Positions 1 through 64,000 of a DNA stretch of 64,000 nucleotides are shown one piece after another. This DNA is from Pseudochrobactrum kiredjianiae (lineage in GTDB: Bacteria; Pseudomonadota; Alphaproteobacteria; Rhizobiales; Rhizobiaceae). The stretch lies in the NCBI RefSeq assembly GCF_030362795.1, contig NZ_JAUCBM010000001.1, positions 930,001-994,000 on the forward strand. Reading direction: 5' to 3'. The translations under genes were made by a program, and so were the position numbers. The notes under the pieces were generated by a model. The model saw only the letters and a program-made list of their open reading frames with translations, made no database searches and was not told the origin of the DNA. How positions within the stretch are numbered: position 1 is the first letter of the stretch; each line of letters starts with the position of its first letter.

Positions 1-213
1 AGCATTTTCATAGGCGCTTCCTGGTCAAAAGACATGCGCAATATGATGTTCCTGTCGCTGTTTGTCTTCTTCGGTGTGCTGTATGGCACGCGTGAATGGC
101 TGGGCAATCACAGCCTGTGGTTGGCGCTGAATATGTTCCTGTTTATTCGCGGGGTGACTTTATCAGTGATGCTGCCACGGCGCTATCGTGGTGAATTTCC
201 GGCGGGCTTATAA
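1..213 (+). CDS. MATE-family multidrug/Na+ antiporter, C-terminal fragment
   Basis: The window opens inside a reading frame that ends at a TAA at 211-213, giving the last 70 residues of a membrane protein. It begins with a motif like the TxDMRN(M/A)M motif that precedes the last helices of MATE exporters. Two hydrophobic helices follow (FLSLFVFFGVLYG and LWLALNMFLFIRGVTLSVML), then a short basic tail. MATE proteins export drugs and cationic metabolites in exchange for H+ or Na+ in the inner membrane. The assignment rests on the tail only, so the subfamily (NorM or DinF-like) cannot be told. A strong hairpin terminator follows 19 bases later. Confidence 0.6.
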   Translation, partial: SIFIGASWSKDMRNMMFLSLFVFFGVLYGTREWLGNHSLWLALNMFLFIRGVTLSVMLPRRYRGEFPAGL

Positions 214-231
214 AGCAAATATGTTTTCAAA

Positions 232-265
232 GAACCGGATGCGGCAGCGCATCCGGTTCATTTTT
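232..265 (+). terminator. Rho-independent terminator after the MATE gene
   Basis: A perfect 12-bp stem (GAACCGGATGCG paired with its complement, loop GCAG) is followed at once by ATTTTTG. It lies 19 bases after the stop codon, which is a classic intrinsic terminator layout. Confidence 0.85.
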
Positions 266-277
266 GTTGGATTTAAA

Positions 278-376
278 GCATTTCCAGCAAAAGTGCGAAG
301 CGGTTTTGCGTAGGATAATGCGTAACAACAAATGCTTAGAGCGGTTGCAACTATTCATTTCTGTAACCGCTTTAAG
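278..376. repeat. Dispersed intergenic palindrome, family A (diverged copy)
   Basis: The segment keeps the family A order: GCATTTCC...AAAAGTGCGAAGCGGTTTTGCG...ATGCG, then an AGAGCGGTT half that pairs with an AACCGCTTT half at 367-375. Better copies occur at 9471, 42108 and 55414. The rest of the gap between the MATE gene and the hydrolase gene (214-609) is AT-rich and holds no convincing gene. Confidence 0.55.
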
Positions 377-492
377 CATATTTTTTATAAAATCGCTTTG
401 CGCATTGTTGGTGTGATTTTCGGATTTACATGGACTTGCGGCAGAATAATTTCAAGAAAACCAACCGCTTATGTTGTGTGCCAAGACAAACA

Positions 493-508
493 TTAATTAA
501 AAATTAAT
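493..508. promoter_or_regulatory. Possible CtrA box upstream of the SleB-type hydrolase
   Basis: TTAA at 493-496, seven bases, then TTAAT at 504-508 match the alphaproteobacterial CtrA consensus TTAA-N7-TTAA(C). The surroundings are very AT-rich, so a chance match is quite possible. It lies about 100 bp before the likely start codon of a wall hydrolase, a plausible cell-cycle target. Confidence 0.35.
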
Positions 509-609
509 AAATAAAATCAATAGCTAAACAGCTCCGCGTTAACGAAGCATCAAGGTTAATAGATCATTATCTGACTATAGTCGTCTTGTTGAGTGAGTGG
601 AGTGTTCCG

Positions 610-1908
610 GTGCGTAGTAAAGCTTTGCAGGCCCTGTTTGGCCGATCCGGCAATGAGCCAGCACAAGCCTGGTATTATCCTTCAGAAGGTTATTGCCCTC
701 AGGACGGCCGCTATTATCCGGTCGCCGTAACCGTTAAACAAAAACGCCGTTCCGCAACGCTGCCAAAGCTTCTGGCAGGGGTAGGGCTGTTTTTCTATTC
801 CAGCAATGTCATCGCCTATCAGGATATGGCCAGTATGCTGAGCCTCAGTGAGCAGTCCGGCAATCGCTGGGCAACCTACATGGTCGATGCTCCTGCCGGT
901 TCCATTCACAAGGCCGAAATGCCATTTGTTGATTCGTCTGTCGTGCCAGGCAGCCTGAGTGCTGCTGCGGATATTGAAGGCATCGGTCGCGTTGTGTTGA
1001 GCGGTCGTGTAGCCGGTGGCAAGCTTGGTATTGAAGATCCGAACCCGGATGAAAAACGTGTCAGCCGTTCCGACAAGCAGGCACGACTGGTGTCTGTGCA
1101 GACGAAGGCACCGGCACGCATGTTTAATGCAGGCTCATTGGCTGCTCAGGTTTCTCAGGTGAGTCCCAGGCTGATGCAGCCGGTTGCCGGCAAAAAAGAA
1201 GTTAAATCCACTTTTGTCAAAGGCCCTTTGCGCGGCAAAGAAATTGACATTGCACTCGCTTTTCATCGCCCTGAGATCAAGCAGACCATAGCTGTGCCGA
1301 CGGCGTTGGCTTCCTTGATTACCAATGACACGCCGGATGTTCTGGCGCTGGGTTACGCGCCAGCCAAGCCGGATTATGCCAAGACGTCACCTTTTGAAAG
1401 CATTCTGGTGCCGGAAAAAGAAAGTGGCCGATTTATTCCGCCGATCAGTGCGAGAGATCATAATTGGGCGGCAACACCTTTGCCGCCACTCGTATTCAGT
1501 GCATCAGAGCAGAAATGTCTGGCTGAAGGTATTTATTTTGAGGCGCGTGGTGAGCCGGTCAAAGGGCAGGCGGCGGTTGGTCAGGTTATTCTCAATCGCG
1601 TGCGCAATCCGGCCTATCCGTCAACAATCTGCGGTGTTGTCTATCAGAATAAAGATTGGCACAACGCCTGCCAGTTTTCCTTTGCCTGTGACGGGCAAAA
1701 GCATCGTGTGACAGAGGCCGGTCATTGGCGCATGGCGCAGCAGGTTGCAAAAGCTGTTACCGACGGGCAAATCTGGTTGCCGGAAGTGGGCTCAGCCACG
1801 CATTATCACGCCACTTATGTGCGTCCTCGTTGGGCCTCAACGATGGAAAAAGTTAAGAAAATCGGCCTGCATGTTTTCTACCGTACTTACGGCGGCGGCT
1901 GGAGCTGA
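610..1908 (+). CDS. SleB/CwlJ-type cell wall hydrolase (Hydrolase_2)
   Basis: This is a 432-residue protein if it starts at the GTG at 610, which has GGAG seven bases upstream. A TTG at 586 would give 440 residues but lacks such a site. Residues about 50-75 form a single hydrophobic segment (ATLPKLLAGVGLFFYSS), probably a membrane anchor. A long low-complexity periplasmic linker follows. The last 130 residues are a SleB/CwlJ hydrolase domain with the EARGEP motif carrying the likely catalytic Glu, an ILNRV segment and the CQFSFACDG stretch. Such proteins cut peptidoglycan glycan strands. In non-spore-forming alphaproteobacteria the role is wall remodelling rather than germination. The gene stands alone, about 200 bp before the ATP synthase operon. 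A CtrA-like box lies upstream. Confidence 0.85.
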   Translation: MRSKALQALFGRSGNEPAQAWYYPSEGYCPQDGRYYPVAVTVKQKRRSATLPKLLAGVGLFFYSSNVIAYQDMASMLSLSEQSGNRWATYMVDAPAGSIHKAEMPFVDSSVVPGSLSAAADIEGIGRVVLSGRVAGGKLGIEDPNPDEKRVSRSDKQARLVSVQTKAPARMFNAGSLAAQVSQVSPRLMQPVAGKKEVKSTFVKGPLRGKEIDIALAFHRPEIKQTIAVPTALASLITNDTPDVLALGYAPAKPDYAKTSPFESILVPEKESGRFIPPISARDHNWAATPLPPLVFSASEQKCLAEGIYFEARGEPVKGQAAVGQVILNRVRNPAYPSTICGVVYQNKDWHNACQFSFACDGQKHRVTEAGHWRMAQQVAKAVTDGQIWLPEVGSATHYHATYVRPRWASTMEKVKKIGLHVFYRTYGGGWS

Positions 1909-2034
1909 TCTATCAGGGATTCGGTGCCCAAAAACGTGGCGTGAAGCGGGATTCGTAACCTGCTTCATGCTGAAACCTGTTAAGTATATGATTTAATAGT
2001 ACAAAAAACCTTCAACTTCTATGCAGACAGTGCC

Positions 2035-2063
2035 TTGACGAATGACTTGGCTGTTAATATGTT
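2035..2063 (+). promoter_or_regulatory. Sigma70-type promoter of the F0 ATP synthase operon
   Basis: TTGACG at 2035-2040 and TATGTT at 2058-2063 are separated by 17 bases and lie about 60 bp before the atpI start codon. This is the best -35/-10 pair in the gap before the operon. Confidence 0.55.
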
Positions 2064-2119
2064 GCGGCCGACTTCACAGTGGGGTGAAAACCTCGGTTTT
2101 CTTGCCAAAGGAGGCATGA

Positions 2120-2545
2120 ATGGCAGTCGGGAATACACCCGAAAAGCCTCAGCATTCCGATGATGCGGCAAGCAAAGCTGATGCTCCGGCGCAGGCCGGA
2201 ATTCAGCCCGATACTGACGGAAGTTTGGATGACCGTCTGCGCAAGCTTGAAAGCCATTTGGCTGCCAAAGGTGTGGGTGAAAAATCTAAAAAAGACGAAC
2301 AGGCTGAGAAAAACGCAACATCTATGGCGCAAGCCATGAAATTATCCAGCGAATTTATTGCTGGTATCGTGGTTGGTGCGGTTTTAGGTTGGTTTTTTGA
2401 TCGTATGTTAGGTACGAACCCGTGGGGATTGATTATCTTTCTCTTTTTGGGATTCGGAGCCGGTACCCTGAATGTTTTACGTGCCGCAGGATATGTTGCA
2501 GAAAGCGGCATTAATGTGGAGAGAAAGCAACAGGACAAAAAATAA
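2120..2545 (+). CDS. atpI: ATP synthase protein I
   Basis: This is a 141-residue AtpI/AtpZ-type protein that heads the F0 operon. The first 75 residues are charged and probably disordered. Two helices then follow (FIAGIVVGAVLGWFFDRML and LIIFLFLGFGAGTLNVLRAAG), the typical AtpI pair. AtpI-type proteins help assemble the c-ring and may carry Mg2+, but they are not part of the final enzyme. The start is the ATG at 2120, with AAAGGAGG five bases upstream. atpB follows after 209 bp that contain four small hairpins, an unusually long gap for this operon. Confidence 0.85.
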   Translation: MAVGNTPEKPQHSDDAASKADAPAQAGIQPDTDGSLDDRLRKLESHLAAKGVGEKSKKDEQAEKNATSMAQAMKLSSEFIAGIVVGAVLGWFFDRMLGTNPWGLIIFLFLGFGAGTLNVLRAAGYVAESGINVERKQQDKK

Positions 2546-2643
2546 TGTGCATAAAGGCTATGCCGGATGTGCACAATAGTGAATAAGCCTGTAAAGGCAA
2601 CGGTACGGCTCAAACACATTTGTTTGATTGTACTGAAAAAGCT

Positions 2644-2732
2644 GTGAGCTAGTGCTCACGGTTGAATGTTTTGTGAGCCGGTCGCTCACGGTTGAAAAAA
2701 CGCCCTCGGGCATGAATGAAACGCCTTCGGGC
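2644..2732 (+). repeat. Two pairs of repeated small hairpins in the atpI-atpB spacer
   Basis: Two hairpins with identical 6-bp stems (GTGAGC/GCTCAC, 2644-2659 and 2673-2689) are each followed by CGGTTGAA. Two mini-hairpins then follow at 21-bp spacing (GCCCTCGGGC at 2702-2711 and GCCTTCGGGC at 2723-2732), the second having a UUCG-type tetraloop. The last ends 22 bases before the atpB start. The doubled layout indicates tandem duplication. Confidence 0.7.
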
Positions 2733-2754
2733 ATGGGTTACAGGTGAGGTTAAG

Positions 2755-3507
2755 GTGGCAAACGATCCGATCCATCAGTTTCAGGTTTCCAGATGGATTC
2801 CTATCGATGTCGGCGGTGTTGATCTGTCGTTCACGAACGTGTCCGCCTTTATGGTGCTGACTGTCGTATCCGCTTCCGCTTTTCTGTTTCTGACATCTGC
2901 TGGGCGTGGTCTTGTGCCAACAAGATTGCAGTCGGTTTCCGAAATGGCTTATGAATTTGTTGCATCCTCATTGCGGGATTCAGCCGGTTCTAAGGGAATG
3001 AAGTTTTTCCCGTTTGTGTTCTCACTGTTCACATTCATTCTTGTAGCAAACTTCATTGGCCTCTTCCCGTATTTCTATACAGTTACCAGTCAGATTATTG
3101 TTACTTTTGCGCTGGCGCTGCTGGTGATCGGTACCGTGATTATCTATGGTTTCTTCAAACACGGTGTGCGCTTCCTCAAGTTGTTCGTACCAAATGGTGT
3201 CCCGCTGGCCATCATCCCACTTGTGTCCGCGATCGAAATCATTTCTTTCCTGTCCCGTCCGATCAGCCTCTCTGTGCGTCTTTTCGCTAGTATGTTGGCT
3301 GGTCACATCACCGTAAAGATTTTCGCAGGCTTCGTGGTATCCATGGCTGCTCTGGGTCCGATCGGTGTGGGTGGCGCAATTCTGCCTCTGTTTATGACCG
3401 TTGCTATCACCGGTCTGGAATTCCTGGTCGCATTCCTGCAGGCCTACGTCTTCACCGTTCTGACCTGCATGTATATTAATGATGCAGTTCATCCGGACGG
3501 TCACTAA
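2755..3507 (+). CDS. atpB: ATP synthase F0 subunit a
   Basis: Subunit a forms the proton half-channels beside the c-ring. I prefer the GTG at 2755 (product VANDPIHQF..., 250 residues). It has AGGTGAGGT just upstream, and this N-terminus matches the usual family start and length. An ATG at 2716 would add 13 residues that do not look like the family. About five to six helices are visible. The essential arginine is in [14 protein letters not shown] (residue 175 from this start), and the last helices carry the [15 protein letters not shown]-like motif (here [14 protein letters not shown]). Next comes an 11-bp hairpin and then atpE. Confidence 0.93.
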
Positions 3508-3515
3508 CTGAAATT

Positions 3516-3542
3516 GCTACTGTCCGTTTCGCGGACAGTAGC
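3516..3542 (+). promoter_or_regulatory. Intercistronic hairpin between atpB and atpE
   Basis: There is a perfect 11-bp stem (GCTACTGTCCG, loop TTTCG) just after the atpB stop. No T-run follows, so it is unlikely to terminate. A role in stabilising or processing the mRNA end is an inference. Confidence 0.6.
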
Positions 3543-3677
3543 CTTGTCTATCCAGAAATCAGGCTCTGTATTTCATTGTAATGAGTATCAATGTTCTATA
3601 GGTCGCTCTGAAATATCGCCGGCGGGTTTCCGCCAGAACTGAAATCCGCATTTATATCAATCCAGAAGGAGCTTAAC

Positions 3678-3905
3678 ATGGAAGCGGAAGCAGCAAAGTA
3701 CATCGGCGCAGGTCTCGCCTGTTTCGGTCTGGCCGGTACGGCTCTCGGCCTCGGCAACATTTTCGGTAGCTTTCTTTCGGGCGCACTGCGCAATCCGTCT
3801 GCCGCTGACAGCCAGTTCGGCCGTCTGGTATTCGGCTTCGCCGTAACTGAAGCTCTGGGCATCTTCTCGCTGCTCATCGCGCTTCTGCTCCTGTTCGCAG
3901 TTTAA
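3678..3905 (+). CDS. atpE: ATP synthase F0 subunit c
   Basis: This is the 75-residue proteolipid of the rotor ring. Two hydrophobic helices (about residues 10-33 and 50-74) flank a polar loop containing the RNPSA motif. The proton-carrying carboxylate is Glu58 in [10 protein letters not shown]. The start is the ATG at 3678, with AAGGAG upstream. Alphaproteobacterial c subunits are commonly 74-78 residues with Glu, so the length is normal. The gene is set off from both neighbours by long-stem hairpins (3516-3542 and 3930-3974), which may help it reach the higher expression needed for about ten copies per enzyme. Confidence 0.96.
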
Positions 3906-3929
3906 TATTTAAGCTGCCGGATTAAATCG

Positions 3930-3974
3930 GCCGCATATGCAAATCTCCTTTAAAGGGCTAAAAGCATATGCGGC
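3930..3974 (+). promoter_or_regulatory. Intercistronic hairpin between atpE and atpF1
   Basis: GCCGCATATGC at 3930-3940 pairs perfectly with GCATATGCGGC at 3964-3974, leaving a 23-base loop. No T-run follows. With the hairpin at 3516 it brackets atpE. Confidence 0.6.
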
Positions 3975-4015
3975 TGGTTATCTTTTATTAAGCCTGAGTG
4001 ATAAGGGGAAAATGG

Positions 4016-4627
4016 ATGTTCGTGTCCACGGCGTTTGCCCAAACCGCAACTGACTCTCAGCCGGCACCAGTGTCGGGAGCTGACAGTGGCAACTCTGTTG
4101 TGCACACTGAAACAGGTGTGGCGCATGATGCCGGTAAAGGCGTGTTTCCACCATTTGATTCCACCCATTATGCATCGCAGCTGCTTTGGCTCGCGATTAC
4201 CTTCGGGCTGTTTTATCTGTTCATGTCGCGCGTTGTACTGCCACGTATCGGTGGTGTGATTGAAACGCGTCGTGACCGTATTGCACAGGACCTGGAACAG
4301 GCTGCACGTCTGAAAACTGATGCTGACAATGCGATTGCTGCTTACGAGCAGGAACTGGCTGAAGCCCGCAAGAGCGCGGCTGTGATTGGTCAGGAAGCCC
4401 GTGATAAGGCTAAAAATGATATTGATGCCGAGCGTAAAGCTATTGAAGCATCACTTGAAAAGAAATTAGCTGAAGCTGAAGACCGTATCGCTGCGATTAA
4501 AGCAAAAGCGATGAGCGATCTTGGTTCGATTGCTGAAGAAACAACCGCAGAAATCGTTGAGAAGCTGCTTGGCGGTAAGTCCGATAAAGCTGATATTGCT
4601 GCTGCTGTAAAAGCTGTTAGCGCTTAA
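4016..4627 (+). CDS. atpF1: ATP synthase F0 subunit b' (b-type, first copy)
   Basis: This is one of the two different b-type stalk subunits typical of alphaproteobacteria and phototrophs. The ATG at 4016 (MFVSTAFAQ...) gives 203 residues, has AAGGGG upstream and matches the family N-terminus. A GTG at 3998 is less likely. An N-terminal polar tail of about 55 residues precedes a single membrane helix ([21 protein letters not shown]). A long charged, Ala-rich coiled coil follows and reaches up to F1. The stop lies 11 bases before the next start, so translation is probably coupled. Confidence 0.93.
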
Positions 4628-4638
4628 GGGAGACCGTC

Positions 4639-5118
4639 ATGGATGCAACGTTTTGGGCCCTCATTGGTCTGATCATTTTCCTCGCGATTTTGGCTTATCT
4701 TAAAGTTCCGGCTATGATGGGTCGTTCGCTTGATGAACGTGCTGCCAACATTGCCAAGGAACTGGACGAAGCACGTACACTGCGTGAAGAAGCTCAGGCT
4801 CTGCTTGCTGAATATCACCGCAAGCGCAAAGAAGCAGAAAAAGAAGCTGGCGAAATCGTCGCGAGCGCTCAGCGCGAAGCAGCCGCTCTGCTGACCGAAG
4901 CTAAAGAAAAGTCTGAAGAATATATCGTTCGTCGCAATAAGCTGGCTGAACAGAAGATTACACAGGCTGAAACTGATGCTGTTAATCAGGTTCGTGCATC
5001 TGCAGTGGAAATCGCTGTTGCTGCTGCAGGTACTCTGATTGCGAATAAGATGGATGCTAAAACCGCTGGTGAGATGTTCAAGTCTTCACTGGAACAGGTT
5101 AAAAGCAACCTGAACTAA
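4639..5118 (+). CDS. atpF2: ATP synthase F0 subunit b (second copy)
   Basis: This is a 159-residue b subunit: a short N-terminus with one membrane helix (FWALIGLIIFLAILAYLKVPA), then a continuous amphipathic coiled coil rich in Glu, Lys, Arg and Ala. It pairs with b' to form the stator stalk. AAGGGAG lies about nine bases before the ATG. It is the last gene of the F0 operon and is followed by a strong terminator. The F1 genes (atpHAGDC) are not in the window, as expected for alphaproteobacteria, where the F0 and F1 clusters are separate. Confidence 0.94.
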   Translation: MDATFWALIGLIIFLAILAYLKVPAMMGRSLDERAANIAKELDEARTLREEAQALLAEYHRKRKEAEKEAGEIVASAQREAAALLTEAKEKSEEYIVRRNKLAEQKITQAETDAVNQVRASAVEIAVAAAGTLIANKMDAKTAGEMFKSSLEQVKSNLN

Positions 5119-5140
5119 GCATCATAATTGATGAATTGAA

Positions 5141-5170
5141 AAACGCCGCTTTATGCGGCGTTTTTTATTT
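5141..5170 (+). terminator. Terminator of the F0 ATP synthase operon
   Basis: The stem ACGCCGC/GCGGCGT with a TTTAT-type loop is followed by TTTTTTATTT, starting 22 bases after the atpF2 stop. Confidence 0.9.
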
Positions 5171-5265
5171 GTCTTGAGATATGGAATTTGTGGTTGAGTG
5201 CAAAATTCTGAGGGAAAAGCAGGAGTATGAGCTCCCGCTCGGGCATGCTGTAAATGCGTTTGTGA

Positions 5266-5991
5266 TTACTGGCCGGACTCCCAGCGCCCTTTAATCGGTG
5301 CGAAGCTGTAACGATGTAAACCTGATACGGGTCCTTGCTCTTCTATAGCCTGCCGGTGTGCTGCTGTGCCGTAACCTGCATGTTTTTCTAGCCCATAGGC
5401 AGGGTAAATGAGGCTAGTGCGCTCCATCATGCGGTCACGGGTCACTTTGGCAACAATAGAGGCAGCAGCAATGGTCAGAGAGCGCTGATCGCCTTTGACC
5501 AGCGTCATCGCTGGGCAGGGGAGACCGGCTGGCGTTTTGTTGCCGTCGATCAGAGCATAATCAGGCCGGATGGTCAGTGCATCGACACAGCGCTTCATCG
5601 CCAGCAGCGATGCCGCCAGAATGTTGCTCCGGTCAATCGTCTCTGCACTAAGGCTGCACAGGCTGATAGCCACTGCTTTATCCATGATATTATCAAAAAG
5701 CAGGTTGCGTTTTGCAGCGGTCAGCCTTTTGGAGTCATCAAGTCCCTCCGGCAGATTGTCCGGATCAAGAATAACGCAGGCAGCGACAACAGGGCCTGCG
5801 AGCGGGCCGCGCCCGACTTCATCAAGGCCGGCAATCAGATGAAAGCCTTGCGCTTGCAATTGTTGCTCATGACTGTAGTCAGGCGTGAAGACTACAGGTT
5901 TATCAGACGCAGATTTGGTTGAGGATTTGGGCTGCTTTTTAGAAAAAAGCGGAGAATCAGATGGTGCTTTGCTCATAGACTGAGATTGCAT
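5266..5991 (-). CDS. rnhB: Ribonuclease HII
   Basis: RNase HII removes ribonucleotides and RNA-DNA hybrid stretches from the genome. The core begins with [14 protein letters not shown], which holds the first acidic pair of the DEDD metal site. DDSKRL, the Asp of YALIDG, the [20 protein letters not shown] block and the GY...H region follow in family order. I prefer the ATG at 5991 (MQSQSMSK..., 241 residues) because GGAG lies about 11 bases before it; an upstream ATG at 6018 is possible. The N-terminal 40-50 residues are an Ala/Ser/Lys-rich extension not needed for the fold. It is convergent with the ATP synthase operon. Confidence 0.92.
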
Positions 5992-6080
5992 CCAATCTGA
6001 AACTCCGCAAGACCACATCGCAAGAGGGGGCGAACGATGTGGAAAGCTGCCGGCAAAAGGACGGGCAGCCTATATCTGCT

Positions 6081-6136
6081 GAAGCATTTCCGACGCATAC
6101 GAAAATGCGTGAAAACAAAGAAAAAGAGCGGTTCCA
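6081..6136. repeat. Dispersed intergenic palindrome, family A (short copy)
   Basis: GAAGCATTTCCGACGCATACG, AAAATGCGTGAAAACAAAGA and AGAGCGGTTCC keep the family A order in shortened form. It lies between rnhB and the radical SAM gene, after the stop codon of the latter. Confidence 0.5.
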
Positions 6137-6173
6137 ACGTATCGATATTGATTGGAGTCGCTCTGAGGGCAGA

Positions 6174-7358
6174 TCAGAAAAGCGAGAGCTGAACACCATT
6201 TGTTTGTGGGGGTGTGAAGAGATCGCTACGCAGGCGGAATTTATGCACGTTCAGTCCGTGCTTTTTACAGGCAATTTCAAAACGGCGGCCAATCTGCCAT
6301 GCATAAGGGCCTTCGCCGCGCATGCGTTTGCCCCATTCGGCATCGTAGTCCTTACCGCCGCGCATCGAGCGCAGCAAAGACATGACATGGCGGTAGCGGT
6401 CGGGGAAATGCTGCAACAGCCAGTCCTTGAACAAGGGCGCTACTTCATAAGGCAGCCGCAGCAGCACATAACCGGCTTCACGCGCACCCATTGCATAGGC
6501 AGAATCGAGGATGCGCTCAATCTCATGATCATTGATACCGGGGATCACAGGGCCAAGTAGGACGGACACCGGAATCCCTGCTTCGGTGAGCTGACGTATA
6601 GCTTGCAGACGCAGTGTCGGTGTTGAGGCGCGTGGCTCCATATTGCGCGCCAGCTTGGCATCCAGAGTGGTGACGGAGACCGCGACTTTGACCAGACCGC
6701 GCTTAGCCATCGAGCTGAGAATATCAATGTCACGGGTTACAAGGGCGGATTTGGTGATAATACCGGCGGGATGATTGGCGGCATCCAGCACGCCGAGAAT
6801 ATCGCGCATGATGCGCCATTTCTTCTCAACGGGCTGATAAGGGTCTGTATTGCTGCCAATGGCAATGGTTTTCGGTACATAGCCGGATTTGGAAAGTTCT
6901 TTTTCCAAGAGACGTGCGGCATCCGGTTTGGCAAACAGCTTGGTTTCAAAATCCAGACCGGCGGACAGCCCCATATAGCTGTGCGACGGGCGGGCGAAAC
7001 AATAGATGCAACCATGTTCGCAACCGCGATACGGATTAACGGAGCGGTCAAAACCAATATCCGGTGAGTCATTGCGCGTAATGATAGTGCGCGGTTTTTC
7101 GATCTGTACTTCGGTCTTGAAAGCTTCCAGTTCTTCAAGCGAGTTCCAGCCGTCGTCTTCAACGCTTCGGCTTTGGCTTTCAAAGCGACCGGATGGGTTA
7201 ATCCCTGCACCACGCCCACGCCGGCGACTGTGGTCGATGCGCAAACCTGTACCGTCAATGATGGCATTGGCATGATCTGTACGCTCGGAACCGAAGACTG
7301 CTTTGCCGGAGAAAACAGCCTGATCAGCCGGTTCGAAAACCTCCTGTAAAATTGCCAT
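6174..7358 (-). CDS. PA0069-family radical SAM protein (SplB-like)
   Basis: This is a 394-residue protein from the ATG at 7358 (MAILQEVFEPADQ...), which is preceded by AAGGAG. An ATG at 7400 would add 14 residues and lacks support. The radical SAM cluster motif is CEHGCIYC in PYRGCEHGCIYCFARP, that is CX3CX2C for a 4Fe-4S cluster and S-adenosylmethionine. Family members of this COG1533 type share the fold of spore photoproduct lyase, but their substrate is unknown. The sequence also contains the N-terminal GRGAGINPSGRFE stretch typical of the PA0069 group. It stands alone, with dispersed palindromes on both sides. Confidence 0.85.
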   Translation of the reverse strand: MAILQEVFEPADQAVFSGKAVFGSERTDHANAIIDGTGLRIDHSRRRGRGAGINPSGRFESQSRSVEDDGWNSLEELEAFKTEVQIEKPRTIITRNDSPDIGFDRSVNPYRGCEHGCIYCFARPSHSYMGLSAGLDFETKLFAKPDAARLLEKELSKSGYVPKTIAIGSNTDPYQPVEKKWRIMRDILGVLDAANHPAGIITKSALVTRDIDILSSMAKRGLVKVAVSVTTLDAKLARNMEPRASTPTLRLQAIRQLTEAGIPVSVLLGPVIPGINDHEIERILDSAYAMGAREAGYVLLRLPYEVAPLFKDWLLQHFPDRYRHVMSLLRSMRGGKDYDAEWGKRMRGEGPYAWQIGRRFEIACKKHGLNVHKFRLRSDLFTPPQTNGVQLSLF

Positions 7359-7415
7359 AGCTTTCTCCTTGCCGGAAATGCAGGGGCATAACCGGAGCAA
7401 AATAATCGGGATCTA

Positions 7416-7520
7416 AGCATGTCGCGCTCAAATGGATTCATTTGAGCTATCGCGAACATGCGACAATGAAAAGAAACTAGAGCTAGCGCAGTGGACACGA
7501 TTAAACGTGACACGCTCTAG
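7416..7520. repeat. Dispersed intergenic palindrome, family B
   Basis: It has two modules: a long imperfect palindrome (AGCATGTCGCGCTCAAATG...CATTTGAGC...ACATGC), then CTAGAGCTAGCGCAGTGG, ACGATTAAACG and ACACGCTCTAG. Near-identical copies are at 9364-9470 (reverse orientation) and 23840-23939. Confidence 0.8.
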
Positions 7521-7602
7521 GAATTTTATGCGACTCTGTTGCGCCGTTTGTGCTTTAAAATTTAATCCGAATTAAGGAACAAAGCAAGAACTTATTTGTG
7601 AG

Positions 7603-8151
7603 TCAGTTTTTTCGCTTCAGGTGTTCATCAAGGCGTGGCATGATTTCAACGAAATTACACGGGCGATGGCGATAATCGAGTTGCTGGGCAAGAATGCCCT
7701 CCCATGCATCGCGGCAGGCGCCGCCAGAACCCGGCAGTACAAACACAAAGGTCTGATTAATCAGACCGGCAGTGGCGCGTGACTGGATCGTTGATGTGCC
7801 GATTTTGGCATAGGACATCTGGTGAAAGATCACGGAGAACCCGTCCATCTTTTTGTCAAAGACCGGCTCCAGAGCATCGGGCGTCACATCGCGGCCGGTA
7901 AAGCCTGTGCCGCCGGTGGTGATCACCACATCAATCTCCGGATTTTTCGACCACTGCACAACCAACTCGCGGATTTGCTCTGCATCATCGACCACAATCT
8001 GACGGTCGCGCAGCTTATGACCTGCTTCCGTGATGCGGGATGCCAGATAGGCACCGGATGTATCAGTTGCCAGCGTGCGGCTGTCAGAGACTGTGAGAAC
8101 GGCAATACCCACCGGAATAAACGGGCGCTCAAGTTTAACAGTATCAGACAT
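7603..8151 (-). CDS. moaB: Molybdenum cofactor biosynthesis protein MoaB/MogA family
   Basis: This is a 182-residue molybdopterin-binding-fold protein. MoaB/MogA proteins adenylate molybdopterin before metal insertion. The signature TTGGTGFTGRDVTPDALEPV binds the phosphates, and the SGACRDAW-like stretch (GSGGACRDAWEG) is also present. The length fits MoaB. It is the last gene of a probable operon: ispE lies 12 bp upstream and the 62-residue membrane protein lies before ispE. Confidence 0.88.
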   Translation of the reverse strand: MSDTVKLERPFIPVGIAVLTVSDSRTLATDTSGAYLASRITEAGHKLRDRQIVVDDAEQIRELVVQWSKNPEIDVVITTGGTGFTGRDVTPDALEPVFDKKMDGFSVIFHQMSYAKIGTSTIQSRATAGLINQTFVFVLPGSGGACRDAWEGILAQQLDYRHRPCNFVEIMPRLDEHLKRKN

Positions 8152-8163
8152 AGCTGGCTCCTT

Positions 8164-9066
8164 CTAAGCTTTTAGAGTCACTGTCGTGCTGGCGCAGATA
8201 AACCAATGCGGCTTTTGGCGCTGAAGCTGTTCAGCGGCCTGTTGTGCTTCGGATAACGTGGCATAAATTCCAAAACAAGTCGCGCCTGATCCGGACATTT
8301 GCGCATATTGCGCTCCGCTATCCCGCAGCAGGCGCAGGATTTGTGATAATTGCGGTGCGATTTCTGCGGCAGGCTGAAACAGGTCATTACGGGTGGTTTT
8401 CAGATAATCGCACAATTCAGTATGACTGTGAGAGTCGCTAATTTCCGGCAAGACAGGATTATCGCGCTTATGAAGATGTTTAAAAATCTGCGGCGTTGAA
8501 ATCGCTGTGCCGTCATTGATCAGAACCAGTGGCAGAACCGGCAGGTTCGGCAGAGTTTGTAACTCTTCGCCAATGCCTTTGGCGATTAATGCGCCGCCGT
8601 GCAGCTGACCATGCAGGCACATCGGTACATCGGCACCGAGTTGCAGGCAAATCTGCTCAAGCAATGATTGTTCCGGCTGGATATTCCATAATTTGATCAG
8701 CAGCGCCAAGACCGTGGCTGCATCGCTGGAACCGCCGCCGATGCCGGATGCGACAGGCAGTTTCTTTTTCAGATGGAGTGCAACAGGGGTGCTATGTTGC
8801 GGAAAGCGGGCGCGGAGCAGATCACGGGCTTTTAAGACAAGGTTATCACTACTGGCAGGCAGGCAGGCACCAAACCGACCCGAGAGTGTGAAACTGTCTT
8901 CCTGTACGTGCGAGACGCTGATTTCATCGCCGTAATCAGCAAAAGCGACCAAGGTATCCAGCAGATGATAACCGTCCGCTCGCTGACCGGTGACATGCAG
9001 CGCAAGATTGAGTTTGGCATAAGCCGTGGCTGTCAAAGCACTGTGCAAATTTGAAGTATCGGGCAT
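8164..9066 (-). CDS. ispE: 4-diphosphocytidyl-2-C-methyl-D-erythritol kinase
   Basis: This is a 300-residue GHMP kinase of the non-mevalonate (MEP) isoprenoid pathway that phosphorylates the 2-hydroxyl of CDP-ME. The N-terminal AYAKLNLALHVTGQRADGYH carries the substrate-binding Lys and the DGYH motif. The ATP loop is PVASGIGGGSSDAA, and the C-terminal GSGATCFG motif is present. It lies nine bases after a small membrane protein gene and 12 bases before moaB on the minus strand. Together with the polyprenyl synthase at 12901 it is part of the isoprenoid supply. Confidence 0.94.
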   Translation of the reverse strand: MPDTSNLHSALTATAYAKLNLALHVTGQRADGYHLLDTLVAFADYGDEISVSHVQEDSFTLSGRFGACLPASSDNLVLKARDLLRARFPQHSTPVALHLKKKLPVASGIGGGSSDAATVLALLIKLWNIQPEQSLLEQICLQLGADVPMCLHGQLHGGALIAKGIGEELQTLPNLPVLPLVLINDGTAISTPQIFKHLHKRDNPVLPEISDSHSHTELCDYLKTTRNDLFQPAAEIAPQLSQILRLLRDSGAQYAQMSGSGATCFGIYATLSEAQQAAEQLQRQKPHWFICASTTVTLKA

Positions 9067-9075
9067 ACTCTGAAA

Positions 9076-9264
9076 TCAGTCTTTATCTGCCGGACGATAA
9101 ACACCGGTTTTCGGGTCACGCACCAACGTGCCGCTTGCACCCGTACGGGCTTCCTGCTCGGCTTGGCGGACTTTCTTGGAGACACGGGCGGCTTCCCGTT
9201 TAAAGGAGCGATAGCCATAGATTGCAGCTGCAACCAGAAGGATCAGAAAAATCAGCTGTGGCAT
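9076..9264 (-). CDS. Small single-helix membrane protein
   Basis: This is a 62-residue protein with one N-terminal membrane helix (LIFLILLVAAAIYGYRSF). A strongly basic, probably cytoplasmic region follows (KREAARVSKKVRQAEQEAR), and then a DPKTGVYRPADKD tail. AGGAGCC lies just before the ATG. The tail pattern (RDPKTGVYRP) recurs in small alphaproteobacterial proteins of unknown function. It is the first gene of the operon with ispE and moaB. I do not recognise a function. Confidence 0.75.
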   Translation of the reverse strand: MPQLIFLILLVAAAIYGYRSFKREAARVSKKVRQAEQEARTGASGTLVRDPKTGVYRPADKD

Positions 9265-9363
9265 ACCGGCTCCTTTCAGGAGTGAGTTCAGAGTCCTGCT
9301 GATTTAAGCAGGATGTTTATATGTTTCAAGATAACACAGCACCATGATGTAATTATGATTGCA

Positions 9364-9470
9364 CTAGAGCGTGTTGCGTTTAATCGTACCCACTGCGCTC
9401 GCTCTAGGTTCTTTAATTATCGCATGTTCGCGGTAGCTCAAATGAATACATTTGAGCGCGACATGCTTTA
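9364..9470. repeat. Dispersed intergenic palindrome, family B (reverse copy)
   Basis: CTAGAGCGTGTTGCGTTTAA, TCGTACCCACTGCGCTCGCT and the AAATGAATACATTT-centred palindrome are the reverse complement of the elements at 7416 and 23840. It abuts a family A copy directly. Confidence 0.8.
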
Positions 9471-9572
9471 GAGCGCATTCCGAAAAGTGTGAAGCGGTTT
9501 TCGGTATAAAATGCGCGTAAAACAAAAAAATAGGGCGGTTTTAATGGTTAAACATTAACTAAAACCGCTCTA
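9471..9572. repeat. Dispersed intergenic palindrome, family A
   Basis: GAGCGCATTCCGAAAAGTGT, GAAGCGGTTTTCGG and AAATGCGCG form nested inverted repeats (GCGCAT/ATGCGC and CCGAAAA/TTTTCGG). The downstream half TAGGGCGGTTTTAATGGTTA pairs with the matching TAACTAAAACCGCTCTA. It starts immediately downstream of the peptidase gene's stop. Confidence 0.8.
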
Positions 9573-9576
9573 GCTA

Positions 9577-10431
9577 TCAAAGGCCGTAGCGTGACCACAG
9601 GCTTTTTTCTTCCAGCACATTGATCAGACCTTCACCCGCCGCGCCAAGCAAATGGCCGTGAGAAATGCCGCCGGTATTCTTGCGCCCCAGCAAGCCGCGC
9701 GATGGCTGTATCAGATTGAGTTTGGTTTTATCGCCATAAACAGTACGTAAATGCGAGCGCATATCGCCTAAGCCGTCAACCAGCCCCAGTTGCAGACCGG
9801 TGATCGCTGTCCAGAACTGGCCGGTAAACAGATCGTCATTATCCTGTAATTTGGCACCGCGACGTGCTTTCACCATATCAATAAAGGTCTGGTGAATTTC
9901 CAGCTGCAGCGCTTTGATGTGGTCAATATCGGATGCTTTTTCCGGCTGAAACGGATCCATGGTGGCTTTGTTTTTGCCTGCCGTATGGACGCGGCGCTCC
10001 ACGCCGATTTTCTTGATTAGCTCGGTAAAGCCGAAAGAGGCTGAGACAACACCGATAGAGCCGACAATCGAAGACGGATCAGCGATGATTTCATCTCCGG
10101 CAACGGCAATCATATAGCCGCCGGATGCGGCCACATCCTCAACGAAAACATGGACTTTCTTGTTGTTTTCTTCGGCGAGATCACGGATGCGCTTATAGAT
10201 CAGCCGTGACTGCACAGGTGAGCCGCCGGGAGAATTAATGCTCAGCGCTACTGCAGGACTGTGTTTTGTCGTGAAGGCTTTTTCCAGCTGGTTAGCAATG
10301 CCTTCGAGAGACAGGTTTTGCCGTAACGGGCTGCCTCCGGTCATGATGGCGCCGCTAAGCCGGACAACCGGAATTTCAACGCTGGAAGATTTAAAACGGC
10401 GCGGAATAATACGGCTGATAAGTGACGGCAC
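9577..10431 (-). CDS. S49-family serine peptidase (SppA/SohB-like)
   Basis: This is a 284-residue member of the S49 signal-peptide-peptidase family, the short single-domain form. The SINSPGGSPVQS stretch begins the ClpP-like fold. The nucleophile serine is in DVAASGGYM, and the general-base lysine region is AGKNKATMDPF. The IVGSIGV motif that shapes the active site is also present. Unlike long SppA it has no clear N-terminal membrane helix, so membrane attachment is uncertain. Family members degrade cleaved signal peptides and misplaced membrane proteins. nhaA lies upstream in the same direction, separated by a hairpin. Confidence 0.87.
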   Translation of the reverse strand: MPSLISRIIPRRFKSSSVEIPVVRLSGAIMTGGSPLRQNLSLEGIANQLEKAFTTKHSPAVALSINSPGGSPVQSRLIYKRIRDLAEENNKKVHVFVEDVAASGGYMIAVAGDEIIADPSSIVGSIGVVSASFGFTELIKKIGVERRVHTAGKNKATMDPFQPEKASDIDHIKALQLEIHQTFIDMVKARRGAKLQDNDDLFTGQFWTAITGLQLGLVDGLGDMRSHLRTVYGDKTKLNLIQPSRGLLGRKNTGGISHGHLLGAAGEGLINVLEEKSLWSRYGL

Positions 10432-10469
10432 AGATAGTCTCCGGAGCAGAAAAGCAAATGAATGAGATA

Positions 10470-10502
10470 TTTCACCCGCTGTTATAACGACAGCGGGTGA
10501 AA
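10470..10502 (-). terminator. Hairpin downstream of nhaA
   Basis: A perfect 13-bp stem (TTTCACCCGCTGT with its complement, 7-base loop) lies just after the nhaA stop on the minus strand. It is followed by TATCTC rather than a pure T-run, so termination is likely but not certain. Confidence 0.6.
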
Positions 10503-10512
10503 ACAGAACCTG

Positions 10513-11694
10513 TTATTTCGCAATGCGATTGCGTGTGGTGATACGCAGTAACACATAGCCGCAAATTGCCGAGGCAACGGAGCCGAGCAAGACGCCAATT
10601 TTAGTTTCGCTGTGCAGCAGATCATTGTCGAAGGACAGCAGGCCGATAAACAGGCTCATGGTGAAGCCGATACCGCAAAGCAGAGCCACACCATAGAGAT
10701 GAGCCCAGCTTGCCCCCATTGGCTTAGTGGCAATACCTGCACGGATTGCAAGCCATGCTGCGCCGAACACGCCAAGCTGTTTGCCGAGGAACAGACCAAG
10801 CGCAATGCCCAGTGTGAGAGTGTCGCCAAGGATCGACGGGCTCATACCGGCAAAGGAAACGCCCGCATTGGCAAAGCCGAAAATCGGCACGATGACAAAG
10901 CCGACCCATTTCGCCAGCGCATGTTCAAGTGTGTGCAGGGGCGAACTCATATCGTCCGGACGGCCAAAGGCAGGCTTGATCGGAATGGTCAGCGCCGCCA
11001 GTACACCGGCAACAGTTGCATGAACACCTGAACGCAGCACAAAGAACCACAGCACCACGGCGAGGATCAGATAAGGGGTCAGACGCATGACGCCCATCTT
11101 GTTGAGGATGAACATCAGCACAAACACACCGGCTGCACCGGCAAGATACAGAGTGGCAATATCAGACGTATAAAACACTGCAATAATTGCGACTGCAGCA
11201 AGGTCATCAAGAATGGCGAGTGTTGCCAGAAACACTTTCAGACTGGTCGGAACGCGAGGACCGAGCAACGACAATACACCGAGTGCAAAAGCAATATCGG
11301 TGGCAGAAGGAATAGCCCAGCCGCGAATGGTTTCAGGGTTTGACCAGTTGAAACCGGCAAAAATCAATGCTGGTACAATCACACCGCCAGCAGCGGCAAT
11401 GCCCGGTAAAGCGCGGTTTGACCAGCTGGCAAGCTGGCCATCGAGAAACTCACGCTTGATCTCCAGTCCGACGAGCAGGAAGAAGATCGCCATCAGCGCA
11501 TCATTGATCCAGTGCAATACGCTCATCGGGCCGATTTTGGTTTCCAGTAGCTGAAAATATCCGGCAGATAGCGGTGAATTAGCAACGAGCAGCGCCAGTG
11601 CTGCCGCGAACATCAGGGCGATACCGCTGGCGGATTCACTGTCGAGCCAATGGCGGAGCGTTGAGAAGGGGCGCTTGGTCTGGCTTTGTGTCAT
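10513..11694 (-). CDS. nhaA: Na+/H+ antiporter NhaA
   Basis: This is a 393-residue, roughly 12-helix inner-membrane antiporter that exports Na+ or Li+ in exchange for protons. The paired aspartates essential for ion binding are visible in [14 protein letters not shown], preceded by the [11 protein letters not shown] helix. The N-terminal [15 protein letters not shown] is a family hallmark. The length matches E. coli NhaA (388). It ends beside a strong hairpin and is probably monocistronic. Confidence 0.95.
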
Positions 11695-11845
11695 CCGGTA
11701 TTGGCCTTTTTCTTTGCGGGCAGCGCTTGTACAGCGCTTACCCCTTATCTGTCCCTTGGGCTTCGCGTTTTAAATGACGCGTAAGGCCGTTGCAGACAAT
11801 ATTCGTTTGCGGGGAAATGCGTTCCGGCCTCCTGAGCACCAGCCT

Positions 11846-12628
11846 TTACAGGCTGTCGCAACCGTTAATGAGGCTTTCTGCGCGCGGCGTGAATTCATGA
11901 CCGGAACTTTTATGCAAAATTATTGCTGGCGCAAGAAAAACCGGAGCGCGGCTGCCCTTTATGCCCGTAATCACGACACGAATGGCCGCTTCCTCAGGTC
12001 TCGCATGGATTGGCGTGATAGAAATACTGCCAAAACGGCGTTCCAGTGCGCTTAGCATTTCACTCAAATTGGCAGGACGCGCGATAATCGCAATCTGCCC
12101 GCGTGGGCGCAATATGCCGGAGGCGGTGCGTATCCAGCTTTCGAACATGCCTTCATGCATCACATGGGCTTGCGCTTTCAAAGCGTCAGGCGTGGCGCGG
12201 TCATGGCTCTGGTTGAAAGGCGGATTCATAATCACATAGTCAAAACTGTTATCGCTTAAGCCCGCTTCATGACGGGCAGGGCCTGCCATAGTCACGTCCG
12301 CCTGCAGACAAGTGAGGCGGCCATGCATATGGGCGTTTTCAGGCAAGGTGCTGGATTTATCCGCGTAGAGCAGCATTTCAGCTGAGCGTTCAATCAGTGT
12401 TACCTGAGCATTTACACAGCGCGAGGCAACGGCCAGTCCTGCCGCACCGGCACCGGCACCAAGATCAGCCACATTGCCTTGGAAACCGGCAGGCACGACA
12501 CTTGCCAAAATCATGGCGTCAATTCCCGACCGGTGACCTTTCATGGAGGGCTGCACCAGATGGAACGCGCCGCGATGAAAAGCGTCCAGTGTTTCGCCGT
12601 AAGGCAGGGAATGAAGCGAGGAAGACAT
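11846..12628 (-). CDS. TrmN6-like SAM-dependent methyltransferase
   Basis: This is a 260-residue class I methyltransferase from the ATG at 12628 (MSSSLHSLPYGETLDAF...). In-frame starts at 12667 and further upstream are possible, and none has a strong ribosome site. The SAM-binding loop is VADLGAGAGAAGLAVA, and the N6-adenine motif is NPPF in YVIMNPPFNQS. The LDAFHRGAFHLVQP.KGHRSGIDAMIL opening is characteristic of the TrmN6 (tRNA1-Val A37) family. It is divergent from the polyprenyl diphosphate synthase gene, a common arrangement in Hyphomicrobiales. The substrate is inferred from the family, not proven. Confidence 0.85.
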   Translation of the reverse strand: MSSSLHSLPYGETLDAFHRGAFHLVQPSMKGHRSGIDAMILASVVPAGFQGNVADLGAGAGAAGLAVASRCVNAQVTLIERSAEMLLYADKSSTLPENAHMHGRLTCLQADVTMAGPARHEAGLSDNSFDYVIMNPPFNQSHDRATPDALKAQAHVMHEGMFESWIRTASGILRPRGQIAIIARPANLSEMLSALERRFGSISITPIHARPEEAAIRVVITGIKGSRAPVFLAPAIILHKSSGHEFTPRAESLINGCDSL

Positions 12629-12900
12629 AGAGGCAGTGGTTTCCTGTCTGGCTGATATTGAGCTCATCAAACCGGCTTTAACCGATTCTGTATATGGGGC
12701 GTTCGGGACACAAATAGGTTTGCTGACAGTAATTTGACATCTTATATCAGCGGAATGTGCTTTATTGTGCTGTGTGGCAATAGGCAACTCTTGCCTTTGG
12801 CAGGGCTTTTAGTGCATTTGACTCTTGAGCATAAAGGCAGCGTTGAATAATGTGCTGCTATAAAAACGGGTCTCATTATCAGGCCGCGTGAACTGGAGAT

Positions 12901-13923
12901 ATGGCATTGGGTGTGGTTCTCAATCTCGATGAGAAAAAAAATCAGCAGGCGTCCATTCAGAAGCTGGTTGATCTGACGAAAGCGGATATGGGACGTGTCA
13001 ATGCGCTTATCCTGTCCAAGGCCGGTTCTGATGTTGAGATGATACCGGAAGTGGCCAATCATCTGATCTCATCCGGTGGTAAGCGGTTGCGTCCGATGAT
13101 GACGCTGGCTGCCGCAGCCATGTTTGGCTATGAGGGCGAAGGTCACGTGCAGCTCGCAACAAGCGTGGAATTCATGCATACGGCTACCCTGCTGCATGAT
13201 GATGTGGTGGATGAGAGCGATCTGCGTCGCGGTAAAAGCACTGCACGCATGATCTGGGGCAATCAGGCCAGCGTTCTGGTTGGTGATTATCTGCTCGGTC
13301 AGGCTTTCAAAATGATGGTTGATGTCGGCTCGCTCGACGCGCTTGATGTGCTGGCAACCTCGGCTTCCGTGATTGCGGAAGGTGAAGTGATGCAGCTCGC
13401 CGCCGCCAAAAATATGGAAACCACGGAAGATGAATATCTGGCCGTGATCAAAGCCAAGACTGCTGCGCTGTTTTCGGCTGCAGCGGAAGTCGGCCCGATC
13501 ATTGCTGATGCACCGCGTGCGCATCGTCTGGCACTGCGTTCCTATGGTCTCAATCTCGGTCTTGCTTTCCAGCTGATTGATGATGCGCTGGATTACGGCG
13601 GTTCGGCCGCTGATCTTGGCAAAAATGTCGGTGATGATTTCCGCGAAGGTAAAATCACCATGCCATTGCTGCTCAGCTATCGTCGTGGTTCTGAGAGCGA
13701 GCGTGTTTTCTGGAAATTATCCATTGAGCAGGGCAATAATGATGATGAGGCTTTGCAAAAAGCGATCGGCCTGATGACCAAGCATGGCTCCATTGCTGAC
13801 ACTGTGCAGCGTGCCCGTCATTTTGGTGAGATTGCCCGTGATGCATTAGCGCCATTGCCGCAGACAACACAAAAAGATGCTCTGATTGATGTTATTGATT
13901 TCTGCATCAGCCGCGTAAACTGA
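12901..13923 (+). CDS. Long-chain (octa/decaprenyl-type) diphosphate synthase
   Basis: This is a 340-residue trans-prenyltransferase that makes the polyprenyl tail of ubiquinone. It has the first Asp-rich motif in LLHDDVVDES and the second in QLIDDALDYGG, plus the GGKRLRP pyrophosphate-binding motif. CTGGAG lies close before the ATG at 12901. Chain length cannot be read from sequence. Alphaproteobacteria usually make Q-10 (decaprenyl), so the frequent name octaprenyl synthase (IspB) may be inexact. It is followed by a clean terminator and is probably monocistronic. Confidence 0.92.
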   Translation: MALGVVLNLDEKKNQQASIQKLVDLTKADMGRVNALILSKAGSDVEMIPEVANHLISSGGKRLRPMMTLAAAAMFGYEGEGHVQLATSVEFMHTATLLHDDVVDESDLRRGKSTARMIWGNQASVLVGDYLLGQAFKMMVDVGSLDALDVLATSASVIAEGEVMQLAAAKNMETTEDEYLAVIKAKTAALFSAAAEVGPIIADAPRAHRLALRSYGLNLGLAFQLIDDALDYGGSAADLGKNVGDDFREGKITMPLLLSYRRGSESERVFWKLSIEQGNNDDEALQKAIGLMTKHGSIADTVQRARHFGEIARDALAPLPQTTQKDALIDVIDFCISRVN

Positions 13924-13932
13924 TTATTGACT

Positions 13933-13967
13933 ATTACCGGAACATGTTTCCGGTAATGGTGTTTTTT
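13933..13967 (+). terminator. Terminator after the polyprenyl synthase gene
   Basis: A 10-bp stem ATTACCGGAA/TTCCGGTAAT with a short loop is followed by GGTGTTTTTT. It starts ten bases after the stop. Confidence 0.85.
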
Positions 13968-14068
13968 GAGAATACCCTCTTTTCCGGTCACATAAAAACC
14001 ATGCCAGCGCCGGATAGTCTCTCTGTTTTAAAACAGGCCGGAAATTAAGAATTTAAGGGGAAGTGCCG

Positions 14069-15928
14069 ATGCGGCGGAATACAGTTAAAGCTCGTGCTCT
14101 GGTTCTCGCACTGATGGCAGGCGTGGCTTTCGCCTCCGGTATGTCAGGAGCTGCCCGGGCTGCGACACCGGCAAAAGCGCCGGAACAGAATGAGCCGCTG
14201 ATTATATCGCGTGCCGGTTCTTTCCCTGGTGCTTATCTGGCTGGCCGCATTGCCGAGATCGACAATAATCTTCCCGTCGCCATTGCCTATTATCGTCAGG
14301 CGCTGGTGTTTGATCCGTCAAACCAGCCGATGAAACGCGATCTGTTGCTCTCCTATCTGACTGATGGTCAGCTGGATGAGGCGCTGCCATTTGCCCGCGC
14401 ATTGAAAAACGAGCCGGAAGTTGAACGCTTTTCCCGTGTTGTTCTGGCGATCAAAGCGTTTAACGATAAGCATTATCGCACAGCGCGTACCAATCTGAAA
14501 CTGACCCAGCAGTCAGAAATGGATCGCTTGGCAACCGGCCTGATGAGTGCATGGACATTCGTCGGTGAAGGTCGCCCGAAAGATGCGCTGGCTGCTGTTT
14601 CCAAACTTGACGGGCCGGTCTGGTATGATCTGTTCAAGACATATACTTCGGCATTGATTGCCGATAATGCCGGTCAGACAAAGGAAGCGGATAAATTTTA
14701 CGCGCAGGCCGTTGCCGACAAAGAAGGCGGTAGTGCTGCACCTGATACCTATGAGCGTATCATTTATTCCTATGCGGATTTCAAACAGCGTCAGGGCGAT
14801 AAAGCCGGGGCCATCAAACTGGTGGAAGATGCCGAGCAGATTCTCAGCGGTCGCGTGATCCTGCGCGAAGTCCGCCAGAAGCTGGAAGACGGCGAGAAGC
14901 TTGATCCTCAGGTGCGTACGCCGCAGCACGGTGCTGCCGAGGTGCTCTATTCTCTGGGAACTGCGATCAATCGCGGTGGTGCCGAGGCTTTTGCGACGAT
15001 CTATCTGCAAATGTCGAATGAGTTGCGCGCTAATAATGATGCTACATTATTCCAGCTCGGTGACATTGCTGCCAAATTGCGCCAACCGGAAAAAGCCATT
15101 AAATATTATGGGCGTGTGGCTGAAAAATCACCTTACAAGCGTGATGCGGAAATGCAGCAGGCGCTCAATCTGGCAGATACCGGCAAGCCGGATGAAGCGA
15201 TTGAGCATCTGAAAAACAACCTGCGCAGCAATGATAAGGATAACCGTTCTTATCTCGCACTTGGCGGTGTTTATGCGCAGAAAGAAGACTGGGCGAATGC
15301 TGCAAAGACCTATGATCAGGCGGTTGCCGAGCTGAAAGAGCCTGGTCGTCAGGATTGGCCGTTATTCTATCAGCGCGGCATTGCCTATGAGCGTCTGAAA
15401 GAGTGGGATAAGGCAGAGCCGAATTTCCGCAAGGCGCTGGAACTGTTTCCAAACCAGCCGCAGGTGATGAATTATCTTGGTTATTCCTGGATTGATCGCG
15501 GTGAAAATCTCGAAGAAGCCATGCTGATGATCCGCAAAGCTGTCGAGATGCGTCCGCAGGACGGCTACATCGTCGATTCTCTCGGCTGGGCCTATTACAA
15601 GCTTGGTCGCTATAATGAGGCGGTTGTCGAGCTTGAGAAAGCTGTCAAGCTGCGTCCTGAAGACCCGACGATTAACGATCATCTGGGGGATGCCTATTGG
15701 CAGGCAGGGCGCGGGCTGGAAGCGACCTTCCAGTGGAACCACGCCATTGCCGGTAAACCGGAACCGGTTGAACTTGCCAAGATCGAGAAAAAGCTGAAAC
15801 ATGGTCTGACACAGACAGCAGAGGCAGATGTTAAAGATATTACGCCAGTAAAATCTGATGCTGTGCCGGATGCCAAGATTGAACCCAAAGTTGATGCCAA
15901 ACCTGCAGACCCTGCTGCTAAACCGTAA
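14069..15928 (+). CDS. Exported tetratricopeptide-repeat protein
   Basis: This is a 619-residue protein from the ATG at 14069, with AAGGGG upstream. The N-terminus is a Sec signal peptide (basic MRRNTVKARA, a hydrophobic core, AARAA cleavage region). TPR units run from about residue 55 to 560 and are clearest in the second half (for example AIKYYGRVAEKSPYKRDA, AEPNFRKALELFPNQPQVMNYLGY and AVVELEKAVKLRPEDP). The last 45 residues are a Lys/Asp/Ala/Pro-rich tail. The protein is periplasmic or outer-membrane associated and is likely an assembly or scaffold factor. The exact role is unknown. Its promoter region is short, and glyQ follows after 209 bp with hairpins. Confidence 0.85.
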   Translation: MRRNTVKARALVLALMAGVAFASGMSGAARAATPAKAPEQNEPLIISRAGSFPGAYLAGRIAEIDNNLPVAIAYYRQALVFDPSNQPMKRDLLLSYLTDGQLDEALPFARALKNEPEVERFSRVVLAIKAFNDKHYRTARTNLKLTQQSEMDRLATGLMSAWTFVGEGRPKDALAAVSKLDGPVWYDLFKTYTSALIADNAGQTKEADKFYAQAVADKEGGSAAPDTYERIIYSYADFKQRQGDKAGAIKLVEDAEQILSGRVILREVRQKLEDGEKLDPQVRTPQHGAAEVLYSLGTAINRGGAEAFATIYLQMSNELRANNDATLFQLGDIAAKLRQPEKAIKYYGRVAEKSPYKRDAEMQQALNLADTGKPDEAIEHLKNNLRSNDKDNRSYLALGGVYAQKEDWANAAKTYDQAVAELKEPGRQDWPLFYQRGIAYERLKEWDKAEPNFRKALELFPNQPQVMNYLGYSWIDRGENLEEAMLMIRKAVEMRPQDGYIVDSLGWAYYKLGRYNEAVVELEKAVKLRPEDPTINDHLGDAYWQAGRGLEATFQWNHAIAGKPEPVELAKIEKKLKHGLTQTAEADVKDITPVKSDAVPDAKIEPKVDAKPADPAAKP

Positions 15929-16031
15929 TCTCAGCGGATCTTTCAAAAAGGTCATAATTATTGAGATCAGGCTTTAAGTCTTGACCGTTTAACGCGGAAT
16001 AATTAGGACAAACTATCTGTTTTTCGGCGGG

Positions 16032-16108
16032 GCTGAGCTGTCATGGCTCAGCTTTCACCGTTTTCACCACGCATGATTTGCAAGAAGATCAGTTTTGACA
16101 GCTGATCT
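16032..16108 (+). promoter_or_regulatory. Two hairpins in the spacer/leader before glyQ
   Basis: GCTGAGC/GCTCAGC (16032-16052), followed by TTTCACCGTTTT, may end the TPR transcript. A second stem AGATCAG/CTGATCT (16086-16108) lies 30 bases before the glyQ start. Their roles are inferred from position only. Confidence 0.45.
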
Positions 16109-16137
16109 CGCCAAGAATGCTCCAATGAGGCCTTCCC

Positions 16138-17130
16138 GTGACTCGTATCGTGACCAGCACATTGCCTGAACACCTGCATCCGACCCGCTCTTTTCAGGGC
16201 TTTATCATGGCGCTCCAGCATTATTGGGCGCAGCATGGCTGCACAATTTTGCAGCCTTACGATATGGAAGTCGGGGCGGGTACGCTGCATCCGTCCACCA
16301 CTTTGCGCGCTCTGGGGCCAAAGCCGTGGAATGTTGCCTATGTGCAGCCGTCACGTCGACCGAAAGATGGCCGTTATGGTGAAAATCCGAACCGCATGCA
16401 GCATTATTACCAGTATCAGGTATTGCTGAAGCCAAGCCCGCCGAACCTGCAAGAGCTGTATCTCGGTTCCTTGAAGGCAATCGGCATCGACACTGAATTG
16501 CATGATATCCGCTTTGTTGAGGACGACTGGGAAAACCCGACTACCGGCTCTTGGGGCTTGGGTTGGGAATGCTGGTGCGATGGTATGGAAATCTCGCAGT
16601 TCACTTATTTCCAGCAGGTTTGTGGTATTGAATGTTCACCGGTTGCCGGTGAGCTGACCTATGGTCTGGAACGTCTCGCTATGTATGTGCAGGGCGTGGA
16701 CAATGTTTATGACCTGAACTTCAATGGTCTCGAAGGCGAGGACAAAGTTACTTACGGTGACGTGTTCCTTCAGACCGAACAGGAATATTCGCGCTACAAT
16801 TTCGAGATCGCCAATACCGATATGCTGCACCAGCATTTCATTGATGCGGAAGCTGAATGTAAAGCTGTACTAGCGGCTGGTGCTAAAGATATACAAGAGG
16901 CGGGGAGTGCCGGAGGCACGACAGGGAACTTACATAAGTGCGTTTTCCCTGCTTATGACCAAGCGATTAAAGCCTCGCATATTTTCAATCTGATGGATGC
17001 CCGCGGTGTTATCTCGGTAACCGAGCGCCAGAGCTATATCCTGCGTGTGCGCAATCTTGCGCGCCAATGCGGTGAAGCCTTCCTTCAGACCGATGCCGGT
17101 GGCGTCAACTACAAGAACGAGACACGCTGA
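16138..17130 (+). CDS. glyQ: Glycyl-tRNA synthetase alpha subunit
   Basis: This is the 330-residue catalytic subunit of the tetrameric bacterial GlyRS, which charges tRNA-Gly. Family blocks include [34 protein letters not shown], the [13 protein letters not shown] motif and [11 protein letters not shown] near the end. The start is the GTG at 16138, with TGAGG upstream. The stop overlaps the glyS start by one base, as in most glyQS operons. An apparently inserted segment near residues 249-265 uses codons unlike the rest (see findings). The length is somewhat above the usual 300-310. Confidence 0.95.
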
Positions 17131-19301
17131 TGCCTGATTTACTGTTAGAATTGTTCTCTGAAGAGATTCCAGCCCGCATGCAGCGTAAAGCTGCCGGTGA
17201 TTTGAAGAAAATGATCACTGATGGTCTGGTTGAAGCCGGTCTGACCTATGAGGCAGCAACGCCTTACTGGACACCGCGTCGTCTCACGCTGGATATTCGC
17301 GGTCTGACTGTGCGTTCAAAAGATGTGCATGAAGATATCAAAGGCCCGTCAATTTCTGCGCCTGAGGCCGCAATTCAGGGCTTTCTGCGTAAAGCTGGCT
17401 TGAGCGATATTGCGCAGGCACATTTGCATTCCGATCCGAAGAAGGGTGACTTCTACGTCGCGCATATCACCAAATCCGGCCGTGCTGCGGAAGAAATTAT
17501 CGCGGAACTGGTGCCGAATGTGGTGCAGAACTTCCCGTGGCCGAAATCCATGCGTTGGGGCAAGGCTTCGGCACAGTCAGGTGCAATGCGCTGGGTACGT
17601 CCGCTGCAGTCGATTATTTGCCTGTTTGGTCCTGAAACCGAAGAAACCGTTGTGGTGGATTTTGAAGTCGGCGGCGTGCGCTCCGGTAACACCACTCATG
17701 GTCACCGTTTTATGAGCGATGGTCAGCCGATCACCGTGCGCCGGTTTGACGATTATGTCGAAAAGCTGGAAAAAGCGCATGTGGTGCTTGATGCTGAACG
17801 CCGCAAAGAAATTATTCTCACCGATGCCCGCAATCTGGCTTTTGCGTCCGGTCTGGAACTGGTTGAGGACGAAGGTCTGCTGGAAGAAGTTTCCGGTCTG
17901 GTTGAATGGCCGGTGGTGCTGATGGGCGAATTTGAGGAAGAATTCCTCTCCATTCCGCCGGAAGTGATCCGCCTGACCATCCGTGCCAATCAGAAATGCT
18001 TTGTCACCCGCAAGCAGGGCGAGACAGATGCACTTTCCAACAAGTTCATTCTGATCTCCAATATTGCTGCTCGTGACGGCGGCAAGGAGATCGCTTTCGG
18101 TAACGGCAAGGTCGTTCGTGCACGCCTGTCCGATGCGTTGTATTTCTGGCATACCGATCAGGCAGATATGCCGGATATGGACAAGCTGAAAGCTTCCGCT
18201 GCGAAATTCGCACTTGATTTGGCCAAGCCTTTAGATCAGCGCATGGCGCGTCTGGATGCACTGAATGTGACCTTCCATGCCAAGCTCGGCACACAGGGTG
18301 CGCGCGTGGCGCGTATCAAGGCGCTTGCAGAAGCAATTGCACCGCTGGTCGGCGCAGACGTTGCATTGACTGCCCGCGCAGCAGTGCTGGCGAAAGCAGA
18401 TTTGCAGACTGAAGTTGTCGGCGAGTTCCCTGAACTACAGGGCGCAATGGGGCATAAATACGCTTTGCTTCAGGGCGAAGATGCTGCTGTCGCAACTGCG
18501 CTTGAAGATCATTACAAGCCGCAGGGCCCGTCAGACCGCGTTCCACGCGATCCGGTATCGGTTGCCGTTGCATTGGCTGATAAGATCGACACCCTTGTCG
18601 GTTTCTGGGCGATTGATGAAAAGCCGACAGGTTCTAAAGATCCTTATGCACTGCGTCGTGCAGCGCTTGGCGTTATTCGTCTGATTTTGGACAATGATAT
18701 CCGTGCGGAACTGAAAGCGCTGATTGCACAGGCAGAAAAGCCGATGGCTTCGATTGAAGGCCTGGCATCAAAAGATGTTGGTGCTGATCTGCTGTCCTTC
18801 TTCCATGATCGTTTCAAAGTCTATCTGAAAGACGAAGGTGCGCGTCACGATGCGATTGATGCAGTCTTGTCAGCTGATGCCGACAATCTGCTGCTAGTTG
18901 CCCGTCGTCTTGAAGCACTGATTGTTTTCATCAATGAAGAAGATGGCAAGAACCTGCTGGCAGGCACCAAACGTGCAGCCAATATTCTCGGCGCAGAAGA
19001 GAAAAAAGGCACTGTCATTGCTGATAGCGTAGATGCCGCACTCTTCAACAATGAAGAGGAAAAGGCATTGTTCGCTGCGGTGCAGTCGGCAGAAACTAAA
19101 GCTGCTGCGGCCATTGCTAAAGAAGATTTCTCGGCAGCTATGTCAGCAATGGCTGAGCTGCGTGCGCCGGTTGATGCCTTCTTTGACAAGGTGATGGTCA
19201 ATGATGAGGATGAAGCTATCCGCGCTAATCGCTTGGCATTGCTGGCTAAAATTCGTGTCGTAACCGGTCAGGTTGCTGATTTCTCAAAGATCAGCGGCTA
19301 A
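17130..19301 (+). CDS. glyS: Glycyl-tRNA synthetase beta subunit
   Basis: This is the 723-residue tRNA-binding subunit of GlyRS. It starts with [18 protein letters not shown], the conserved beta-subunit opening. It contains the [19 protein letters not shown] block and the HD-like region ([17 protein letters not shown]-like here as [29 protein letters not shown]). The C-terminal anticodon-binding region ends in ADFSKISG. The ATG overlaps the glyQ stop (TGATG), so translation is coupled. A bidirectional terminator follows 19 bases later. Confidence 0.96.
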
Positions 19302-19320
19302 TTAAAATAATCAATAAAAA

Positions 19321-19353
19321 AGCCGGAGTGGTTCTTGCCACTCCGGCTTTTTT
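19321..19353. terminator. Bidirectional terminator between glyS and pyrD
   Basis: An 11-bp stem (AGCCGGAGTGG with its complement, loop TTCTTG) is flanked by a run of A on the left and TTTTTT on the right, so it serves both converging genes. Confidence 0.92.
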
Positions 19354-19375
19354 GTATTCAGCTTTTTAAAAAAGA

Positions 19376-20476
19376 TCAGGCCGGAATATCTTTGGCTGCC
19401 CAAACTGCCGTTTCCAGATCACGCAGCTCGGAGATATTGGCGACACCCGCCTGCTTCACCAATGCGGAAAGCTCTTTAACGATCTCTTTCGGCACGGTCG
19501 GGCCACGATAGATCATACCGGTATAAAGCTGTACCAGATCGGCACCGGCTTTAATTTTGGTGAGTGCGGTTGCGCCGCTGTCTACACCGCCCACGCCGAT
19601 AAGCGGCATGGTTTTACCAATGTGCTGACGCATTTTGGCAAGCACAATAGTCGAGCGTTCAAAAATCGGAGCACCGGAAAGGCCTCCGGCCTCTTTTGCT
19701 TCCACCTGATTGACCAGATCGGTGCGTGACAAGGTTGTATTCGCAATGATCAGGCCATCCAGCGGATGAGCAAGTGCCACTTCGGCAATATCATCCAAGC
19801 CTTCCTCTGTCAGATCAGGTGCGATTTTCAGGAAAACAGGGCGTTTCAGGGTGCATTTTTCAGCTTCCTGATCGCGTGCTTCCAGCACTTTTTCCAGCAG
19901 AATATGCAGGCTGTCTTTGGCTTGCAGATCACGCAGACCCGGTGTGTTCGGGGAAGAGATATTCGCAGTGAAATATTTGGCAACGCTATAGAAACGATGA
20001 ATACCAGCCACATAATCGGCCACGCGGTCTTCACTGTCTTTATTCGCGCCGATATTCACGCCTACAATGCCGCATGTGGTGCAGCTGTTGCGCTGACTGA
20101 GGCGCTTATAAGCGGCTTCATGACCTTCATTGTTGAAGCCGAGACGGTTGATCACCGCACGATCTTCAACAAGGCGGAAAATACGAGGCTTCGGATTGCC
20201 AGCCTGTGCGCGCGGCGTAATGGTGCCGACTTCTGCAAAACCAAAACCGAGTTTCAAAAGTGCGTCCGGCACTTCCGCATTCTTGTCAAAGCCAGCGGCC
20301 ATGCCCAGCGGATTGGTAAACTTGAGACCGGCTACACATTGCTGCAATGCAGGATCAAGCGGGGCAGGGCTGGAGAGAACGCCGGTTTTCAGCGCTGCAA
20401 TTGAAAGACCATGCGCCTGTTCCCCGTCCATCGCAAAAAGTGCACGACGGGCAATATTTTCAAAGAAACCGCTCAT
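19376..20476 (-). CDS. pyrD: Dihydroorotate dehydrogenase (quinone), class 2
   Basis: This is a 366-residue membrane-associated flavoenzyme of pyrimidine synthesis that passes electrons from dihydroorotate to ubiquinone. The N-terminal stretch FENIARRALFAMDGEQAHGLSI is the class 2 helical extension that contacts the quinone. FMN and substrate motifs include NPLGMAAGFDKN, the TANISSPNTPGLRDLQ block with the catalytic serine, and IGVGGVDSG near the end. Its ATG overlaps the stop of the upstream DUF952 gene by four bases, so the two form an operon. Confidence 0.95.
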   Translation of the reverse strand: MSGFFENIARRALFAMDGEQAHGLSIAALKTGVLSSPAPLDPALQQCVAGLKFTNPLGMAAGFDKNAEVPDALLKLGFGFAEVGTITPRAQAGNPKPRIFRLVEDRAVINRLGFNNEGHEAAYKRLSQRNSCTTCGIVGVNIGANKDSEDRVADYVAGIHRFYSVAKYFTANISSPNTPGLRDLQAKDSLHILLEKVLEARDQEAEKCTLKRPVFLKIAPDLTEEGLDDIAEVALAHPLDGLIIANTTLSRTDLVNQVEAKEAGGLSGAPIFERSTIVLAKMRQHIGKTMPLIGVGGVDSGATALTKIKAGADLVQLYTGMIYRGPTVPKEIVKELSALVKQAGVANISELRDLETAVWAAKDIPA

Positions 20477-20838
20477 TGTTCAAGCTCCGGAAACTGATGC
20501 TTGCCGTCGCTGTCGAGCGGCAGGTCTTTCACCCAGCGCACGGCAGTGAGCTGGAGATTGGCATAAAGATGCGGGAAGGCTTTGCCGCCGCGGGAAATTT
20601 CATAGCGCAGATTATCATCCAGCGCTGAGGCATCAACCGCGACCAGCAGCAGATCGCTCTGACCGGCGAAATGCTTGGCCGCAGTTTCAGTAACCGTGTC
20701 AGCGGTAGAAAAATGGATATACCCATCCTGAAGATCGACAGGAGCGCCGGTAAAATATCCGGTCTGTTCTGCGGCTGCCCATTGAGCGCGCGTGGCTATC
20801 TTGTAGATGGTGGTATGTGACAGATCACTGTGTGACAT
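20473..20838 (-). CDS. DUF952 family protein
   Basis: This is a 121-residue protein with the DUF952 signature: IYKIATRAQWAAAEQTGYFTG, then DGYIHFSTADTVTETAAKHF, and a LRYEISRGGKAFPHLYANL block. The family is of unknown biochemical function with a fold related to ADP-ribosyl-binding enzymes. It overlaps pyrD by four bases (ATGA), an arrangement often conserved in this order, which suggests co-expression but not a shared pathway. Confidence 0.85.
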   Translation of the reverse strand: MSHSDLSHTTIYKIATRAQWAAAEQTGYFTGAPVDLQDGYIHFSTADTVTETAAKHFAGQSDLLLVAVDASALDDNLRYEISRGGKAFPHLYANLQLTAVRWVKDLPLDSDGKHQFPELEQ

Positions 20839-20963
20839 GAAAAACGCTATTGTTGTGAACGGAAATGTTGTTCAGACATCATTATGTGTCTGGATATATC
20901 TGGCCGGTTTGGCGCATCCGGCAGCTTTTAGGACAAAATTAAGTCACAAGCTACTACTAAATT

Positions 20964-20979
20964 TTAATAAAGAGTTAAC
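20964..20979. promoter_or_regulatory. CtrA box upstream of the small exported protein gene
   Basis: TTAATAAAGAGTTAAC is an exact TTAA-N7-TTAAC match to the CtrA consensus. It lies 118 bp before the gene at 21097. The neighbouring DUF952/pyrD unit starts on the other side, at 20838. Confidence 0.5.
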
Positions 20980-21096
20980 ATCACTTTTGCAAAATTTCAA
21001 ATGCAAGCAGGAGGATGTCTGTTTTTTGCGCTTTTGGTCTGGAAAATGGCGTTAAATCCACCATATTAGGACTATAATTTCCAAAGGAGATGGCAG

Positions 21097-21573
21097 ATGA
21101 AAAACCGTTCCGGTCGTGCGATTGCTGTGGCGAGAGAGAATAAATCAAAACTCATCATGCGCAGTGCGATAATCTCCGCTCTTACAGGTTTGGCTTTGGT
21201 CTGGGGAATGAGTCCTTCTCCGGCGCAGGATATGCAGCGCTATTCGATGGAGAAAATAGAAGCCGGTATTATTCGGCTTGATCGCCAGACCGGTGAATTT
21301 GCTTTATGTAAAGAACAGGCCGGTAAGGTTGAATGCGCGGAGGCGAAACCTGCACAGCTGAGCAATGATGAGCGCACAATCTTGTTGGAAAAACAGGTCG
21401 CTGATTTGACCGCACGTATTGCCAAGCTTGAAAAAACAGGCGTTGCGAACAGCACATTGCCGAGTGAGGAAGAGTTTGAAAAAGGTTTGGGCTATATGGA
21501 ACGCTTTATGCGCTCTTTTATGGGAGTGGCAAAGACCCTTGATGAGCCTGCCACAACACCAAATCGTACTTAA
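21097..21573 (+). CDS. Small exported coiled-coil protein, unknown function
   Basis: This is a 158-residue protein with AAAGGAGA before the ATG. Basic residues 1-24 precede a hydrophobic segment (SAIISALTGLALVWGMS) and an SPAQ cleavage-like site. It is thus secreted or anchored in the inner membrane facing the periplasm. The mature part has two cysteines (CKEQAGKVEC) that could form a disulphide. A short leucine-rich coiled coil (ILLEKQVADLTARIAKLEK) and a C-terminal amphipathic helix (LGYMERFMRSFMGVAKTL) follow. I do not recognise the family. A CtrA box upstream hints at cell-cycle control. Confidence 0.75.
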   Translation: MKNRSGRAIAVARENKSKLIMRSAIISALTGLALVWGMSPSPAQDMQRYSMEKIEAGIIRLDRQTGEFALCKEQAGKVECAEAKPAQLSNDERTILLEKQVADLTARIAKLEKTGVANSTLPSEEEFEKGLGYMERFMRSFMGVAKTLDEPATTPNRT

Positions 21574-21575
21574 AG

Positions 21576-21606
21576 AAAAAGCGCCGGAGACGGCGCTTTT
21601 TTTATG
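21576..21606. terminator. Bidirectional terminator between the exported protein gene and pip
   Basis: AAAAAGCGCC and GGCGCTTTTTTT form a hairpin with flanking A and T runs, between two convergent stop codons. Confidence 0.9.
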
Positions 21607-21620
21607 GCTGTAAACCGAGT

Positions 21621-23015
<1,395 letters not shown>

Positions 23016-23666
23016 ATGAATTTGAATTTTATCATTGCAGATGACCATCCGTTATTTCGCGGCGCATTGCGACAGATTTTACAGGATGGGTTCCGACCGG
23101 ATAGTGTAACTGAGGCTGAAAATTATCAACAACTGGAACAGGTCGCAGAAGACGCACAGGATGTTGATTTGTTGTTTCTGGATCTGACTATGCCCGGCGT
23201 CAGCGGTTTGTCGGGTCTGATTAATCTTAAAGCACAATATCCGCAATTACCGGTCATGATTGTTTCTGCCACCGATGATGTGGCAACGATCCGTCGTGCC
23301 ATGGAGCTTGGCGCTTCTGGTTTTGTTTCTAAATCGGCGGGTCTGGAAGAGATCGGCGAAGCCGTACGCACAGTCCTGGATGGCGGAGAATGGGTTTCCG
23401 GTGATATGGAACTCGGCGCTGAGAATGATGCCGAAATTGCTGATCTGATTGCCCGAATCCGCGCACTCACGCCGCAGCAGACACGCGTGCTTTCCATGCT
23501 CGGGCAGGGATTGTTGAATAAACAACTGGCCTATGAGCTGAAAATCTCCGAGGCAACGGTTAAAGCGCATGTTTCTGCAGTGTTGCAAAAGCTGGGTGTG
23601 GACAGCCGCACACAGGCGGTGATTTTGCTGTCCAAACTCGGACCCGGTTTTACACTGCTTGACTAA
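23016..23666 (+). CDS. NarL/LuxR-type response regulator, CrbR/ErdR-like
   Basis: This is a 216-residue two-component regulator. The receiver domain (residues 1-120) has the acidic pair D9-D10, the phospho-acceptor D56 in LLFLDLTMPG, and the Lys of VSKSAG. A LuxR-type helix-turn-helix ends the protein (LTPQQTRVLSMLGQGLLNKQLAYELKISEATVKAHVSAVLQKL). Its convergent neighbour is a hybrid kinase fused to a solute-symporter domain. That kinase/regulator pairing is known as CrbS/CrbR or MxtR/ErdR and controls acetyl-CoA synthetase and acetate use in gammaproteobacteria. The acetate role here is inferred from that pairing. Confidence 0.85.
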   Translation: MNLNFIIADDHPLFRGALRQILQDGFRPDSVTEAENYQQLEQVAEDAQDVDLLFLDLTMPGVSGLSGLINLKAQYPQLPVMIVSATDDVATIRRAMELGASGFVSKSAGLEEIGEAVRTVLDGGEWVSGDMELGAENDAEIADLIARIRALTPQQTRVLSMLGQGLLNKQLAYELKISEATVKAHVSAVLQKLGVDSRTQAVILLSKLGPGFTLLD

Positions 23667-23674
23667 GATGCGTT

Positions 23675-23939
23675 GAGCACATTCCGAAAATTGTAAAACG
23701 GTTTTCGCAATGTGCTTCAAAACGGTTTCAGAGCATTTCACAGTCAAGTTGAATCAACTTGGACAGCCCGGGATAATGCGACAAACTAAGGAATTGAGAT
23801 GCGAGCGCTGCGATCCAACATGAACGTAAACCGCTCTAAAGCATGTCGCAGCTAAATGTATTCATTTAGCTGCGACATGCGATAATGAAAAGAATCTAGA
23901 GCGAGCGCAGTGGGTACGATTAAACGCAACACGCTCTAG
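23675..23939. repeat. Cluster of dispersed palindromes (families A and B) between the response regulator and the kinase
   Basis: A family A-like copy (GAGCACATTCCGAAAATTGT...GGTTTTCGCAATGTGCTT) is at 23675-23719. A CAAGTTGAATCAACTTG palindrome follows at about 23744. A full family B element is at 23840-23939; its first half (23841-23880) is a perfect 18-bp stem with loop TATT. The final bases overlap the stop of the kinase gene. Confidence 0.8.
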
Positions 23940-26900
23940 CGCAAATGATAATGTGCCAGCAGAGCCCGCAAAGCTGCGGGTTTCAGCGGCTTGTTCAGCA
24001 CATGCACATTCTCTTCTTTTGCCTGTAGTTTGACTTCTTTGGAACGGTCTGCAGTGACCAAGACCGCAGGGATGCTGTGTCCCAATGTCTCGCGAATATA
24101 GCCGATCATATCCAGACCGTTTTCGCGGTTGAGGTGATAATCGGCCAGAATAATATCCGGCAATATCCGCACAGTGTCTTGCTTATGGGCAATCTGATGA
24201 CACCAGTTTTTCAGTTGTGCACCGTTGCGTATTAGCGTCATGTCACAGCCCCAGCCACCGAGCAGCGTGTGCATACCGTCAAGGATCAGCGGATCATTAT
24301 CAATGCAGAGGACGCGCATACCTTGCAGTGCATGACTGCGGCGTCTGGCTGGTACGTAATCATTTGCAGTCTCGGTCGCAGGTTCCTGCGATTGCGGAAT
24401 GATGACACTGAAACAGGTGCCTTTGCCATGTTCTGAGCGCAGATGGATCGACAAATGCAGCACTCTGACAATCCGGTCGACGATAGACAAACCAAGTCCC
24501 AGCCCGTCTGCCTGGCTCATGCCTTCATCCAGCCGATAGAACTCACGGAAGACCAGTTCCTGTTTTTCCGGTGCAATGCCGATGCCGGTATCAGCAACTT
24601 TGATTTCGAGATTGCCGCCACGACGGCGCACCCCAATGAGAATTTTGCCCGAGCGGCTGTATTTGATGGAATTGGAAACCAGATTTTGTAGCAGGCGGCG
24701 CAGCAGAGTGCGGTCGCTGTAAACACTGAGCGAGCAGGGGACGATCCGCAGTTTCAAGCCCTTATCGGCTGCGAGCGGGGTAAAGTCTGTTGCCACTTGT
24801 TGCAGCAGGCGATCTAAACGGAACAGAGAGAGTTCCGGCTTGAGGGAGCCGGTATCAAGGCGCGAAATATCCAGCAAAGCGCTGAGAATACCTTCAACAG
24901 CTTCAAGCGAGGAATCAATATTGCGCGCGAGTTGCGCTTCCGATTCCCGCAATCTTTCACTGAGTGCCGTGCTGTAGAGGCGGGCAGCATTGAGTGGTTG
25001 CAGAATATCGTGCCCCGCTGCGGCCAAAAAACGGGTCTTGCCGAAATTAGCTTCCTCGGCCAGCTTCTGCGCCTGAACCAATTGCTGGTTCACTTCCAGC
25101 AATTCTGTGGTGCGGTCAGCCACACGCTGCTCCAGCGATTCATTGAGGCGCTTCATGGCATTGTCCGCTTCAACCGAGGCGGTGATGTCGGTATAACTGG
25201 CAACAATGCCGCCATCAGGCATCGGATTGGCGGCAATCTCAATAATTTTGCCTGTTGAATATAGCAAGATACGGCTCGGCTCATGGGTGCGCTCCAACGT
25301 GCGCATCAGCTTCGTAGCGTCGCCCTCGTGAATTTCCGCATTTTGCAACAGGCGGTCTAGCACTTCAGAAATGGGCTTGCCGACCTGCGCCAAGCCGTCC
25401 GGCAATTGCAGTAAATGACGGAAACGCCGGTTCCAGCAGGTCAGGCGGAAATCCTTGTCGAGAACCGTAATGCCTTGTTCCATTTGATCCAGCGCGGTTT
25501 GCAGCAGATCGCGATTGTGCTGCAAGGCTTCCGAGGCGTCATCCAGCAGCCGCAATGTGTCTGGTGCTTTATTATCTTTGCGTTGCAGCAGGAGTGACAG
25601 CACCAGCCGCGCAGAGGAGGAGCCAATGGCGCTGCCCAATATTTGCTCGGCAAAGCGGATCAGCGCTACGTCAGCAATGGCTTTATCATCGAGTGGCAGG
25701 TCGCCACCGTGATCGTAGCGACTGAAAGCGAGGGCAACGCGGTCTTCACCTAAATAACGGGCGATGGTGTTTTTAATCTCTCCGACGGTGACGCTGGTAC
25801 GGAAACGGCGCAAGACCGGCACGGTTTTCAGGTTGCGCGGCATGAATGTGCTGGCCTGAATTCGCTCCAGCGGTGTGGATTGGCGGGAGAGTGAGCCAAG
25901 CACGAAGAACAGCGTATTAATCGCAAGGCTCCACAGCGCGCCATGGGTGAGGGGTAGCGCCTCGGTGCCGAACAGCGCTTGTGGGCGCAGATAAGACAGC
26001 CCCCATAAACCGTTTTGCAGAATGGGTGCATCGGAACTGGCGAGCGTTGGCAATAACAGGGTATAGCCCCAGACCGCAAAGCCGCAGACCATGCCTAAAA
26101 CTGCGCCACGGGCATTGGCATTACGCCAGACCAAACCACCGATCAGTGGTGGTGCGAATTGGGCAATTGCAGCAAAAGACACCAGGCCGATGGAGGCCAG
26201 ACCGAAAGTGCTGGAGCTGGCGCGGTAATAGCTGAAGGTAACCGCCAGAATAATCACGATGGTTGCGCGGCGGGTATAAAGAATAAGTCGTGTCAAATCC
26301 TTCTGCTGATATTTGCTACGCCGGTAAACATAGCGGATCAGCAATGGCAACAGCAAATGGTTGGAGATCATAATTGACAGGGCAACACAGGCCACAATGA
26401 CCATAGCCGTTGCGGCAGACAGCCCGCCGACAAAGGCCAGCAAGGTTAGAAGATGGGAGCCTGCGGCGAGCGGCAAAGCCAGCACATAGAGATCGGCATT
26501 GGTTGACGGATCGAGATTGACCAGTCCTTGCAGCGCAATCGGCAACACAAATAGGTTGATCAGGATCAGATAGACCGGAAACAGCCAGCGGGCGGTGCGT
26601 AATTCCCGCTCGCTGCGATTTTCAACGACAGTAACGTGAAACTGGCGCGGCAACATCAGCACGGCTGCAGCACTTAGCATCGTATGCACAAGCCATGTGC
26701 TAACGCTGGTTTTGGAAAACATGCCCCAAAAATCGATATTCCGTTCCTGCAATTGCTGCGGCAGATCGAAAGGCGAGCCAAACAGAAAGAATGTGGTGGC
26801 AATACCCACAATCAAAAAGGCTGTAATCTTGATCGCGGATTCGAGTGCTACCGCGAGGATCAGCCCGTCCTGATGCTCTGTGGCATCTGTATGTCTGGTG

Positions 26901-27433
26901 CCGAAGAGAATGGCGAAAATTGCAAGCAATGCGGTGACGAATAAAGAAATATCGCCAAAGACATAGACAATCGGGTCATAGGAAGCCTGATATTGCGCCA
27001 GCACCATATCCACGCTGCCGGAAACGGCTTTTAGTTGCAGGGCGATATAAGGCATGGAGCCAACCACGGCGATACAGGTGCCAATCGTAGCAACACTGGT
27101 GCTTTTTCCGTAACGGGCTGCAAGAAAGTCGGCGATCGAGGTGATGCGTTCTGCTTTCGCCAGACGGACGATTTGCCGTAAAAATTTGTTGCCGAAAGTA
27201 AAGACCAGTATCGGGCCGATATAGATGCCTAAAAATTCAAGGCCACGGTCTGCCGCCAGCCCGACAGAGCCGAAAAATGTCCAGGAAGTACAATAGACTG
27301 CAAGGCTGAAAGCATAAATATAGGGTCTTGGCTTGGCACCGCGGCGTGATGCTTTACGATCGCCGATACTTGCAACAGCAAACAGCAGAATCAGGTAGAG
27401 AAATGCTATGCCGATAATGATCCAACCGTGCAT
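23936..27433 (-). CDS. Hybrid sensor kinase with solute-symporter domain, CrbS/MxtR-like
   Basis: This is a 1165-residue protein. Residues 1 to about 500 form a 13-helix sodium:solute symporter (SSF) domain (for example YAFSLAVYCTSWTFFGSVGLA). About 640-750 is a PAS-type sensor domain (LDQMEQGITVLDKDFRLTCWNRRF), followed by a coiled coil. HisKA carries the phospho-acceptor H808 in AAAGHDILQPLNAARL. The ATPase domain has NLVSNSIKYS and DTGIGIAPEKQE. The receiver at about 1045-1160 has D1098 in IILADYHLN. This exact architecture defines the NahK/ErcS and CrbS groups. The symporter part may sense or carry acetate-like solutes. The LuxR-type regulator next door is the likely partner, although the genes converge rather than form an operon. 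Confidence 0.88.
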   Translation of the reverse strand: MHGWIIIGIAFLYLILLFAVASIGDRKASRRGAKPRPYIYAFSLAVYCTSWTFFGSVGLAADRGLEFLGIYIGPILVFTFGNKFLRQIVRLAKAERITSIADFLAARYGKSTSVATIGTCIAVVGSMPYIALQLKAVSGSVDMVLAQYQASYDPIVYVFGDISLFVTALLAIFAILFGTRHTDATEHQDGLILAVALESAIKITAFLIVGIATTFFLFGSPFDLPQQLQERNIDFWGMFSKTSVSTWLVHTMLSAAAVLMLPRQFHVTVVENRSERELRTARWLFPVYLILINLFVLPIALQGLVNLDPSTNADLYVLALPLAAGSHLLTLLAFVGGLSAATAMVIVACVALSIMISNHLLLPLLIRYVYRRSKYQQKDLTRLILYTRRATIVIILAVTFSYYRASSSTFGLASIGLVSFAAIAQFAPPLIGGLVWRNANARGAVLGMVCGFAVWGYTLLLPTLASSDAPILQNGLWGLSYLRPQALFGTEALPLTHGALWSLAINTLFFVLGSLSRQSTPLERIQASTFMPRNLKTVPVLRRFRTSVTVGEIKNTIARYLGEDRVALAFSRYDHGGDLPLDDKAIADVALIRFAEQILGSAIGSSSARLVLSLLLQRKDNKAPDTLRLLDDASEALQHNRDLLQTALDQMEQGITVLDKDFRLTCWNRRFRHLLQLPDGLAQVGKPISEVLDRLLQNAEIHEGDATKLMRTLERTHEPSRILLYSTGKIIEIAANPMPDGGIVASYTDITASVEADNAMKRLNESLEQRVADRTTELLEVNQQLVQAQKLAEEANFGKTRFLAAAGHDILQPLNAARLYSTALSERLRESEAQLARNIDSSLEAVEGILSALLDISRLDTGSLKPELSLFRLDRLLQQVATDFTPLAADKGLKLRIVPCSLSVYSDRTLLRRLLQNLVSNSIKYSRSGKILIGVRRRGGNLEIKVADTGIGIAPEKQELVFREFYRLDEGMSQADGLGLGLSIVDRIVRVLHLSIHLRSEHGKGTCFSVIIPQSQEPATETANDYVPARRRSHALQGMRVLCIDNDPLILDGMHTLLGGWGCDMTLIRNGAQLKNWCHQIAHKQDTVRILPDIILADYHLNRENGLDMIGYIRETLGHSIPAVLVTADRSKEVKLQAKEENVHVLNKPLKPAALRALLAHYHLR

Positions 27434-27676
27434 TTTCCCCCCAATCTGAGCAATTAATTATAGCGTTACATAAAAAATACGGACATAGATACTGTATAGG
27501 GCAGCAAATCTTTGCCTTTTTGAAGCCGTGGCGGCTTTGTTCTTGGCTGCTATAGGCAAGAATTAACGATATTCAAGGGAATAGCAGAATTATTATCTTT
27601 AAAAGGTAATATTATTCTTTATTTTGAGTATTCATAATATATTAGAAATTAGCCCCCGTATTGAAAAGGACAGTCT

Positions 27677-28093
27677 ATGTTAAAAGAGTTTCGCGAGTTC
27701 GCCCTGAAGGGCAACATGGTTGATTTGGCTATCGGTGTTATCATCGGTGGTGCATTTGGTGGTCTGGTGAATTCCATTGTGAATGACATCATCATGCCAA
27801 TTATCGGTCTTGTCACCGGTGGTATCGACTTCTCGAACATGTACATCCAGCTGGCCGGTGAGCCAAAGGGTACGCTTGCTGCTGCGCGTGAAGCCGGTGC
27901 GACAATTGCTTATGGTAACTTCGTGACCTTGCTGATCAACTTCATGATTATTGCATGGGTTCTGTTTCTTGTTGTTAAGGGCATGAACCAGATGAAGAAA
28001 AAAGAAGAAGCTGCGCCAGCCGCAGTAGCAGAAATTCCTGCGGATCAGGCTTTGTTGACTGAAATCCGTGATCTTCTGGCTAAAAAAGCCTGA
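27677..28093 (+). CDS. mscL: Large-conductance mechanosensitive channel
   Basis: This 138-residue pentameric channel subunit opens under membrane tension to release solutes in hypo-osmotic shock. The N-terminal amphipathic [41 protein letters not shown] is the hallmark, with TM1 included. TM2 is [23 protein letters not shown], and the protein ends with a charged helix. AAGGACAG lies before the ATG. A strong terminator follows, so it is monocistronic. Confidence 0.96.
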
Positions 28094-28113
28094 TTTATAC
28101 GATTGTGTATAAC

Positions 28114-28149
28114 AAGCCCGGTAGCAGCAATGCTACCGGGCTTTTTTTA
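28114..28149 (+). terminator. Terminator of mscL
   Basis: A perfect 13-bp stem AAGCCCGGTAGCA/TGCTACCGGGCTT with a GCAA tetraloop is followed by TTTTTT. Confidence 0.95.
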
Positions 28150-28283
28150 TAAGCATAGTTTGGAAATCGGTTGCCGATAAAGAAAAAGTGAGGCGCTTTA
28201 CATAGCTTGGTTTGTGGCTAAAATGCGGCCGCAGTTGCTTGTATATCCGGCATTATGCCGCCCTTCAGAATAAGAATAATCAC

Positions 28284-29369
28284 ATGCCCCGCCCGCGTTT
28301 TCTGAATAATCTTTCTGCATTTTTATTGACATTTTTGATTGCGGGGAGCGGAGCCGGCATTGCTTGGTTTATCGGGCTGCCAATTCCTTTCCTGCTTGGC
28401 TCCATGTGCAGTGTGATGATTGCTTCTTTGAGCGGTGTGAACATTTATTTGCCGGTGTGGCTGCGCAATCTGGTGTTTATTATGCTGGGTGTGCAGGCCG
28501 GTTCCGGCGTGCGTCCTGAGACCCTGAACCAGATTGGTGAATGGCCGCTCAGTTTTTTACTGCTTTTTGTTATGCTGGTTTCGGTCACCGGTTTCACATT
28601 TATGTTGCTGCGTTATGTATTCCGCTGGGATGCGCAGACAGCTTTTTTCTCTTCACTACCGGGTGCGCTCTCTTTTGTTATGGCAGTGGCGAGTGAGACC
28701 CGCGCCGATCTGGTGCGCATCAGCATGATCCAGACAGTGCGCTTGTTGCTGCTGATCGGTTTGCTGGCGCCGGTGTTGAATGTCTTGGGGCAGTCTGCGC
28801 CGCATATTGATTTGACAGCACTATCCGCAGCCCAGCCACAGGAATGGTTATGGCTGTTCGTAGCCGGTGCTATCGGTGCTTTGCTTGGTCATTACAGCCG
28901 TTTACCAGGCGGCATGATGCTCGGCGCATTGCTGGCTAGCGCGCTGGTCTATGTGACGGGCGTGGTGAGTGTGCGGGTGCCGCCGGAAATGGCCGATTTT
29001 GGCATGGTCATTCTCGGTGTGCTGATCGGCTCGCGCGTGAATAAACAACATCGCGGCATTATTATTGAATTGCTGCCAGTGGCTTTGATGGCCTTCATCA
29101 TCGGAACCGGCAGTGCCGCTCTTGTTTGTGCTTTGGTCTGGCTGGTGACGGGGTTGCATCCGGCGCAAATCGCGCTGGCTTTTGCTCCGGGCGCATTGGA
29201 GGCGCTAACAGTGATTGCTTTCTCGCTAGGTGTCGATCCGGCCTATGTTGCCTCGCACCATGTCGTCCGTTTTATGTTGATCGCGCTGGTTGTGCCGTTT
29301 CTTGCGCGATCTCTGCGTCGGATGGATGCAAAACAAACAGCCGCTCAGGCAGAACCTGAACGGCTGTAA
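28284..29369 (+). CDS. AbrB-family (AmoA-like) integral membrane protein
   Basis: This is a 361-residue protein from the ATG at 28284 (MPRPRFLNNLSAF...). A longer frame starts at 28212 but its first residues are unlike the family. About ten hydrophobic helices occur in two similar halves. Each half has a GLPxPFLLGSM- or LPGGMMLGALLAS-type motif, the internal repeat typical of PF05145. Members are annotated as ammonia monooxygenase or AbrB regulators for historical reasons, but the all-helical membrane fold argues for a transporter or membrane regulator. There is no partner gene nearby, and it is convergent with hemA. Confidence 0.8.
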   Translation: MPRPRFLNNLSAFLLTFLIAGSGAGIAWFIGLPIPFLLGSMCSVMIASLSGVNIYLPVWLRNLVFIMLGVQAGSGVRPETLNQIGEWPLSFLLLFVMLVSVTGFTFMLLRYVFRWDAQTAFFSSLPGALSFVMAVASETRADLVRISMIQTVRLLLLIGLLAPVLNVLGQSAPHIDLTALSAAQPQEWLWLFVAGAIGALLGHYSRLPGGMMLGALLASALVYVTGVVSVRVPPEMADFGMVILGVLIGSRVNKQHRGIIIELLPVALMAFIIGTGSAALVCALVWLVTGLHPAQIALAFAPGALEALTVIAFSLGVDPAYVASHHVVRFMLIALVVPFLARSLRRMDAKQTAAQAEPERL

Positions 29370-29397
29370 ATACTATTCTCTGATTATTTGTTTCTAC

Positions 29398-29442
29398 GCA
29401 TGTCTTTGCCCCAAAACCGGTGTCCGCTTTTGGGAGACATGC
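29398..29442. repeat. Dispersed palindrome at the convergent end of the AbrB-family gene and hemA
   Basis: GCATGTCT and CCCAAAA on the left pair with TTTTGGG and AGACATGC on the right, around a CCGGTGTCCGC centre. It has the same nested design as family A but a different outer sequence. It probably also ends transcription for both genes. Confidence 0.65.
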
Positions 29443-29447
29443 TGTAA

Positions 29448-30692
29448 TCAGGCAGTCTGTTTCAGCGGTTTGCCGTTGAAGTCAGTCGCATAGGGAATAT
29501 TCAGTGTCTGCCAGACTTCAAGCAGCGCTTCTTTCAAACCGGCAATCAGATCTTCACCATGAACCGGTGTCGGCGTAATACGCAGGCGCTCGGTGCCGCG
29601 CGGCACGGTCGGGAAGTTGATCGGCTGAATATAAATGCTATGCACTTCCAGCAAGCGGTCGCAGGCCTTTTTGCAAAGATCAGCATCACCGACAAACAGC
29701 GGCACAATATGTGTCTCTGTCGGCATAACCGGCAGGCCAGCCCGTTTCAGCATGTCTTTGGTCAGCTGAGCATTTTTTTGCTGCAGCTCACGCTCGGTAT
29801 TTGAGGTTTTGAGATGGCGGATGGCCGCGACTGTCGCATTGGCAATTGCCGGTGGTAAAGCGGATGTGAAGATAAAGCCCGGCGCATAGGAGCGCACGGC
29901 ATCAACCACCAGTTTCGAGCCGGTAATATAGCCGCCGAGTGTACCAAAAGATTTGGCCAGCGTGCCTTCGATAATATCAATGCGATGGCTCAGACCTTCG
30001 CGCTCAGAAATGCCGCCGCCATGTGCGCCATACATGCCAACCGCATGGACTTCATCCAAGTAAGTCATGGCATTGTATTTTTCTGCCAGTTCCACGATCT
30101 CTTTAAGCGGAGCCACATCGCCGTCCATGGAATAGACGGATTCAAACACGATCAGCTTGGCGCGGTCTTTACCAGCTGCTTTCAGCAGCTCTTCAAGGTG
30201 ACGGACATCATTGTGAAGGAAAATCTGCTTGTCAGCACCGGAATGACGGATACCGGCAATCATCGATGCATGATTAAGCTCATCGGACAGGATGAGACAA
30301 TCCGGCAGCAATTTGGCAATTGTCGAGATAGAGGCATCGTTAGACACAAAGCCGGAGGTGAATACCAGACCGGCTTCCTGTCCGTGCAGACCGGCAAGCT
30401 CATGTTCCAGTTCAACCAGCGGATGATTGTTGCCGGAGATATTGCGCGTGCCGCCAGCACCTGACCCCTGCGTGATTGCGGCGTCAGTCATAGCCTTCAG
30501 AACATCGGGGTGTTGCCCCATGCCGAGATAATCGTTGGAACACCATACAGTGATTTCACGTGCCTGACCGTCATGGCGCCAGATTGCCTGCGGAAAGCGA
30601 CCGACAATGCGCTCCAGATCAGCAAATACGCGGTAACGTTTTTCATTGTGAAGGCGGTCAATGGCCGCCTCAAAAAACTGGCTATAGTCCAT
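29448..30692 (-). CDS. hemA: 5-aminolevulinate synthase
   Basis: This 414-residue PLP enzyme condenses glycine and succinyl-CoA to 5-aminolevulinate, the alphaproteobacterial route to haem. It opens with [22 protein letters not shown] and contains [12 protein letters not shown], the glycine-rich [13 protein letters not shown] loop and the [10 protein letters not shown] aspartate. The PLP lysine is K247 in [20 protein letters not shown] lies about eight bases before the ATG. An FNR-type box (30790-30803) about 98 bp upstream suggests oxygen control. Confidence 0.96.
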
Positions 30693-30789
30693 GAGGCATG
30701 TTCCTTTTCTTCACAGTTACCTAATCCTTTAGGCGCGTGTCGTCTATAAGCATATGTGCGGTAAATAGACCTAGACCAGTTTGACGGCA

Positions 30790-30803
30790 TTGATCTCAGT
30801 CAA
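30790..30803. promoter_or_regulatory. FNR/FnrL-type box upstream of hemA
   Basis: TTGATCTCAGTCAA matches the FNR consensus TTGAT-N4-ATCAA at nine of ten positions. It lies 98 bp before the hemA start codon. FnrL is known to control hemA in Rhodobacter. Confidence 0.55.
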
Positions 30804-30999
30804 TCAGACCAGTGTTGTGCCGTTGATTTTCTCATGAAATTAACCCCGTTTGATCGAAAAGCGGTTGATAAGAGAATATTGCTTTCTTTTATTTAGTTAC
30901 AGGATGTTGCAAATTAATTTCGCGTGGCCTAAATGACTTTGCAACAGATTGTTTCCATTCCATCTCTTTGAGGCGGAATGAGTGCAGGCGGGGACGGTA

Positions 31000-31713
31000 A
31001 TGAAAAAAGATCTGACGGCTAAAAAATCGATTACAGTCGGTGCCCGTATCGGCCGCCCGGCCCGGACTTCTCATGAAGAAATTGCCCGCATTGCGCTGAA
31101 AATCGGTCTTGATGATGTGACGATGATTGCTGTCGGGCAGGCGCTGGGCGTCGATCATTCTTCGCTCTATCGCTATGTTAAAGGTCGCAAGGATTTGCTG
31201 CTGGCCGCTGCTGATCTGGCGATTGCGGAACTGGACTGGCGCGGCAATCCTGCCAATTGGTATGAATTCGCGCAGAATGTTGCCAATTCTTCATGGCTGC
31301 TGTTCGATCGCTATCCCGGGTTGGCAGATGCCATGCGTGAGCTTGAAGTTTCGCCGCCATCAGGTATCCGTGCTTTCGGTGAAATTGCCAACCGCTTTGT
31401 TGAATATGGTTTCTCGGCTGAAGAGGCTGTAGTTATTCTCGATAGTATATTCGATATGACTATGGATTGTTTTACCGGCTGGCGCAGGGCTTATAAGCCA
31501 GCACGCATTGGTGACTACAGCATTGAAAAGGTTGTGAAATCTTGGGAAGCTGAAGCAGCCCGTAATCCGGATACCGCGCGGCCAATCCTGATTATGAGCC
31601 GCATGATGAGTGATCCGCCGAAGGAATGGTGGAACAGAAAGCTGCACCTGATTTTGGAAGGTGCAGAAGCTGTTTTCACCAAACGTCAGTTGATTTATGA
31701 GGCAGCAGAATAA
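31000..31713 (+). CDS. TetR-family transcriptional regulator
   Basis: This is a 237-residue protein from the ATG at 31000, with GCGGGGA upstream; a GTG at 30982 is less likely. The basic N-terminus has the arm KKSITVGARIGRPARTSHEEIARIAL. The helix-turn-helix includes VTMIAVGQALGVDHSSLYRYVKGRKDLLL. The C-terminal ligand domain (about residues 80-235) has no close motif I can name. It is tail to tail with the FAD-binding protein gene, only nine bases apart, and divergent from hemA. Its ligand and targets are unknown; hemA or its own gene are candidates by position only. Confidence 0.85.
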   Translation: MKKDLTAKKSITVGARIGRPARTSHEEIARIALKIGLDDVTMIAVGQALGVDHSSLYRYVKGRKDLLLAAADLAIAELDWRGNPANWYEFAQNVANSSWLLFDRYPGLADAMRELEVSPPSGIRAFGEIANRFVEYGFSAEEAVVILDSIFDMTMDCFTGWRRAYKPARIGDYSIEKVVKSWEAEAARNPDTARPILIMSRMMSDPPKEWWNRKLHLILEGAEAVFTKRQLIYEAAE

Positions 31714-31722
31714 AACCTTACC

Positions 31723-33234
31723 TCAGACAAGTGGCTGTTGTACTGCCTGCCTGATAACCTCTGCCAATCTCTGCGTATAGCGTGCGACTTCTGGCGCACC
31801 CATCAATTCGCCGAAAGTGCCGCGTGCCAAAGGCCCCGCAATAAACAGATTATCGGTGATTGAGCCATCCTTGCTGATCGCACGCATGGTCTCAAGCACC
31901 TGTTCGTTTCGGCTGGTATGCAGGCCGAGACCTGTCGGGTCCATTTCAATCAGCCCATCCTGATGCAACATCGCCAATGGCGCGCATTGGCCGATAATAT
32001 CGCCATGCGCAGGGCCGGTAGTGATAATAATGGCATCGAAATGCTGCTCGATGGTCATACTCTCACCACGCCGACGATAAGTGATCATGAAGCCTTTGCC
32101 ATTATCCGCATAGCTTGCGCCGGTAACATGGGCGCTGAGAAAATCCAGCGTGTTGGCACGGCTACGCTGTTCCAACACATCGTCTGTCTGGGTCGCAAGA
32201 CGAAAACGATGAGCATCCCAATAGGTGCGTAAATGCCGGACAATACGCTGGCGCTCGCTTAGCGGCAGGACATGCCAGATTGCATCGCCCTGATCGCGCA
32301 AGGCATCGATCACCGATTGCCACGGTATGGATTGCAGTGCTGCGTCACGGATTGTCTTGCGGATTTTACGCAATAATTGCGTTGCGGATGTTTCCGGCGG
32401 ATTGAGAAAATCACCGAACAGCCGTGGTGGTTTCAGCTCGCCTGTTTTCAGGCGCAGATTAGGTCGCGAGCGCAGGCCATGACGGGACAGAACGGTAATC
32501 TTGCCGCTATGACCGTGCTGGGATAATCCGGCAACCATATCTGCAGAGGTCAGACCTGCGCCAATAATCAGCACAGAGCTGTCTGTTCCGGTTTCTTCAA
32601 TCAGTTGTTTGAGTGCGTCACCTTGATACGGATTGGCGGTCAGTCCTGCTATGTGGCTTTGTCCTGAAGGGACAAGTGCGCGCAAAGGGGCGGGGAGTGC
32701 TGGCAGGGGATGGGAAGCCGCGATCACCAGAAAATCAGCCTCCAGTGTCGTGCCGTTATTCATGCTGACCGTGTAAGTGCCATCGCTGTTGCGGTTGGCG
32801 CCGGTGGCACTTGCAATCAGGTGTTGCACTTGTCCGCTGGCAAGCAGGGGCGCAAGCTGATCGGCCATATAGCTGCCAAACAGACTGCGGCGGGCATAGG
32901 TCTGACCATTTTCCGTTGTTGCTTCCGGATCGCTGTTCAGACTATGTGTTTCTTCTATCCAGCGGGCAAAATGCGGTTTATCGTCATAAAAAATGCTCAT
33001 CCGGTCGGAGAGTACATTCAGACGAAACGCTTCTTCTTCTGTGGAATAAGCCAGTCCCGCACCCAGATGCTGGCGGGGTTCAATGATGGTGATTTTAAGC
33101 TTTGCCGGATCGGTGGTTGTGGCCAGATGATAGGCCAGTGTAGCACCGGAAAAGCCCCCTCCGATAATGATGACGGATTTTTGCGGGGCATGGTTATGCG
33201 AGTGGTCAGTGCTGGCAGAAGGCAATACAGTCAA
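31723..33234 (-). CDS. FAD/NAD(P)-binding protein (NAD_binding_9 type)
   Basis: This is a 503-residue protein. It has an N-terminal Rossmann loop VIIIGGGFSGATLAYHLA for FAD, the GAGLAYSTEEEAFRLNVLSDRMS stretch typical of the YdhS/NAD_binding_9 group, and a second nucleotide motif LIIGAGLTSADMVAGL in the middle. The C-terminal region has the VATRNEQ-like LGLHTSRNEQVLE. About 18 N-terminal residues before the loop are His/Asn/Ser-rich. Family members are poorly characterised putative oxidoreductases. The neighbourhood gives no substrate clue. Confidence 0.8.
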   Translation of the reverse strand: MTVLPSASTDHSHNHAPQKSVIIIGGGFSGATLAYHLATTTDPAKLKITIIEPRQHLGAGLAYSTEEEAFRLNVLSDRMSIFYDDKPHFARWIEETHSLNSDPEATTENGQTYARRSLFGSYMADQLAPLLASGQVQHLIASATGANRNSDGTYTVSMNNGTTLEADFLVIAASHPLPALPAPLRALVPSGQSHIAGLTANPYQGDALKQLIEETGTDSSVLIIGAGLTSADMVAGLSQHGHSGKITVLSRHGLRSRPNLRLKTGELKPPRLFGDFLNPPETSATQLLRKIRKTIRDAALQSIPWQSVIDALRDQGDAIWHVLPLSERQRIVRHLRTYWDAHRFRLATQTDDVLEQRSRANTLDFLSAHVTGASYADNGKGFMITYRRRGESMTIEQHFDAIIITTGPAHGDIIGQCAPLAMLHQDGLIEMDPTGLGLHTSRNEQVLETMRAISKDGSITDNLFIAGPLARGTFGELMGAPEVARYTQRLAEVIRQAVQQPLV

Positions 33235-33366
33235 AACATATATCCGGCTTCAGATAAGCGTGCCGTGATTGGGCACAAGACCGCACATGTATAGCAATAA
33301 AATCTTCGACTGCCAGTAATATGATAAAATAATTCTCTGCTTCGGGTGTTGTGCAGGTGTGTTTTA

Positions 33367-34101
33367 TCAGAGACCAAAGAGCTTTTTCAGGAAGAGCAAA
33401 CCGCCATCGGTGCGGCGGATATAGCGCCGTGGCAAGCCAAACGGATCATCCGATGCCCTTGCATGACCGCGTTTTGTGGTCGTTGCATATACGTAACCGG
33501 CTTGTTTGGTAATATCGCGGACGGCCTGTGTTTCGCCACCATATGGATAGCAAAAATTGGTGACTTCACTGCCCAGAATGTCTTCAAGAATTTTTTTGGA
33601 ACCGGCAATCTGGCGCTCTGCCTCTGTTGAATCGGCATCTGGCAGATAGATGTGGTCAAGCGTATGGGCGCCGACTTCATGACCCTGTGCTGCCCAGTCG
33701 CGCAGCTGTTCGGCATTCATGCACGGAATCTCAATAGCGCCTTTAGGGATATCCCATTCATTGCGGCCGCCGATCTGATTGGCAACAAAGTAATTGGTGG
33801 CAGTAAAGCCGAGTTCGTTCAACACCGGCATGGCATGTTGGTAGACGTTGAGAAAGCCGTCATCGAAGGTAATAACAGCGACCTTGCCCTGCTTCTTGCC
33901 TTCGAGATAAGGCTGGGCATCACGCATGGACAGCCCTTGATAACCCAGTCGCTTCAGCCAGCGCATCTGAGAACGAAACCGATCCGGATGGACGTGCAGG
34001 CTGCGGAACGGTTTGTAACGCGCAGGCGGTACATCAATCGAATGATAAAGCAGGATCGGAATGGCAGAAGATTTCATTGGTTTTGTCCGGTTTGCAGGCA
34101 T
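33367..34101 (-). CDS. Polysaccharide deacetylase (NodB-type), copy 1
   Basis: This is a 244-residue carbohydrate esterase family 4 protein. The metal Asp motif is VAVITFDDGFLNVYQ, and the histidine pair lies in EVGAHTLDHIYLP. FCYPYGGE and the C-terminal GLPRRYIRRTDG complete the NodB pattern. It has no signal peptide, so it probably acts on cytoplasmic or lipid-linked sugars. It is about three-quarters identical in protein to the next gene (34159-34869) and is clearly a tandem duplicate. GGAAGG lies before the ATG at 34101; MKSSAIP at 34077 is an alternative that aligns with the paralogue's start. It is probably co-transcribed with the paralogue and the GT25 gene. Confidence 0.88.
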   Translation of the reverse strand: MPANRTKPMKSSAIPILLYHSIDVPPARYKPFRSLHVHPDRFRSQMRWLKRLGYQGLSMRDAQPYLEGKKQGKVAVITFDDGFLNVYQHAMPVLNELGFTATNYFVANQIGGRNEWDIPKGAIEIPCMNAEQLRDWAAQGHEVGAHTLDHIYLPDADSTEAERQIAGSKKILEDILGSEVTNFCYPYGGETQAVRDITKQAGYVYATTTKRGHARASDDPFGLPRRYIRRTDGGLLFLKKLFGL

Positions 34102-34158
34102 AGATCAGGCCTTCCACGCTATCGAGCGCAGATATTCAGTTCTTTATGCCATAATTAT

Positions 34159-34869
34159 TCAGAAGCCGAAGAGCTTTTTTACAAAGAGCAGGCTGTTATC
34201 TGTCCTGCGGATAAACCGGCGCGGTAAGCCAAAAGGATCATCACTCGGACGGGCAAAACCGCGTTGTGTGGTGGTCGCGTGAACAAAACCGGCTTTCTCG
34301 GCGATTTTACGCAGTTCCGCACCTTCGCCACCATGAGGATAGCAGAAATTACTGACTTCAGTGCCGGTGATCGCTTCCAGTGCAGTTTTTGAACCGGCAA
34401 TCTGTCTCTCTGCTTCTGCAGGGGATGCATCCGGTAAGAAGATATGGTCGAGTGTATGTGCGCCGACTTCATGACCATGGGCAGCCCAGTCCAACAGCTG
34501 CTCTTTGTTCATGCATTTGATTTCGACCGAGCCTTTCGGCAGATCCCAAGCATTGCAGCCGCCGATTTGGTTGGCAACAAAATAATTGGTGGCGGTAAAA
34601 CCCAGCCTGTCGAGTACTGGCATGGCATGTTGGTAGACATTGAGATAACCGTCATCAAAAGTAATGACAGCAACTTTGCCTTGTTTTTTCCCCTCCAGAT
34701 AAGGACGGGCATCGCGCATGGATAGTCCCTGATAGCCCAGTCGTTTCAGCCATTGCATCTGTTTTGCAAAGCGGTCGGGATGAACATGCAGGCTGCGGAA
34801 AGGCTTGTCACGCGGCGGCGCAACATCAATCGAGTGATAGGTGAAAATGGGTATTGCGGGAGATTTCAT
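34159..34869 (-). CDS. Polysaccharide deacetylase (NodB-type), copy 2
   Basis: This is a 236-residue paralogue of the downstream deacetylase with the same motifs: ITFDDGYLNVYQ, GAHTLDHIFLP, FCYPHGGE and GLPRRFIRRTD. Its ATG overlaps the stop of the glycosyltransferase gene by four bases, so the two are translationally coupled. Together the three genes suggest a small surface-sugar modification operon (sugar transfer and N-deacetylation), perhaps on lipopolysaccharide. The specific sugar is unknown. Confidence 0.88.
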   Translation of the reverse strand: MKSPAIPIFTYHSIDVAPPRDKPFRSLHVHPDRFAKQMQWLKRLGYQGLSMRDARPYLEGKKQGKVAVITFDDGYLNVYQHAMPVLDRLGFTATNYFVANQIGGCNAWDLPKGSVEIKCMNKEQLLDWAAHGHEVGAHTLDHIFLPDASPAEAERQIAGSKTALEAITGTEVSNFCYPHGGEGAELRKIAEKAGFVHATTTQRGFARPSDDPFGLPRRFIRRTDNSLLFVKKLFGF

Positions 34870-35609
34870 CGACCAGTTTCACTTTTACGAGAATAAGCAA
34901 CAACGCTGCGCCGGTATAATGGGCGCATCAGTTCACGATGTAGCTTATGCCGCAAATTGCGTGGTGGTTTCAATGTGCTTCCGCCAAGGCTCGCGGAAAT
35001 TTCATCAACACCGCCCGGAATAACAGCCAGCGGGGTGAGGCCCGTGATCCAGTTCATCTGCTCAAAAGTATCAACCGGACGGTCGAACTGAACGGTAATA
35101 TCCAACAGCATTTGTGCGGCTTCTTTGCTGATGAGCTGTCCGATAGTGCCAAGACCAACCGGACAAGGGCGGATCACTTTTGCGCCTTCGCATTCCATAA
35201 CGAGTGTCCCATGCTCTTTTTCAGGGCGGAACGGCAGGCGAATGAAGCTTTGTTTGCCAAGCACTTTGCAAGCCGCCGCAAAAGCTGCGGGGAAGTCGGG
35301 TGTCAGAGCCACATCATCTTCGAGTACGAGTGCAGCATCCAGATTTTGATCAATGATAGCCTGCCATGTTTTGCGATGCGACAGGAAACAAGCAACTTCA
35401 TTGCGGCTTAAACGGAACGGGTAATAAGGTTTGTGCAGCCGTGGCTGATAGACCTGCGCGACTTGTTGATCACTCAGCTGCTTTGAATCAACTGCAACAA
35501 TGATCTCAGACGGTATCGGTAGTTGTGCTATCAGTTCTGCCACTTGCGCACGGCGCTCAGTGGCGCGTTCAAGGTGGACGATGAAGGCTTTAATTTGCAG
35601 GTTTTCCAT
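34866..35609 (-). CDS. Glycosyltransferase family 25 (LPS-type)
   Basis: This is a 247-residue protein from the ATG at 35609 (MENLQIKAFIVHLERATERR...), with AAGGTT upstream. A longer frame from 35669 is less likely. IKAFIVHLERATERRAQV is the GT25 opening. SRNEVACFLSHRKTWQAIID and the metal-binding LVLEDDVALTPDF follow in order. GT25 enzymes add galactose-like sugars to lipooligosaccharide in the cytoplasm. It is the first gene of the operon with the two deacetylases. Confidence 0.87.
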   Translation of the reverse strand: MENLQIKAFIVHLERATERRAQVAELIAQLPIPSEIIVAVDSKQLSDQQVAQVYQPRLHKPYYPFRLSRNEVACFLSHRKTWQAIIDQNLDAALVLEDDVALTPDFPAAFAAACKVLGKQSFIRLPFRPEKEHGTLVMECEGAKVIRPCPVGLGTIGQLISKEAAQMLLDITVQFDRPVDTFEQMNWITGLTPLAVIPGGVDEISASLGGSTLKPPRNLRHKLHRELMRPLYRRSVVAYSRKSETGR

Positions 35610-35775
35610 AAATAACCTTTTACCGGAACTGATAATCTGCAGGCCGATCACAACCTCGTGACCTGACATAAGCGATTTCTATAACAGCAAAAAGGTCATG
35701 TTGAAAATTGTTAAATATTTTGGTGGTAAATTGACAAAAAATCACAAAATACTGACTTTTCTTATAGTAATAGCA

Positions 35776-35809
35776 GAAGGCGTACAGATCAGCTGATCTG
35801 TACGCCTTC
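35776..35809. repeat. Perfect 34-bp palindrome
   Basis: GAAGGCGTACAGATCAG is followed directly by its exact complement, with no loop. It lies between the small gene at 35834 and the GT25 operon, on the downstream side of the former. There is no T-run on either side. Confidence 0.85.
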
Positions 35810-35833
35810 GGTCATGGATTGTGCAATCCGCAT

Positions 35834-36181
35834 TTAATTGTAGATTGTTCCTGCAATTGGGCGCCGCACATAATTGCTTAGTGCCTGACGCAATAAGCCT
35901 GAAGCATCAGCATAGGTTGCCGGAAAATCCAATGGCTGATGTTGCATAATATGCGGTATTGCGGCTCTCAGAGATTGCAGAACATGCTGCGGGAGCTTGT
36001 CGGAACATTGTGTTAACCGGCGAAAAATCACACTGATGCGCACTGATTTTCCATAAACCGCAACTTGTGGTTCCTGATCGGTCATGTCCCAGTCTTCATA
36101 GGCGTGAACCGCTTCATGGAAGCCGTTCAGTAAATAAATTGAAGCATGTCCGTTATGGAGCGGTGGCAGCAAACTTGACAT
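35834..36181 (-). CDS. Small hypothetical protein
   Basis: This is a 115-residue protein from the ATG at 36181, which has AAGGAG six bases upstream; the longer frame from 36316 is not supported. There is no signal peptide or membrane helix. The first 50 residues are mixed (LLPPLHNGHASIYLLNGFHEAVHAYEDWDM), and the rest is helical (VLQSLRAAIPHIMQHQPLDF, ASGLLRQALSNYVRRP). I do not recognise the family. It stands alone between proC and the sugar operon. Confidence 0.65.
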   Translation of the reverse strand: MSSLLPPLHNGHASIYLLNGFHEAVHAYEDWDMTDQEPQVAVYGKSVRISVIFRRLTQCSDKLPQHVLQSLRAAIPHIMQHQPLDFPATYADASGLLRQALSNYVRRPIAGTIYN

Positions 36182-36499
36182 TCCTGTCTCCTTTTTCGGG
36201 CTGCTTACTGCGAAAAATCCTTGCATGGGGCTTCGCAGTAATCTTGTAAAGTTATTCGTATTTCCGTGTATGCCTGCCCGTTGAGGCAGGAATTGATGAG
36301 AACTGTTGTGAGGCAAGTATCGCCTGAATGTGTGACAGTTCTATAATGCCGGATAATTTTGCCAATGGGTTTGGCAGCAATTTAATTCGTTGATACAGCC
36401 ATAAAACACGGCTGATGATATAAGATTAACTAAAAAGCAGCGCGGGTAAATCCCGATTTTATTGTACTTTCGGATAGGCCAGTAAAAAAGAAATATCTT
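36182..36499. other. Intergenic region before the proC terminator
   Basis: This AT-rich spacer of about 320 bp upstream of the small gene should hold that gene's promoter. I see no ORF or strong structure besides the proC terminator beyond its right end. Confidence 0.4.
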
Positions 36500-36540
36500 T
36501 TAAAATCAGAAAAGGGAGAGGGTTGTTCGTCCTCTCCCTT
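36500..36540 (-). terminator. Terminator of proC
   Basis: On the minus strand a 10-bp stem AAGGGAGAGG/CCTCTCCCTT is followed by TTCTGATTTT, 22 bases after the proC stop. Confidence 0.8.
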
Positions 36541-36561
36541 GCGTTATTATAGTAATTTGTT

Positions 36562-37374
36562 TCAGCTTTTGCCGAGTTCGACAGAGCGTTTGTGTGCTGC
36601 TTCAACAGCCTCTGTAATAAGATTTTGCAACCGGTTATCGCCCATCAGAACATCAAGTGCTGCGGCTGTGGTGCCGTTCGGGCTGGTCACAATGATGCGC
36701 AATTGCGACGGGGTGTCGGTACTCGCTGCCGCCAGTGCTCCGGCACCATAGACGGTTTGCATTGCCAGCATGCCGGCAATATCCTGCGGCAGCCCGGCGG
36801 TCATGCCTGCTTGCGTCAGACATTCGATAAAGTGGAAAATATAAGCAGGCCCGGAACCGGAAACTGCGGTAACGGCATCCATCAGGCTTTCATCACTGAC
36901 CTGCGCAACCTGACCGCTGGTTGCCAGCAGCTCCTCGGTAAAGTGCAGCATTTCCGGTCGCACATTGCTATTGGCGAAGCTGACCATCATGCCTTTACCA
37001 ATCGCTGCCGGTGTATTGGGCATGCAGCGGATGACGGCGCTCTGGCTTCCTAAAATCTGCTCAAACAATGCAACAGGGGTTCCGGCGGCAACACTGAGAA
37101 ATGTCGCTTCGGCGGCATAGGGTTTATATTCAGGCAAAATATCCTGAATAACCTGCGGTTTGACGGCAATGATCACGAGGCGTGGTGCATCTGAAATCTC
37201 TGCACTGCTTTTGACGGCTTTAACACCGAGTTTTGCAGCACGTTCACGCAAACTGTCCGCAGGCTCAACAACGGTTACGTCTGAAGGCTGCAACTTTCCG
37301 CTGGCGAGCCAGCCCTGCAGCATCGCGAAACCCATATTTCCGCAGCCAACCAAAACAGTATTATTATTTGTCAT
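36562..37374 (-). CDS. proC: Pyrroline-5-carboxylate reductase
   Basis: This 270-residue enzyme carries out the last step of proline synthesis, reducing P5C with NAD(P)H. The N-terminal dinucleotide loop is VLVGCGNMGFAMLQGWL. RCMPNTPAAIGKGM and the substrate region AVSGSGPAYIFHFIECL are diagnostic. The C-terminal TSPNGTTAAALDVL motif is present. The length is typical. It is a single gene with its own terminator and a 506-bp upstream spacer. Confidence 0.95.
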   Translation of the reverse strand: MTNNNTVLVGCGNMGFAMLQGWLASGKLQPSDVTVVEPADSLRERAAKLGVKAVKSSAEISDAPRLVIIAVKPQVIQDILPEYKPYAAEATFLSVAAGTPVALFEQILGSQSAVIRCMPNTPAAIGKGMMVSFANSNVRPEMLHFTEELLATSGQVAQVSDESLMDAVTAVSGSGPAYIFHFIECLTQAGMTAGLPQDIAGMLAMQTVYGAGALAAASTDTPSQLRIIVTSPNGTTAAALDVLMGDNRLQNLITEAVEAAHKRSVELGKS

Positions 37375-37880
37375 CAGTGCCTCTCCCGTCCGGCAGCATT
37401 TGCGTAGGCCAAATACTTTTGTGATTTGTTTGATAGATAGACCATTCAGCAGGGGGAGGGAAATAGCCGGTTGCGGATTATATCAATCATAAGTCATTGC
37501 CTGTTGAGGTGGTGGCGTGAGAGACTCTCGTCGACAAAAATCATAAAAATATGAAATTTATTCCTCAGAGTGGTTGCCAGAGACGTTAAGGTTTTGTTAA
37601 CCATAGGGCAGAGTGATTTGCACCGGTTTCACCGTGCTGCAAAAGCGTAACGGGTACACGTGATTTACATCGTAAAATGCGTTGCTTCTGGCGTGTCGCT
37701 TTTCTGCGAACAGTTTTGAAGAATTCAATGATCATCCGGAATGGTGCCGTTTGATCAATTTCGGACGAGTCTCTTTGTCTGAAAGAAGATATTTCAAAGG
37801 CTGTATTTTCGGAAGCATTTGCATGTTTTCGGCCACATTATGAATTGCTGTGTAAATAAATTTTAAAACGGGGCGGCATT
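37375..37880. other. Intergenic region between proC and the hypothetical gene at 37881
   Basis: This 506-bp spacer lies between two divergent genes. It contains a CtrA box at 37586-37601. I find no ORF with a ribosome site and no RNA-like fold. Confidence 0.45.
37586..37601. promoter_or_regulatory. CtrA box between proC and the hypothetical gene at 37881
   Basis: TTAAGGTTTTGTTAAC fits TTAA-N7-TTAAC exactly. It is 280 bp before the gene at 37881 and 212 bp before proC, rather far for either start codon. Confidence 0.4.
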
Positions 37881-38507
37881 ATGGATCGTGATAACAAATT
37901 TTCCGGCACATTACCGCTTTTGGCCTATGCACCTCGTGATTTCGGCCTGAACGCGCAACGTTCCCGTGCTTACCGCGCACGTGCTGCAATGGGGCGCACT
38001 GGTGTGCAGCCTTTACGCAGCCATGCACAGGCACCAGCCATGACCGTAAAAGCTGCGCCCGTTGAACAGAGTGATCCGGAGCCTTCATCGTCTCTGTTTA
38101 AAAAATTATGGCAGCGGGTTTCCGGCCGTCTGAAATCTGCAAAATCGGCCGAAAATACTGTTGAGCAACCTGCGGTACCGGTCTCAGTGCAGCAGAAAGT
38201 AACTACACGATCATTGCCTGTGCGCGACGTGGTTGCTGAAGTTCCGCCTGTTGTGTCCCGCGAAGTGCAGGCGGAAGTCACCGCTCACACAGTATCAGTG
38301 TCTGAAGATGTTGTGGTTGCCGAAGCCCGGCAGGCTGTTTCAAAAACCTATGCTGCAATGCGTAAAAGTCATTTAAATACTGCGGCGGACGACCAGTCTA
38401 TTCCGCAGGCGCCTGATCTTTCCCATGCTCTGGCAGAAATCCGGCAGGCGCTGCGCGAACATGAAAAATTGGCTAATGCCAGACAAAGCGGAAATTCGCC
38501 GCTCTGA
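37881..38507 (+). CDS. Hypothetical low-complexity protein
   Basis: This is a 208-residue protein with GGGGCGG just before the ATG. The N-terminal 45 residues are Arg-rich (NAQRSRAYRARAAMGRTG). The middle is Val/Pro/Glu-rich and probably disordered, with one short basic helix (LFKKLWQRVSGRLKSAKSAE). The C-terminus is helical (LSHALAEIRQALREHEKLANA). There is no signal peptide or membrane segment. I do not recognise it; it resembles regulatory or scaffold-type disordered proteins. Codon use matches the surroundings. Confidence 0.65.
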   Translation: MDRDNKFSGTLPLLAYAPRDFGLNAQRSRAYRARAAMGRTGVQPLRSHAQAPAMTVKAAPVEQSDPEPSSSLFKKLWQRVSGRLKSAKSAENTVEQPAVPVSVQQKVTTRSLPVRDVVAEVPPVVSREVQAEVTAHTVSVSEDVVVAEARQAVSKTYAAMRKSHLNTAADDQSIPQAPDLSHALAEIRQALREHEKLANARQSGNSPL

Positions 38508-38645
38508 TGCCGTTATTCAGATAGCGGAACCGTTTTTTGATTGTCATCATCTCTCAGGCAGATTATGCGAAGGCAGGATGTAAGCGCGGCTTGTAATCTC
38601 AGGTCTCAGTGCTTGCGTTATTTTTTGGTCTGACGGAGTTGTGAG

Positions 38646-39563
38646 ATGACGACTGAAGCGAGCGGCGCAAAAGTAATCGACGGTAAATTATTGGCGGAAG
38701 ATGTAGTGGCTGCGGTTAAAACTGCAACCGGCGAATTGGTGTCCGCTACCGGTGTGCAGCCGGGAATTGCTGTGGTTATTGTCGGGGAAGATCCGGCCAG
38801 TCAGGTCTATGTTGCCTCCAAAGGCCGCAAGGCGCGCGAATGCGGCTTTCACTCCGTTCAGCACACATTGACTGATGATACATCTGAAGCGGAGTTGCTG
38901 GCTGTGATTGACAGCCTGAATAATGATCCTGCTATTCATGGTATTCTCGTGCAGTTGCCGCTGCCGAAGCATATTGATGAAGGCCGCGTCATTCAGACTA
39001 TCGCGCCGGACAAAGATGTGGACGGCTTTCATTATATTAATGTGGGTAAACTCGGCACCGGTGCTGTAGACAGTGCTTTTGTGCCATGCACGCCCGCTGG
39101 CAGCATGATTATGATTGAGCGCCAGCTTGGCCGCGATCTGTCCGGTCTGAACGCTGTTGTAATCGGTCGCTCCAATATTGTCGGCAAACCGATGGCCAAT
39201 TTGCTGCTTGCTGCCAATGCGACTGTAACTATTGCCCATAGCCGTACTAAAGATTTGCCAGCCTTGGCACGAACCGCCGATATTCTGGTGGCCGCAGTTG
39301 GTCGCCCGCAGATGGTGAAGGGTGACTGGATCAAGCCGGGTGCCACAGTGATTGATGTGGGTATCAACCGCATTGATGCGCCGGAAAAAGGCGAGGGAAA
39401 AACCCGTCTGGTTGGCGATGTGGATTATGCAGAGGCTGCAAAAGTCGCTGGTGCGATTACGCCGGTTCCGGGCGGTGTTGGCCCGATGACGATTGCCATG
39501 CTGATGGCCAATACATTGGTTGCAGCTTGCCGTTCTGCCGGTACGAAAGCACCGAAATTCTGA
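38646..39563 (+). CDS. folD: Methylenetetrahydrofolate dehydrogenase/cyclohydrolase
   Basis: This 305-residue bifunctional enzyme interconverts 5,10-methylene-, methenyl- and 10-formyl-tetrahydrofolate with NADP+. The [14 protein letters not shown] block carries the catalytic Tyr and Lys. [35 protein letters not shown] and the terminal [15 protein letters not shown] are all present. The 3' end, including the stop codon, is duplicated directly downstream (39567-39590). Confidence 0.96.
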
Positions 39564-39590
39564 TTTGTGCGAAAGCACCGAAGTCTGATT
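39541..39590 (+). repeat. Tandem duplication of the folD 3' end
   Basis: GTACGAAAGCACCGAAATTC plus TGATT (39541-39565) is repeated as GTGCGAAAGCACCGAAGTCT plus GATT (39567-39590). The stop codon is included in both copies. Confidence 0.85.
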
Positions 39591-39655
39591 AGCCATATGA
39601 CTATAGCGGGCGTAGCAAAATGTTGTTGCGCCCGTAATTATGAGGAGTACCTGGA

Positions 39656-40093
39656 ATGCTGAAAATCCTGCCTTTTACTCCGTTTCATGATGATTACACT
39701 GCTTTGCTTGATGAGAGTGTGACACAGGGGCAGCGCATGTTGCAACGCCTGCGTGATAACTGGGAAAGCGGCGCGAACCGGTTTGATCAGAATGGTGAAA
39801 TCTTAATTGCCGGATTTATCAATGGTGAACTGGCTGGTGTGTGCGGCCGTAATATTGACCCGTATGGTGTTGATGCGGCGCAGGGACGTGTCCGCCATCT
39901 CTATGTAGCGCAGCGTTTCCGCAGGAACGGTGTTGGCTCTGCTCTTGTCCGTTCTATCTTGGATGGCGCCTCAGAGTATTTTTCCTGTCTGAACACGAAT
40001 GCACCGGAAAGTGCTTATGTGTTTTATCAGGAGCTTGGTTTTGCGCGGGTCACAGACAATGCAACTGTGACCCATTGTTATCGCTTCTGTTAA
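39656..40093 (+). CDS. GNAT-family N-acetyltransferase
   Basis: This is a 145-residue protein with GAGGAG before the ATG. The acetyl-CoA site is VRHLYVAQRFRRNGVGSALVRSIL (RxxGxG/A pattern as RRNGVGS). A C-terminal APESAYVFYQELGFARV motif completes the GNAT fold. The substrate is unknown. It ends one base before the edd stop on the opposite strand. Confidence 0.88.
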   Translation: MLKILPFTPFHDDYTALLDESVTQGQRMLQRLRDNWESGANRFDQNGEILIAGFINGELAGVCGRNIDPYGVDAAQGRVRHLYVAQRFRRNGVGSALVRSILDGASEYFSCLNTNAPESAYVFYQELGFARVTDNATVTHCYRFC

Positions 40094-41908
40094 TCAGAAT
40101 ACGGATGCGCCCTGATCCGCATGACCGGCAATATGCCGGAAGGCGGAGAACAATTCGCGCCCCATACCAAATTGATTATGGGTAAGGTCAGGAGTTTGAA
40201 CGCTGCGGGATTGTAGCTCTGCGTCACTCATCAAAACAGACAATGTACCTTGCGTTGCATCTACGCGGATGATGTCACCTTCCTGAATTCTAGCAATCAT
40301 GCCATTGTCCAGCGCTTCCGGCGTGACATGAATGGCAGACGGCACTTTACCTGAGGCGCCGGAGAGGCGGCCATCGGTCACGAGAGCCACACGCTGTCCG
40401 CGATCCTGCAGAATGCCAAGCACAGTCATCAGCTTGTGCAGCTCCGGCATGCCATTGGCTTTCGGCCCCTGATAGCGGACAACGGCAATGAAATCGCCTT
40501 CGAGTTTACCTGCCTTAAAAGCATCCTGCATTTCTGCCTGATCGTGGAAGATTTTTGCCGGTGCTTCAATCACATGGCGATCTGGCTTGACAGCCGATAC
40601 TTTGATGATCGCACTGCCGATATTGCCGCTCAGCACTTTGATACCGCCGTCAGGCTGGAAAGGTGCTTCAGCTTTTGCCAGAACTTTGGCATCTGCGCTT
40701 AACGCAGGCGCAGGGGTGCGGGCAATTGTACCATCTGCATTGAGCGCCGGTTCAATGGTATAATCGCGTAAGGTTTCACCCCAGACAGTACGCACATCTT
40801 CATGGAGCAGTCCGGCATCCAGCAATTCGCGGATCAGATAGCCCATGCCGCCTGCGGCGTGGAAATGGTTCACATCGGCCAGACCATTCGGATAAACGCG
40901 GGCAAGCAGCGGCACAGTTGCCGAAATATCGGAGATGTCCTGCCATGTCAGTTTGATGCCTGCCGCCGCAGCCATGGCGATAAGGTGGATCGTGTGATTG
41001 GTCGAGCCGCCGGTGGCATTCAGGCCGACAATACCGTTAACAAAAGAACGCTCATCCAGCATCGCGCCGACCGGCGTGTAATTATTGCCGCAGGCCGTAA
41101 TTTCCAGAGCGCGTTTGGCTGCCTCTTTAGTCATGGCATCACGCAAAGGCGTGTTCGGGTTGATGAAAGATGAACCCGGTATATGCAGCCCCATAATCTC
41201 CATCAGCATCTGATTGGAATTGGCGGTGCCGTAGAAGGTGCAGGTGCCGGGGCCATGATAGGATTTGGACTCGGATTCCAAGAGTTCGTCACGGCCGACT
41301 TTACCTTCGGCATAAAGCTGACGGATGCGGGCTTTCTCATCATTTGGCAGGCCGGAGGTCATCGGACCAGCCGGAATGAAAATCGCAGGCAAATGACCGA
41401 AAGTGAGCGCGCCGATTACCAGACCCGGCACAATTTTATCGCACACACCGAGATAGACTGCGGCATCAAACATATCATGAGACAGGCCGACAGCGGTGGC
41501 CATGGCAATAACATCGCGGGAGAATAGCGACAGCTCCATACCGGCAAAGCCTTGGGTAACGCCGTCACACATCGCTGGTACGCCGCCTGCAACCTGTGCA
41601 ACGCCACCTGCCTCACGCGCTGCCTGCTTGATCAGATGGGGAAAGGTTTCAAATGGCTGATGAGCTGACAACATATCATTATAGGCAGTGATAATGCCGA
41701 TATTGAGCAATTGGTCGCCGGCAAGACCTGCTTTGTCGGACGGGCCGCAGGCGGCGAAACCATGAGCAAGATTGGCACAGCCCAGCGCTGAGCGCATTGG
41801 CTTGCGGCTGGCTGCTGCATTGATCCGTGCCAGATAGGCTTCGCGGGTCGGACGCGAACGCTCGATAATCCGGTTGGTAATGGCCTGCAGGGTGTGGTTC
41901 ACGGTCAT
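40094..41908 (-). CDS. edd: 6-phosphogluconate dehydratase
   Basis: This 604-residue iron-sulfur dehydratase converts 6-phosphogluconate to KDPG, the first Entner-Doudoroff-specific step. I take the ATG at 41908 (MTVNHTLQ...), with GGAG upstream, over the frame start at 41929. [28 protein letters not shown] and [13 protein letters not shown] supply the conserved Cys residues. A C-terminal [21 protein letters not shown] completes the IlvD/Edd pattern. A CG-centred palindrome lies 43 bp upstream and resembles one before zwf. No eda gene is in the window. Confidence 0.96.
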
Positions 41909-41950
41909 CTCAGTCTCCCATGGCTGCAAATGCAGCGCATATCACTTGCC

Positions 41951-41966
41951 TTTAAACCGATTTAAT
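41951..41966. promoter_or_regulatory. Operator-like palindrome upstream of edd
   Basis: TTTAAACCGATTTAA is an inverted repeat centred on CG with one mismatched pair. It closely resembles the perfect palindrome upstream of zwf (44971-44990). Confidence 0.55.
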
Positions 41967-42107
41967 ATACGGAAAAATAGTATAACGAAAGAGTGGAGTG
42001 CAGCTGATGCGTCTATAGAACGCAGAGCTTATGAAGCCGGATAAAATACTGTTCTGCCTTGGTGTTTTATAACAGAGCCAAGGCAGAAAATGCGTACTGA
42101 AATTGTA

Positions 42108-42178
42108 GCGCATCCCGAAAAGTGTGAAGCGGTTTTCGGAATAAGATGCGCGTAAAAACAAAGAAATAGAGCGGTTTC
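42108..42178. repeat. Dispersed intergenic palindrome, family A
   Basis: GCGCATCCCGAAAAGTGTGA, AGCGGTTTTCGGAATAAGAT and GCGCG give nested stems GCGCAT/ATGCGC and CCGAAAA/TTTTCGG, then AAATAGAGCGGTTT. It lies in the pgl-edd spacer beside further palindromes (GTGTGCC/GGCACAC at about 42202-42221). Confidence 0.8.
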
Positions 42179-42245
42179 AATGATTCAGTATTAGAGCGCC
42201 GTGTGCCAGACTTGGCACACAAAGGTCGCTCTAACATTTTAAAAT

Positions 42246-42291
42246 CAGAGCATAATTCCTTAAACTGATCCAAGTTTAAGGAATTATGCTC
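42246..42291 (-). terminator. Long perfect hairpin downstream of pgl (palindrome family C)
   Basis: AGAGCATAATTCCTTAAACT pairs over 20 bp with its complement across a 6-base loop. It starts 15 bases after the pgl stop on the minus strand and is followed there by GATTTTAAAAT. It probably separates pgl from edd transcription. Confidence 0.7.
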
Positions 42292-42305
42292 TAACTGGAA
42301 CCGCT

Positions 42306-43031
42306 CTATGGTGCCCAGTAAAGCTGTACCGGATGTTTTGCATGGGCGAAAATGGCGCGAACCGGCATTAGATTGATGTCTTCATCGTTGAAATCGCTGG
42401 CCAGAGCTTCTTCAAGCACAGCCAGTTTTTTCTCTCCTTCAATATGGAGGATCAGCAGGTCAGCATTAGCAAGAACTGGCAAAGTGAGCGTCAGGCGCGG
42501 TTCACCGGCTCCTTCAGCCTGCATTGGCACAACAACGGCACGGGTTTGCGGGTCAAGTGCCTGATCCAGTCTGCTGCCGCCACGGAAAAATGATGCCGTA
42601 TGCCCGTCATTGCCCATGCCGAGCACAACCACATCAAAAGGCTTTGGCAGGGCATCAATGCGATTGGCGGCCGTAACCGCGGCAACGCTTGCGGTTTGCG
42701 CAGGGCCATACAGACTCACAAATTGCGCGCCGGATGCTTTGTTTTGCAGCAGATGATCGCGTGCCAGCTTTTCGTTGGAACGCTCATTATCCGGCGCTAC
42801 AAAACGTTCATCGACGAGAGTGATCGTAACCTGTTTCCATGTCACATCCTGCATGGAAAGCGCCTCAAACAATTGTACCGGCGTTGTACCGCCGGATACA
42901 GCAAGTACGGCATGTCCTTTGGCCGTGACTGCTTTATTCAGTTGATCCGCGATTGTTCCGGCTAATTGCAGCACCAAAGCGGATGGCTCTGCAAAATCAT
43001 GCCTTTCAATATTGGTTATGTCAGTCTCCAT
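42306..43031 (-). CDS. pgl: 6-phosphogluconolactonase
   Basis: This is a 241-residue DevB-type lactonase that opens 6-phosphogluconolactone from the Zwf reaction. VLAVSGGTTPVQLFEAL and TLVDERFVAPDNERSNE are the sugar-phosphate binding blocks, and VVLGMGNDGHTASFF is the active-site motif. The ATG at 43031 has AGGAAC upstream. The order zwf-pgl-edd on one strand is the usual alphaproteobacterial cluster. Here about 310 bp with a dyad array separate zwf from pgl, and about 400 bp of palindromes separate pgl from edd. Confidence 0.95.
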   Translation of the reverse strand: METDITNIERHDFAEPSALVLQLAGTIADQLNKAVTAKGHAVLAVSGGTTPVQLFEALSMQDVTWKQVTITLVDERFVAPDNERSNEKLARDHLLQNKASGAQFVSLYGPAQTASVAAVTAANRIDALPKPFDVVVLGMGNDGHTASFFRGGSRLDQALDPQTRAVVVPMQAEGAGEPRLTLTLPVLANADLLILHIEGEKKLAVLEEALASDFNDEDINLMPVRAIFAHAKHPVQLYWAP

Positions 43032-43174
43032 CAATGTTCCTGCGCTTGAACGCCGGTTGAGAGCGTGCTGCGCAGGTATTTTGTATCTTTATACAGAATA
43101 CCATATCAGATGGGTATTCTTGCTATGCCTTTTGAGAGGGCACACCTTTGTTTTGTTTAGGGCGATGATGTTCT

Positions 43175-43358
43175 GTCTCATCAGAGACTATCGTGCCCCG
43201 TCTCGTAAGAGACAAAGTGTATACGATGTCTCGTTAGTGACTATCGTGCCCCCGTCTCGTAAGAGACAAAGTGTACACGATGTCTCGTCAGAGACTATCG
43301 TGCCCCCGTCTCGTAAGAGACAAAGTGTACACGATGTCTCGTCAGAGACTATCGTGCC
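43175..43358. repeat. Tandem array of GTCTC-N4-GAGAC dyads overlapping the 3' end of zwf
   Basis: The pattern CTATCGTGCC recurs at 43188, 43241, 43295 and 43349 (periods 53, 54, 54). Seven dyads of the form GTCTC-N4-GAGAC occur at 43175, 43200, 43228 (one mismatch), 43254, 43282, 43308 and 43336. They alternate between a GTCA-type and a GTAA-type loop. Units 2 and 3 also contain GTGTACAC. The last dyad includes the zwf stop codon. Confidence 0.95.
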
Positions 43359-44817
43359 AAGTGCGGCCATCACGCTCGATCAGGGCAATTGAGCCGGAAG
43401 GGCCCCATGTGCCGGATGTATAGCCCTGAACTTTCTGTTCATTGCTTTCCCAGCCCTCAAGGATCGGATCAACCCAGCGCCATGCGGCTTCCACTTCGTC
43501 GCGGCGCATAAACAGGGTCTGGTTACCGCGCACAACATCCATAATCAGACGCTCATAGGCATCAGGATTACGCTCGTCAAATGAGGCGGCAAAGCTCATA
43601 TCCAGCGGAATTTGGCGCAGACGCATACCACCCGGACCCGGATCTTTAATCATGATCCATTGCTTCACACCTTCATCCGGCTGCAAGCGAATGACCAGCT
43701 GATTGGCTGTGATGTGACCGGCGCTGCTCTCAAAAATCGAATGGGGAATGGGTTTGAAGGTCACCACAATTTCTGAAACGCGCTCAGCCAGTCTTTTGCC
43801 GGTACGTAAATAAAACGGTACATTCGCCCAGCGCCAATTGCCGATTTCGGCTTTGAGCGCCACGAAAGTCTCTGTGTTGCTGGTGCTGCTTCCGAGATCA
43901 TCGGCATAGGATTTTACCGGCCCGCCCGCAGAAGCACCAGCGCGATATTGGCCGCGCACGGTATTTTCTTGTACATTCTCTGCGGTAATCGGCACGAGCG
44001 AACGTAGGACTTTGACCTTCTCATCATGGACAGCATCGGCTTCCAGCGATGCGGGAGCTTCCATAGCCACAAGGCAGAGCAATTGCAGCATATGGTTCTG
44101 CACCATATCGCGCAGTGCGCCAGCCGTGTCGTAATAGCCTGCACGACCTTCAAGACCGACAGATTCCGCAACCGTAATCTGCACATGATCAATATGGGCG
44201 GAGTTCCACAGCGGCTCATAAAGCGCATTGGCAAAGCGCAGTGCCATCAGGTTCTGCACGGTCTCTTTGCCGAGATAATGATCAATACGGAAAATCTGAT
44301 CTTCGCGGAAAACACTGCCAATGGTGTCGTTGAGAATTTGTGCGGAAGCGAGATCGCGGCCGATCGGTTTTTCAACGACAATGCGGGTCTGGTCGGTAAT
44401 CAGATCATTGCTTTTCAGCTGTTTCGCAATATCGCCAAACAGGCTCGGGCTGACAGCCAGATAGAAGGCACGAATATCTGCAGGCTTGTTTTTAATCAGC
44501 TTTTTAAGCTCAGCCCAACCCTGATCGGACTTGGCATCGACGGCCACATAGGAGATGCGCTGTAAAAACTCTTCGATTTGCTCTTCGTCAATCTCGTCTT
44601 TTTTGACGTGTTCATGAATCGCATTGCGGGCAAAGGTTTTATAATCCTCAACGCTCATTTCACTGCGCGAAGCACCTATAATGCGGGTTGGTTCGCTGAA
44701 CTGTCCGGCACGCTGACGCTGGTAAAGGGCAGGGATCAGTTTGCGTTCGGCAAGGTCGCCCGAGCCGCCGAAAACGATGCAGTCAAAGGGCTCTACCGGA
44801 ATTGTCTGGCTGGTCAT
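43342..44817 (-). CDS. zwf: Glucose-6-phosphate 1-dehydrogenase
   Basis: This 491-residue enzyme oxidises glucose-6-phosphate and feeds the Entner-Doudoroff and pentose phosphate routes. The N-terminal nucleotide loop is VFGGSGDLAERKLIPALY. The substrate motif is FRIDHYLGKETVQN, and the conserved EKPIGRDL is present. The length equals E. coli Zwf. The last codons (WHDSL and the TGA) lie inside the first unit of the tandem dyad array. A perfect CG-centred palindrome is 154 bp upstream of the start. Confidence 0.96.
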   Translation of the reverse strand: MTSQTIPVEPFDCIVFGGSGDLAERKLIPALYQRQRAGQFSEPTRIIGASRSEMSVEDYKTFARNAIHEHVKKDEIDEEQIEEFLQRISYVAVDAKSDQGWAELKKLIKNKPADIRAFYLAVSPSLFGDIAKQLKSNDLITDQTRIVVEKPIGRDLASAQILNDTIGSVFREDQIFRIDHYLGKETVQNLMALRFANALYEPLWNSAHIDHVQITVAESVGLEGRAGYYDTAGALRDMVQNHMLQLLCLVAMEAPASLEADAVHDEKVKVLRSLVPITAENVQENTVRGQYRAGASAGGPVKSYADDLGSSTSNTETFVALKAEIGNWRWANVPFYLRTGKRLAERVSEIVVTFKPIPHSIFESSAGHITANQLVIRLQPDEGVKQWIMIKDPGPGGMRLRQIPLDMSFAASFDERNPDAYERLIMDVVRGNQTLFMRRDEVEAAWRWVDPILEGWESNEQKVQGYTSGTWGPSGSIALIERDGRTWHDSL

Positions 44818-44970
44818 GAACCTGTCTCTTTATTCGCTTGTGTCTGGACGCCTACGAGGGCGCCGTCAGGATATGGAGAGAAAGTGGTGGGATTGGGTCG
44901 GGTCGCGGTTTTCAACGAAGCAGTGATTTGTATTATAATCTAGCGAAATATCACAGTTGACAATAGCGGT

Positions 44971-44990
44971 TTTTTAAATCGATTTAAAAA
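44971..44990. promoter_or_regulatory. Operator-like perfect palindrome upstream of zwf
   Basis: TTTTTAAATC is followed by its exact complement GATTTAAAAA. The CG-centred, 20-bp design is typical of LacI-family operators, and the edd promoter region has a close relative. The surrounding zwf-SDR spacer (44818-45166) holds no gene that I can see. Confidence 0.6.
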
Positions 44991-45166
44991 TCATGTAGAA
45001 TACTGCTGTGTGGTGCGAGGCGTAAACATATCTGTGAGCAGGCTCAAGATTCCCTTCATCGTCGAAATGCTTTATGCATGGGAGTAACTGATTTGCATAG
45101 CAGCGTCAGGGGAACTGGAAGCCGGTTCTAAGTCTGAAGCTGCTTGATGAAGGCTTGGAGAGAATT

Positions 45167-45916
45167 ATGGCACGTTTGAAGGATAAGGTTGCAATTGTTA
45201 CCGGCGCCGGTTCAGGTTTTGGTGAGGCAATTGCCCGCCGCTTTGCGCAGGAAGGTGCAAAAGTTACCGTTGCCGATATTAATCCGAAACGCGCCAATGA
45301 TGTTGCAAGCTCGATCGGTAAAAATGCTGTGCCGCTGGCCGTGGACGTGTCGCGTAAAGATGATGTTGAGCGGCTGATCGGTGTGACGCTGCAGCAATTT
45401 GGCCGACTGGATATTATGGTCAATAATGCCGGTTTTGCTTATAAAAATATGCTGCTGACCGATGTGCCGGAAGACAGTTTCGACCTCATCACCGCAGTAA
45501 ATATGAAGGCGCTGTATCACTCCACACTGGCCGTGGTGCCTGTGATGCGTAAATTCGGCGGCGGCTCAATCATCAACACCGCGTCGATCAGTGCGAAACA
45601 TCCGCGTAAAGGACTAACCTGGTACAATGCCTCAAAGGGCTGGGTGCTGAGCGCGACCAAATCAATGGCACTTGAGCTGGCCGAGTATAAAATCCGTGTC
45701 AATGCTATCTGTCCTGCAGAAAGCGAGACGGATACTTTGAAAATGATCCTCGGTATGGATAGTGATGAAGTCCGCGAGGAAATGAGAGCTTCGATCCCGC
45801 TTGGTCGTTTCTCCTTGCCGGAAGATATTGCCAATGCCGCGCTGTGGCTGGGCAGTGATGAGGCTTCGTTTGTCACCGGAACATCTGTTGATGTGGATGG
45901 CGGCTACAGCCTGTAA
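45167..45916 (+). CDS. Short-chain dehydrogenase/reductase
   Basis: This is a 249-residue classical SDR from the ATG at 45167, with GGAG six bases upstream; an ATG at 45155 is less likely. The cofactor loop is VTGAGSGFGEAIARRF, NNAG is present in MVNNAGFAY, and the catalytic Tyr and Lys lie in WYNASKGWV, with Ser in NTASISAKH. Asp in VADINPKR suggests NAD+ preference. The substrate is unknown; the FabG-like annotation is only by fold. It is convergent with the puuB-like gene, sharing a hairpin. Confidence 0.9.
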   Translation: MARLKDKVAIVTGAGSGFGEAIARRFAQEGAKVTVADINPKRANDVASSIGKNAVPLAVDVSRKDDVERLIGVTLQQFGRLDIMVNNAGFAYKNMLLTDVPEDSFDLITAVNMKALYHSTLAVVPVMRKFGGGSIINTASISAKHPRKGLTWYNASKGWVLSATKSMALELAEYKIRVNAICPAESETDTLKMILGMDSDEVREEMRASIPLGRFSLPEDIANAALWLGSDEASFVTGTSVDVDGGYSL

Positions 45917-45923
45917 AACAGAA

Positions 45924-45954
45924 ATGATGGATCGGATCAAATCCGATCCATCAT
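45924..45954. terminator. Hairpin between the SDR gene and the puuB-like gene
   Basis: A perfect 14-bp stem (ATGATGGATCGGAT with its complement, loop CAA) starts seven bases after the SDR stop and overlaps the last codons of the oxidoreductase gene. There is no clear T-run, so it is a weak or Rho-assisted terminator. Confidence 0.6.
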
Positions 45955-47235
45955 GGCGAACCATGAGAGTGCGAGAAACAGCAGCGGTGCGCGAAAGGTG
46001 CGGCCACCCGGAAATGCTGGTACTTTGAGCGTTTCAAACCTGCGCAGGCGCTCGCGATTGCCGGTAACAGTCTCAGCATAGAGCTTGCCCATGAAATTGG
46101 CGAGCATAACGCCATGGCCGGAATAGCCACCGGCGCTGATCACATTGGGCATCACTTCGCGCACAAAGGGTTGCCGTGGCATGGTGATCCCAACCGAACC
46201 GCCCCAGCTATGCGTGATTTCAATATCTTTGAGCTGCGGATAGATTTCTGCAATCTGGCGGCGGATATGCGTAGCAATGTCGCGCGGATTATCTGCCGTA
46301 TAAGCTTCCCGCCCGCCAAACAGCAGGCGACCATCTTTGGAACGGCGGAAATAGCGCACAACAAAACGGGAGTCGTCGACAGATTCACCACCGGATAACA
46401 CACCATAAGAGGTATCCAGCGGAACCGTTGCGCCGATGAATGAGCGGATCGGCATGACATGCGCTGCGCTGACCGGTTCCAGATTACCGCCATAGGCGTT
46501 GACCGCAATCAGCGCTTTTTCCGCATTGATGATACCGCGCTCAGTTTTGACAATCACACGACCATTGGATGAGGTGATGCTGGTGGCTTTGCTGTTTTCA
46601 TAGAGTTTCGCACCAGCCTGTGCTGCGGTTTTAGCCAGTCCGATCAGCAGTTTCATCGGGTGAATATGGCCGGTGCCGCTGTCATAGGTGCCGCCGAAAT
46701 AACGCTTGGAGCCAAGCTTTTCCGCAACTTCATCGCGCTCCATGTAGCGTAAATGCGGATAGTTATAGCGCGTCGCCATAATTTCGCTATGAGCCTGATA
46801 CTGTTTTTCATAGCGTTGTTTATGCGTCACGGACATATGTCCCTGCACATATTCCATATCGATATTATGCCGGACAGCGAAACTTAAGAGATGGTGCTTG
46901 GCTTCTTCAGCCAGATCAAAAAGCGCTTTAGCATGGTCAAAGCCGTATTGCTTTTCCAGATCTTCCGCACCGCAACGCTGGCCGGTATTCAACTGTCCGC
47001 CATTGCGGCCTGAGGCGCCGTCACCAAAACGGGCTTCATCAAGCAGCACGAGATCAACGCCGTGAGCCGCCAGATGATAAGCGGCAGACAGGCCGGTATA
47101 GCCGCCGCCGATAATCACGACATCAGTTTGTTGCGAGCCGTCAAATTGCGGATATTGCTGTCGCTCGCTGATACTTGCCTCATACCATGACAGTCCGGGA
47201 GAAATCGGGCTCTGGTATTGCTGTGACTGATGCAT
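45937..47235 (-). CDS. puuB: FAD-dependent oxidoreductase, gamma-glutamylputrescine oxidase-like
   Basis: This is a 432-residue DAO-family flavoprotein from the ATG at 47235. VVIIGGGYTGLSAAYHLAAHG binds FAD, followed by the GASGRNGGQL block. The C-terminal SAGGYSGHGVMLANFMGKLYAE is typical of PuuB/OrdL. PuuB oxidises gamma-glutamylputrescine to the aldehyde. The gene directly follows a PuuA-like glutamine synthetase in the same direction (95 bp gap), and a putrescine transporter lies about 6 kb away. This supports a putrescine role over other amine oxidases. Confidence 0.85.
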   Translation of the reverse strand: MHQSQQYQSPISPGLSWYEASISERQQYPQFDGSQQTDVVIIGGGYTGLSAAYHLAAHGVDLVLLDEARFGDGASGRNGGQLNTGQRCGAEDLEKQYGFDHAKALFDLAEEAKHHLLSFAVRHNIDMEYVQGHMSVTHKQRYEKQYQAHSEIMATRYNYPHLRYMERDEVAEKLGSKRYFGGTYDSGTGHIHPMKLLIGLAKTAAQAGAKLYENSKATSITSSNGRVIVKTERGIINAEKALIAVNAYGGNLEPVSAAHVMPIRSFIGATVPLDTSYGVLSGGESVDDSRFVVRYFRRSKDGRLLFGGREAYTADNPRDIATHIRRQIAEIYPQLKDIEITHSWGGSVGITMPRQPFVREVMPNVISAGGYSGHGVMLANFMGKLYAETVTGNRERLRRFETLKVPAFPGGRTFRAPLLFLALSWFAMMDRI

Positions 47236-47330
47236 GGGATGCCTGTGCGTCGGAGGGCAAAATGATAAATGTATAGTCCGGCAAAAATTGCTCCGGCACA
47301 TTGATCGAAAACAATATGCCGGAGAGGTAT

Positions 47331-48764
47331 TTATACGTTAAGCAGCAGATATTCCCGCTCCCACGGGCTGATCACTTCCATGAAAGTTTCAAACTCTGCA
47401 CGTTTAATCGCAGCGAAGGTGGTGGCGAAACTCTCGCCAAGCAATGCTTTGAGCTCATCATCCTGTTCAAACAGGTTCACAGCTTCAATCAGACCGCGCG
47501 GTAATTCAACCTCATTGCGGTTGACCGATGTGGTGACCGGTGCGTCCGGCATGATTTTATTTTTCAGCCCGAGCAGACCACAAGCGAGCGATGCAGCAAG
47601 CGCCAGATAGGGATTGGCATCCGATGACGGAATGCGATTTTCCACACGACGCGCCTGCGGGTCAGAACGCGGTACACGCAGAGCGGTGGTGCGGTTGTCG
47701 TAACCCCATTTCACATTGACAGGTGCTGATGCATCCGGTGTCAGGCGGCGATAGGAGTTCACATAAGGAGCGAACATCACCAGTGCATTCGGCACATGCT
47801 TCTGCATACCGCCGATGAAATGGTAGAAAGCCTCGCTCTCGGTGCCGTCTTCATTGCTGAAGATATTCTTGCCGGTCTTTTTATCAACGATCGACTGATG
47901 AATATGCATGGCTGAACCCGGCTGCCCCTGAATAGGCTTGGCCATAAAGGTCGCATACATATCATGCTTGAGTGCGGCTTCGCGGATGGTACGCTTGAAC
48001 ATGAAAGCCTGATCGGCAAGTTCAATCGGATCGCCGTGACGCAGGTTGATTTCCAGCTGACCTGCACCTTCTTCGTGGATCAGCGTATCAATCTCCAGTC
48101 CCTGCGCTTCGGAGAAATGATAAATATCATCGATCAGTTCGTCGAATTCGTTGACACCGGCAATGGAATAGCCCTGACCGCCGCCAATGGCGCGACCTGA
48201 ACGGCCGACCGGTGGTGTCAGCGGATAATCCGGATCCGGGTTTTTGCGCACCAGATAAAATTCGATTTCAGGGGCAACAACCGGTTTGAGGCCGAGTTTG
48301 GCATATTCATCAACCACGCGTTTCAACACATTGCGCGGGGTGAATTCTGCAATGCGACCATCCTGATAAACGAGGTCGCAGAGAACCTGCGCGGTCGGAT
48401 CCGTTTCCCACGGCACAACAGTGAGGGTGGAAAGATCAGCAACAAGACGCAGATCGCCGTCATCTTCCGGATAGACAAAGCCGTGGCCGTCATCAGGATA
48501 ATCACCGGAAATAGTGACCATGAAGACAGCGGACGGCAATGCCAGCGTGGAATTGGAAATGAACTTCTTAGACGGCATCATCTTGCCGCGTGCAACCCCC
48601 GCCTGATCGGGGGTGATGCATTCAATATCTTCGATATCGCGCCATGCCAGCCATTCAGAAGCTTCTTTCCAGTTTTTGACGCCGCGCAGCGACTTGACAT
48701 AGGCTGGTGTACCGCGACGTACAGCTTTGCGCGGTTTTTTCTTCTCAGTAGGTGTGACAGGCAT
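47331..48764 (-). CDS. puuA: Glutamine synthetase-like gamma-glutamylputrescine synthetase
   Basis: This is a 477-residue protein of the glutamine synthetase fold. The catalytic domain includes VVAPEIEFYLV, EEGAGQLEINLRHGDP, FMAKPIQGQPGSAMHIHQS and the ATP/ammonia region NSYRRLTPDASAPVNVKWGYDNRTTALRVP. It lacks the adenylylation-type C-terminus of GlnA. The N-terminus is Lys/Arg-rich. PuuA joins glutamate to putrescine using ATP, the first step of the Puu pathway. Pairing with puuB and proximity to potFGHI support this over GlnA-type ammonia assimilation. Confidence 0.88.
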   Translation of the reverse strand: MPVTPTEKKKPRKAVRRGTPAYVKSLRGVKNWKEASEWLAWRDIEDIECITPDQAGVARGKMMPSKKFISNSTLALPSAVFMVTISGDYPDDGHGFVYPEDDGDLRLVADLSTLTVVPWETDPTAQVLCDLVYQDGRIAEFTPRNVLKRVVDEYAKLGLKPVVAPEIEFYLVRKNPDPDYPLTPPVGRSGRAIGGGQGYSIAGVNEFDELIDDIYHFSEAQGLEIDTLIHEEGAGQLEINLRHGDPIELADQAFMFKRTIREAALKHDMYATFMAKPIQGQPGSAMHIHQSIVDKKTGKNIFSNEDGTESEAFYHFIGGMQKHVPNALVMFAPYVNSYRRLTPDASAPVNVKWGYDNRTTALRVPRSDPQARRVENRIPSSDANPYLALAASLACGLLGLKNKIMPDAPVTTSVNRNEVELPRGLIEAVNLFEQDDELKALLGESFATTFAAIKRAEFETFMEVISPWEREYLLLNV

Positions 48765-49161
48765 TGTTCACCGGATATCTGTTTACGATTTGGCCACCAT
48801 AGCTTTTGCAGTGACCTTTGACAAACAGAGTAGCATTTGTGCGCAGAAGCGTAAGTCCTGCTGTTAAAATATTTTTTGCCAATGAGCGTGGTGGAGGACG
48901 CAGGCTGCCCGAAACTGTCCGGTATGATTTGAGGATAATACAAGACAGTTAGTCATGATATCCGGACAGCCTGCGATTGTGCGGCTTCACAATAAATAAC
49001 TGCCCCGAGAATGCGGGAGGGGGGGGTGTGGGGATGGAAGCCGAACCTGAGGAAATCGTGCTGCCCTGCTTTGAGAAAATGGCAGGACAGCAGGGAGGAT
49101 GCTTGGTTTTAATTGTGGGTGACACTGATTGATGTCAGCCAATCGCCGGTAGTTGTGAAGT
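48765..49161. other. Intergenic region downstream of the small gene at 49302
   Basis: It holds the promoter side of puuA. It also has a G-rich run (GCGGGAGGGGGGGGTG-like, near 49014-49027) and no ORF that I can support. The right part (49162-49355) is a duplicated gene end, listed separately. Confidence 0.45.
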
Positions 49162-49355
49162 TTAGTTTCGTGTCAGAACAACTGGTGTCAGCAGATCACC
49201 CCACTGGCCTTCGCCTTCCCGCATTGCGTAGCATGCAAACCAAAAAGTACATTGCGTAGCATGCAAACAAAAAAAGCATGGTGGTGCAGGCCAGTGGAAA
49301 CTTAGTTTCGTGTCAGGACTACCGGTGTCAGCAGATCACCCCACTGGCCTTCGCC
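49162..49355. repeat. Partial duplication of the 3' end of the small gene, with a short direct repeat
   Basis: A 54-bp block at 49162-49215 recurs at 49302-49355 with few changes. The second copy is the last 17 codons and stop of the gene at 49302. Between them ATTGCGTAGCATGCAAAC occurs twice (49223-49240 and 49251-49268). Confidence 0.9.
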
Positions 49356-49535
49356 GCCATGATGACGGGCAGAGCGCACCAGTTCAACGGATACGCCGGC
49401 TTCAACTGCTTTCATAACAGCATGGTTGAGGCGGTGAAGATCATTGGCCAGCATACGGATCGCAGCCTTCTGGTCTTCTGTCATAGCCGAAGCTTGTTCT
49501 TCGGCTCGTTCTTTAACCTGTGGTTTGGTCATCAT
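49302..49535 (-). CDS. Small hypothetical protein
   Basis: This is a 77-residue, mostly helical, soluble protein. The N-terminal half is charged (KERAEEQASAMTEDQKAAIRMLANDLHRLNHAVMKAVEAGVSVEL). The C-terminal half is HHGGEGQWGDLLTPVVLTRN. AAGGAC lies before the paired ATG codons. There is no signal peptide. The 3' end exists as an extra fragment 140 bp further downstream. I do not recognise the family. It sits downstream of aceA in the same direction, 164 bp away. Confidence 0.65.
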   Translation of the reverse strand: MMTKPQVKERAEEQASAMTEDQKAAIRMLANDLHRLNHAVMKAVEAGVSVELVRSARHHGGEGQWGDLLTPVVLTRN

Positions 49536-49699
49536 GGTCTTTGTCCTTGGGTTAGAGCGAGATGGTGAGCTGAAGTTGGGGTTGAGATAAAATCCGTAAC
49601 CGGAAGAGAGCCATATGGCCGGGTGAAGGAGAGTATCCGGTTACGGATGGCTATATGCAGAGTGTGACTGGAGTCCGGCTCTGCTGATCCGCCTTTTGC

Positions 49700-50989
<1,290 letters not shown>

Positions 50990-51143
50990 GATCAGATATC
51001 CTGTAAAACTATATCATCAGATTTTGTGTTGAGTGGTTGTTTTGTCTGTGACCAGATTTACAGATGCTGAGTTCTGTGGCTAGAAAAATGCATTATTTCA
51101 GCATTTTATTCGGGTTATGCTGTGTGTGTTTTGACAGGGTGGG

Positions 51144-51178
51144 TTTGTAAATTTGTAAATTTTGTAAATTTGACAAAT
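51144..51178. promoter_or_regulatory. Tandem TTTGTAAA repeats, probable ScfR-family operator
   Basis: TTTGTAAA occurs at 51144, 51152 and 51161, followed by TTTGACAAA at 51169. The copies are spaced eight to nine bases apart in the aceA/regulator spacer. Regulators of the RamB/PccR/ScfR group recognise TTTGCAAA-like repeats. Confidence 0.6.
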
Positions 51179-51244
51179 CGCAAGAATTAGTCACATTCTT
51201 TACAGATCGGATAAATCCGGATGTTTCTTGAAGAGGGCAGGCCT

Positions 51245-52672
51245 GTGGCAGAACGTAAAATATTTGCCGGTGCGCGCATCCGGCGTATTCGCAATGAGCG
51301 GGCGCTGACACAGGTTGCGATGGCTGAGGATTTAGGGATCTCGCCGTCTTATCTTAATCTGATTGAGCGTAATCAGCGGCCGTTAACAGTGCAGCTGCTG
51401 CTGAAACTGGCCTCTGTTTATAAAGTTGATCTGGATCAGCTGCAGGAAGAAACCGGCTCGGTGCTGGCCGGATTAAAAGAAGTGTTTTCCGAGCCGCTTT
51501 TGGCCGGTGAATTACCGGGCGATCAGGAGCTGATTGATATTTGCGAAGCGGCACCGAATGCGGCGGCGGGGGTGCTGAAATTATTCCGCGCCTATCGTGA
51601 GCAGCAAAAGCGACTCACAGACTTGTCCGATATGATGGTGCGTGAGGGGAAGGCGCTGACACTCGCACCGACGCGCTTGCCACTGGATGAAGTGCGTGAA
51701 GTTCTGGCGCGCAGACCCAATTATTTTGACCGCATTGAAGCGGAGGCCGACAGTTTCAGCCGCCTGCTGAAGTCGGATGACGGGCTGGCTGTCGCGCTGA
51801 AGCAATGGCTGAAACGCGAGCAGTCAATTACTGTGCGCACATTGCCTGCCGCAACTATGCCGAATTGGCGGCGGCGTTATGACCGGCACTCATTGCGTTT
51901 GTTTATCTCCGAGCGCCTGTCTGTTTTCGATCAGTTGCGCGAGATTGCGATGGAGGCTGTTTCCATTCGCATGCAGGTGGTGATCGGCGCCGAGCTGGAA
52001 GACCTGAAATTAAGTTCAGCGGAGGCAAAGCGCATCGCGCGGTTTGAACTGTTGCGCTATGCAGCCCATGCTTTGATGATGCCCTATACGCCGTTTCGCG
52101 AGGCGGCTCAGCGCGCAAAATATGACATTGATGTGCTGCGATCGCGTTTCAACGTCTCTTTCGAGCAGGTGGCTTGCCGGTTGACGACGCTACAAAAACA
52201 AGGCGCTTCCGGTATTCCGTTCTTTTTACAGGAGATTGATCAGGCGGGTAATCGCTTGCGTCATTTCGGGGCACAAGGCTTTCCGCAAGCGCGATTTGGT
52301 GGTGCCTGTCCGAAGCTGCAGATTTACAATGCCTTTTCTCAACCACAGCATTATCTGGCTGAGCAGGTCGAAATGCCGGATAGATTGCAATATCTGACAA
52401 TCAGCCGGACCGTTGAGGGGCCGATGACCGGTTTTGGCGAGCAACCGCGACGAACCGCGCTGATGCTGGGCTGTGAGGCATCTTTTGCTCTGGAAACAGT
52501 TTATGCGGCTTATCTGGCTGGTATGTCGTCCGGCAGTGCTGTCAGTCCGGTTGGAACCGCCTGCCGCCTGTGTGAGAGGCAGGCTTGTCTTGCGCGTGCC
52601 GAACCACCGCTAACACGCCCGCTGGCGCTGGATGAGATGGTCTCCGGTTTCTCTGCCTATGACTTTCAGTAA
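51245..52672 (+). CDS. Short-chain fatty acyl regulator (ScfR/RamB family)
   Basis: This is a 475-residue protein from the GTG at 51245 (VAERKIFAGARIRRIR...), which has GAGGG upstream and matches the usual N-terminus; an ATG at 51221 is possible. An XRE-type helix-turn-helix (about residues 8-60: LTQVAMAEDLGISPSYLNLIERNQRPLT) is followed by an IrrE/DUF955-like region with the metal-site-like stretch LLRYAAHALMMPYTPFREAAQ. The C-terminal ScfRs domain has a Cys cluster (CRLCERQACLARAEPP). Members sense acyl-CoA and control acetate or propionate use. Here aceA is the obvious target. Confidence 0.9.
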   Translation: MAERKIFAGARIRRIRNERALTQVAMAEDLGISPSYLNLIERNQRPLTVQLLLKLASVYKVDLDQLQEETGSVLAGLKEVFSEPLLAGELPGDQELIDICEAAPNAAAGVLKLFRAYREQQKRLTDLSDMMVREGKALTLAPTRLPLDEVREVLARRPNYFDRIEAEADSFSRLLKSDDGLAVALKQWLKREQSITVRTLPAATMPNWRRRYDRHSLRLFISERLSVFDQLREIAMEAVSIRMQVVIGAELEDLKLSSAEAKRIARFELLRYAAHALMMPYTPFREAAQRAKYDIDVLRSRFNVSFEQVACRLTTLQKQGASGIPFFLQEIDQAGNRLRHFGAQGFPQARFGGACPKLQIYNAFSQPQHYLAEQVEMPDRLQYLTISRTVEGPMTGFGEQPRRTALMLGCEASFALETVYAAYLAGMSSGSAVSPVGTACRLCERQACLARAEPPLTRPLALDEMVSGFSAYDFQ

Positions 52673-52919
52673 AGGACATTAAAAGCGGGGGAGATTCGGG
52701 CATTTTGTCAGTTATAGTTTCTGTGTGGCATATCTTTGAAAGATAAGGCTTATATCCGTATTGGTATGCCCCCGTCTGGAAGGTAAAAATCACCCCTTTG
52801 TGCGCCCTGAAGGACACACAAAGTTTAAAATTGTGTTCATTAAATTCAAATATATCCCGCTTTGGGCTTTAAGTGTCATCTTTCCGTTGACGAAAGCAAA
52901 TTAATCTCAAAAGGTAACG
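52673..52919. other. Intergenic region before potF
   Basis: This spacer lies between the regulator and the potF leader hairpin. It contains an imperfect CTTTGTG/CACAAAG inverted repeat near 52797-52823. I see no ORF worth calling. Confidence 0.4.
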
Positions 52920-52959
52920 GAGAATGCACATTGAAGGGCAATGTGCGGGGGACATTCTC
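52920..52959 (+). promoter_or_regulatory. Structured leader upstream of potF
   Basis: Two stacked stems form one long hairpin: GAGAATG (52920-52926) with CATTCTC (52953-52959), and CACATTG (52927-52933) with CAATGTG (52939-52945). A one-sided bulge of seven bases (CGGGGGA) is left. It ends 48 bp before the start codon. Confidence 0.6.
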
Positions 52960-53007
52960 GGCCTGAAGGGTTGTTTGTTCCGTGAAGCTTTCTGGACGGA
53001 GTGACTG

Positions 53008-54120
53008 ATGAAGATCAAAGCCCATTTGCTTTCCTATGTATCGGCCAGTTGCGTGGCGCTTGCTGCACTGCTGCCGGCACTTCCTGCGGCTGCACAAGAG
53101 CGGGTGCTGAACATCTATAATTGGTCGGATTATATTGATGATTCCATCCTGAAAGACTTCACCAAGGAAACCGGCATTAAGATCGTCTATGACGTTTATG
53201 ATTCCAACGAAATTCTTGAGACCAAATTGCTGGCCGGCGGTAGCGGCTACGATATCGTTGTACCTTCAGCTGAATTTATGGGACGTCAGATTCCGGCGGG
53301 TGTTTTCCAGAAACTGGATAAAGACAAACTGCCAAATCTGAAAAATATGTGGGACGAGATTTCAAGCCGCACCACTGTTTATGATCCGGGCAACGAATAT
53401 TCGATCAACTATATGTGGGGCACCACAGGGATCGGCTACAACAAAGCGAAGATCAAAGCCGCTCTTGGCGTTGACGAGATCGATAGCTGGGATATTTTGT
53501 TCAAGCCCGAAAATTCTGCCAAGCTGAAAGATTGCGGCATTTACCTGCTGGATTCTGGCAGTGAAATGCTGCGTCCGGCGCTGCATTATCTGGGCTTCGA
53601 TACCAATAATCCTACCGCTGAAAGCTTTGCCAAGGCAGAAGAGCTTTACCTGAGCATTCGTCCGAATATCCGTAAATTCCATTCTTCAGAATATATCAAT
53701 GCGCTGGCCAATGGCGATATCTGTATGGCTGTCGGTTATTCCGGTGATATTTTTCAGGCGCGTGACCGTGCAGATGAAGCTAAGAACGGTGTAGAAATCG
53801 GCTATTCGATCCCGAAAGAAGGCGCTCTGATGTGGTTTGACCAGATGGTCATTCCGGCTGATGCCAAGCATGTGGAAGAAGCGCACGAGTTCATCAATTA
53901 CATCATGCGCCCTGAAGTGATCGCCAAGGCTTCGGACTATGTGTTCTATGCCAATGGTAACAAGGCGTCTCAGGAATTCATCGATAAAGAACTGCTGAAT
54001 GATCCGGCAGTTTATCCGAGCGAAGAAGTGATGAAACAACTTTTCGTGCCGATGCCTTACCCGCCAAAAATCAATCAGATGGCAACACGCACCTGGACCA
54101 AGATTGTGACAGGGCACTAA
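53008..54120 (+). CDS. potF: Putrescine ABC transporter, periplasmic binding protein
   Basis: This is a 370-residue PotD/PotF-type protein. Residues 1-30 are a Sec signal peptide ending AALLPALPAAAQ. The mature start VLNIYNWSDYIDDSILKDFTKETGIKIVYD is diagnostic, with polyamine-pocket Trp and Asp residues in NWSDY. The MWGTTGIGYN and SGDIFQARDRA stretches follow. GGACGGAG lies before the ATG. It is the first gene of potFGHI, followed by a hairpin terminator that probably lowers expression of the transporter genes relative to the binding protein. Confidence 0.94.
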   Translation: MKIKAHLLSYVSASCVALAALLPALPAAAQERVLNIYNWSDYIDDSILKDFTKETGIKIVYDVYDSNEILETKLLAGGSGYDIVVPSAEFMGRQIPAGVFQKLDKDKLPNLKNMWDEISSRTTVYDPGNEYSINYMWGTTGIGYNKAKIKAALGVDEIDSWDILFKPENSAKLKDCGIYLLDSGSEMLRPALHYLGFDTNNPTAESFAKAEELYLSIRPNIRKFHSSEYINALANGDICMAVGYSGDIFQARDRADEAKNGVEIGYSIPKEGALMWFDQMVIPADAKHVEEAHEFINYIMRPEVIAKASDYVFYANGNKASQEFIDKELLNDPAVYPSEEVMKQLFVPMPYPPKINQMATRTWTKIVTGH

Positions 54121-54130
54121 AATTGAGGAA

Positions 54131-54158
54131 CAAACGGGGCATTTGCCCCGTTTGTTTT
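54131..54158 (+). terminator. Hairpin terminator between potF and potG
   Basis: CAAACGGGGCA/TGCCCCGTTTG, an 11-bp stem with a minimal loop, is followed by TTTTAT. It is likely a partial terminator inside the operon. Confidence 0.8.
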
Positions 54159-54258
54159 ATTGTCTGAGAAACGGAACGGCAGATCGTTTCCGATACTTTC
54201 TTTTTGATGTTTAAAATTAGCTTCGAGACCGTTAAGCCCCGCAATAAGAGGGAACAGC

Positions 54259-55404
54259 ATGAAATCTTTTGGTAGTTTTCGCCGTAAGTTCGCACCATGG
54301 AACGATCCGGCTGCCAAACCCTATATTTCCTTCGAGAATATCGTCAAAAAGTTTGATGATGTGACAGTGATTGATGATCTGTCGCTGAATATTTTTAATC
54401 GCGAATTTTTCGCTCTGCTCGGGGCTTCCGGTAGCGGTAAATCGACTTTGATGCGTATGCTGGCAGGTTTTGAAGAGCCGACTTCCGGCCGTATCATGCT
54501 GGACGGGCAGGATTTGCGTGGTATTCCGCCCTATAAGCGTCCTGTGAATATGATGTTCCAGTCCTATGCTTTGTTTCCGCATATGACCGTTGAGCAGAAT
54601 ATTGCTTTCGGCTTGAAGCAGGATGGCATGGCCAAGTCTGACATGGCCGATCGTGTGAATGATATGCTGAAGCTGGTGAAGCTGGAAAAATTCTCCAAGC
54701 GCAAGCCGCATCAGCTTTCCGGTGGTCAGCGACAGCGTGTGGCTTTGGCGCGCGCGGTTGCCAAGCGCCCGAAAGTCTTGCTGCTGGATGAGCCTTTGGG
54801 TGCGCTGGATAAAAAACTGCGTGAAGAAACTCAGTTCGAGCTGATGGATTTGCAGATGAATCTCGGCCTGACCTTTTTGATCGTGACACACGATCAGGAG
54901 GAGGCGATGACTATGGCGGATCGTATTGCGGTGCTGGACAAGGGGCAGATCATGCAGGTTGCGACACCGGCAGAAGTCTATGAAGCGCCAAGCAGCAAAT
55001 TCGTTGCCGACTTCATCGGTAATATCAATATTATTGAGGGCGAAGTCAGCCATTTTGCCAATGGAGTGGCAGATATTGAAAGTGCTGTGAATAATGTGGC
55101 GATCCGCACCAAAACTGCCAAGCAGCTGACTACGGGGCAAAAGGTCTGGTATGCGATCCGTCCTGAAAAAATTACGCTCAGCCGTGAAAAGCCGGAAGAC
55201 GCATCCGTCAATGCCTTACAGGGTGAGTTGTGGGATATCGCTTATTTCGGCGATATGAATGTGTTCCATGTTCGCCTTGCCAATGGCCGTACCATCAAAG
55301 CATCGAGTATGAACTCTGTACGCCGCACCGATGATCCGCTGGGTTATGACGAACAGGTCTGGGTGTCGTTTGAAGATGACGCCGGTATGGTTCTGGTTTC
55401 CTGA
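54259..55404 (+). CDS. potG: Putrescine ABC transporter, ATP-binding protein
   Basis: This is a 381-residue ATPase. Walker A is GASGSGKSTLMRML, the Q-loop is FQSYALFPHMTVEQN, the signature is LSGGQRQRVALARA, and Walker B is LLLDEPLGALD with the switch His in THDQEEA. The C-terminal 110 residues form a TOBE domain (VWYAIRPEKI...). AGAGGGAAC lies before the ATG. An extra N-terminal stretch of about 20 residues (MKSFGSFRRKFAPWNDPAAK) is typical of PotG over PotA. Confidence 0.94.
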   Translation: MKSFGSFRRKFAPWNDPAAKPYISFENIVKKFDDVTVIDDLSLNIFNREFFALLGASGSGKSTLMRMLAGFEEPTSGRIMLDGQDLRGIPPYKRPVNMMFQSYALFPHMTVEQNIAFGLKQDGMAKSDMADRVNDMLKLVKLEKFSKRKPHQLSGGQRQRVALARAVAKRPKVLLLDEPLGALDKKLREETQFELMDLQMNLGLTFLIVTHDQEEAMTMADRIAVLDKGQIMQVATPAEVYEAPSSKFVADFIGNINIIEGEVSHFANGVADIESAVNNVAIRTKTAKQLTTGQKVWYAIRPEKITLSREKPEDASVNALQGELWDIAYFGDMNVFHVRLANGRTIKASSMNSVRRTDDPLGYDEQVWVSFEDDAGMVLVS

Positions 55405-55413
55405 TCACCCAAA

Positions 55414-55456
55414 GCGCATTCCGAAAAATGTGAACGGTTTTGGGATAAAATGCGCG
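55414..55456. repeat. Dispersed intergenic palindrome, family A, inside the pot operon
   Basis: GCGCATTCCGAAAAATGTGA, ACGGTTTTGGGATAAAATGC and GCG show the nested stems of the family. It lies between potG and potH, in an operon where readthrough is needed. Confidence 0.75.
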
Positions 55457-55481
55457 TCATCAAAGAGTTAAGGAGTAGTCC

Positions 55482-56393
55482 ATGCAAAAAATAATTGCAG
55501 CTATTGCTTCCAGAGCGGTGATCGCCGTGCCTTATATCTGGCTCGGTCTGTTTTTTCTGATCCCGTTCTTCATTGTCTTTAAGATTTCGCTGTCACAGGT
55601 AGCGATGGCGATACCGGCCTATGATCCGCGCTTCTTCTGGAGCGATGAATTAAGTGTCATGTGGCAGAAATTCCAGCAATTCTCTTTCGAGAATTATATC
55701 TGGCTGACGCAGGATTCGCTTTATTATAAGGCTTATTTGTCGAGCGTTAAGATCGCTGGCGTGTCGACCTTTTTGGCGCTGCTGATTGGTTTTCCACTGG
55801 CCTATGGCATGGCGCGTGCACCGCTGACACTGCGCCCGACATTGCTGATGCTGGTGATCCTGCCATTCTGGACATCATTCCTTATCCGCGTTTATGCGTG
55901 GATTGCTATTCTCAAGCCGGAAGGCCTGCTCAATCAGTTTCTGATGGGGCTGAATATTATTGATACACCGCTGACGATCCTGAACACCGATACAGCAATC
56001 TATATCGGGATTGTTTATTCTTATCTGCCATTCATGGTGCTGCCGATTTATTCCGCATTGGAAAAGATGGATCACTCGCTGATTGAAGCGGCGCAGGATT
56101 TGGGCTGCACACCGCTGAAAGCTTTCTGGAAAATTACATTCCCGCTGGCTTTGCCGGGTGTAATTGCCGGTTCGATGCTGGTATTTATTCCGGCAATCGG
56201 TGAATTCGTGATCCCTGACCTGCTTGGTGGTTCCAGCACTCTGATGATCGGCAAAACCTTGTGGAGCGAGTTCTTCTCCAACCGTGACTGGCCGGTATCG
56301 GCTGCTGTGGCGGTGGTGCTGCTGGTTATTCTGGTCATTCCCATTGTGCTGTTCCAGAAAATGCAGACCCGCGCCGAGGGAGGAGACAAATAA
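55482..56393 (+). CDS. potH: Putrescine ABC transporter, permease
   Basis: This is a 303-residue inner-membrane permease with six helices. The EAA loop that contacts the ATPase is EAAQDLGCTPLKAFWKITFPLALPG. The N-terminal helix region is VIAVPYIWLGLFFLIPFFIVFKISLS. AAGGAG lies before the ATG. The stop overlaps the potI start by one base (TAATG). Confidence 0.94.
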   Translation: MQKIIAAIASRAVIAVPYIWLGLFFLIPFFIVFKISLSQVAMAIPAYDPRFFWSDELSVMWQKFQQFSFENYIWLTQDSLYYKAYLSSVKIAGVSTFLALLIGFPLAYGMARAPLTLRPTLLMLVILPFWTSFLIRVYAWIAILKPEGLLNQFLMGLNIIDTPLTILNTDTAIYIGIVYSYLPFMVLPIYSALEKMDHSLIEAAQDLGCTPLKAFWKITFPLALPGVIAGSMLVFIPAIGEFVIPDLLGGSSTLMIGKTLWSEFFSNRDWPVSAAVAVVLLVILVIPIVLFQKMQTRAEGGDK

Positions 56394-57217
56394 TGAGTGC
56401 TACATCCTGGTCACGTTTTAATATTGTCTCCGTCGTGCTTGGCTTTGCCTTTCTCTATCTGCCGATTGTGTTGCTAGTGGTGTATTCTTTCAATGAATCG
56501 CGTCTGGTGACTGTATGGTCCGGCTTCTCGGTCAAATGGTATGTCGAGCTTTTCAAAAATCAGGGTCTGAAAGATGCCGCGTGGGTTACCTTGCGCGTTG
56601 GTGTGCTGTCAGCCACAATTGCTACGGTACTCGGCACTTTGGGTGCGCTTGCATTGACGCGCTATACGCGTTTTCGCGGGCGCACTCTGTTCTCCGGTAT
56701 GATCTACGCACCACTGGTAATGCCGGAAGTGATTACCGGTCTGTCGCTGTTGCTGTTATTCGTGGCTGTCGGTTTTGATCGTGGCTTCTGGACAGTGACA
56801 TTGGCACATATCACCTTTGCCATGTGTTTTGTTGCCGTTGTTGTGCAGTCGCGTCTGGTGAGCTTTGACCGCTCGTTGGAAGAAGCGGCGATGGATCTTG
56901 GCGCGCCGCCGGTGACAACTTTTATGAAGATCACGCTGCCGATTATCCTGCCTGCGGTTGTTTCTGGCTGGATGCTGGCTTTCACGCTGTCACTGGATGA
57001 TCTGGTGATTGCGAGCTTCACATCAGGGCCGGGTGCGACCACATTGCCGATGAAAATCTATAGTCAGGTGCGTCTGGGTGTAACGCCGGAAATCAATGCG
57101 GTTTGTACGCTGCTGATCGCTCTGGTCGCTACCGGCGTGATTATAGCATCTGTGGTCAATAAGCGTCGCGTGGTACAGCGCCAGCGCGATGAACAGGCGG
57201 CGTTCCGCCTCGGCTGA
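56393..57217 (+). CDS. potI: Putrescine ABC transporter, permease
   Basis: This is the 274-residue second permease. The EAA loop is EEAAMDLGAPPVTTFMKITLPIILPA. Six hydrophobic helices are visible, starting VSVVLGFAFLYLPIVLLVVYSFNESR. GGAGGAG lies upstream, inside the end of potH. It is the last gene of the operon and is followed by a bidirectional terminator. Confidence 0.94.
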   Translation: MSATSWSRFNIVSVVLGFAFLYLPIVLLVVYSFNESRLVTVWSGFSVKWYVELFKNQGLKDAAWVTLRVGVLSATIATVLGTLGALALTRYTRFRGRTLFSGMIYAPLVMPEVITGLSLLLLFVAVGFDRGFWTVTLAHITFAMCFVAVVVQSRLVSFDRSLEEAAMDLGAPPVTTFMKITLPIILPAVVSGWMLAFTLSLDDLVIASFTSGPGATTLPMKIYSQVRLGVTPEINAVCTLLIALVATGVIIASVVNKRRVVQRQRDEQAAFRLG

Positions 57218-57242
57218 TATGCTTGCAAGCTGGGTTCAGCTG

Positions 57243-57273
57243 AAAAAGCCGGTGCATCAAATGCACCGGCTTT
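57243..57273. terminator. Bidirectional terminator between potI and the AsmA-like gene
   Basis: A 14-bp stem AAAAGCCGGTGCAT with its complement (loop CAA) has A- and T-rich ends and lies between two convergent genes. Confidence 0.92.
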
Positions 57274-57276
57274 TGT

Positions 57277-59256
57277 TTATTTGGATGGTGAGATAAACGG
57301 TCTGTCCCAAGAGCCGCCGACGAAGAAATGCAAATTCTCTGTTTCGGGCTTTTGTGGTTCTGTGGGTGCCGGATCAGGTGTCTGCGCTTCGCCTGTCTGG
57401 TCGGCCGCTTCACCATTCTCTGCCGGTTTCTCCGCAGGCTCTTTTTCTGGTAGCGGCAGCGAGAGTGTGCCTGAGAGGGCAAGGCTGCGGTCGGTCAGCG
57501 GAATAATACCGGTCAGTGATAATGCACCCTGCATGGTTTCAACTTTGGTGGTTTCCAGTGTGGCCACACCATCACCCAGTGAGGCTTTAACATCCAGGCG
57601 CTTGAAATCAAGGCTGACTTTGTCGCGCCGTTGCAGGGCAAAAAAGCCCTCGCTCTTCATCTTGGCAATAAAATCATTGAGATCAAAACCCAGCATCCGG
57701 CCGTTATTCAACGTAAAGCTGATTTGGCCGCGGGCATTCTGCAACATGCTTTGCAGGTTTTGCGGTGAGGTTTCGGCTGTCACAGAGAGATTACCCTGAC
57801 CGCTCAGAATAGGATCGCTTAAACCGAGGGCTGTCAGGAAAGCGGCACTGTCGATATTCGCGGCATTCAGGCGAATGCCGATCGTGTCTTGCCCGTTTTC
57901 CGTTTGCGCGAGTTTGATGCTGGTCTGGATCGAGCCTTTAAACGCTTTGGCATCACCAATATCGAAAATCGCCTGACCATCGCGGATCTGCAAGGCAGCG
58001 GCAAGGCCGGTCATTTGTGCGGCACCAATCGTGGCGTTTTGTGCAGAGAGGCGGATATCGAGATCGGCACTGTTGAGCAGGCGGGTGTCAATCATACGCG
58101 GCGGGGCATAATACCGATAATCGTCATAAAGCTTGCTCTGTTCATCCTCACTGACTTTGGTGACCAGTGTCGTCACAGTATGAAAGAACGAGACAGCATT
58201 GAGGGTCTGGAAAGCCAGCGTACCGGTAACGATTGGCCGTTGTTTGCCAAGGCCGATTTCTGCAGCACCTTTGGCAGGCATATTGTTCAGGTTCAGCGCA
58301 ATGTCAGCGAGTTTAATACGCTGCGGGGTGGCGCTGATATTGGTCTCAATGCTGAAAGCATCTTCCGCCGTGGTGCGCAGTGAATAGCTGGCATCCGAGG
58401 ACAGGCCAAGCCAATGCAGGCTTTCACTCAGCGAAGGGCTGGCGAGGCTGAAGGCGCCTTCGGTAAAGATATTCTCAGAAATATTGCTGCGCCCGTCAAA
58501 GCTGAGCGTCAGCGGCTTGCTGGAAACTTGTGCTGTAATCTGGCTCATGCCACGCGCCAGCAGCAGCAAAGGCTGGGCAACACTCAGATTATATTCGGCT
58601 GTTTCTTTTTGCCAGACCGCTTTGCCCTTTACTGTTGCCGCGCTGGTAGTTTGCGGCCAGTTGATTGTGGCATTGATCTCGGTGATTTCTTTTGGTTGCT
58701 CGGTATTGCGGGTGGTAAAACCAATGCTGCTATTTTCCAGAACCAGCCTGCCAAAAGGCATTGTCTGTAACTGACTATCAGCATTCTGGCCATTCTCAGA
58801 TTTTTTGGCAGCGAGATTACGCGCCTGACGGATGGCAAGGCCAAGGCGACCGGAGGATGAAGCCAGTGTGTTGACGAATTGCGGCAGGTCTTCCACCGGT
58901 TCGCTTAAATTGAAGTGGGCATTAATCAGACGAGTTTCGGAAAATGCCACGCGTCCAAACAGGGCGTCGAGCGGCGACATTTCCACTTCGATACGCTCAG
59001 CCGCCATGAATGGTGCATTGGCATCGTTCATTTTGCTCAAGGTGACGTCGCTCAAAGACGCACGGAAAACCGGAAAGAAACTCATACGCGGCGGCTGGCG
59101 GATTTCTACACTATAGCCGGTCCATGCGCTGATATTTTGTGCCAGATGCAAGCGAATTGAATCGGAGGAGACTATGTAAGGCAAGGCGGCCAGCGCCCCG
59201 ACAACCAAGAGTGCCAACAGAGTGATAACAGCCAGAACGGGGCGTATCAGTTTCAT
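57277..59256 (-). CDS. AsmA-family inner-membrane anchored protein
   Basis: This is a 659-residue protein from the ATG at 59256 (MKLIRPVLAVITLLALLVVGALAALPYIVS...). A frame start at 59277 adds seven residues. One N-terminal membrane helix is followed by a large periplasmic region with the AsmA-type start (FFPVFRASLSDVTLSKM) and the C-terminal AsmA_2 repeat region (GNLSVTAETSPQNLQSMLQNARGQISFTLNNGRMLGFDL). The last 75 residues are Pro/Glu/Ala-rich. AsmA-like proteins bridge the envelope and carry phospholipids to the outer membrane. It is probably in one unit with the kinase gene upstream, 121 bp away. Confidence 0.87.
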   Translation of the reverse strand: MKLIRPVLAVITLLALLVVGALAALPYIVSSDSIRLHLAQNISAWTGYSVEIRQPPRMSFFPVFRASLSDVTLSKMNDANAPFMAAERIEVEMSPLDALFGRVAFSETRLINAHFNLSEPVEDLPQFVNTLASSSGRLGLAIRQARNLAAKKSENGQNADSQLQTMPFGRLVLENSSIGFTTRNTEQPKEITEINATINWPQTTSAATVKGKAVWQKETAEYNLSVAQPLLLLARGMSQITAQVSSKPLTLSFDGRSNISENIFTEGAFSLASPSLSESLHWLGLSSDASYSLRTTAEDAFSIETNISATPQRIKLADIALNLNNMPAKGAAEIGLGKQRPIVTGTLAFQTLNAVSFFHTVTTLVTKVSEDEQSKLYDDYRYYAPPRMIDTRLLNSADLDIRLSAQNATIGAAQMTGLAAALQIRDGQAIFDIGDAKAFKGSIQTSIKLAQTENGQDTIGIRLNAANIDSAAFLTALGLSDPILSGQGNLSVTAETSPQNLQSMLQNARGQISFTLNNGRMLGFDLNDFIAKMKSEGFFALQRRDKVSLDFKRLDVKASLGDGVATLETTKVETMQGALSLTGIIPLTDRSLALSGTLSLPLPEKEPAEKPAENGEAADQTGEAQTPDPAPTEPQKPETENLHFFVGGSWDRPFISPSK

Positions 59257-59377
59257 TGTGTTCCGATCACGTAACAAATTATATCAGGCTGTTTTGATTT
59301 AAACCAGGTGCAGCCTGTTGCAAAGAGCGGAGACATAAGAAAGCACGGCAGCATGGATAATACTGCCGTTTCACAAC

Positions 59378-62300
59378 CTATTCAGCCAGTACACGGGTTG
59401 GCGGAAAAGTGATTTCCACAGTTGTGCCCTGTTCCGGAATGGATTCAATGGTGAACTGCGCACGATTGGCTTCTACCATTGCTTTGGTGAGCGGCAGGCC
59501 AAGGCCGGTTCCCTGCTGGCGCCAGTCTTTGGTGTCAGGATTTTTGACCTGCGTCTGGCTGTTGTGATTGCTGACCTGACGGAACGGTTTGAGTGCCTGC
59601 TCAAGTTCGCTCGGATTCATGCCAATGCCTGTATCACGCACACGCATCACCACATGGCCATCCGGTTCATAACTGGTTGAAACAATCACCTGACCGCCCT
59701 GACCGGTAAAGCGGATCGCATTGGACAGGAGATTGAGCGCAACCTGACGAATGGAACGCGCATCAGCAACAATATCCGGCAGGAAGGCCGAGAAACTGGA
59801 GCGAATGATCACGCGTTCACGGTTGGCCTGCGGCTGCATCAGCGCCACAGCCTCCGCCAATGCATCATTAAGAGCGACGGCCTCAAACTCCAGATCCAGC
59901 GCACCGGCCTCAATCTTGGAAATATCCAGCAGGTCATTCACGAGTGCCAGCACGTGGTTGCCGGAGCGGTGAATATCGCGCAGATATTCACGATAGCGTT
60001 CATTACCGATAGGGCCGAATTTTTCTTCGGCCATCAGTTCGGAAAAGCCGATAATCGCATTCAACGGTGTGCGGATTTCGTGGCTGATCCGCGCCAGAAA
60101 TTCGGTTTTATGGGTTGAGGCGCGTTCGGCTTCTTGACGCGCTGAGGTCAGTTCTTCCTCCGCACGTTTCCACTGGGTAATATCGCGCAGCACAGCGCAA
60201 TAACCTTTGGACGCAGGTAGTTTACCGATTGTCATAAATAGCGGAATAAAACGCCCCTGCGCCTCGCGACCGATGACTTCACGCCCGTCATTGAGCAGGC
60301 TGGCAACGCCGTCACCGGCCAGCCCCTGAATATAATCAATCGCAGCGCGCTGGCTCTCAATCGCAAACAGCACTGCAAAAGACTTGCCCGACAGTTCATT
60401 GGCGTCATAACCGAACAGCGCTGCGGCAGACTGGTTAAGCGAGCGGATTTTTCCGTCCTGACCGATAATAACCACGCCGTCTGTTGCAGTATCCAGAATG
60501 GAAGTCAGTTCATCAATCTGGGTCTGCATAGCCTGAAAATCAGGCTGAGCACGATAATCTGTAACTGGTGCTGCTTCATTCGGTGCTGGTTTTTCAGCGG
60601 ACTGGAGAGCCAGTTCAGATTGCATCTGATGCACGGGATTGTCCTGCGAAGCAGCGTCAATATCGGTATTGGTTACAAGCTTTGGCCGGTTTGGCTGTGT
60701 GTCGATCTTGTCGTCATTGTCGGCTTTGAGCACCAGTTCCGGCAACAGGCTGAGCATTAATGCACGGGCACCCTGCCATGGAACAGATTGCAAATGCGCC
60801 TCAACAATTTTATGGCCGCCATCGGCAAGGCACAGGATCATGCCACTGAGATTGCTGTCATCGGATTGGGCAAACAGCGCGTCAATGCCACCGGCATGAC
60901 GCAAATCATCCAATGACCCGTAGCCGGTCATGTCGAAAAAGGCCTGATTGGCAAAATGCAACCGGTCAGCACTATGGATCAGTACCGGCACTGGCAGGCC
61001 GCTCAGCACATGCAAATCTTCATCTTCCTGCGCTTTTGTCTCAACCGGTGCTGCGGATTTCTCCGCATGTTCATTGAAATTCGCTGGTTGCACATCATGC
61101 GGATAGGGAATTTCTGCCATTTTTTCCGGTGGCGCAGTCACTGCCTGTTCATTTGCAGATTCGGGTGTTTGCGCCGCAGGTTGCGTCTTCGGCGTTTTTT
61201 GCAAAACCTCACGACGCAAACGGTCAGCAATTTCTCGGAATGCGCTGCGTTCTGTCGGCGATAGACCGTTTTCGGAACGGGCAGGGCGAATTTCTGTAAT
61301 ATTATTGCTTGCCGGCAGTTCCGGTTCGGCTGGCTTTTGTTCCGCTTCGCTTGCAGCAGGATGTTGGCGTGACTGTGTGGCACGCAGTGCTTCCATCAGG
61401 ATGATTTTCTCACTGACAGGTGCAGCAGGTGTGTCTTCGGTTACTGGTGTTGCGGGCTGGTTTTCATGTTTTGCAACAGGGCCGGAGACCAAAGCAATGC
61501 CGATCGCTTCCGGGTCTTTCTCAGCCAGAGACGGGTACAATACGCCAAAGCCGCTAAAACCGGAAAAAGCTTTGTCACGGCCAAAAGCAGGCAGGGCTGC
61601 AAGATCAACCGGAATGCGCTGATCTGTACCCTGCACAGGCCAGAAAATGCGTTTTCCTGACCATGTTTCCTGTTGTTTGAGCAGGGCGGTAATCACACCG
61701 TCATGATCGAAGCCAAAGACTTGTGCGACATCCGAGAATTTGCGCCCGATAATATCGGCAGCATTTTGGCCAACAATTTCGGCAAATTCCGGTGAGATTT
61801 CAGTGAAAACCGTGTCAGCATCCACTTTCCAGATAAACCGTGCCGGAGGTGTTTCCTCTGCAATAGTTGTTACAACATCATCTGTCAGGGCGCTTTCTTC
61901 AGCGACAGCGCTTTCAACCGAACGCACTGTTTCGACAGGCGCATTATTATCCTGCGCTTTTTGCACGATGAACAGATAAGGCGTTTGCGGATCGTCGAGA
62001 CGGATCATCATGGCAGGCAACGTGACTTGACCGGCACGCACGCGCCGTCGCACGATGCCATCTGCTTCATCCTGCGTTTCAATAATCAGATCAGCTAAAG
62101 TGTTGCTGTTGATTTGCAGAGCATCAAATTGTGCATTGCTATTGAGCACTGTGCCGTCTGTTAAAAGCTGCATCGCATGATGATGCGGCAAAAATGGTGC
62201 TGCGCTGGCGGTCGCGGATTGATGCGGCGCATTAATCAGAAGAACCGGCTTTTCTGCACTATTTAATAACAGTGGTGTGACTGTGCATTGTTGAAGAGCA

Positions 62301-62578
62301 CTACGCAACCCGCCACCAAGACGCAACATAACCGGTTGCGCAATCTCGTGCTGCAAATCGAGAGCTAAAATCTGGCGGCGTATTTGCGGGCTCAGATCAG
62401 CATTTTTGCCGATTGCTGAGGTCGCATTGTCTTCACCGAGAAGCTGCGCGCCGCTATCATTGGCCCATAATATGTTTTGCAGATCATCGGATAGCACCAG
62501 CATTGCATCTCCCTTGGCGAGAGCCGCACGGATGCCGGAAAGAGGGATCAGCTCCATGAAATCCAGATGCTGTTGCAT
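59378..62578 (-). CDS. pdhS: PAS-containing sensor histidine kinase, PdhS-like
   Basis: This is a 1066-residue protein from the ATG at 62578 (MQQHLDFMEL...). A TTG at 62674 gives 1098 residues, and an ATG at 62557 is also possible. There are no clear membrane helices, so it is soluble. At least two to three PAS-like regions are visible, the clearest just before the kinase (ILDTATDGVVIIGQDGKIRSLNQSAAALFGY). A Pro/Ala/Glu-rich linker separates the N-terminal part. HisKA has H833 in FLARISHEIRTPLNAIIGFSEL, and the ATPase domain has NLLSNAIRF and DTGIGM. No receiver follows. The layout and length resemble Brucella PdhS, the polar kinase of DivK. A CtrA box upstream supports a cell-cycle role. A PleC- or DivJ-type kinase is the alternative. 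Confidence 0.75.
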   Translation of the reverse strand: MQQHLDFMELIPLSGIRAALAKGDAMLVLSDDLQNILWANDSGAQLLGEDNATSAIGKNADLSPQIRRQILALDLQHEIAQPVMLRLGGGLRSALQQCTVTPLLLNSAEKPVLLINAPHQSATASAAPFLPHHHAMQLLTDGTVLNSNAQFDALQINSNTLADLIIETQDEADGIVRRRVRAGQVTLPAMMIRLDDPQTPYLFIVQKAQDNNAPVETVRSVESAVAEESALTDDVVTTIAEETPPARFIWKVDADTVFTEISPEFAEIVGQNAADIIGRKFSDVAQVFGFDHDGVITALLKQQETWSGKRIFWPVQGTDQRIPVDLAALPAFGRDKAFSGFSGFGVLYPSLAEKDPEAIGIALVSGPVAKHENQPATPVTEDTPAAPVSEKIILMEALRATQSRQHPAASEAEQKPAEPELPASNNITEIRPARSENGLSPTERSAFREIADRLRREVLQKTPKTQPAAQTPESANEQAVTAPPEKMAEIPYPHDVQPANFNEHAEKSAAPVETKAQEDEDLHVLSGLPVPVLIHSADRLHFANQAFFDMTGYGSLDDLRHAGGIDALFAQSDDSNLSGMILCLADGGHKIVEAHLQSVPWQGARALMLSLLPELVLKADNDDKIDTQPNRPKLVTNTDIDAASQDNPVHQMQSELALQSAEKPAPNEAAPVTDYRAQPDFQAMQTQIDELTSILDTATDGVVIIGQDGKIRSLNQSAAALFGYDANELSGKSFAVLFAIESQRAAIDYIQGLAGDGVASLLNDGREVIGREAQGRFIPLFMTIGKLPASKGYCAVLRDITQWKRAEEELTSARQEAERASTHKTEFLARISHEIRTPLNAIIGFSELMAEEKFGPIGNERYREYLRDIHRSGNHVLALVNDLLDISKIEAGALDLEFEAVALNDALAEAVALMQPQANRERVIIRSSFSAFLPDIVADARSIRQVALNLLSNAIRFTGQGGQVIVSTSYEPDGHVVMRVRDTGIGMNPSELEQALKPFRQVSNHNSQTQVKNPDTKDWRQQGTGLGLPLTKAMVEANRAQFTIESIPEQGTTVEITFPPTRVLAE

Positions 62579-62715
62579 ATATTTTGGTCCGTACCCGATC
62601 ACTGACGAAAGTCTGATCTGTCTTAAGCTGTTGTCTGTTATCGGAAATTGATTGTTCCGATATGAAATATCCAATCATTATCACCATAAAAGAGGCTGTC
62701 CTGACAAACACTTTC

Positions 62716-62731
62716 TTAACACTTAGTTAAT
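62716..62731. promoter_or_regulatory. CtrA box upstream of the PdhS-like kinase gene
   Basis: TTAACACTTAGTTAAT matches TTAA-N7-TTAA exactly. It is about 140 bp before the preferred start and 42 bp before the alternative TTG start. The sequence context is consistent with direct cell-cycle control. Confidence 0.6.
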
Positions 62732-62966
62732 GTCCCCAGCCTTGGATGTTCATCTGGACTCATAGTGATGAAATTCAGAATTTGATGCAGCAGAGTTTGT
62801 GGTCACTATGGTTAACCAGTGGTAAATACACAGTTTCCATGGCATAATCATGTCAGGCAGATAGGTTCTCTGCATGGAATTCCGGCTATTTCGCAGGGTG
62901 GGATGCGAATTCCGTGCATTAATCCGCTAAAGCATCATATTTTCACAAAGTTTTTTTGATATGTGC

Positions 62967-62995
62967 TTGCAATATGCGGGGAATTTCCGTATCTG
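62967..62995 (+). promoter_or_regulatory. Probable promoter of tRNA-His
   Basis: TTGCAA at 62967-62972 and TATCTG at 62990-62995 are 17 bases apart and 43 bases before the tRNA. Confidence 0.4.
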
Positions 62996-63037
62996 ACCCC
63001 TATCGGCGGTTTGATTGATTCATCGCCGGATTGGTAC

Positions 63038-63114
63038 GCGGTCGTAGCTCAGTTGGTTAGAGCGCAGGATTGTGGCTCCTGAGGTCGGTGGTTCAACTCC
63101 ACTCGACCGTACCA
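63038..63114 (+). tRNA. tRNA-His (anticodon GTG)
   Basis: This 77-nt cloverleaf has an encoded CCA end. The acceptor is GCGGTCG with CGACCGT, the D-stem is GCTC/GAGC, the anticodon stem is CAGGA/TCCTG with loop TTGTGGC, and the T-stem is GGTGG/CCACT with loop TTCAACT. The first pair is G1-T72, the discriminator is A73, and the base before position 1 is C, so there is no encoded G-1. This is the unusual tRNA-His form described for a group of alphaproteobacteria. Confidence 0.95.
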
Positions 63115-63256
63115 TTCTTTCCATTCTCATAACAATATTGAATATTGTGCGGTTTCAGTTTTAATCCGCTGAAAACGATATGCTTTTTATGCTCTTACGG
63201 GCAGGAATATACGCGTGGTTCAGACGCAGCTATTCTGGCTTGCTGTCGGGATGTGT

Positions 63257-64000
63257 CTAAAATAGCGTTCCCTGATTATCTGTTTTAGGATTTGATGATT
63301 TGTTTTTCTTTTTAACCGCTGGGGCTTGTAAATTTTCGCCTGTAGCAATCGCAAAAACATCGCCGTCATTGAAACGCAGCGTCAGATTTTCTCCCGATTG
63401 TACCGCTGCGGCTGCCTTAACCGGTAACCCCTGATCGTTGAGAACAATTGCAAAACCGCGCTTGAGCACGCTGGTATGAGACAGAGTTTCCATCAAGCGA
63501 GCCAGTTCCTGAGCGCGATTGTGGTATTTCTCAAGCCTGTGGCGCATGGCCTGATCGCCACGCCGTTGCAGGAGCGCAAGATTAACCGTCCATTGGTGTG
63601 AGCGGCGTAAAATCAGATCACCATTCAGCCGCGCTGACATTTGCTGTAGCAGATTACGGCTGTGACGCGCTTTGAGAGCCAGTCCCCTTGGCAGGCGCTG
63701 ATTGAGTTGCTGCAATTGCAATTTGCGCTCTCTGGTCTGCTGGTTGAGCAGACGCGGGGAGAGGTGGCGTTTGAGGCCGTCAAAGCGTGCGCGTTTTTGC
63801 ACTGTGCTGGTGAGCAATGCCCGGCCTAATCTTGAAGACGCTTCATCAAAACGTCGTCTTGGCAAAGCAAGCAGCTGATCTGTGGATGGTAGCGCGCGTT
63901 GTAATCCACGGTATGCTTCACGCCGTCTGTCGATCAGGCGTGTCATGGCAGCGCTTAACCTTGCGCCATGCGAAGCGATTTGCGCTTGCAAATCCGCCCG
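63257..64000 (-). CDS. xseA: Exodeoxyribonuclease VII large subunit, C-terminal part
   Basis: The frame runs off the right edge, so the N-terminal OB fold and catalytic core are outside. The visible 247 or so residues are the XseA helical region, rich in Arg, Leu and Gln (for example RFDGLKRHLSPRLLNQQTRERKLQLQQLNQRL). The characteristic SHTSVLKRGFAIVLND segment and a short beta region (LTLRFNDGDVFAIATGE) follow, then a Lys-rich tail. ExoVII trims single-stranded DNA in mismatch repair. The stop is 142 bp beyond the tRNA-His 3' end on the other strand. Confidence 0.85.
   Translation of the reverse strand, partial: RADLQAQIASHGARLSAAMTRLIDRRREAYRGLQRALPSTDQLLALPRRRFDEASSRLGRALLTSTVQKRARFDGLKRHLSPRLLNQQTRERKLQLQQLNQRLPRGLALKARHSRNLLQQMSARLNGDLILRRSHQWTVNLALLQRRGDQAMRHRLEKYHNRAQELARLMETLSHTSVLKRGFAIVLNDQGLPVKAAAAVQSGENLTLRFNDGDVFAIATGENLQAPAVKKKNKSSNPKTDNQGTLF

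Follow-up and report, generated by a model that had tools for sequence, protein, structure and literature searches.

The end of zwf, the glucose-6-phosphate dehydrogenase gene, is repeated in tandem behind the gene in Pseudochrobactrum kiredjianiae, where it forms an array of seven small dyads at positions 43174-43358 (minus strand) of the 64,000-nucleotide stretch of DNA analysed here (the window). This array is probably a slippage-driven duplication of the gene 3' end, which is tolerated and whose hairpins in the mRNA would be incidental. Its sequence is restricted to one locus and its copy number varies between the species of the genus. Moreover, arrays of other sequences recur at gene ends of the sister species, and in the genome under study tandem repeats are biased towards stop codons.

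Anatomy and history of the zwf array

The zwf ORF (43342..44817, minus strand) encodes 491 residues ending in RTWHDSL* and contains the Pfam domains G6PD_N (PF00479) and G6PD_C (PF02781). At its 3' end there are six exact copies of the dyad GTCTC-N4-GAGAC, with starts at 43175, 43200, 43254, 43282, 43308 and 43336, where dinucleotide shuffles of the window lead one to expect 0.01 and none out of 100 reached six or more. A seventh, imperfect dyad is found at 43228 (GTCTCGTTAGTGAC); with it the dyads span 43175-43349, and the distances between successive starts are 25, 28, 26, 28, 26 and 28 bp. Tandem Repeats Finder describes a 54-bp unit present in 3.4 copies with 94% matches (43174-43358; two further rows of its output are the same array) and gives no other tandem repeat in the window at score 50. 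The array of 54-bp units with seven dyads that was noticed in a preliminary description is thus real.

The 54-bp copies all lie on the minus strand. Copy a (43305..43358) holds the zwf end, HDSL and the stop codon TGA, and is identical to copy b (43251..43304). Copy c (43197..43250) shows three differences from both and contains the imperfect dyad, and a half copy d (43174..43196) carries the last dyad (43175-43188). The 55-mers starting in register at 43196, 43250 and 43304 show this too: the pair closest to zwf has one and the same sequence, from which the third departs at three places. The array includes the last 17 nt of zwf and, as already proposed, the gene-proximal dyad (GTCTC-TGAC-GAGAC, 43336..43349, minus strand) contains the stop codon, TGA (43342-43344) being located in its 4-nt loop; flanks included, this dyad is predicted to fold into a hairpin of 12 pairs and a single bulge, at -16.5 kcal/mol. 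The second dyad type (GTCTC-TTAC-GAGAC, 43308..43321, minus strand) is extended on the zwf-sense strand by CUUU/GGGG, with C-G and G-U pairs, and has a predicted energy of -11.0 kcal/mol. Made of head-to-tail copies of a unit longer than 10 bp, and differing in copy number between related genomes (six species), the array resembles VNTRs or bacterial minisatellites in these two respects.

Two ORFs follow zwf, which from the operon order we take to be pgl (6-phosphogluconolactonase, 42306..43031, minus strand, with its ATG at 43031 and listed from a TTG at 43034) and edd (6-phosphogluconate dehydratase, 40094..41929, minus strand). The array had been thought to fill the zwf-pgl spacer. This is correct for the zwf-proximal part of these 310 nt; the pgl-proximal ~95 nt are a different, conserved element. 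Separately, the pgl-edd spacer (42092-42303) is crowded with AGAGC...GCTCT palindromes, and Rfam gives there a sub-threshold match to the Brucella sRNA BASRCI408 (34.8 bits vs a gathering threshold of 398), which looks like a dispersed Rhizobiales palindrome.

The zwf site was compared within the genus using one genome per species, G000 being the genome under study; in G002, zwf is broken off. There are seven dyads in G000, four in G006, three in G005, two in G003 (one of them intact, the first zwf hairpin being broken), one in G004, and a half-dyad remnant in G001. Because intact or decayed dyads stand at the site in all five comparable sister genomes, the array is an old one that has both gained and lost units. 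An earlier suggestion of recent expansion therefore holds for the two gene-proximal 54-bp copies, recently made since they are identical, and not for the array as a whole. Between G004 and G006, identity is 99% over the first 600 nt of pgl and 95% over zwf, yet the former has one dyad and the latter four; as the array copies of G006 have diverged from one another, dyad loss in G004 would be the simpler story. This comparison of copy number between species, of the kind that the preliminary description had proposed for strains, agrees with the proposed derivation of the array from the zwf 3' end: the first unit is the coding end of the gene and copy number is variable among species.

G000 has CAC as the fourth-last zwf codon (His), where the five other genomes with a complete zwf have CAT; CAC also occurs in the downstream copies, in G000 as well as in G005. 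A downstream copy may thus have replaced the zwf end in G000, although a point mutation could also explain a difference of a single base.

Repeated gene ends elsewhere in the genome and in the genus

An unbiased repeat search in 864 kb of G000 (19% of the genome), with gene calls from a simple home-made hexamer script, revealed 25 tandem repeats, of which 12 overlap a stop codon and none a start codon, 4 being coding and 9 non-coding. When the 21 repeats that are not wholly coding were placed randomly, assuming that all non-coding DNA is equally free to change, 2.63 stop overlaps were expected and none of 1000 placements reached the 12 observed; for start codons, 2.65 overlaps were expected and none was observed (P 0.053). 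At a looser threshold the numbers were 17 coding, 15 stop, 1 start and 11 non-coding, with 3.42 stop overlaps expected. The period is 26-30 bp in nine of the 12 stop-overlapping repeats (54, 22 and 37 bp in the others) and in two of the nine non-coding repeats, and the unit of the 15 stop arrays extends into the gene by a median of 18 nt (range 3-36), counted from the last base of the stop codon. In a 464-kb sample, two tandem repeats besides the one at zwf begin in the last codons of a gene and repeat its stop codon.

Repeated gene ends were also counted directly, as stop-containing 22-nt segments matching at 18 or more of 22 positions 15-80 nt further on. They were found at 13 of 693 G000 gene ends, whereas a control site 200 nt within the same genes gave 0 of 693 and one placed 40 nt beyond the stop gave 8 of 693, some of which may be the same arrays. 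The corresponding counts are 3/327 in G004 (controls 0 and 2) and 0/345 in the genome G021 (controls 2 and 1). Samples of 400 kb, about a tenth of the genome each, contained one stop and one start overlap in G005 (P 0.32; two stop overlaps at the looser threshold, P 0.07) and two stop overlaps in G004 (P 0.18; three at the looser threshold, P 0.10), and 400 kb each of Ochrobactrum teleogrylli and G021 contained no stop overlap at the strict threshold. With a still looser count, for offsets of 22-32 nt, G005 had five gene-by-offset matches vs none in each of two in-gene controls, and G004 two vs none. The stop-codon excess is established in G000 only and is weak in the two sister species sampled. 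Stop-spanning hairpins were considered as a genome-wide class and rejected, the excess being small: for 695 G000 genes and stems of at least 9, the two stop bins contain six and the fourteen bins from -150 to -20 contain four.

A Pfam scan of ten of the 15 array genes of the looser threshold gave zwf, an IalB-family protein, a low-molecular-weight (LMW) phosphotyrosine phosphatase (PTP), a LigT-like phosphoesterase, EIIA-man, a PfkB kinase, an ABC ATPase, a succinyl-CoA-ligase-like protein (sucD by our own assignment), YitT and DUF1150. These other gene-end arrays carry the sequence of their own gene and are unrelated in sequence to the zwf array. The gene next to the 15 stop arrays is co-directional in seven cases and convergent in eight, two of the latter in one shared spacer, the ratio of co-directional to convergent neighbours in the sample overall being 456 to 224; this is not the pattern expected of an operon-specific device. 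At L113:15370-15518, the facing ends of two convergent genes both overlap repeats within one 109-nt spacer. Two other repeats may be mentioned here. At L108:18137-18351, a 59-bp tandem repeat (AGCATTTCCCGCAAAAGTGC...) of 3.5 copies resembles a dispersed palindrome. At L164:9694-9798 in G004, a gene with a Gly-Gly-Met-rich tail, presumably GroEL-like, has its stop codon within a 9-bp dyad, ATGGATTTC-TAA-GAAATCCAT, which recurs 75 nt further on with its sequence altered yet complementary.

For zwf and six further loci, picked from G000, orthologues were compared between species. A stop-containing 20-mer is repeated (P<=0.01 vs 300 shuffles of the downstream 130 nt) in 35 of the 44 species-by-locus cases, and in 28 of the 37 outside G000, at offsets of 25-31 bp or about double; the number of copies changes from species to species. 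Outside G000, the repeat is present at all ialB-like (6/6), EIIA (5/5) and ABC ATPase (4/4) loci, in 5/6 cases for the LMW-PTP, 4/5 for sucD, 2/6 for pfkB and 2/5 for zwf, where no repeat passes the 20-mer shuffle test in G001, G003 and G004.

A claim that arrays in general become homogenised with the end of their gene was narrowed to the LMW-PTP and pfkB loci, the two that show a general contrast between own and foreign ends. LMW-PTP copies match their own gene end at 15-20 of 20 positions in six of seven species, G004 being without repeat, and between-species means are 6.5-13, a value lowered by the shift of the stop by one codon in G004 and G002. For pfkB, with three positive species, the corresponding ranges are 15-20 and 13.7-14.7. 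Altogether the within-species match exceeds the between-species mean in 18 of the 35 positive cases, the within value being favoured as a maximum over windows. For zwf the two values are 20 vs 17.4 in G000, 17 vs 18.6 in G005 and 18 vs 18.2 in G006.

Array hairpins and the pgl leader

Folding of the minus-strand, zwf-sense transcript, another analysis called for at the outset, predicts hairpins well in G000 and more weakly in the sister species. In G000 the array with the leader folds with a z-score of -7.4 vs shuffles, and the array part with -6.5 on the sense and -5.4 on the antisense strand; sense values of the sister array parts go from +1.4 (G001) to -3.7 (G006), and repeated palindromes by themselves raise such z-scores. 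The far better folding than shuffles in G000, the predicted stop hairpin of -16.5 kcal/mol and one fully compensated dyad in G006 (ATCTC/GAGAT) would fit a functional 3' array, in which tandem stem-loops over the zwf stop would set the Zwf:Pgl ratio by stopping 3'-5' exonucleases or by halting transcription towards pgl. The clustering of bacterial stem-loops at CDS 3' ends, reported in the available part of PMC1590033, would fit as well.

We consider such a function rather unlikely. The array is reduced to half a dyad in G001 and to one dyad in G004, its first hairpin is broken in G003, and the modest sister z-scores together with the inflation by palindromic repeats weaken the folding argument. 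Among distinct zwf dyads, pairs are broken more often than covarying, with one compensatory and one G-U change against eight broken cells (two of these from leader sequence scored as a dyad). Totals of this covariation table for EIIA, livF and pfkB were left out, since rows past the arrays (next gene, pgl leader) are not copies. Moreover, compared with equal-length windows at ordinary gene ends, the 15 stop arrays mostly have dyads of no greater strength (P 0.014-0.855). With one of the 15 below 0.05 against this null, the idea that every stuttered unit has a specially strong dyad was dropped. On the zwf strand between 42900 and 43600, no terminator-like site (G+C-rich stem and U run) was found, and a scan of 42000-45000 with Rfam covariance models gave no match to the array at E<=1.

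What is conserved in the spacer is the pgl-side leader (43039-43119), alignable in all six Pseudochrobactrum species. Outside the array, at 43082..43119 (minus strand), it contains a GAATACC...GGTATTC hairpin (43096-43119) and the dyad TGTAT-AAAG-ATACA (43082-43095), the first of these dyad patterns occurring once in the genome. At 43039..43076 (minus strand), a predicted CCTGCGC...GCGCAGG hairpin adjoins the presumed pgl ribosome-binding site; the outer stem is predicted for each of the six species, G006 having one A-C mismatch in it, and the inner stem is not predicted for G003. Five of the 20 leader pairs are changed on both sides, and six have at least one broken or gapped cell.

An attenuator or decay barrier for the Zwf:Pgl ratio, as first suggested, was thus rejected as the lead reading: the array is reduced or decayed in the sisters and the pgl leader is kept, and similar arrays stand at unrelated genes, with a convergent gene next in 8 of the 15 cases. 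If the spacer controls pgl at all, the pgl-proximal leader is the place to look. There is no sign that the array hairpins are kept for pgl regulation, and at most they may provide incidental 3' structure for the zwf mRNA.

Origin of the array and comparison with known repeats

In a slippage-driven duplication, a ~27-bp stretch comprising the last zwf codons and the stop, with a small dyad already inside, would have been duplicated behind the gene, and a diverged pair of such ~27-bp monomers would have given rise to the 54-bp unit whose copies multiplied in this species. Slippage, perhaps aided by the hairpins, or unequal recombination between copies would then add and remove units, and copies may occasionally replace the zwf end itself. 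Such stutters of 25-31 bp on the ends of unrelated genes would represent a recurrent process in Pseudochrobactrum.

Neither the ~27-bp period nor the greater abundance of repeats at stop codons than elsewhere in non-coding DNA is accounted for by slippage. According to a bolder reading, a fixed gene-end piece of ~27 nt, stop included, would be copied just behind unrelated genes, either as a ribosome-protected mRNA fragment returned to DNA or at a site of termination-linked breakage, and the arrays would then rewrite the last codons. A ribosome footprint at a stop codon has about the size of the 25-31-nt unit. An origin from a ribosome fragment is conceivable because this unit size and the median reach of 18 nt about match a ribosome at the stop codon; as a whole, we give this bolder reading very little chance.

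Insertion of a REP-like or MITE-like mobile palindrome at the zwf end, with later multiplication, is highly improbable. GTAG-type REPs often provide the stop codon of the flanking ORF, some REPs are tandemly reiterated and the CGTC type predominates in alphaproteobacteria, as stated in the portion of PMC3733652 at hand. Going by this portion, the REP palindromes of the GTAG and CGTC super-families are like the array in being small gene-near hairpins, sometimes tandem and sometimes supplying the stop; unlike them, the zwf array is not dispersed and shows no sign of mobility. By eye, it has no GTAG tag, and plus-strand CGTC is present but overlaps stem or loop bases.

The array has one match in its own genome, the array locus itself, and three single exact dyads lie elsewhere in these 4.46 Mb, vs six matches for a backward control pattern. 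Instead of the unit at hundreds of loci that would characterise a general dispersed repeat, the sequence is restricted to a single locus. Among 61 genomes, a 184-bp array query matched five, all of the same genus, with no match in the 54 other genera sampled, and the pattern of two neighbouring dyads was present in 2 of 394 family genomes, both Pseudochrobactrum. Ten records of a plasmid collection match, all to query positions 1-100, the zwf-coding part. The nearest Zwf among the matches listed is that of Pseudochrobactrum saccharolyticum (L033, 94% identical). Together with a first unit that is zwf's own coding end, and with other arrays that carry their own gene's sequence, the single locus largely refutes a dispersed element.

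In six Ochrobactrum/Brucella zwf loci inspected by eye (L022-L027), no zwf dyads of the array kind were seen, and the long spacers there contain other palindromes; which repeats the zwf-pgl spacer takes up seems to depend on the genus. For Brucella pituitosa and B. tritici (L024, L027), inspection by eye also shows palindromic sequence of another kind, beginning directly at the zwf stop.

A binding-site array for a DNA-binding protein, a further role first suggested for the seven near-identical and regularly spaced dyads, is scarcely credible, as the alternating 26/28-bp distances (mean ~27 bp, ~2.6 helical turns) are out of helical phase, the array sits at a gene 3' end and persists as a mere remnant in one sister, and the other arrays differ in sequence.

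Hairpin-bearing VNTRs are already in print, and the Wolbachia VNTRs appear to be the nearest published case found. In the accessible text of PMC3287509, VNTR-105 and VNTR-141 are intergenic tandem repeats with two (105) or one (141) palindromic hairpins per period, their copy number varies between close relatives, and hairpin-triggered slippage with concerted evolution is proposed. To the extent of that text, the zwf array is similar in its hairpin-bearing tandem unit and in a copy number variable among relatives. It differs in that its ~27-bp monomers start from the gene end, whereas the Wolbachia periods of 105/141 bp lie between genes, and in that similar arrays with other sequences are found here on other stop codons.

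Heptamer repeats are described for Xanthomonas and Nostoc, and in Xanthomonas they are tandem, near and over stop codons (PMC4692102, available section); as presented there, they are one G-rich 7-nt motif dispersed over the genome and, unlike the arrays reported here, are not built from the end of each gene. The stem-loops at CDS 3' ends stand directly after stop codons, as here, tandem gene-end copies not being described in the available part of PMC1590033. The TAACTGA repeats were set aside as not similar, since they are mostly upstream of start codons according to the excerpt of PMC4679880. Among the open-access matches listed, as judged from titles and the starts of abstracts, there was neither a gene-end repeat of this sort nor a named zwf-pgl element.

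The MIRU of mycobacteria are tandem repeats of operon spacers that overlap the upstream stop codon in variable number and form one dispersed family. Here, by contrast, each array is made of its own gene's sequence: the zwf unit has one match in the genome, and in place of the same unit in several operon spacers, the other arrays are unrelated to it in sequence.

Tandem repeats in spacers are usually taken as random marks; in G000, they hit stop codons far above random placement. This leads to a testable question, namely whether a mutational ruler acts at gene ends or selection favours a repeated 3' structure. It also calls for caution, as such arrays are not each to be read as a regulatory element of their own gene. 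A regulatory switch is not proven for the zwf array, which is better seen as a minor example of genome plasticity.
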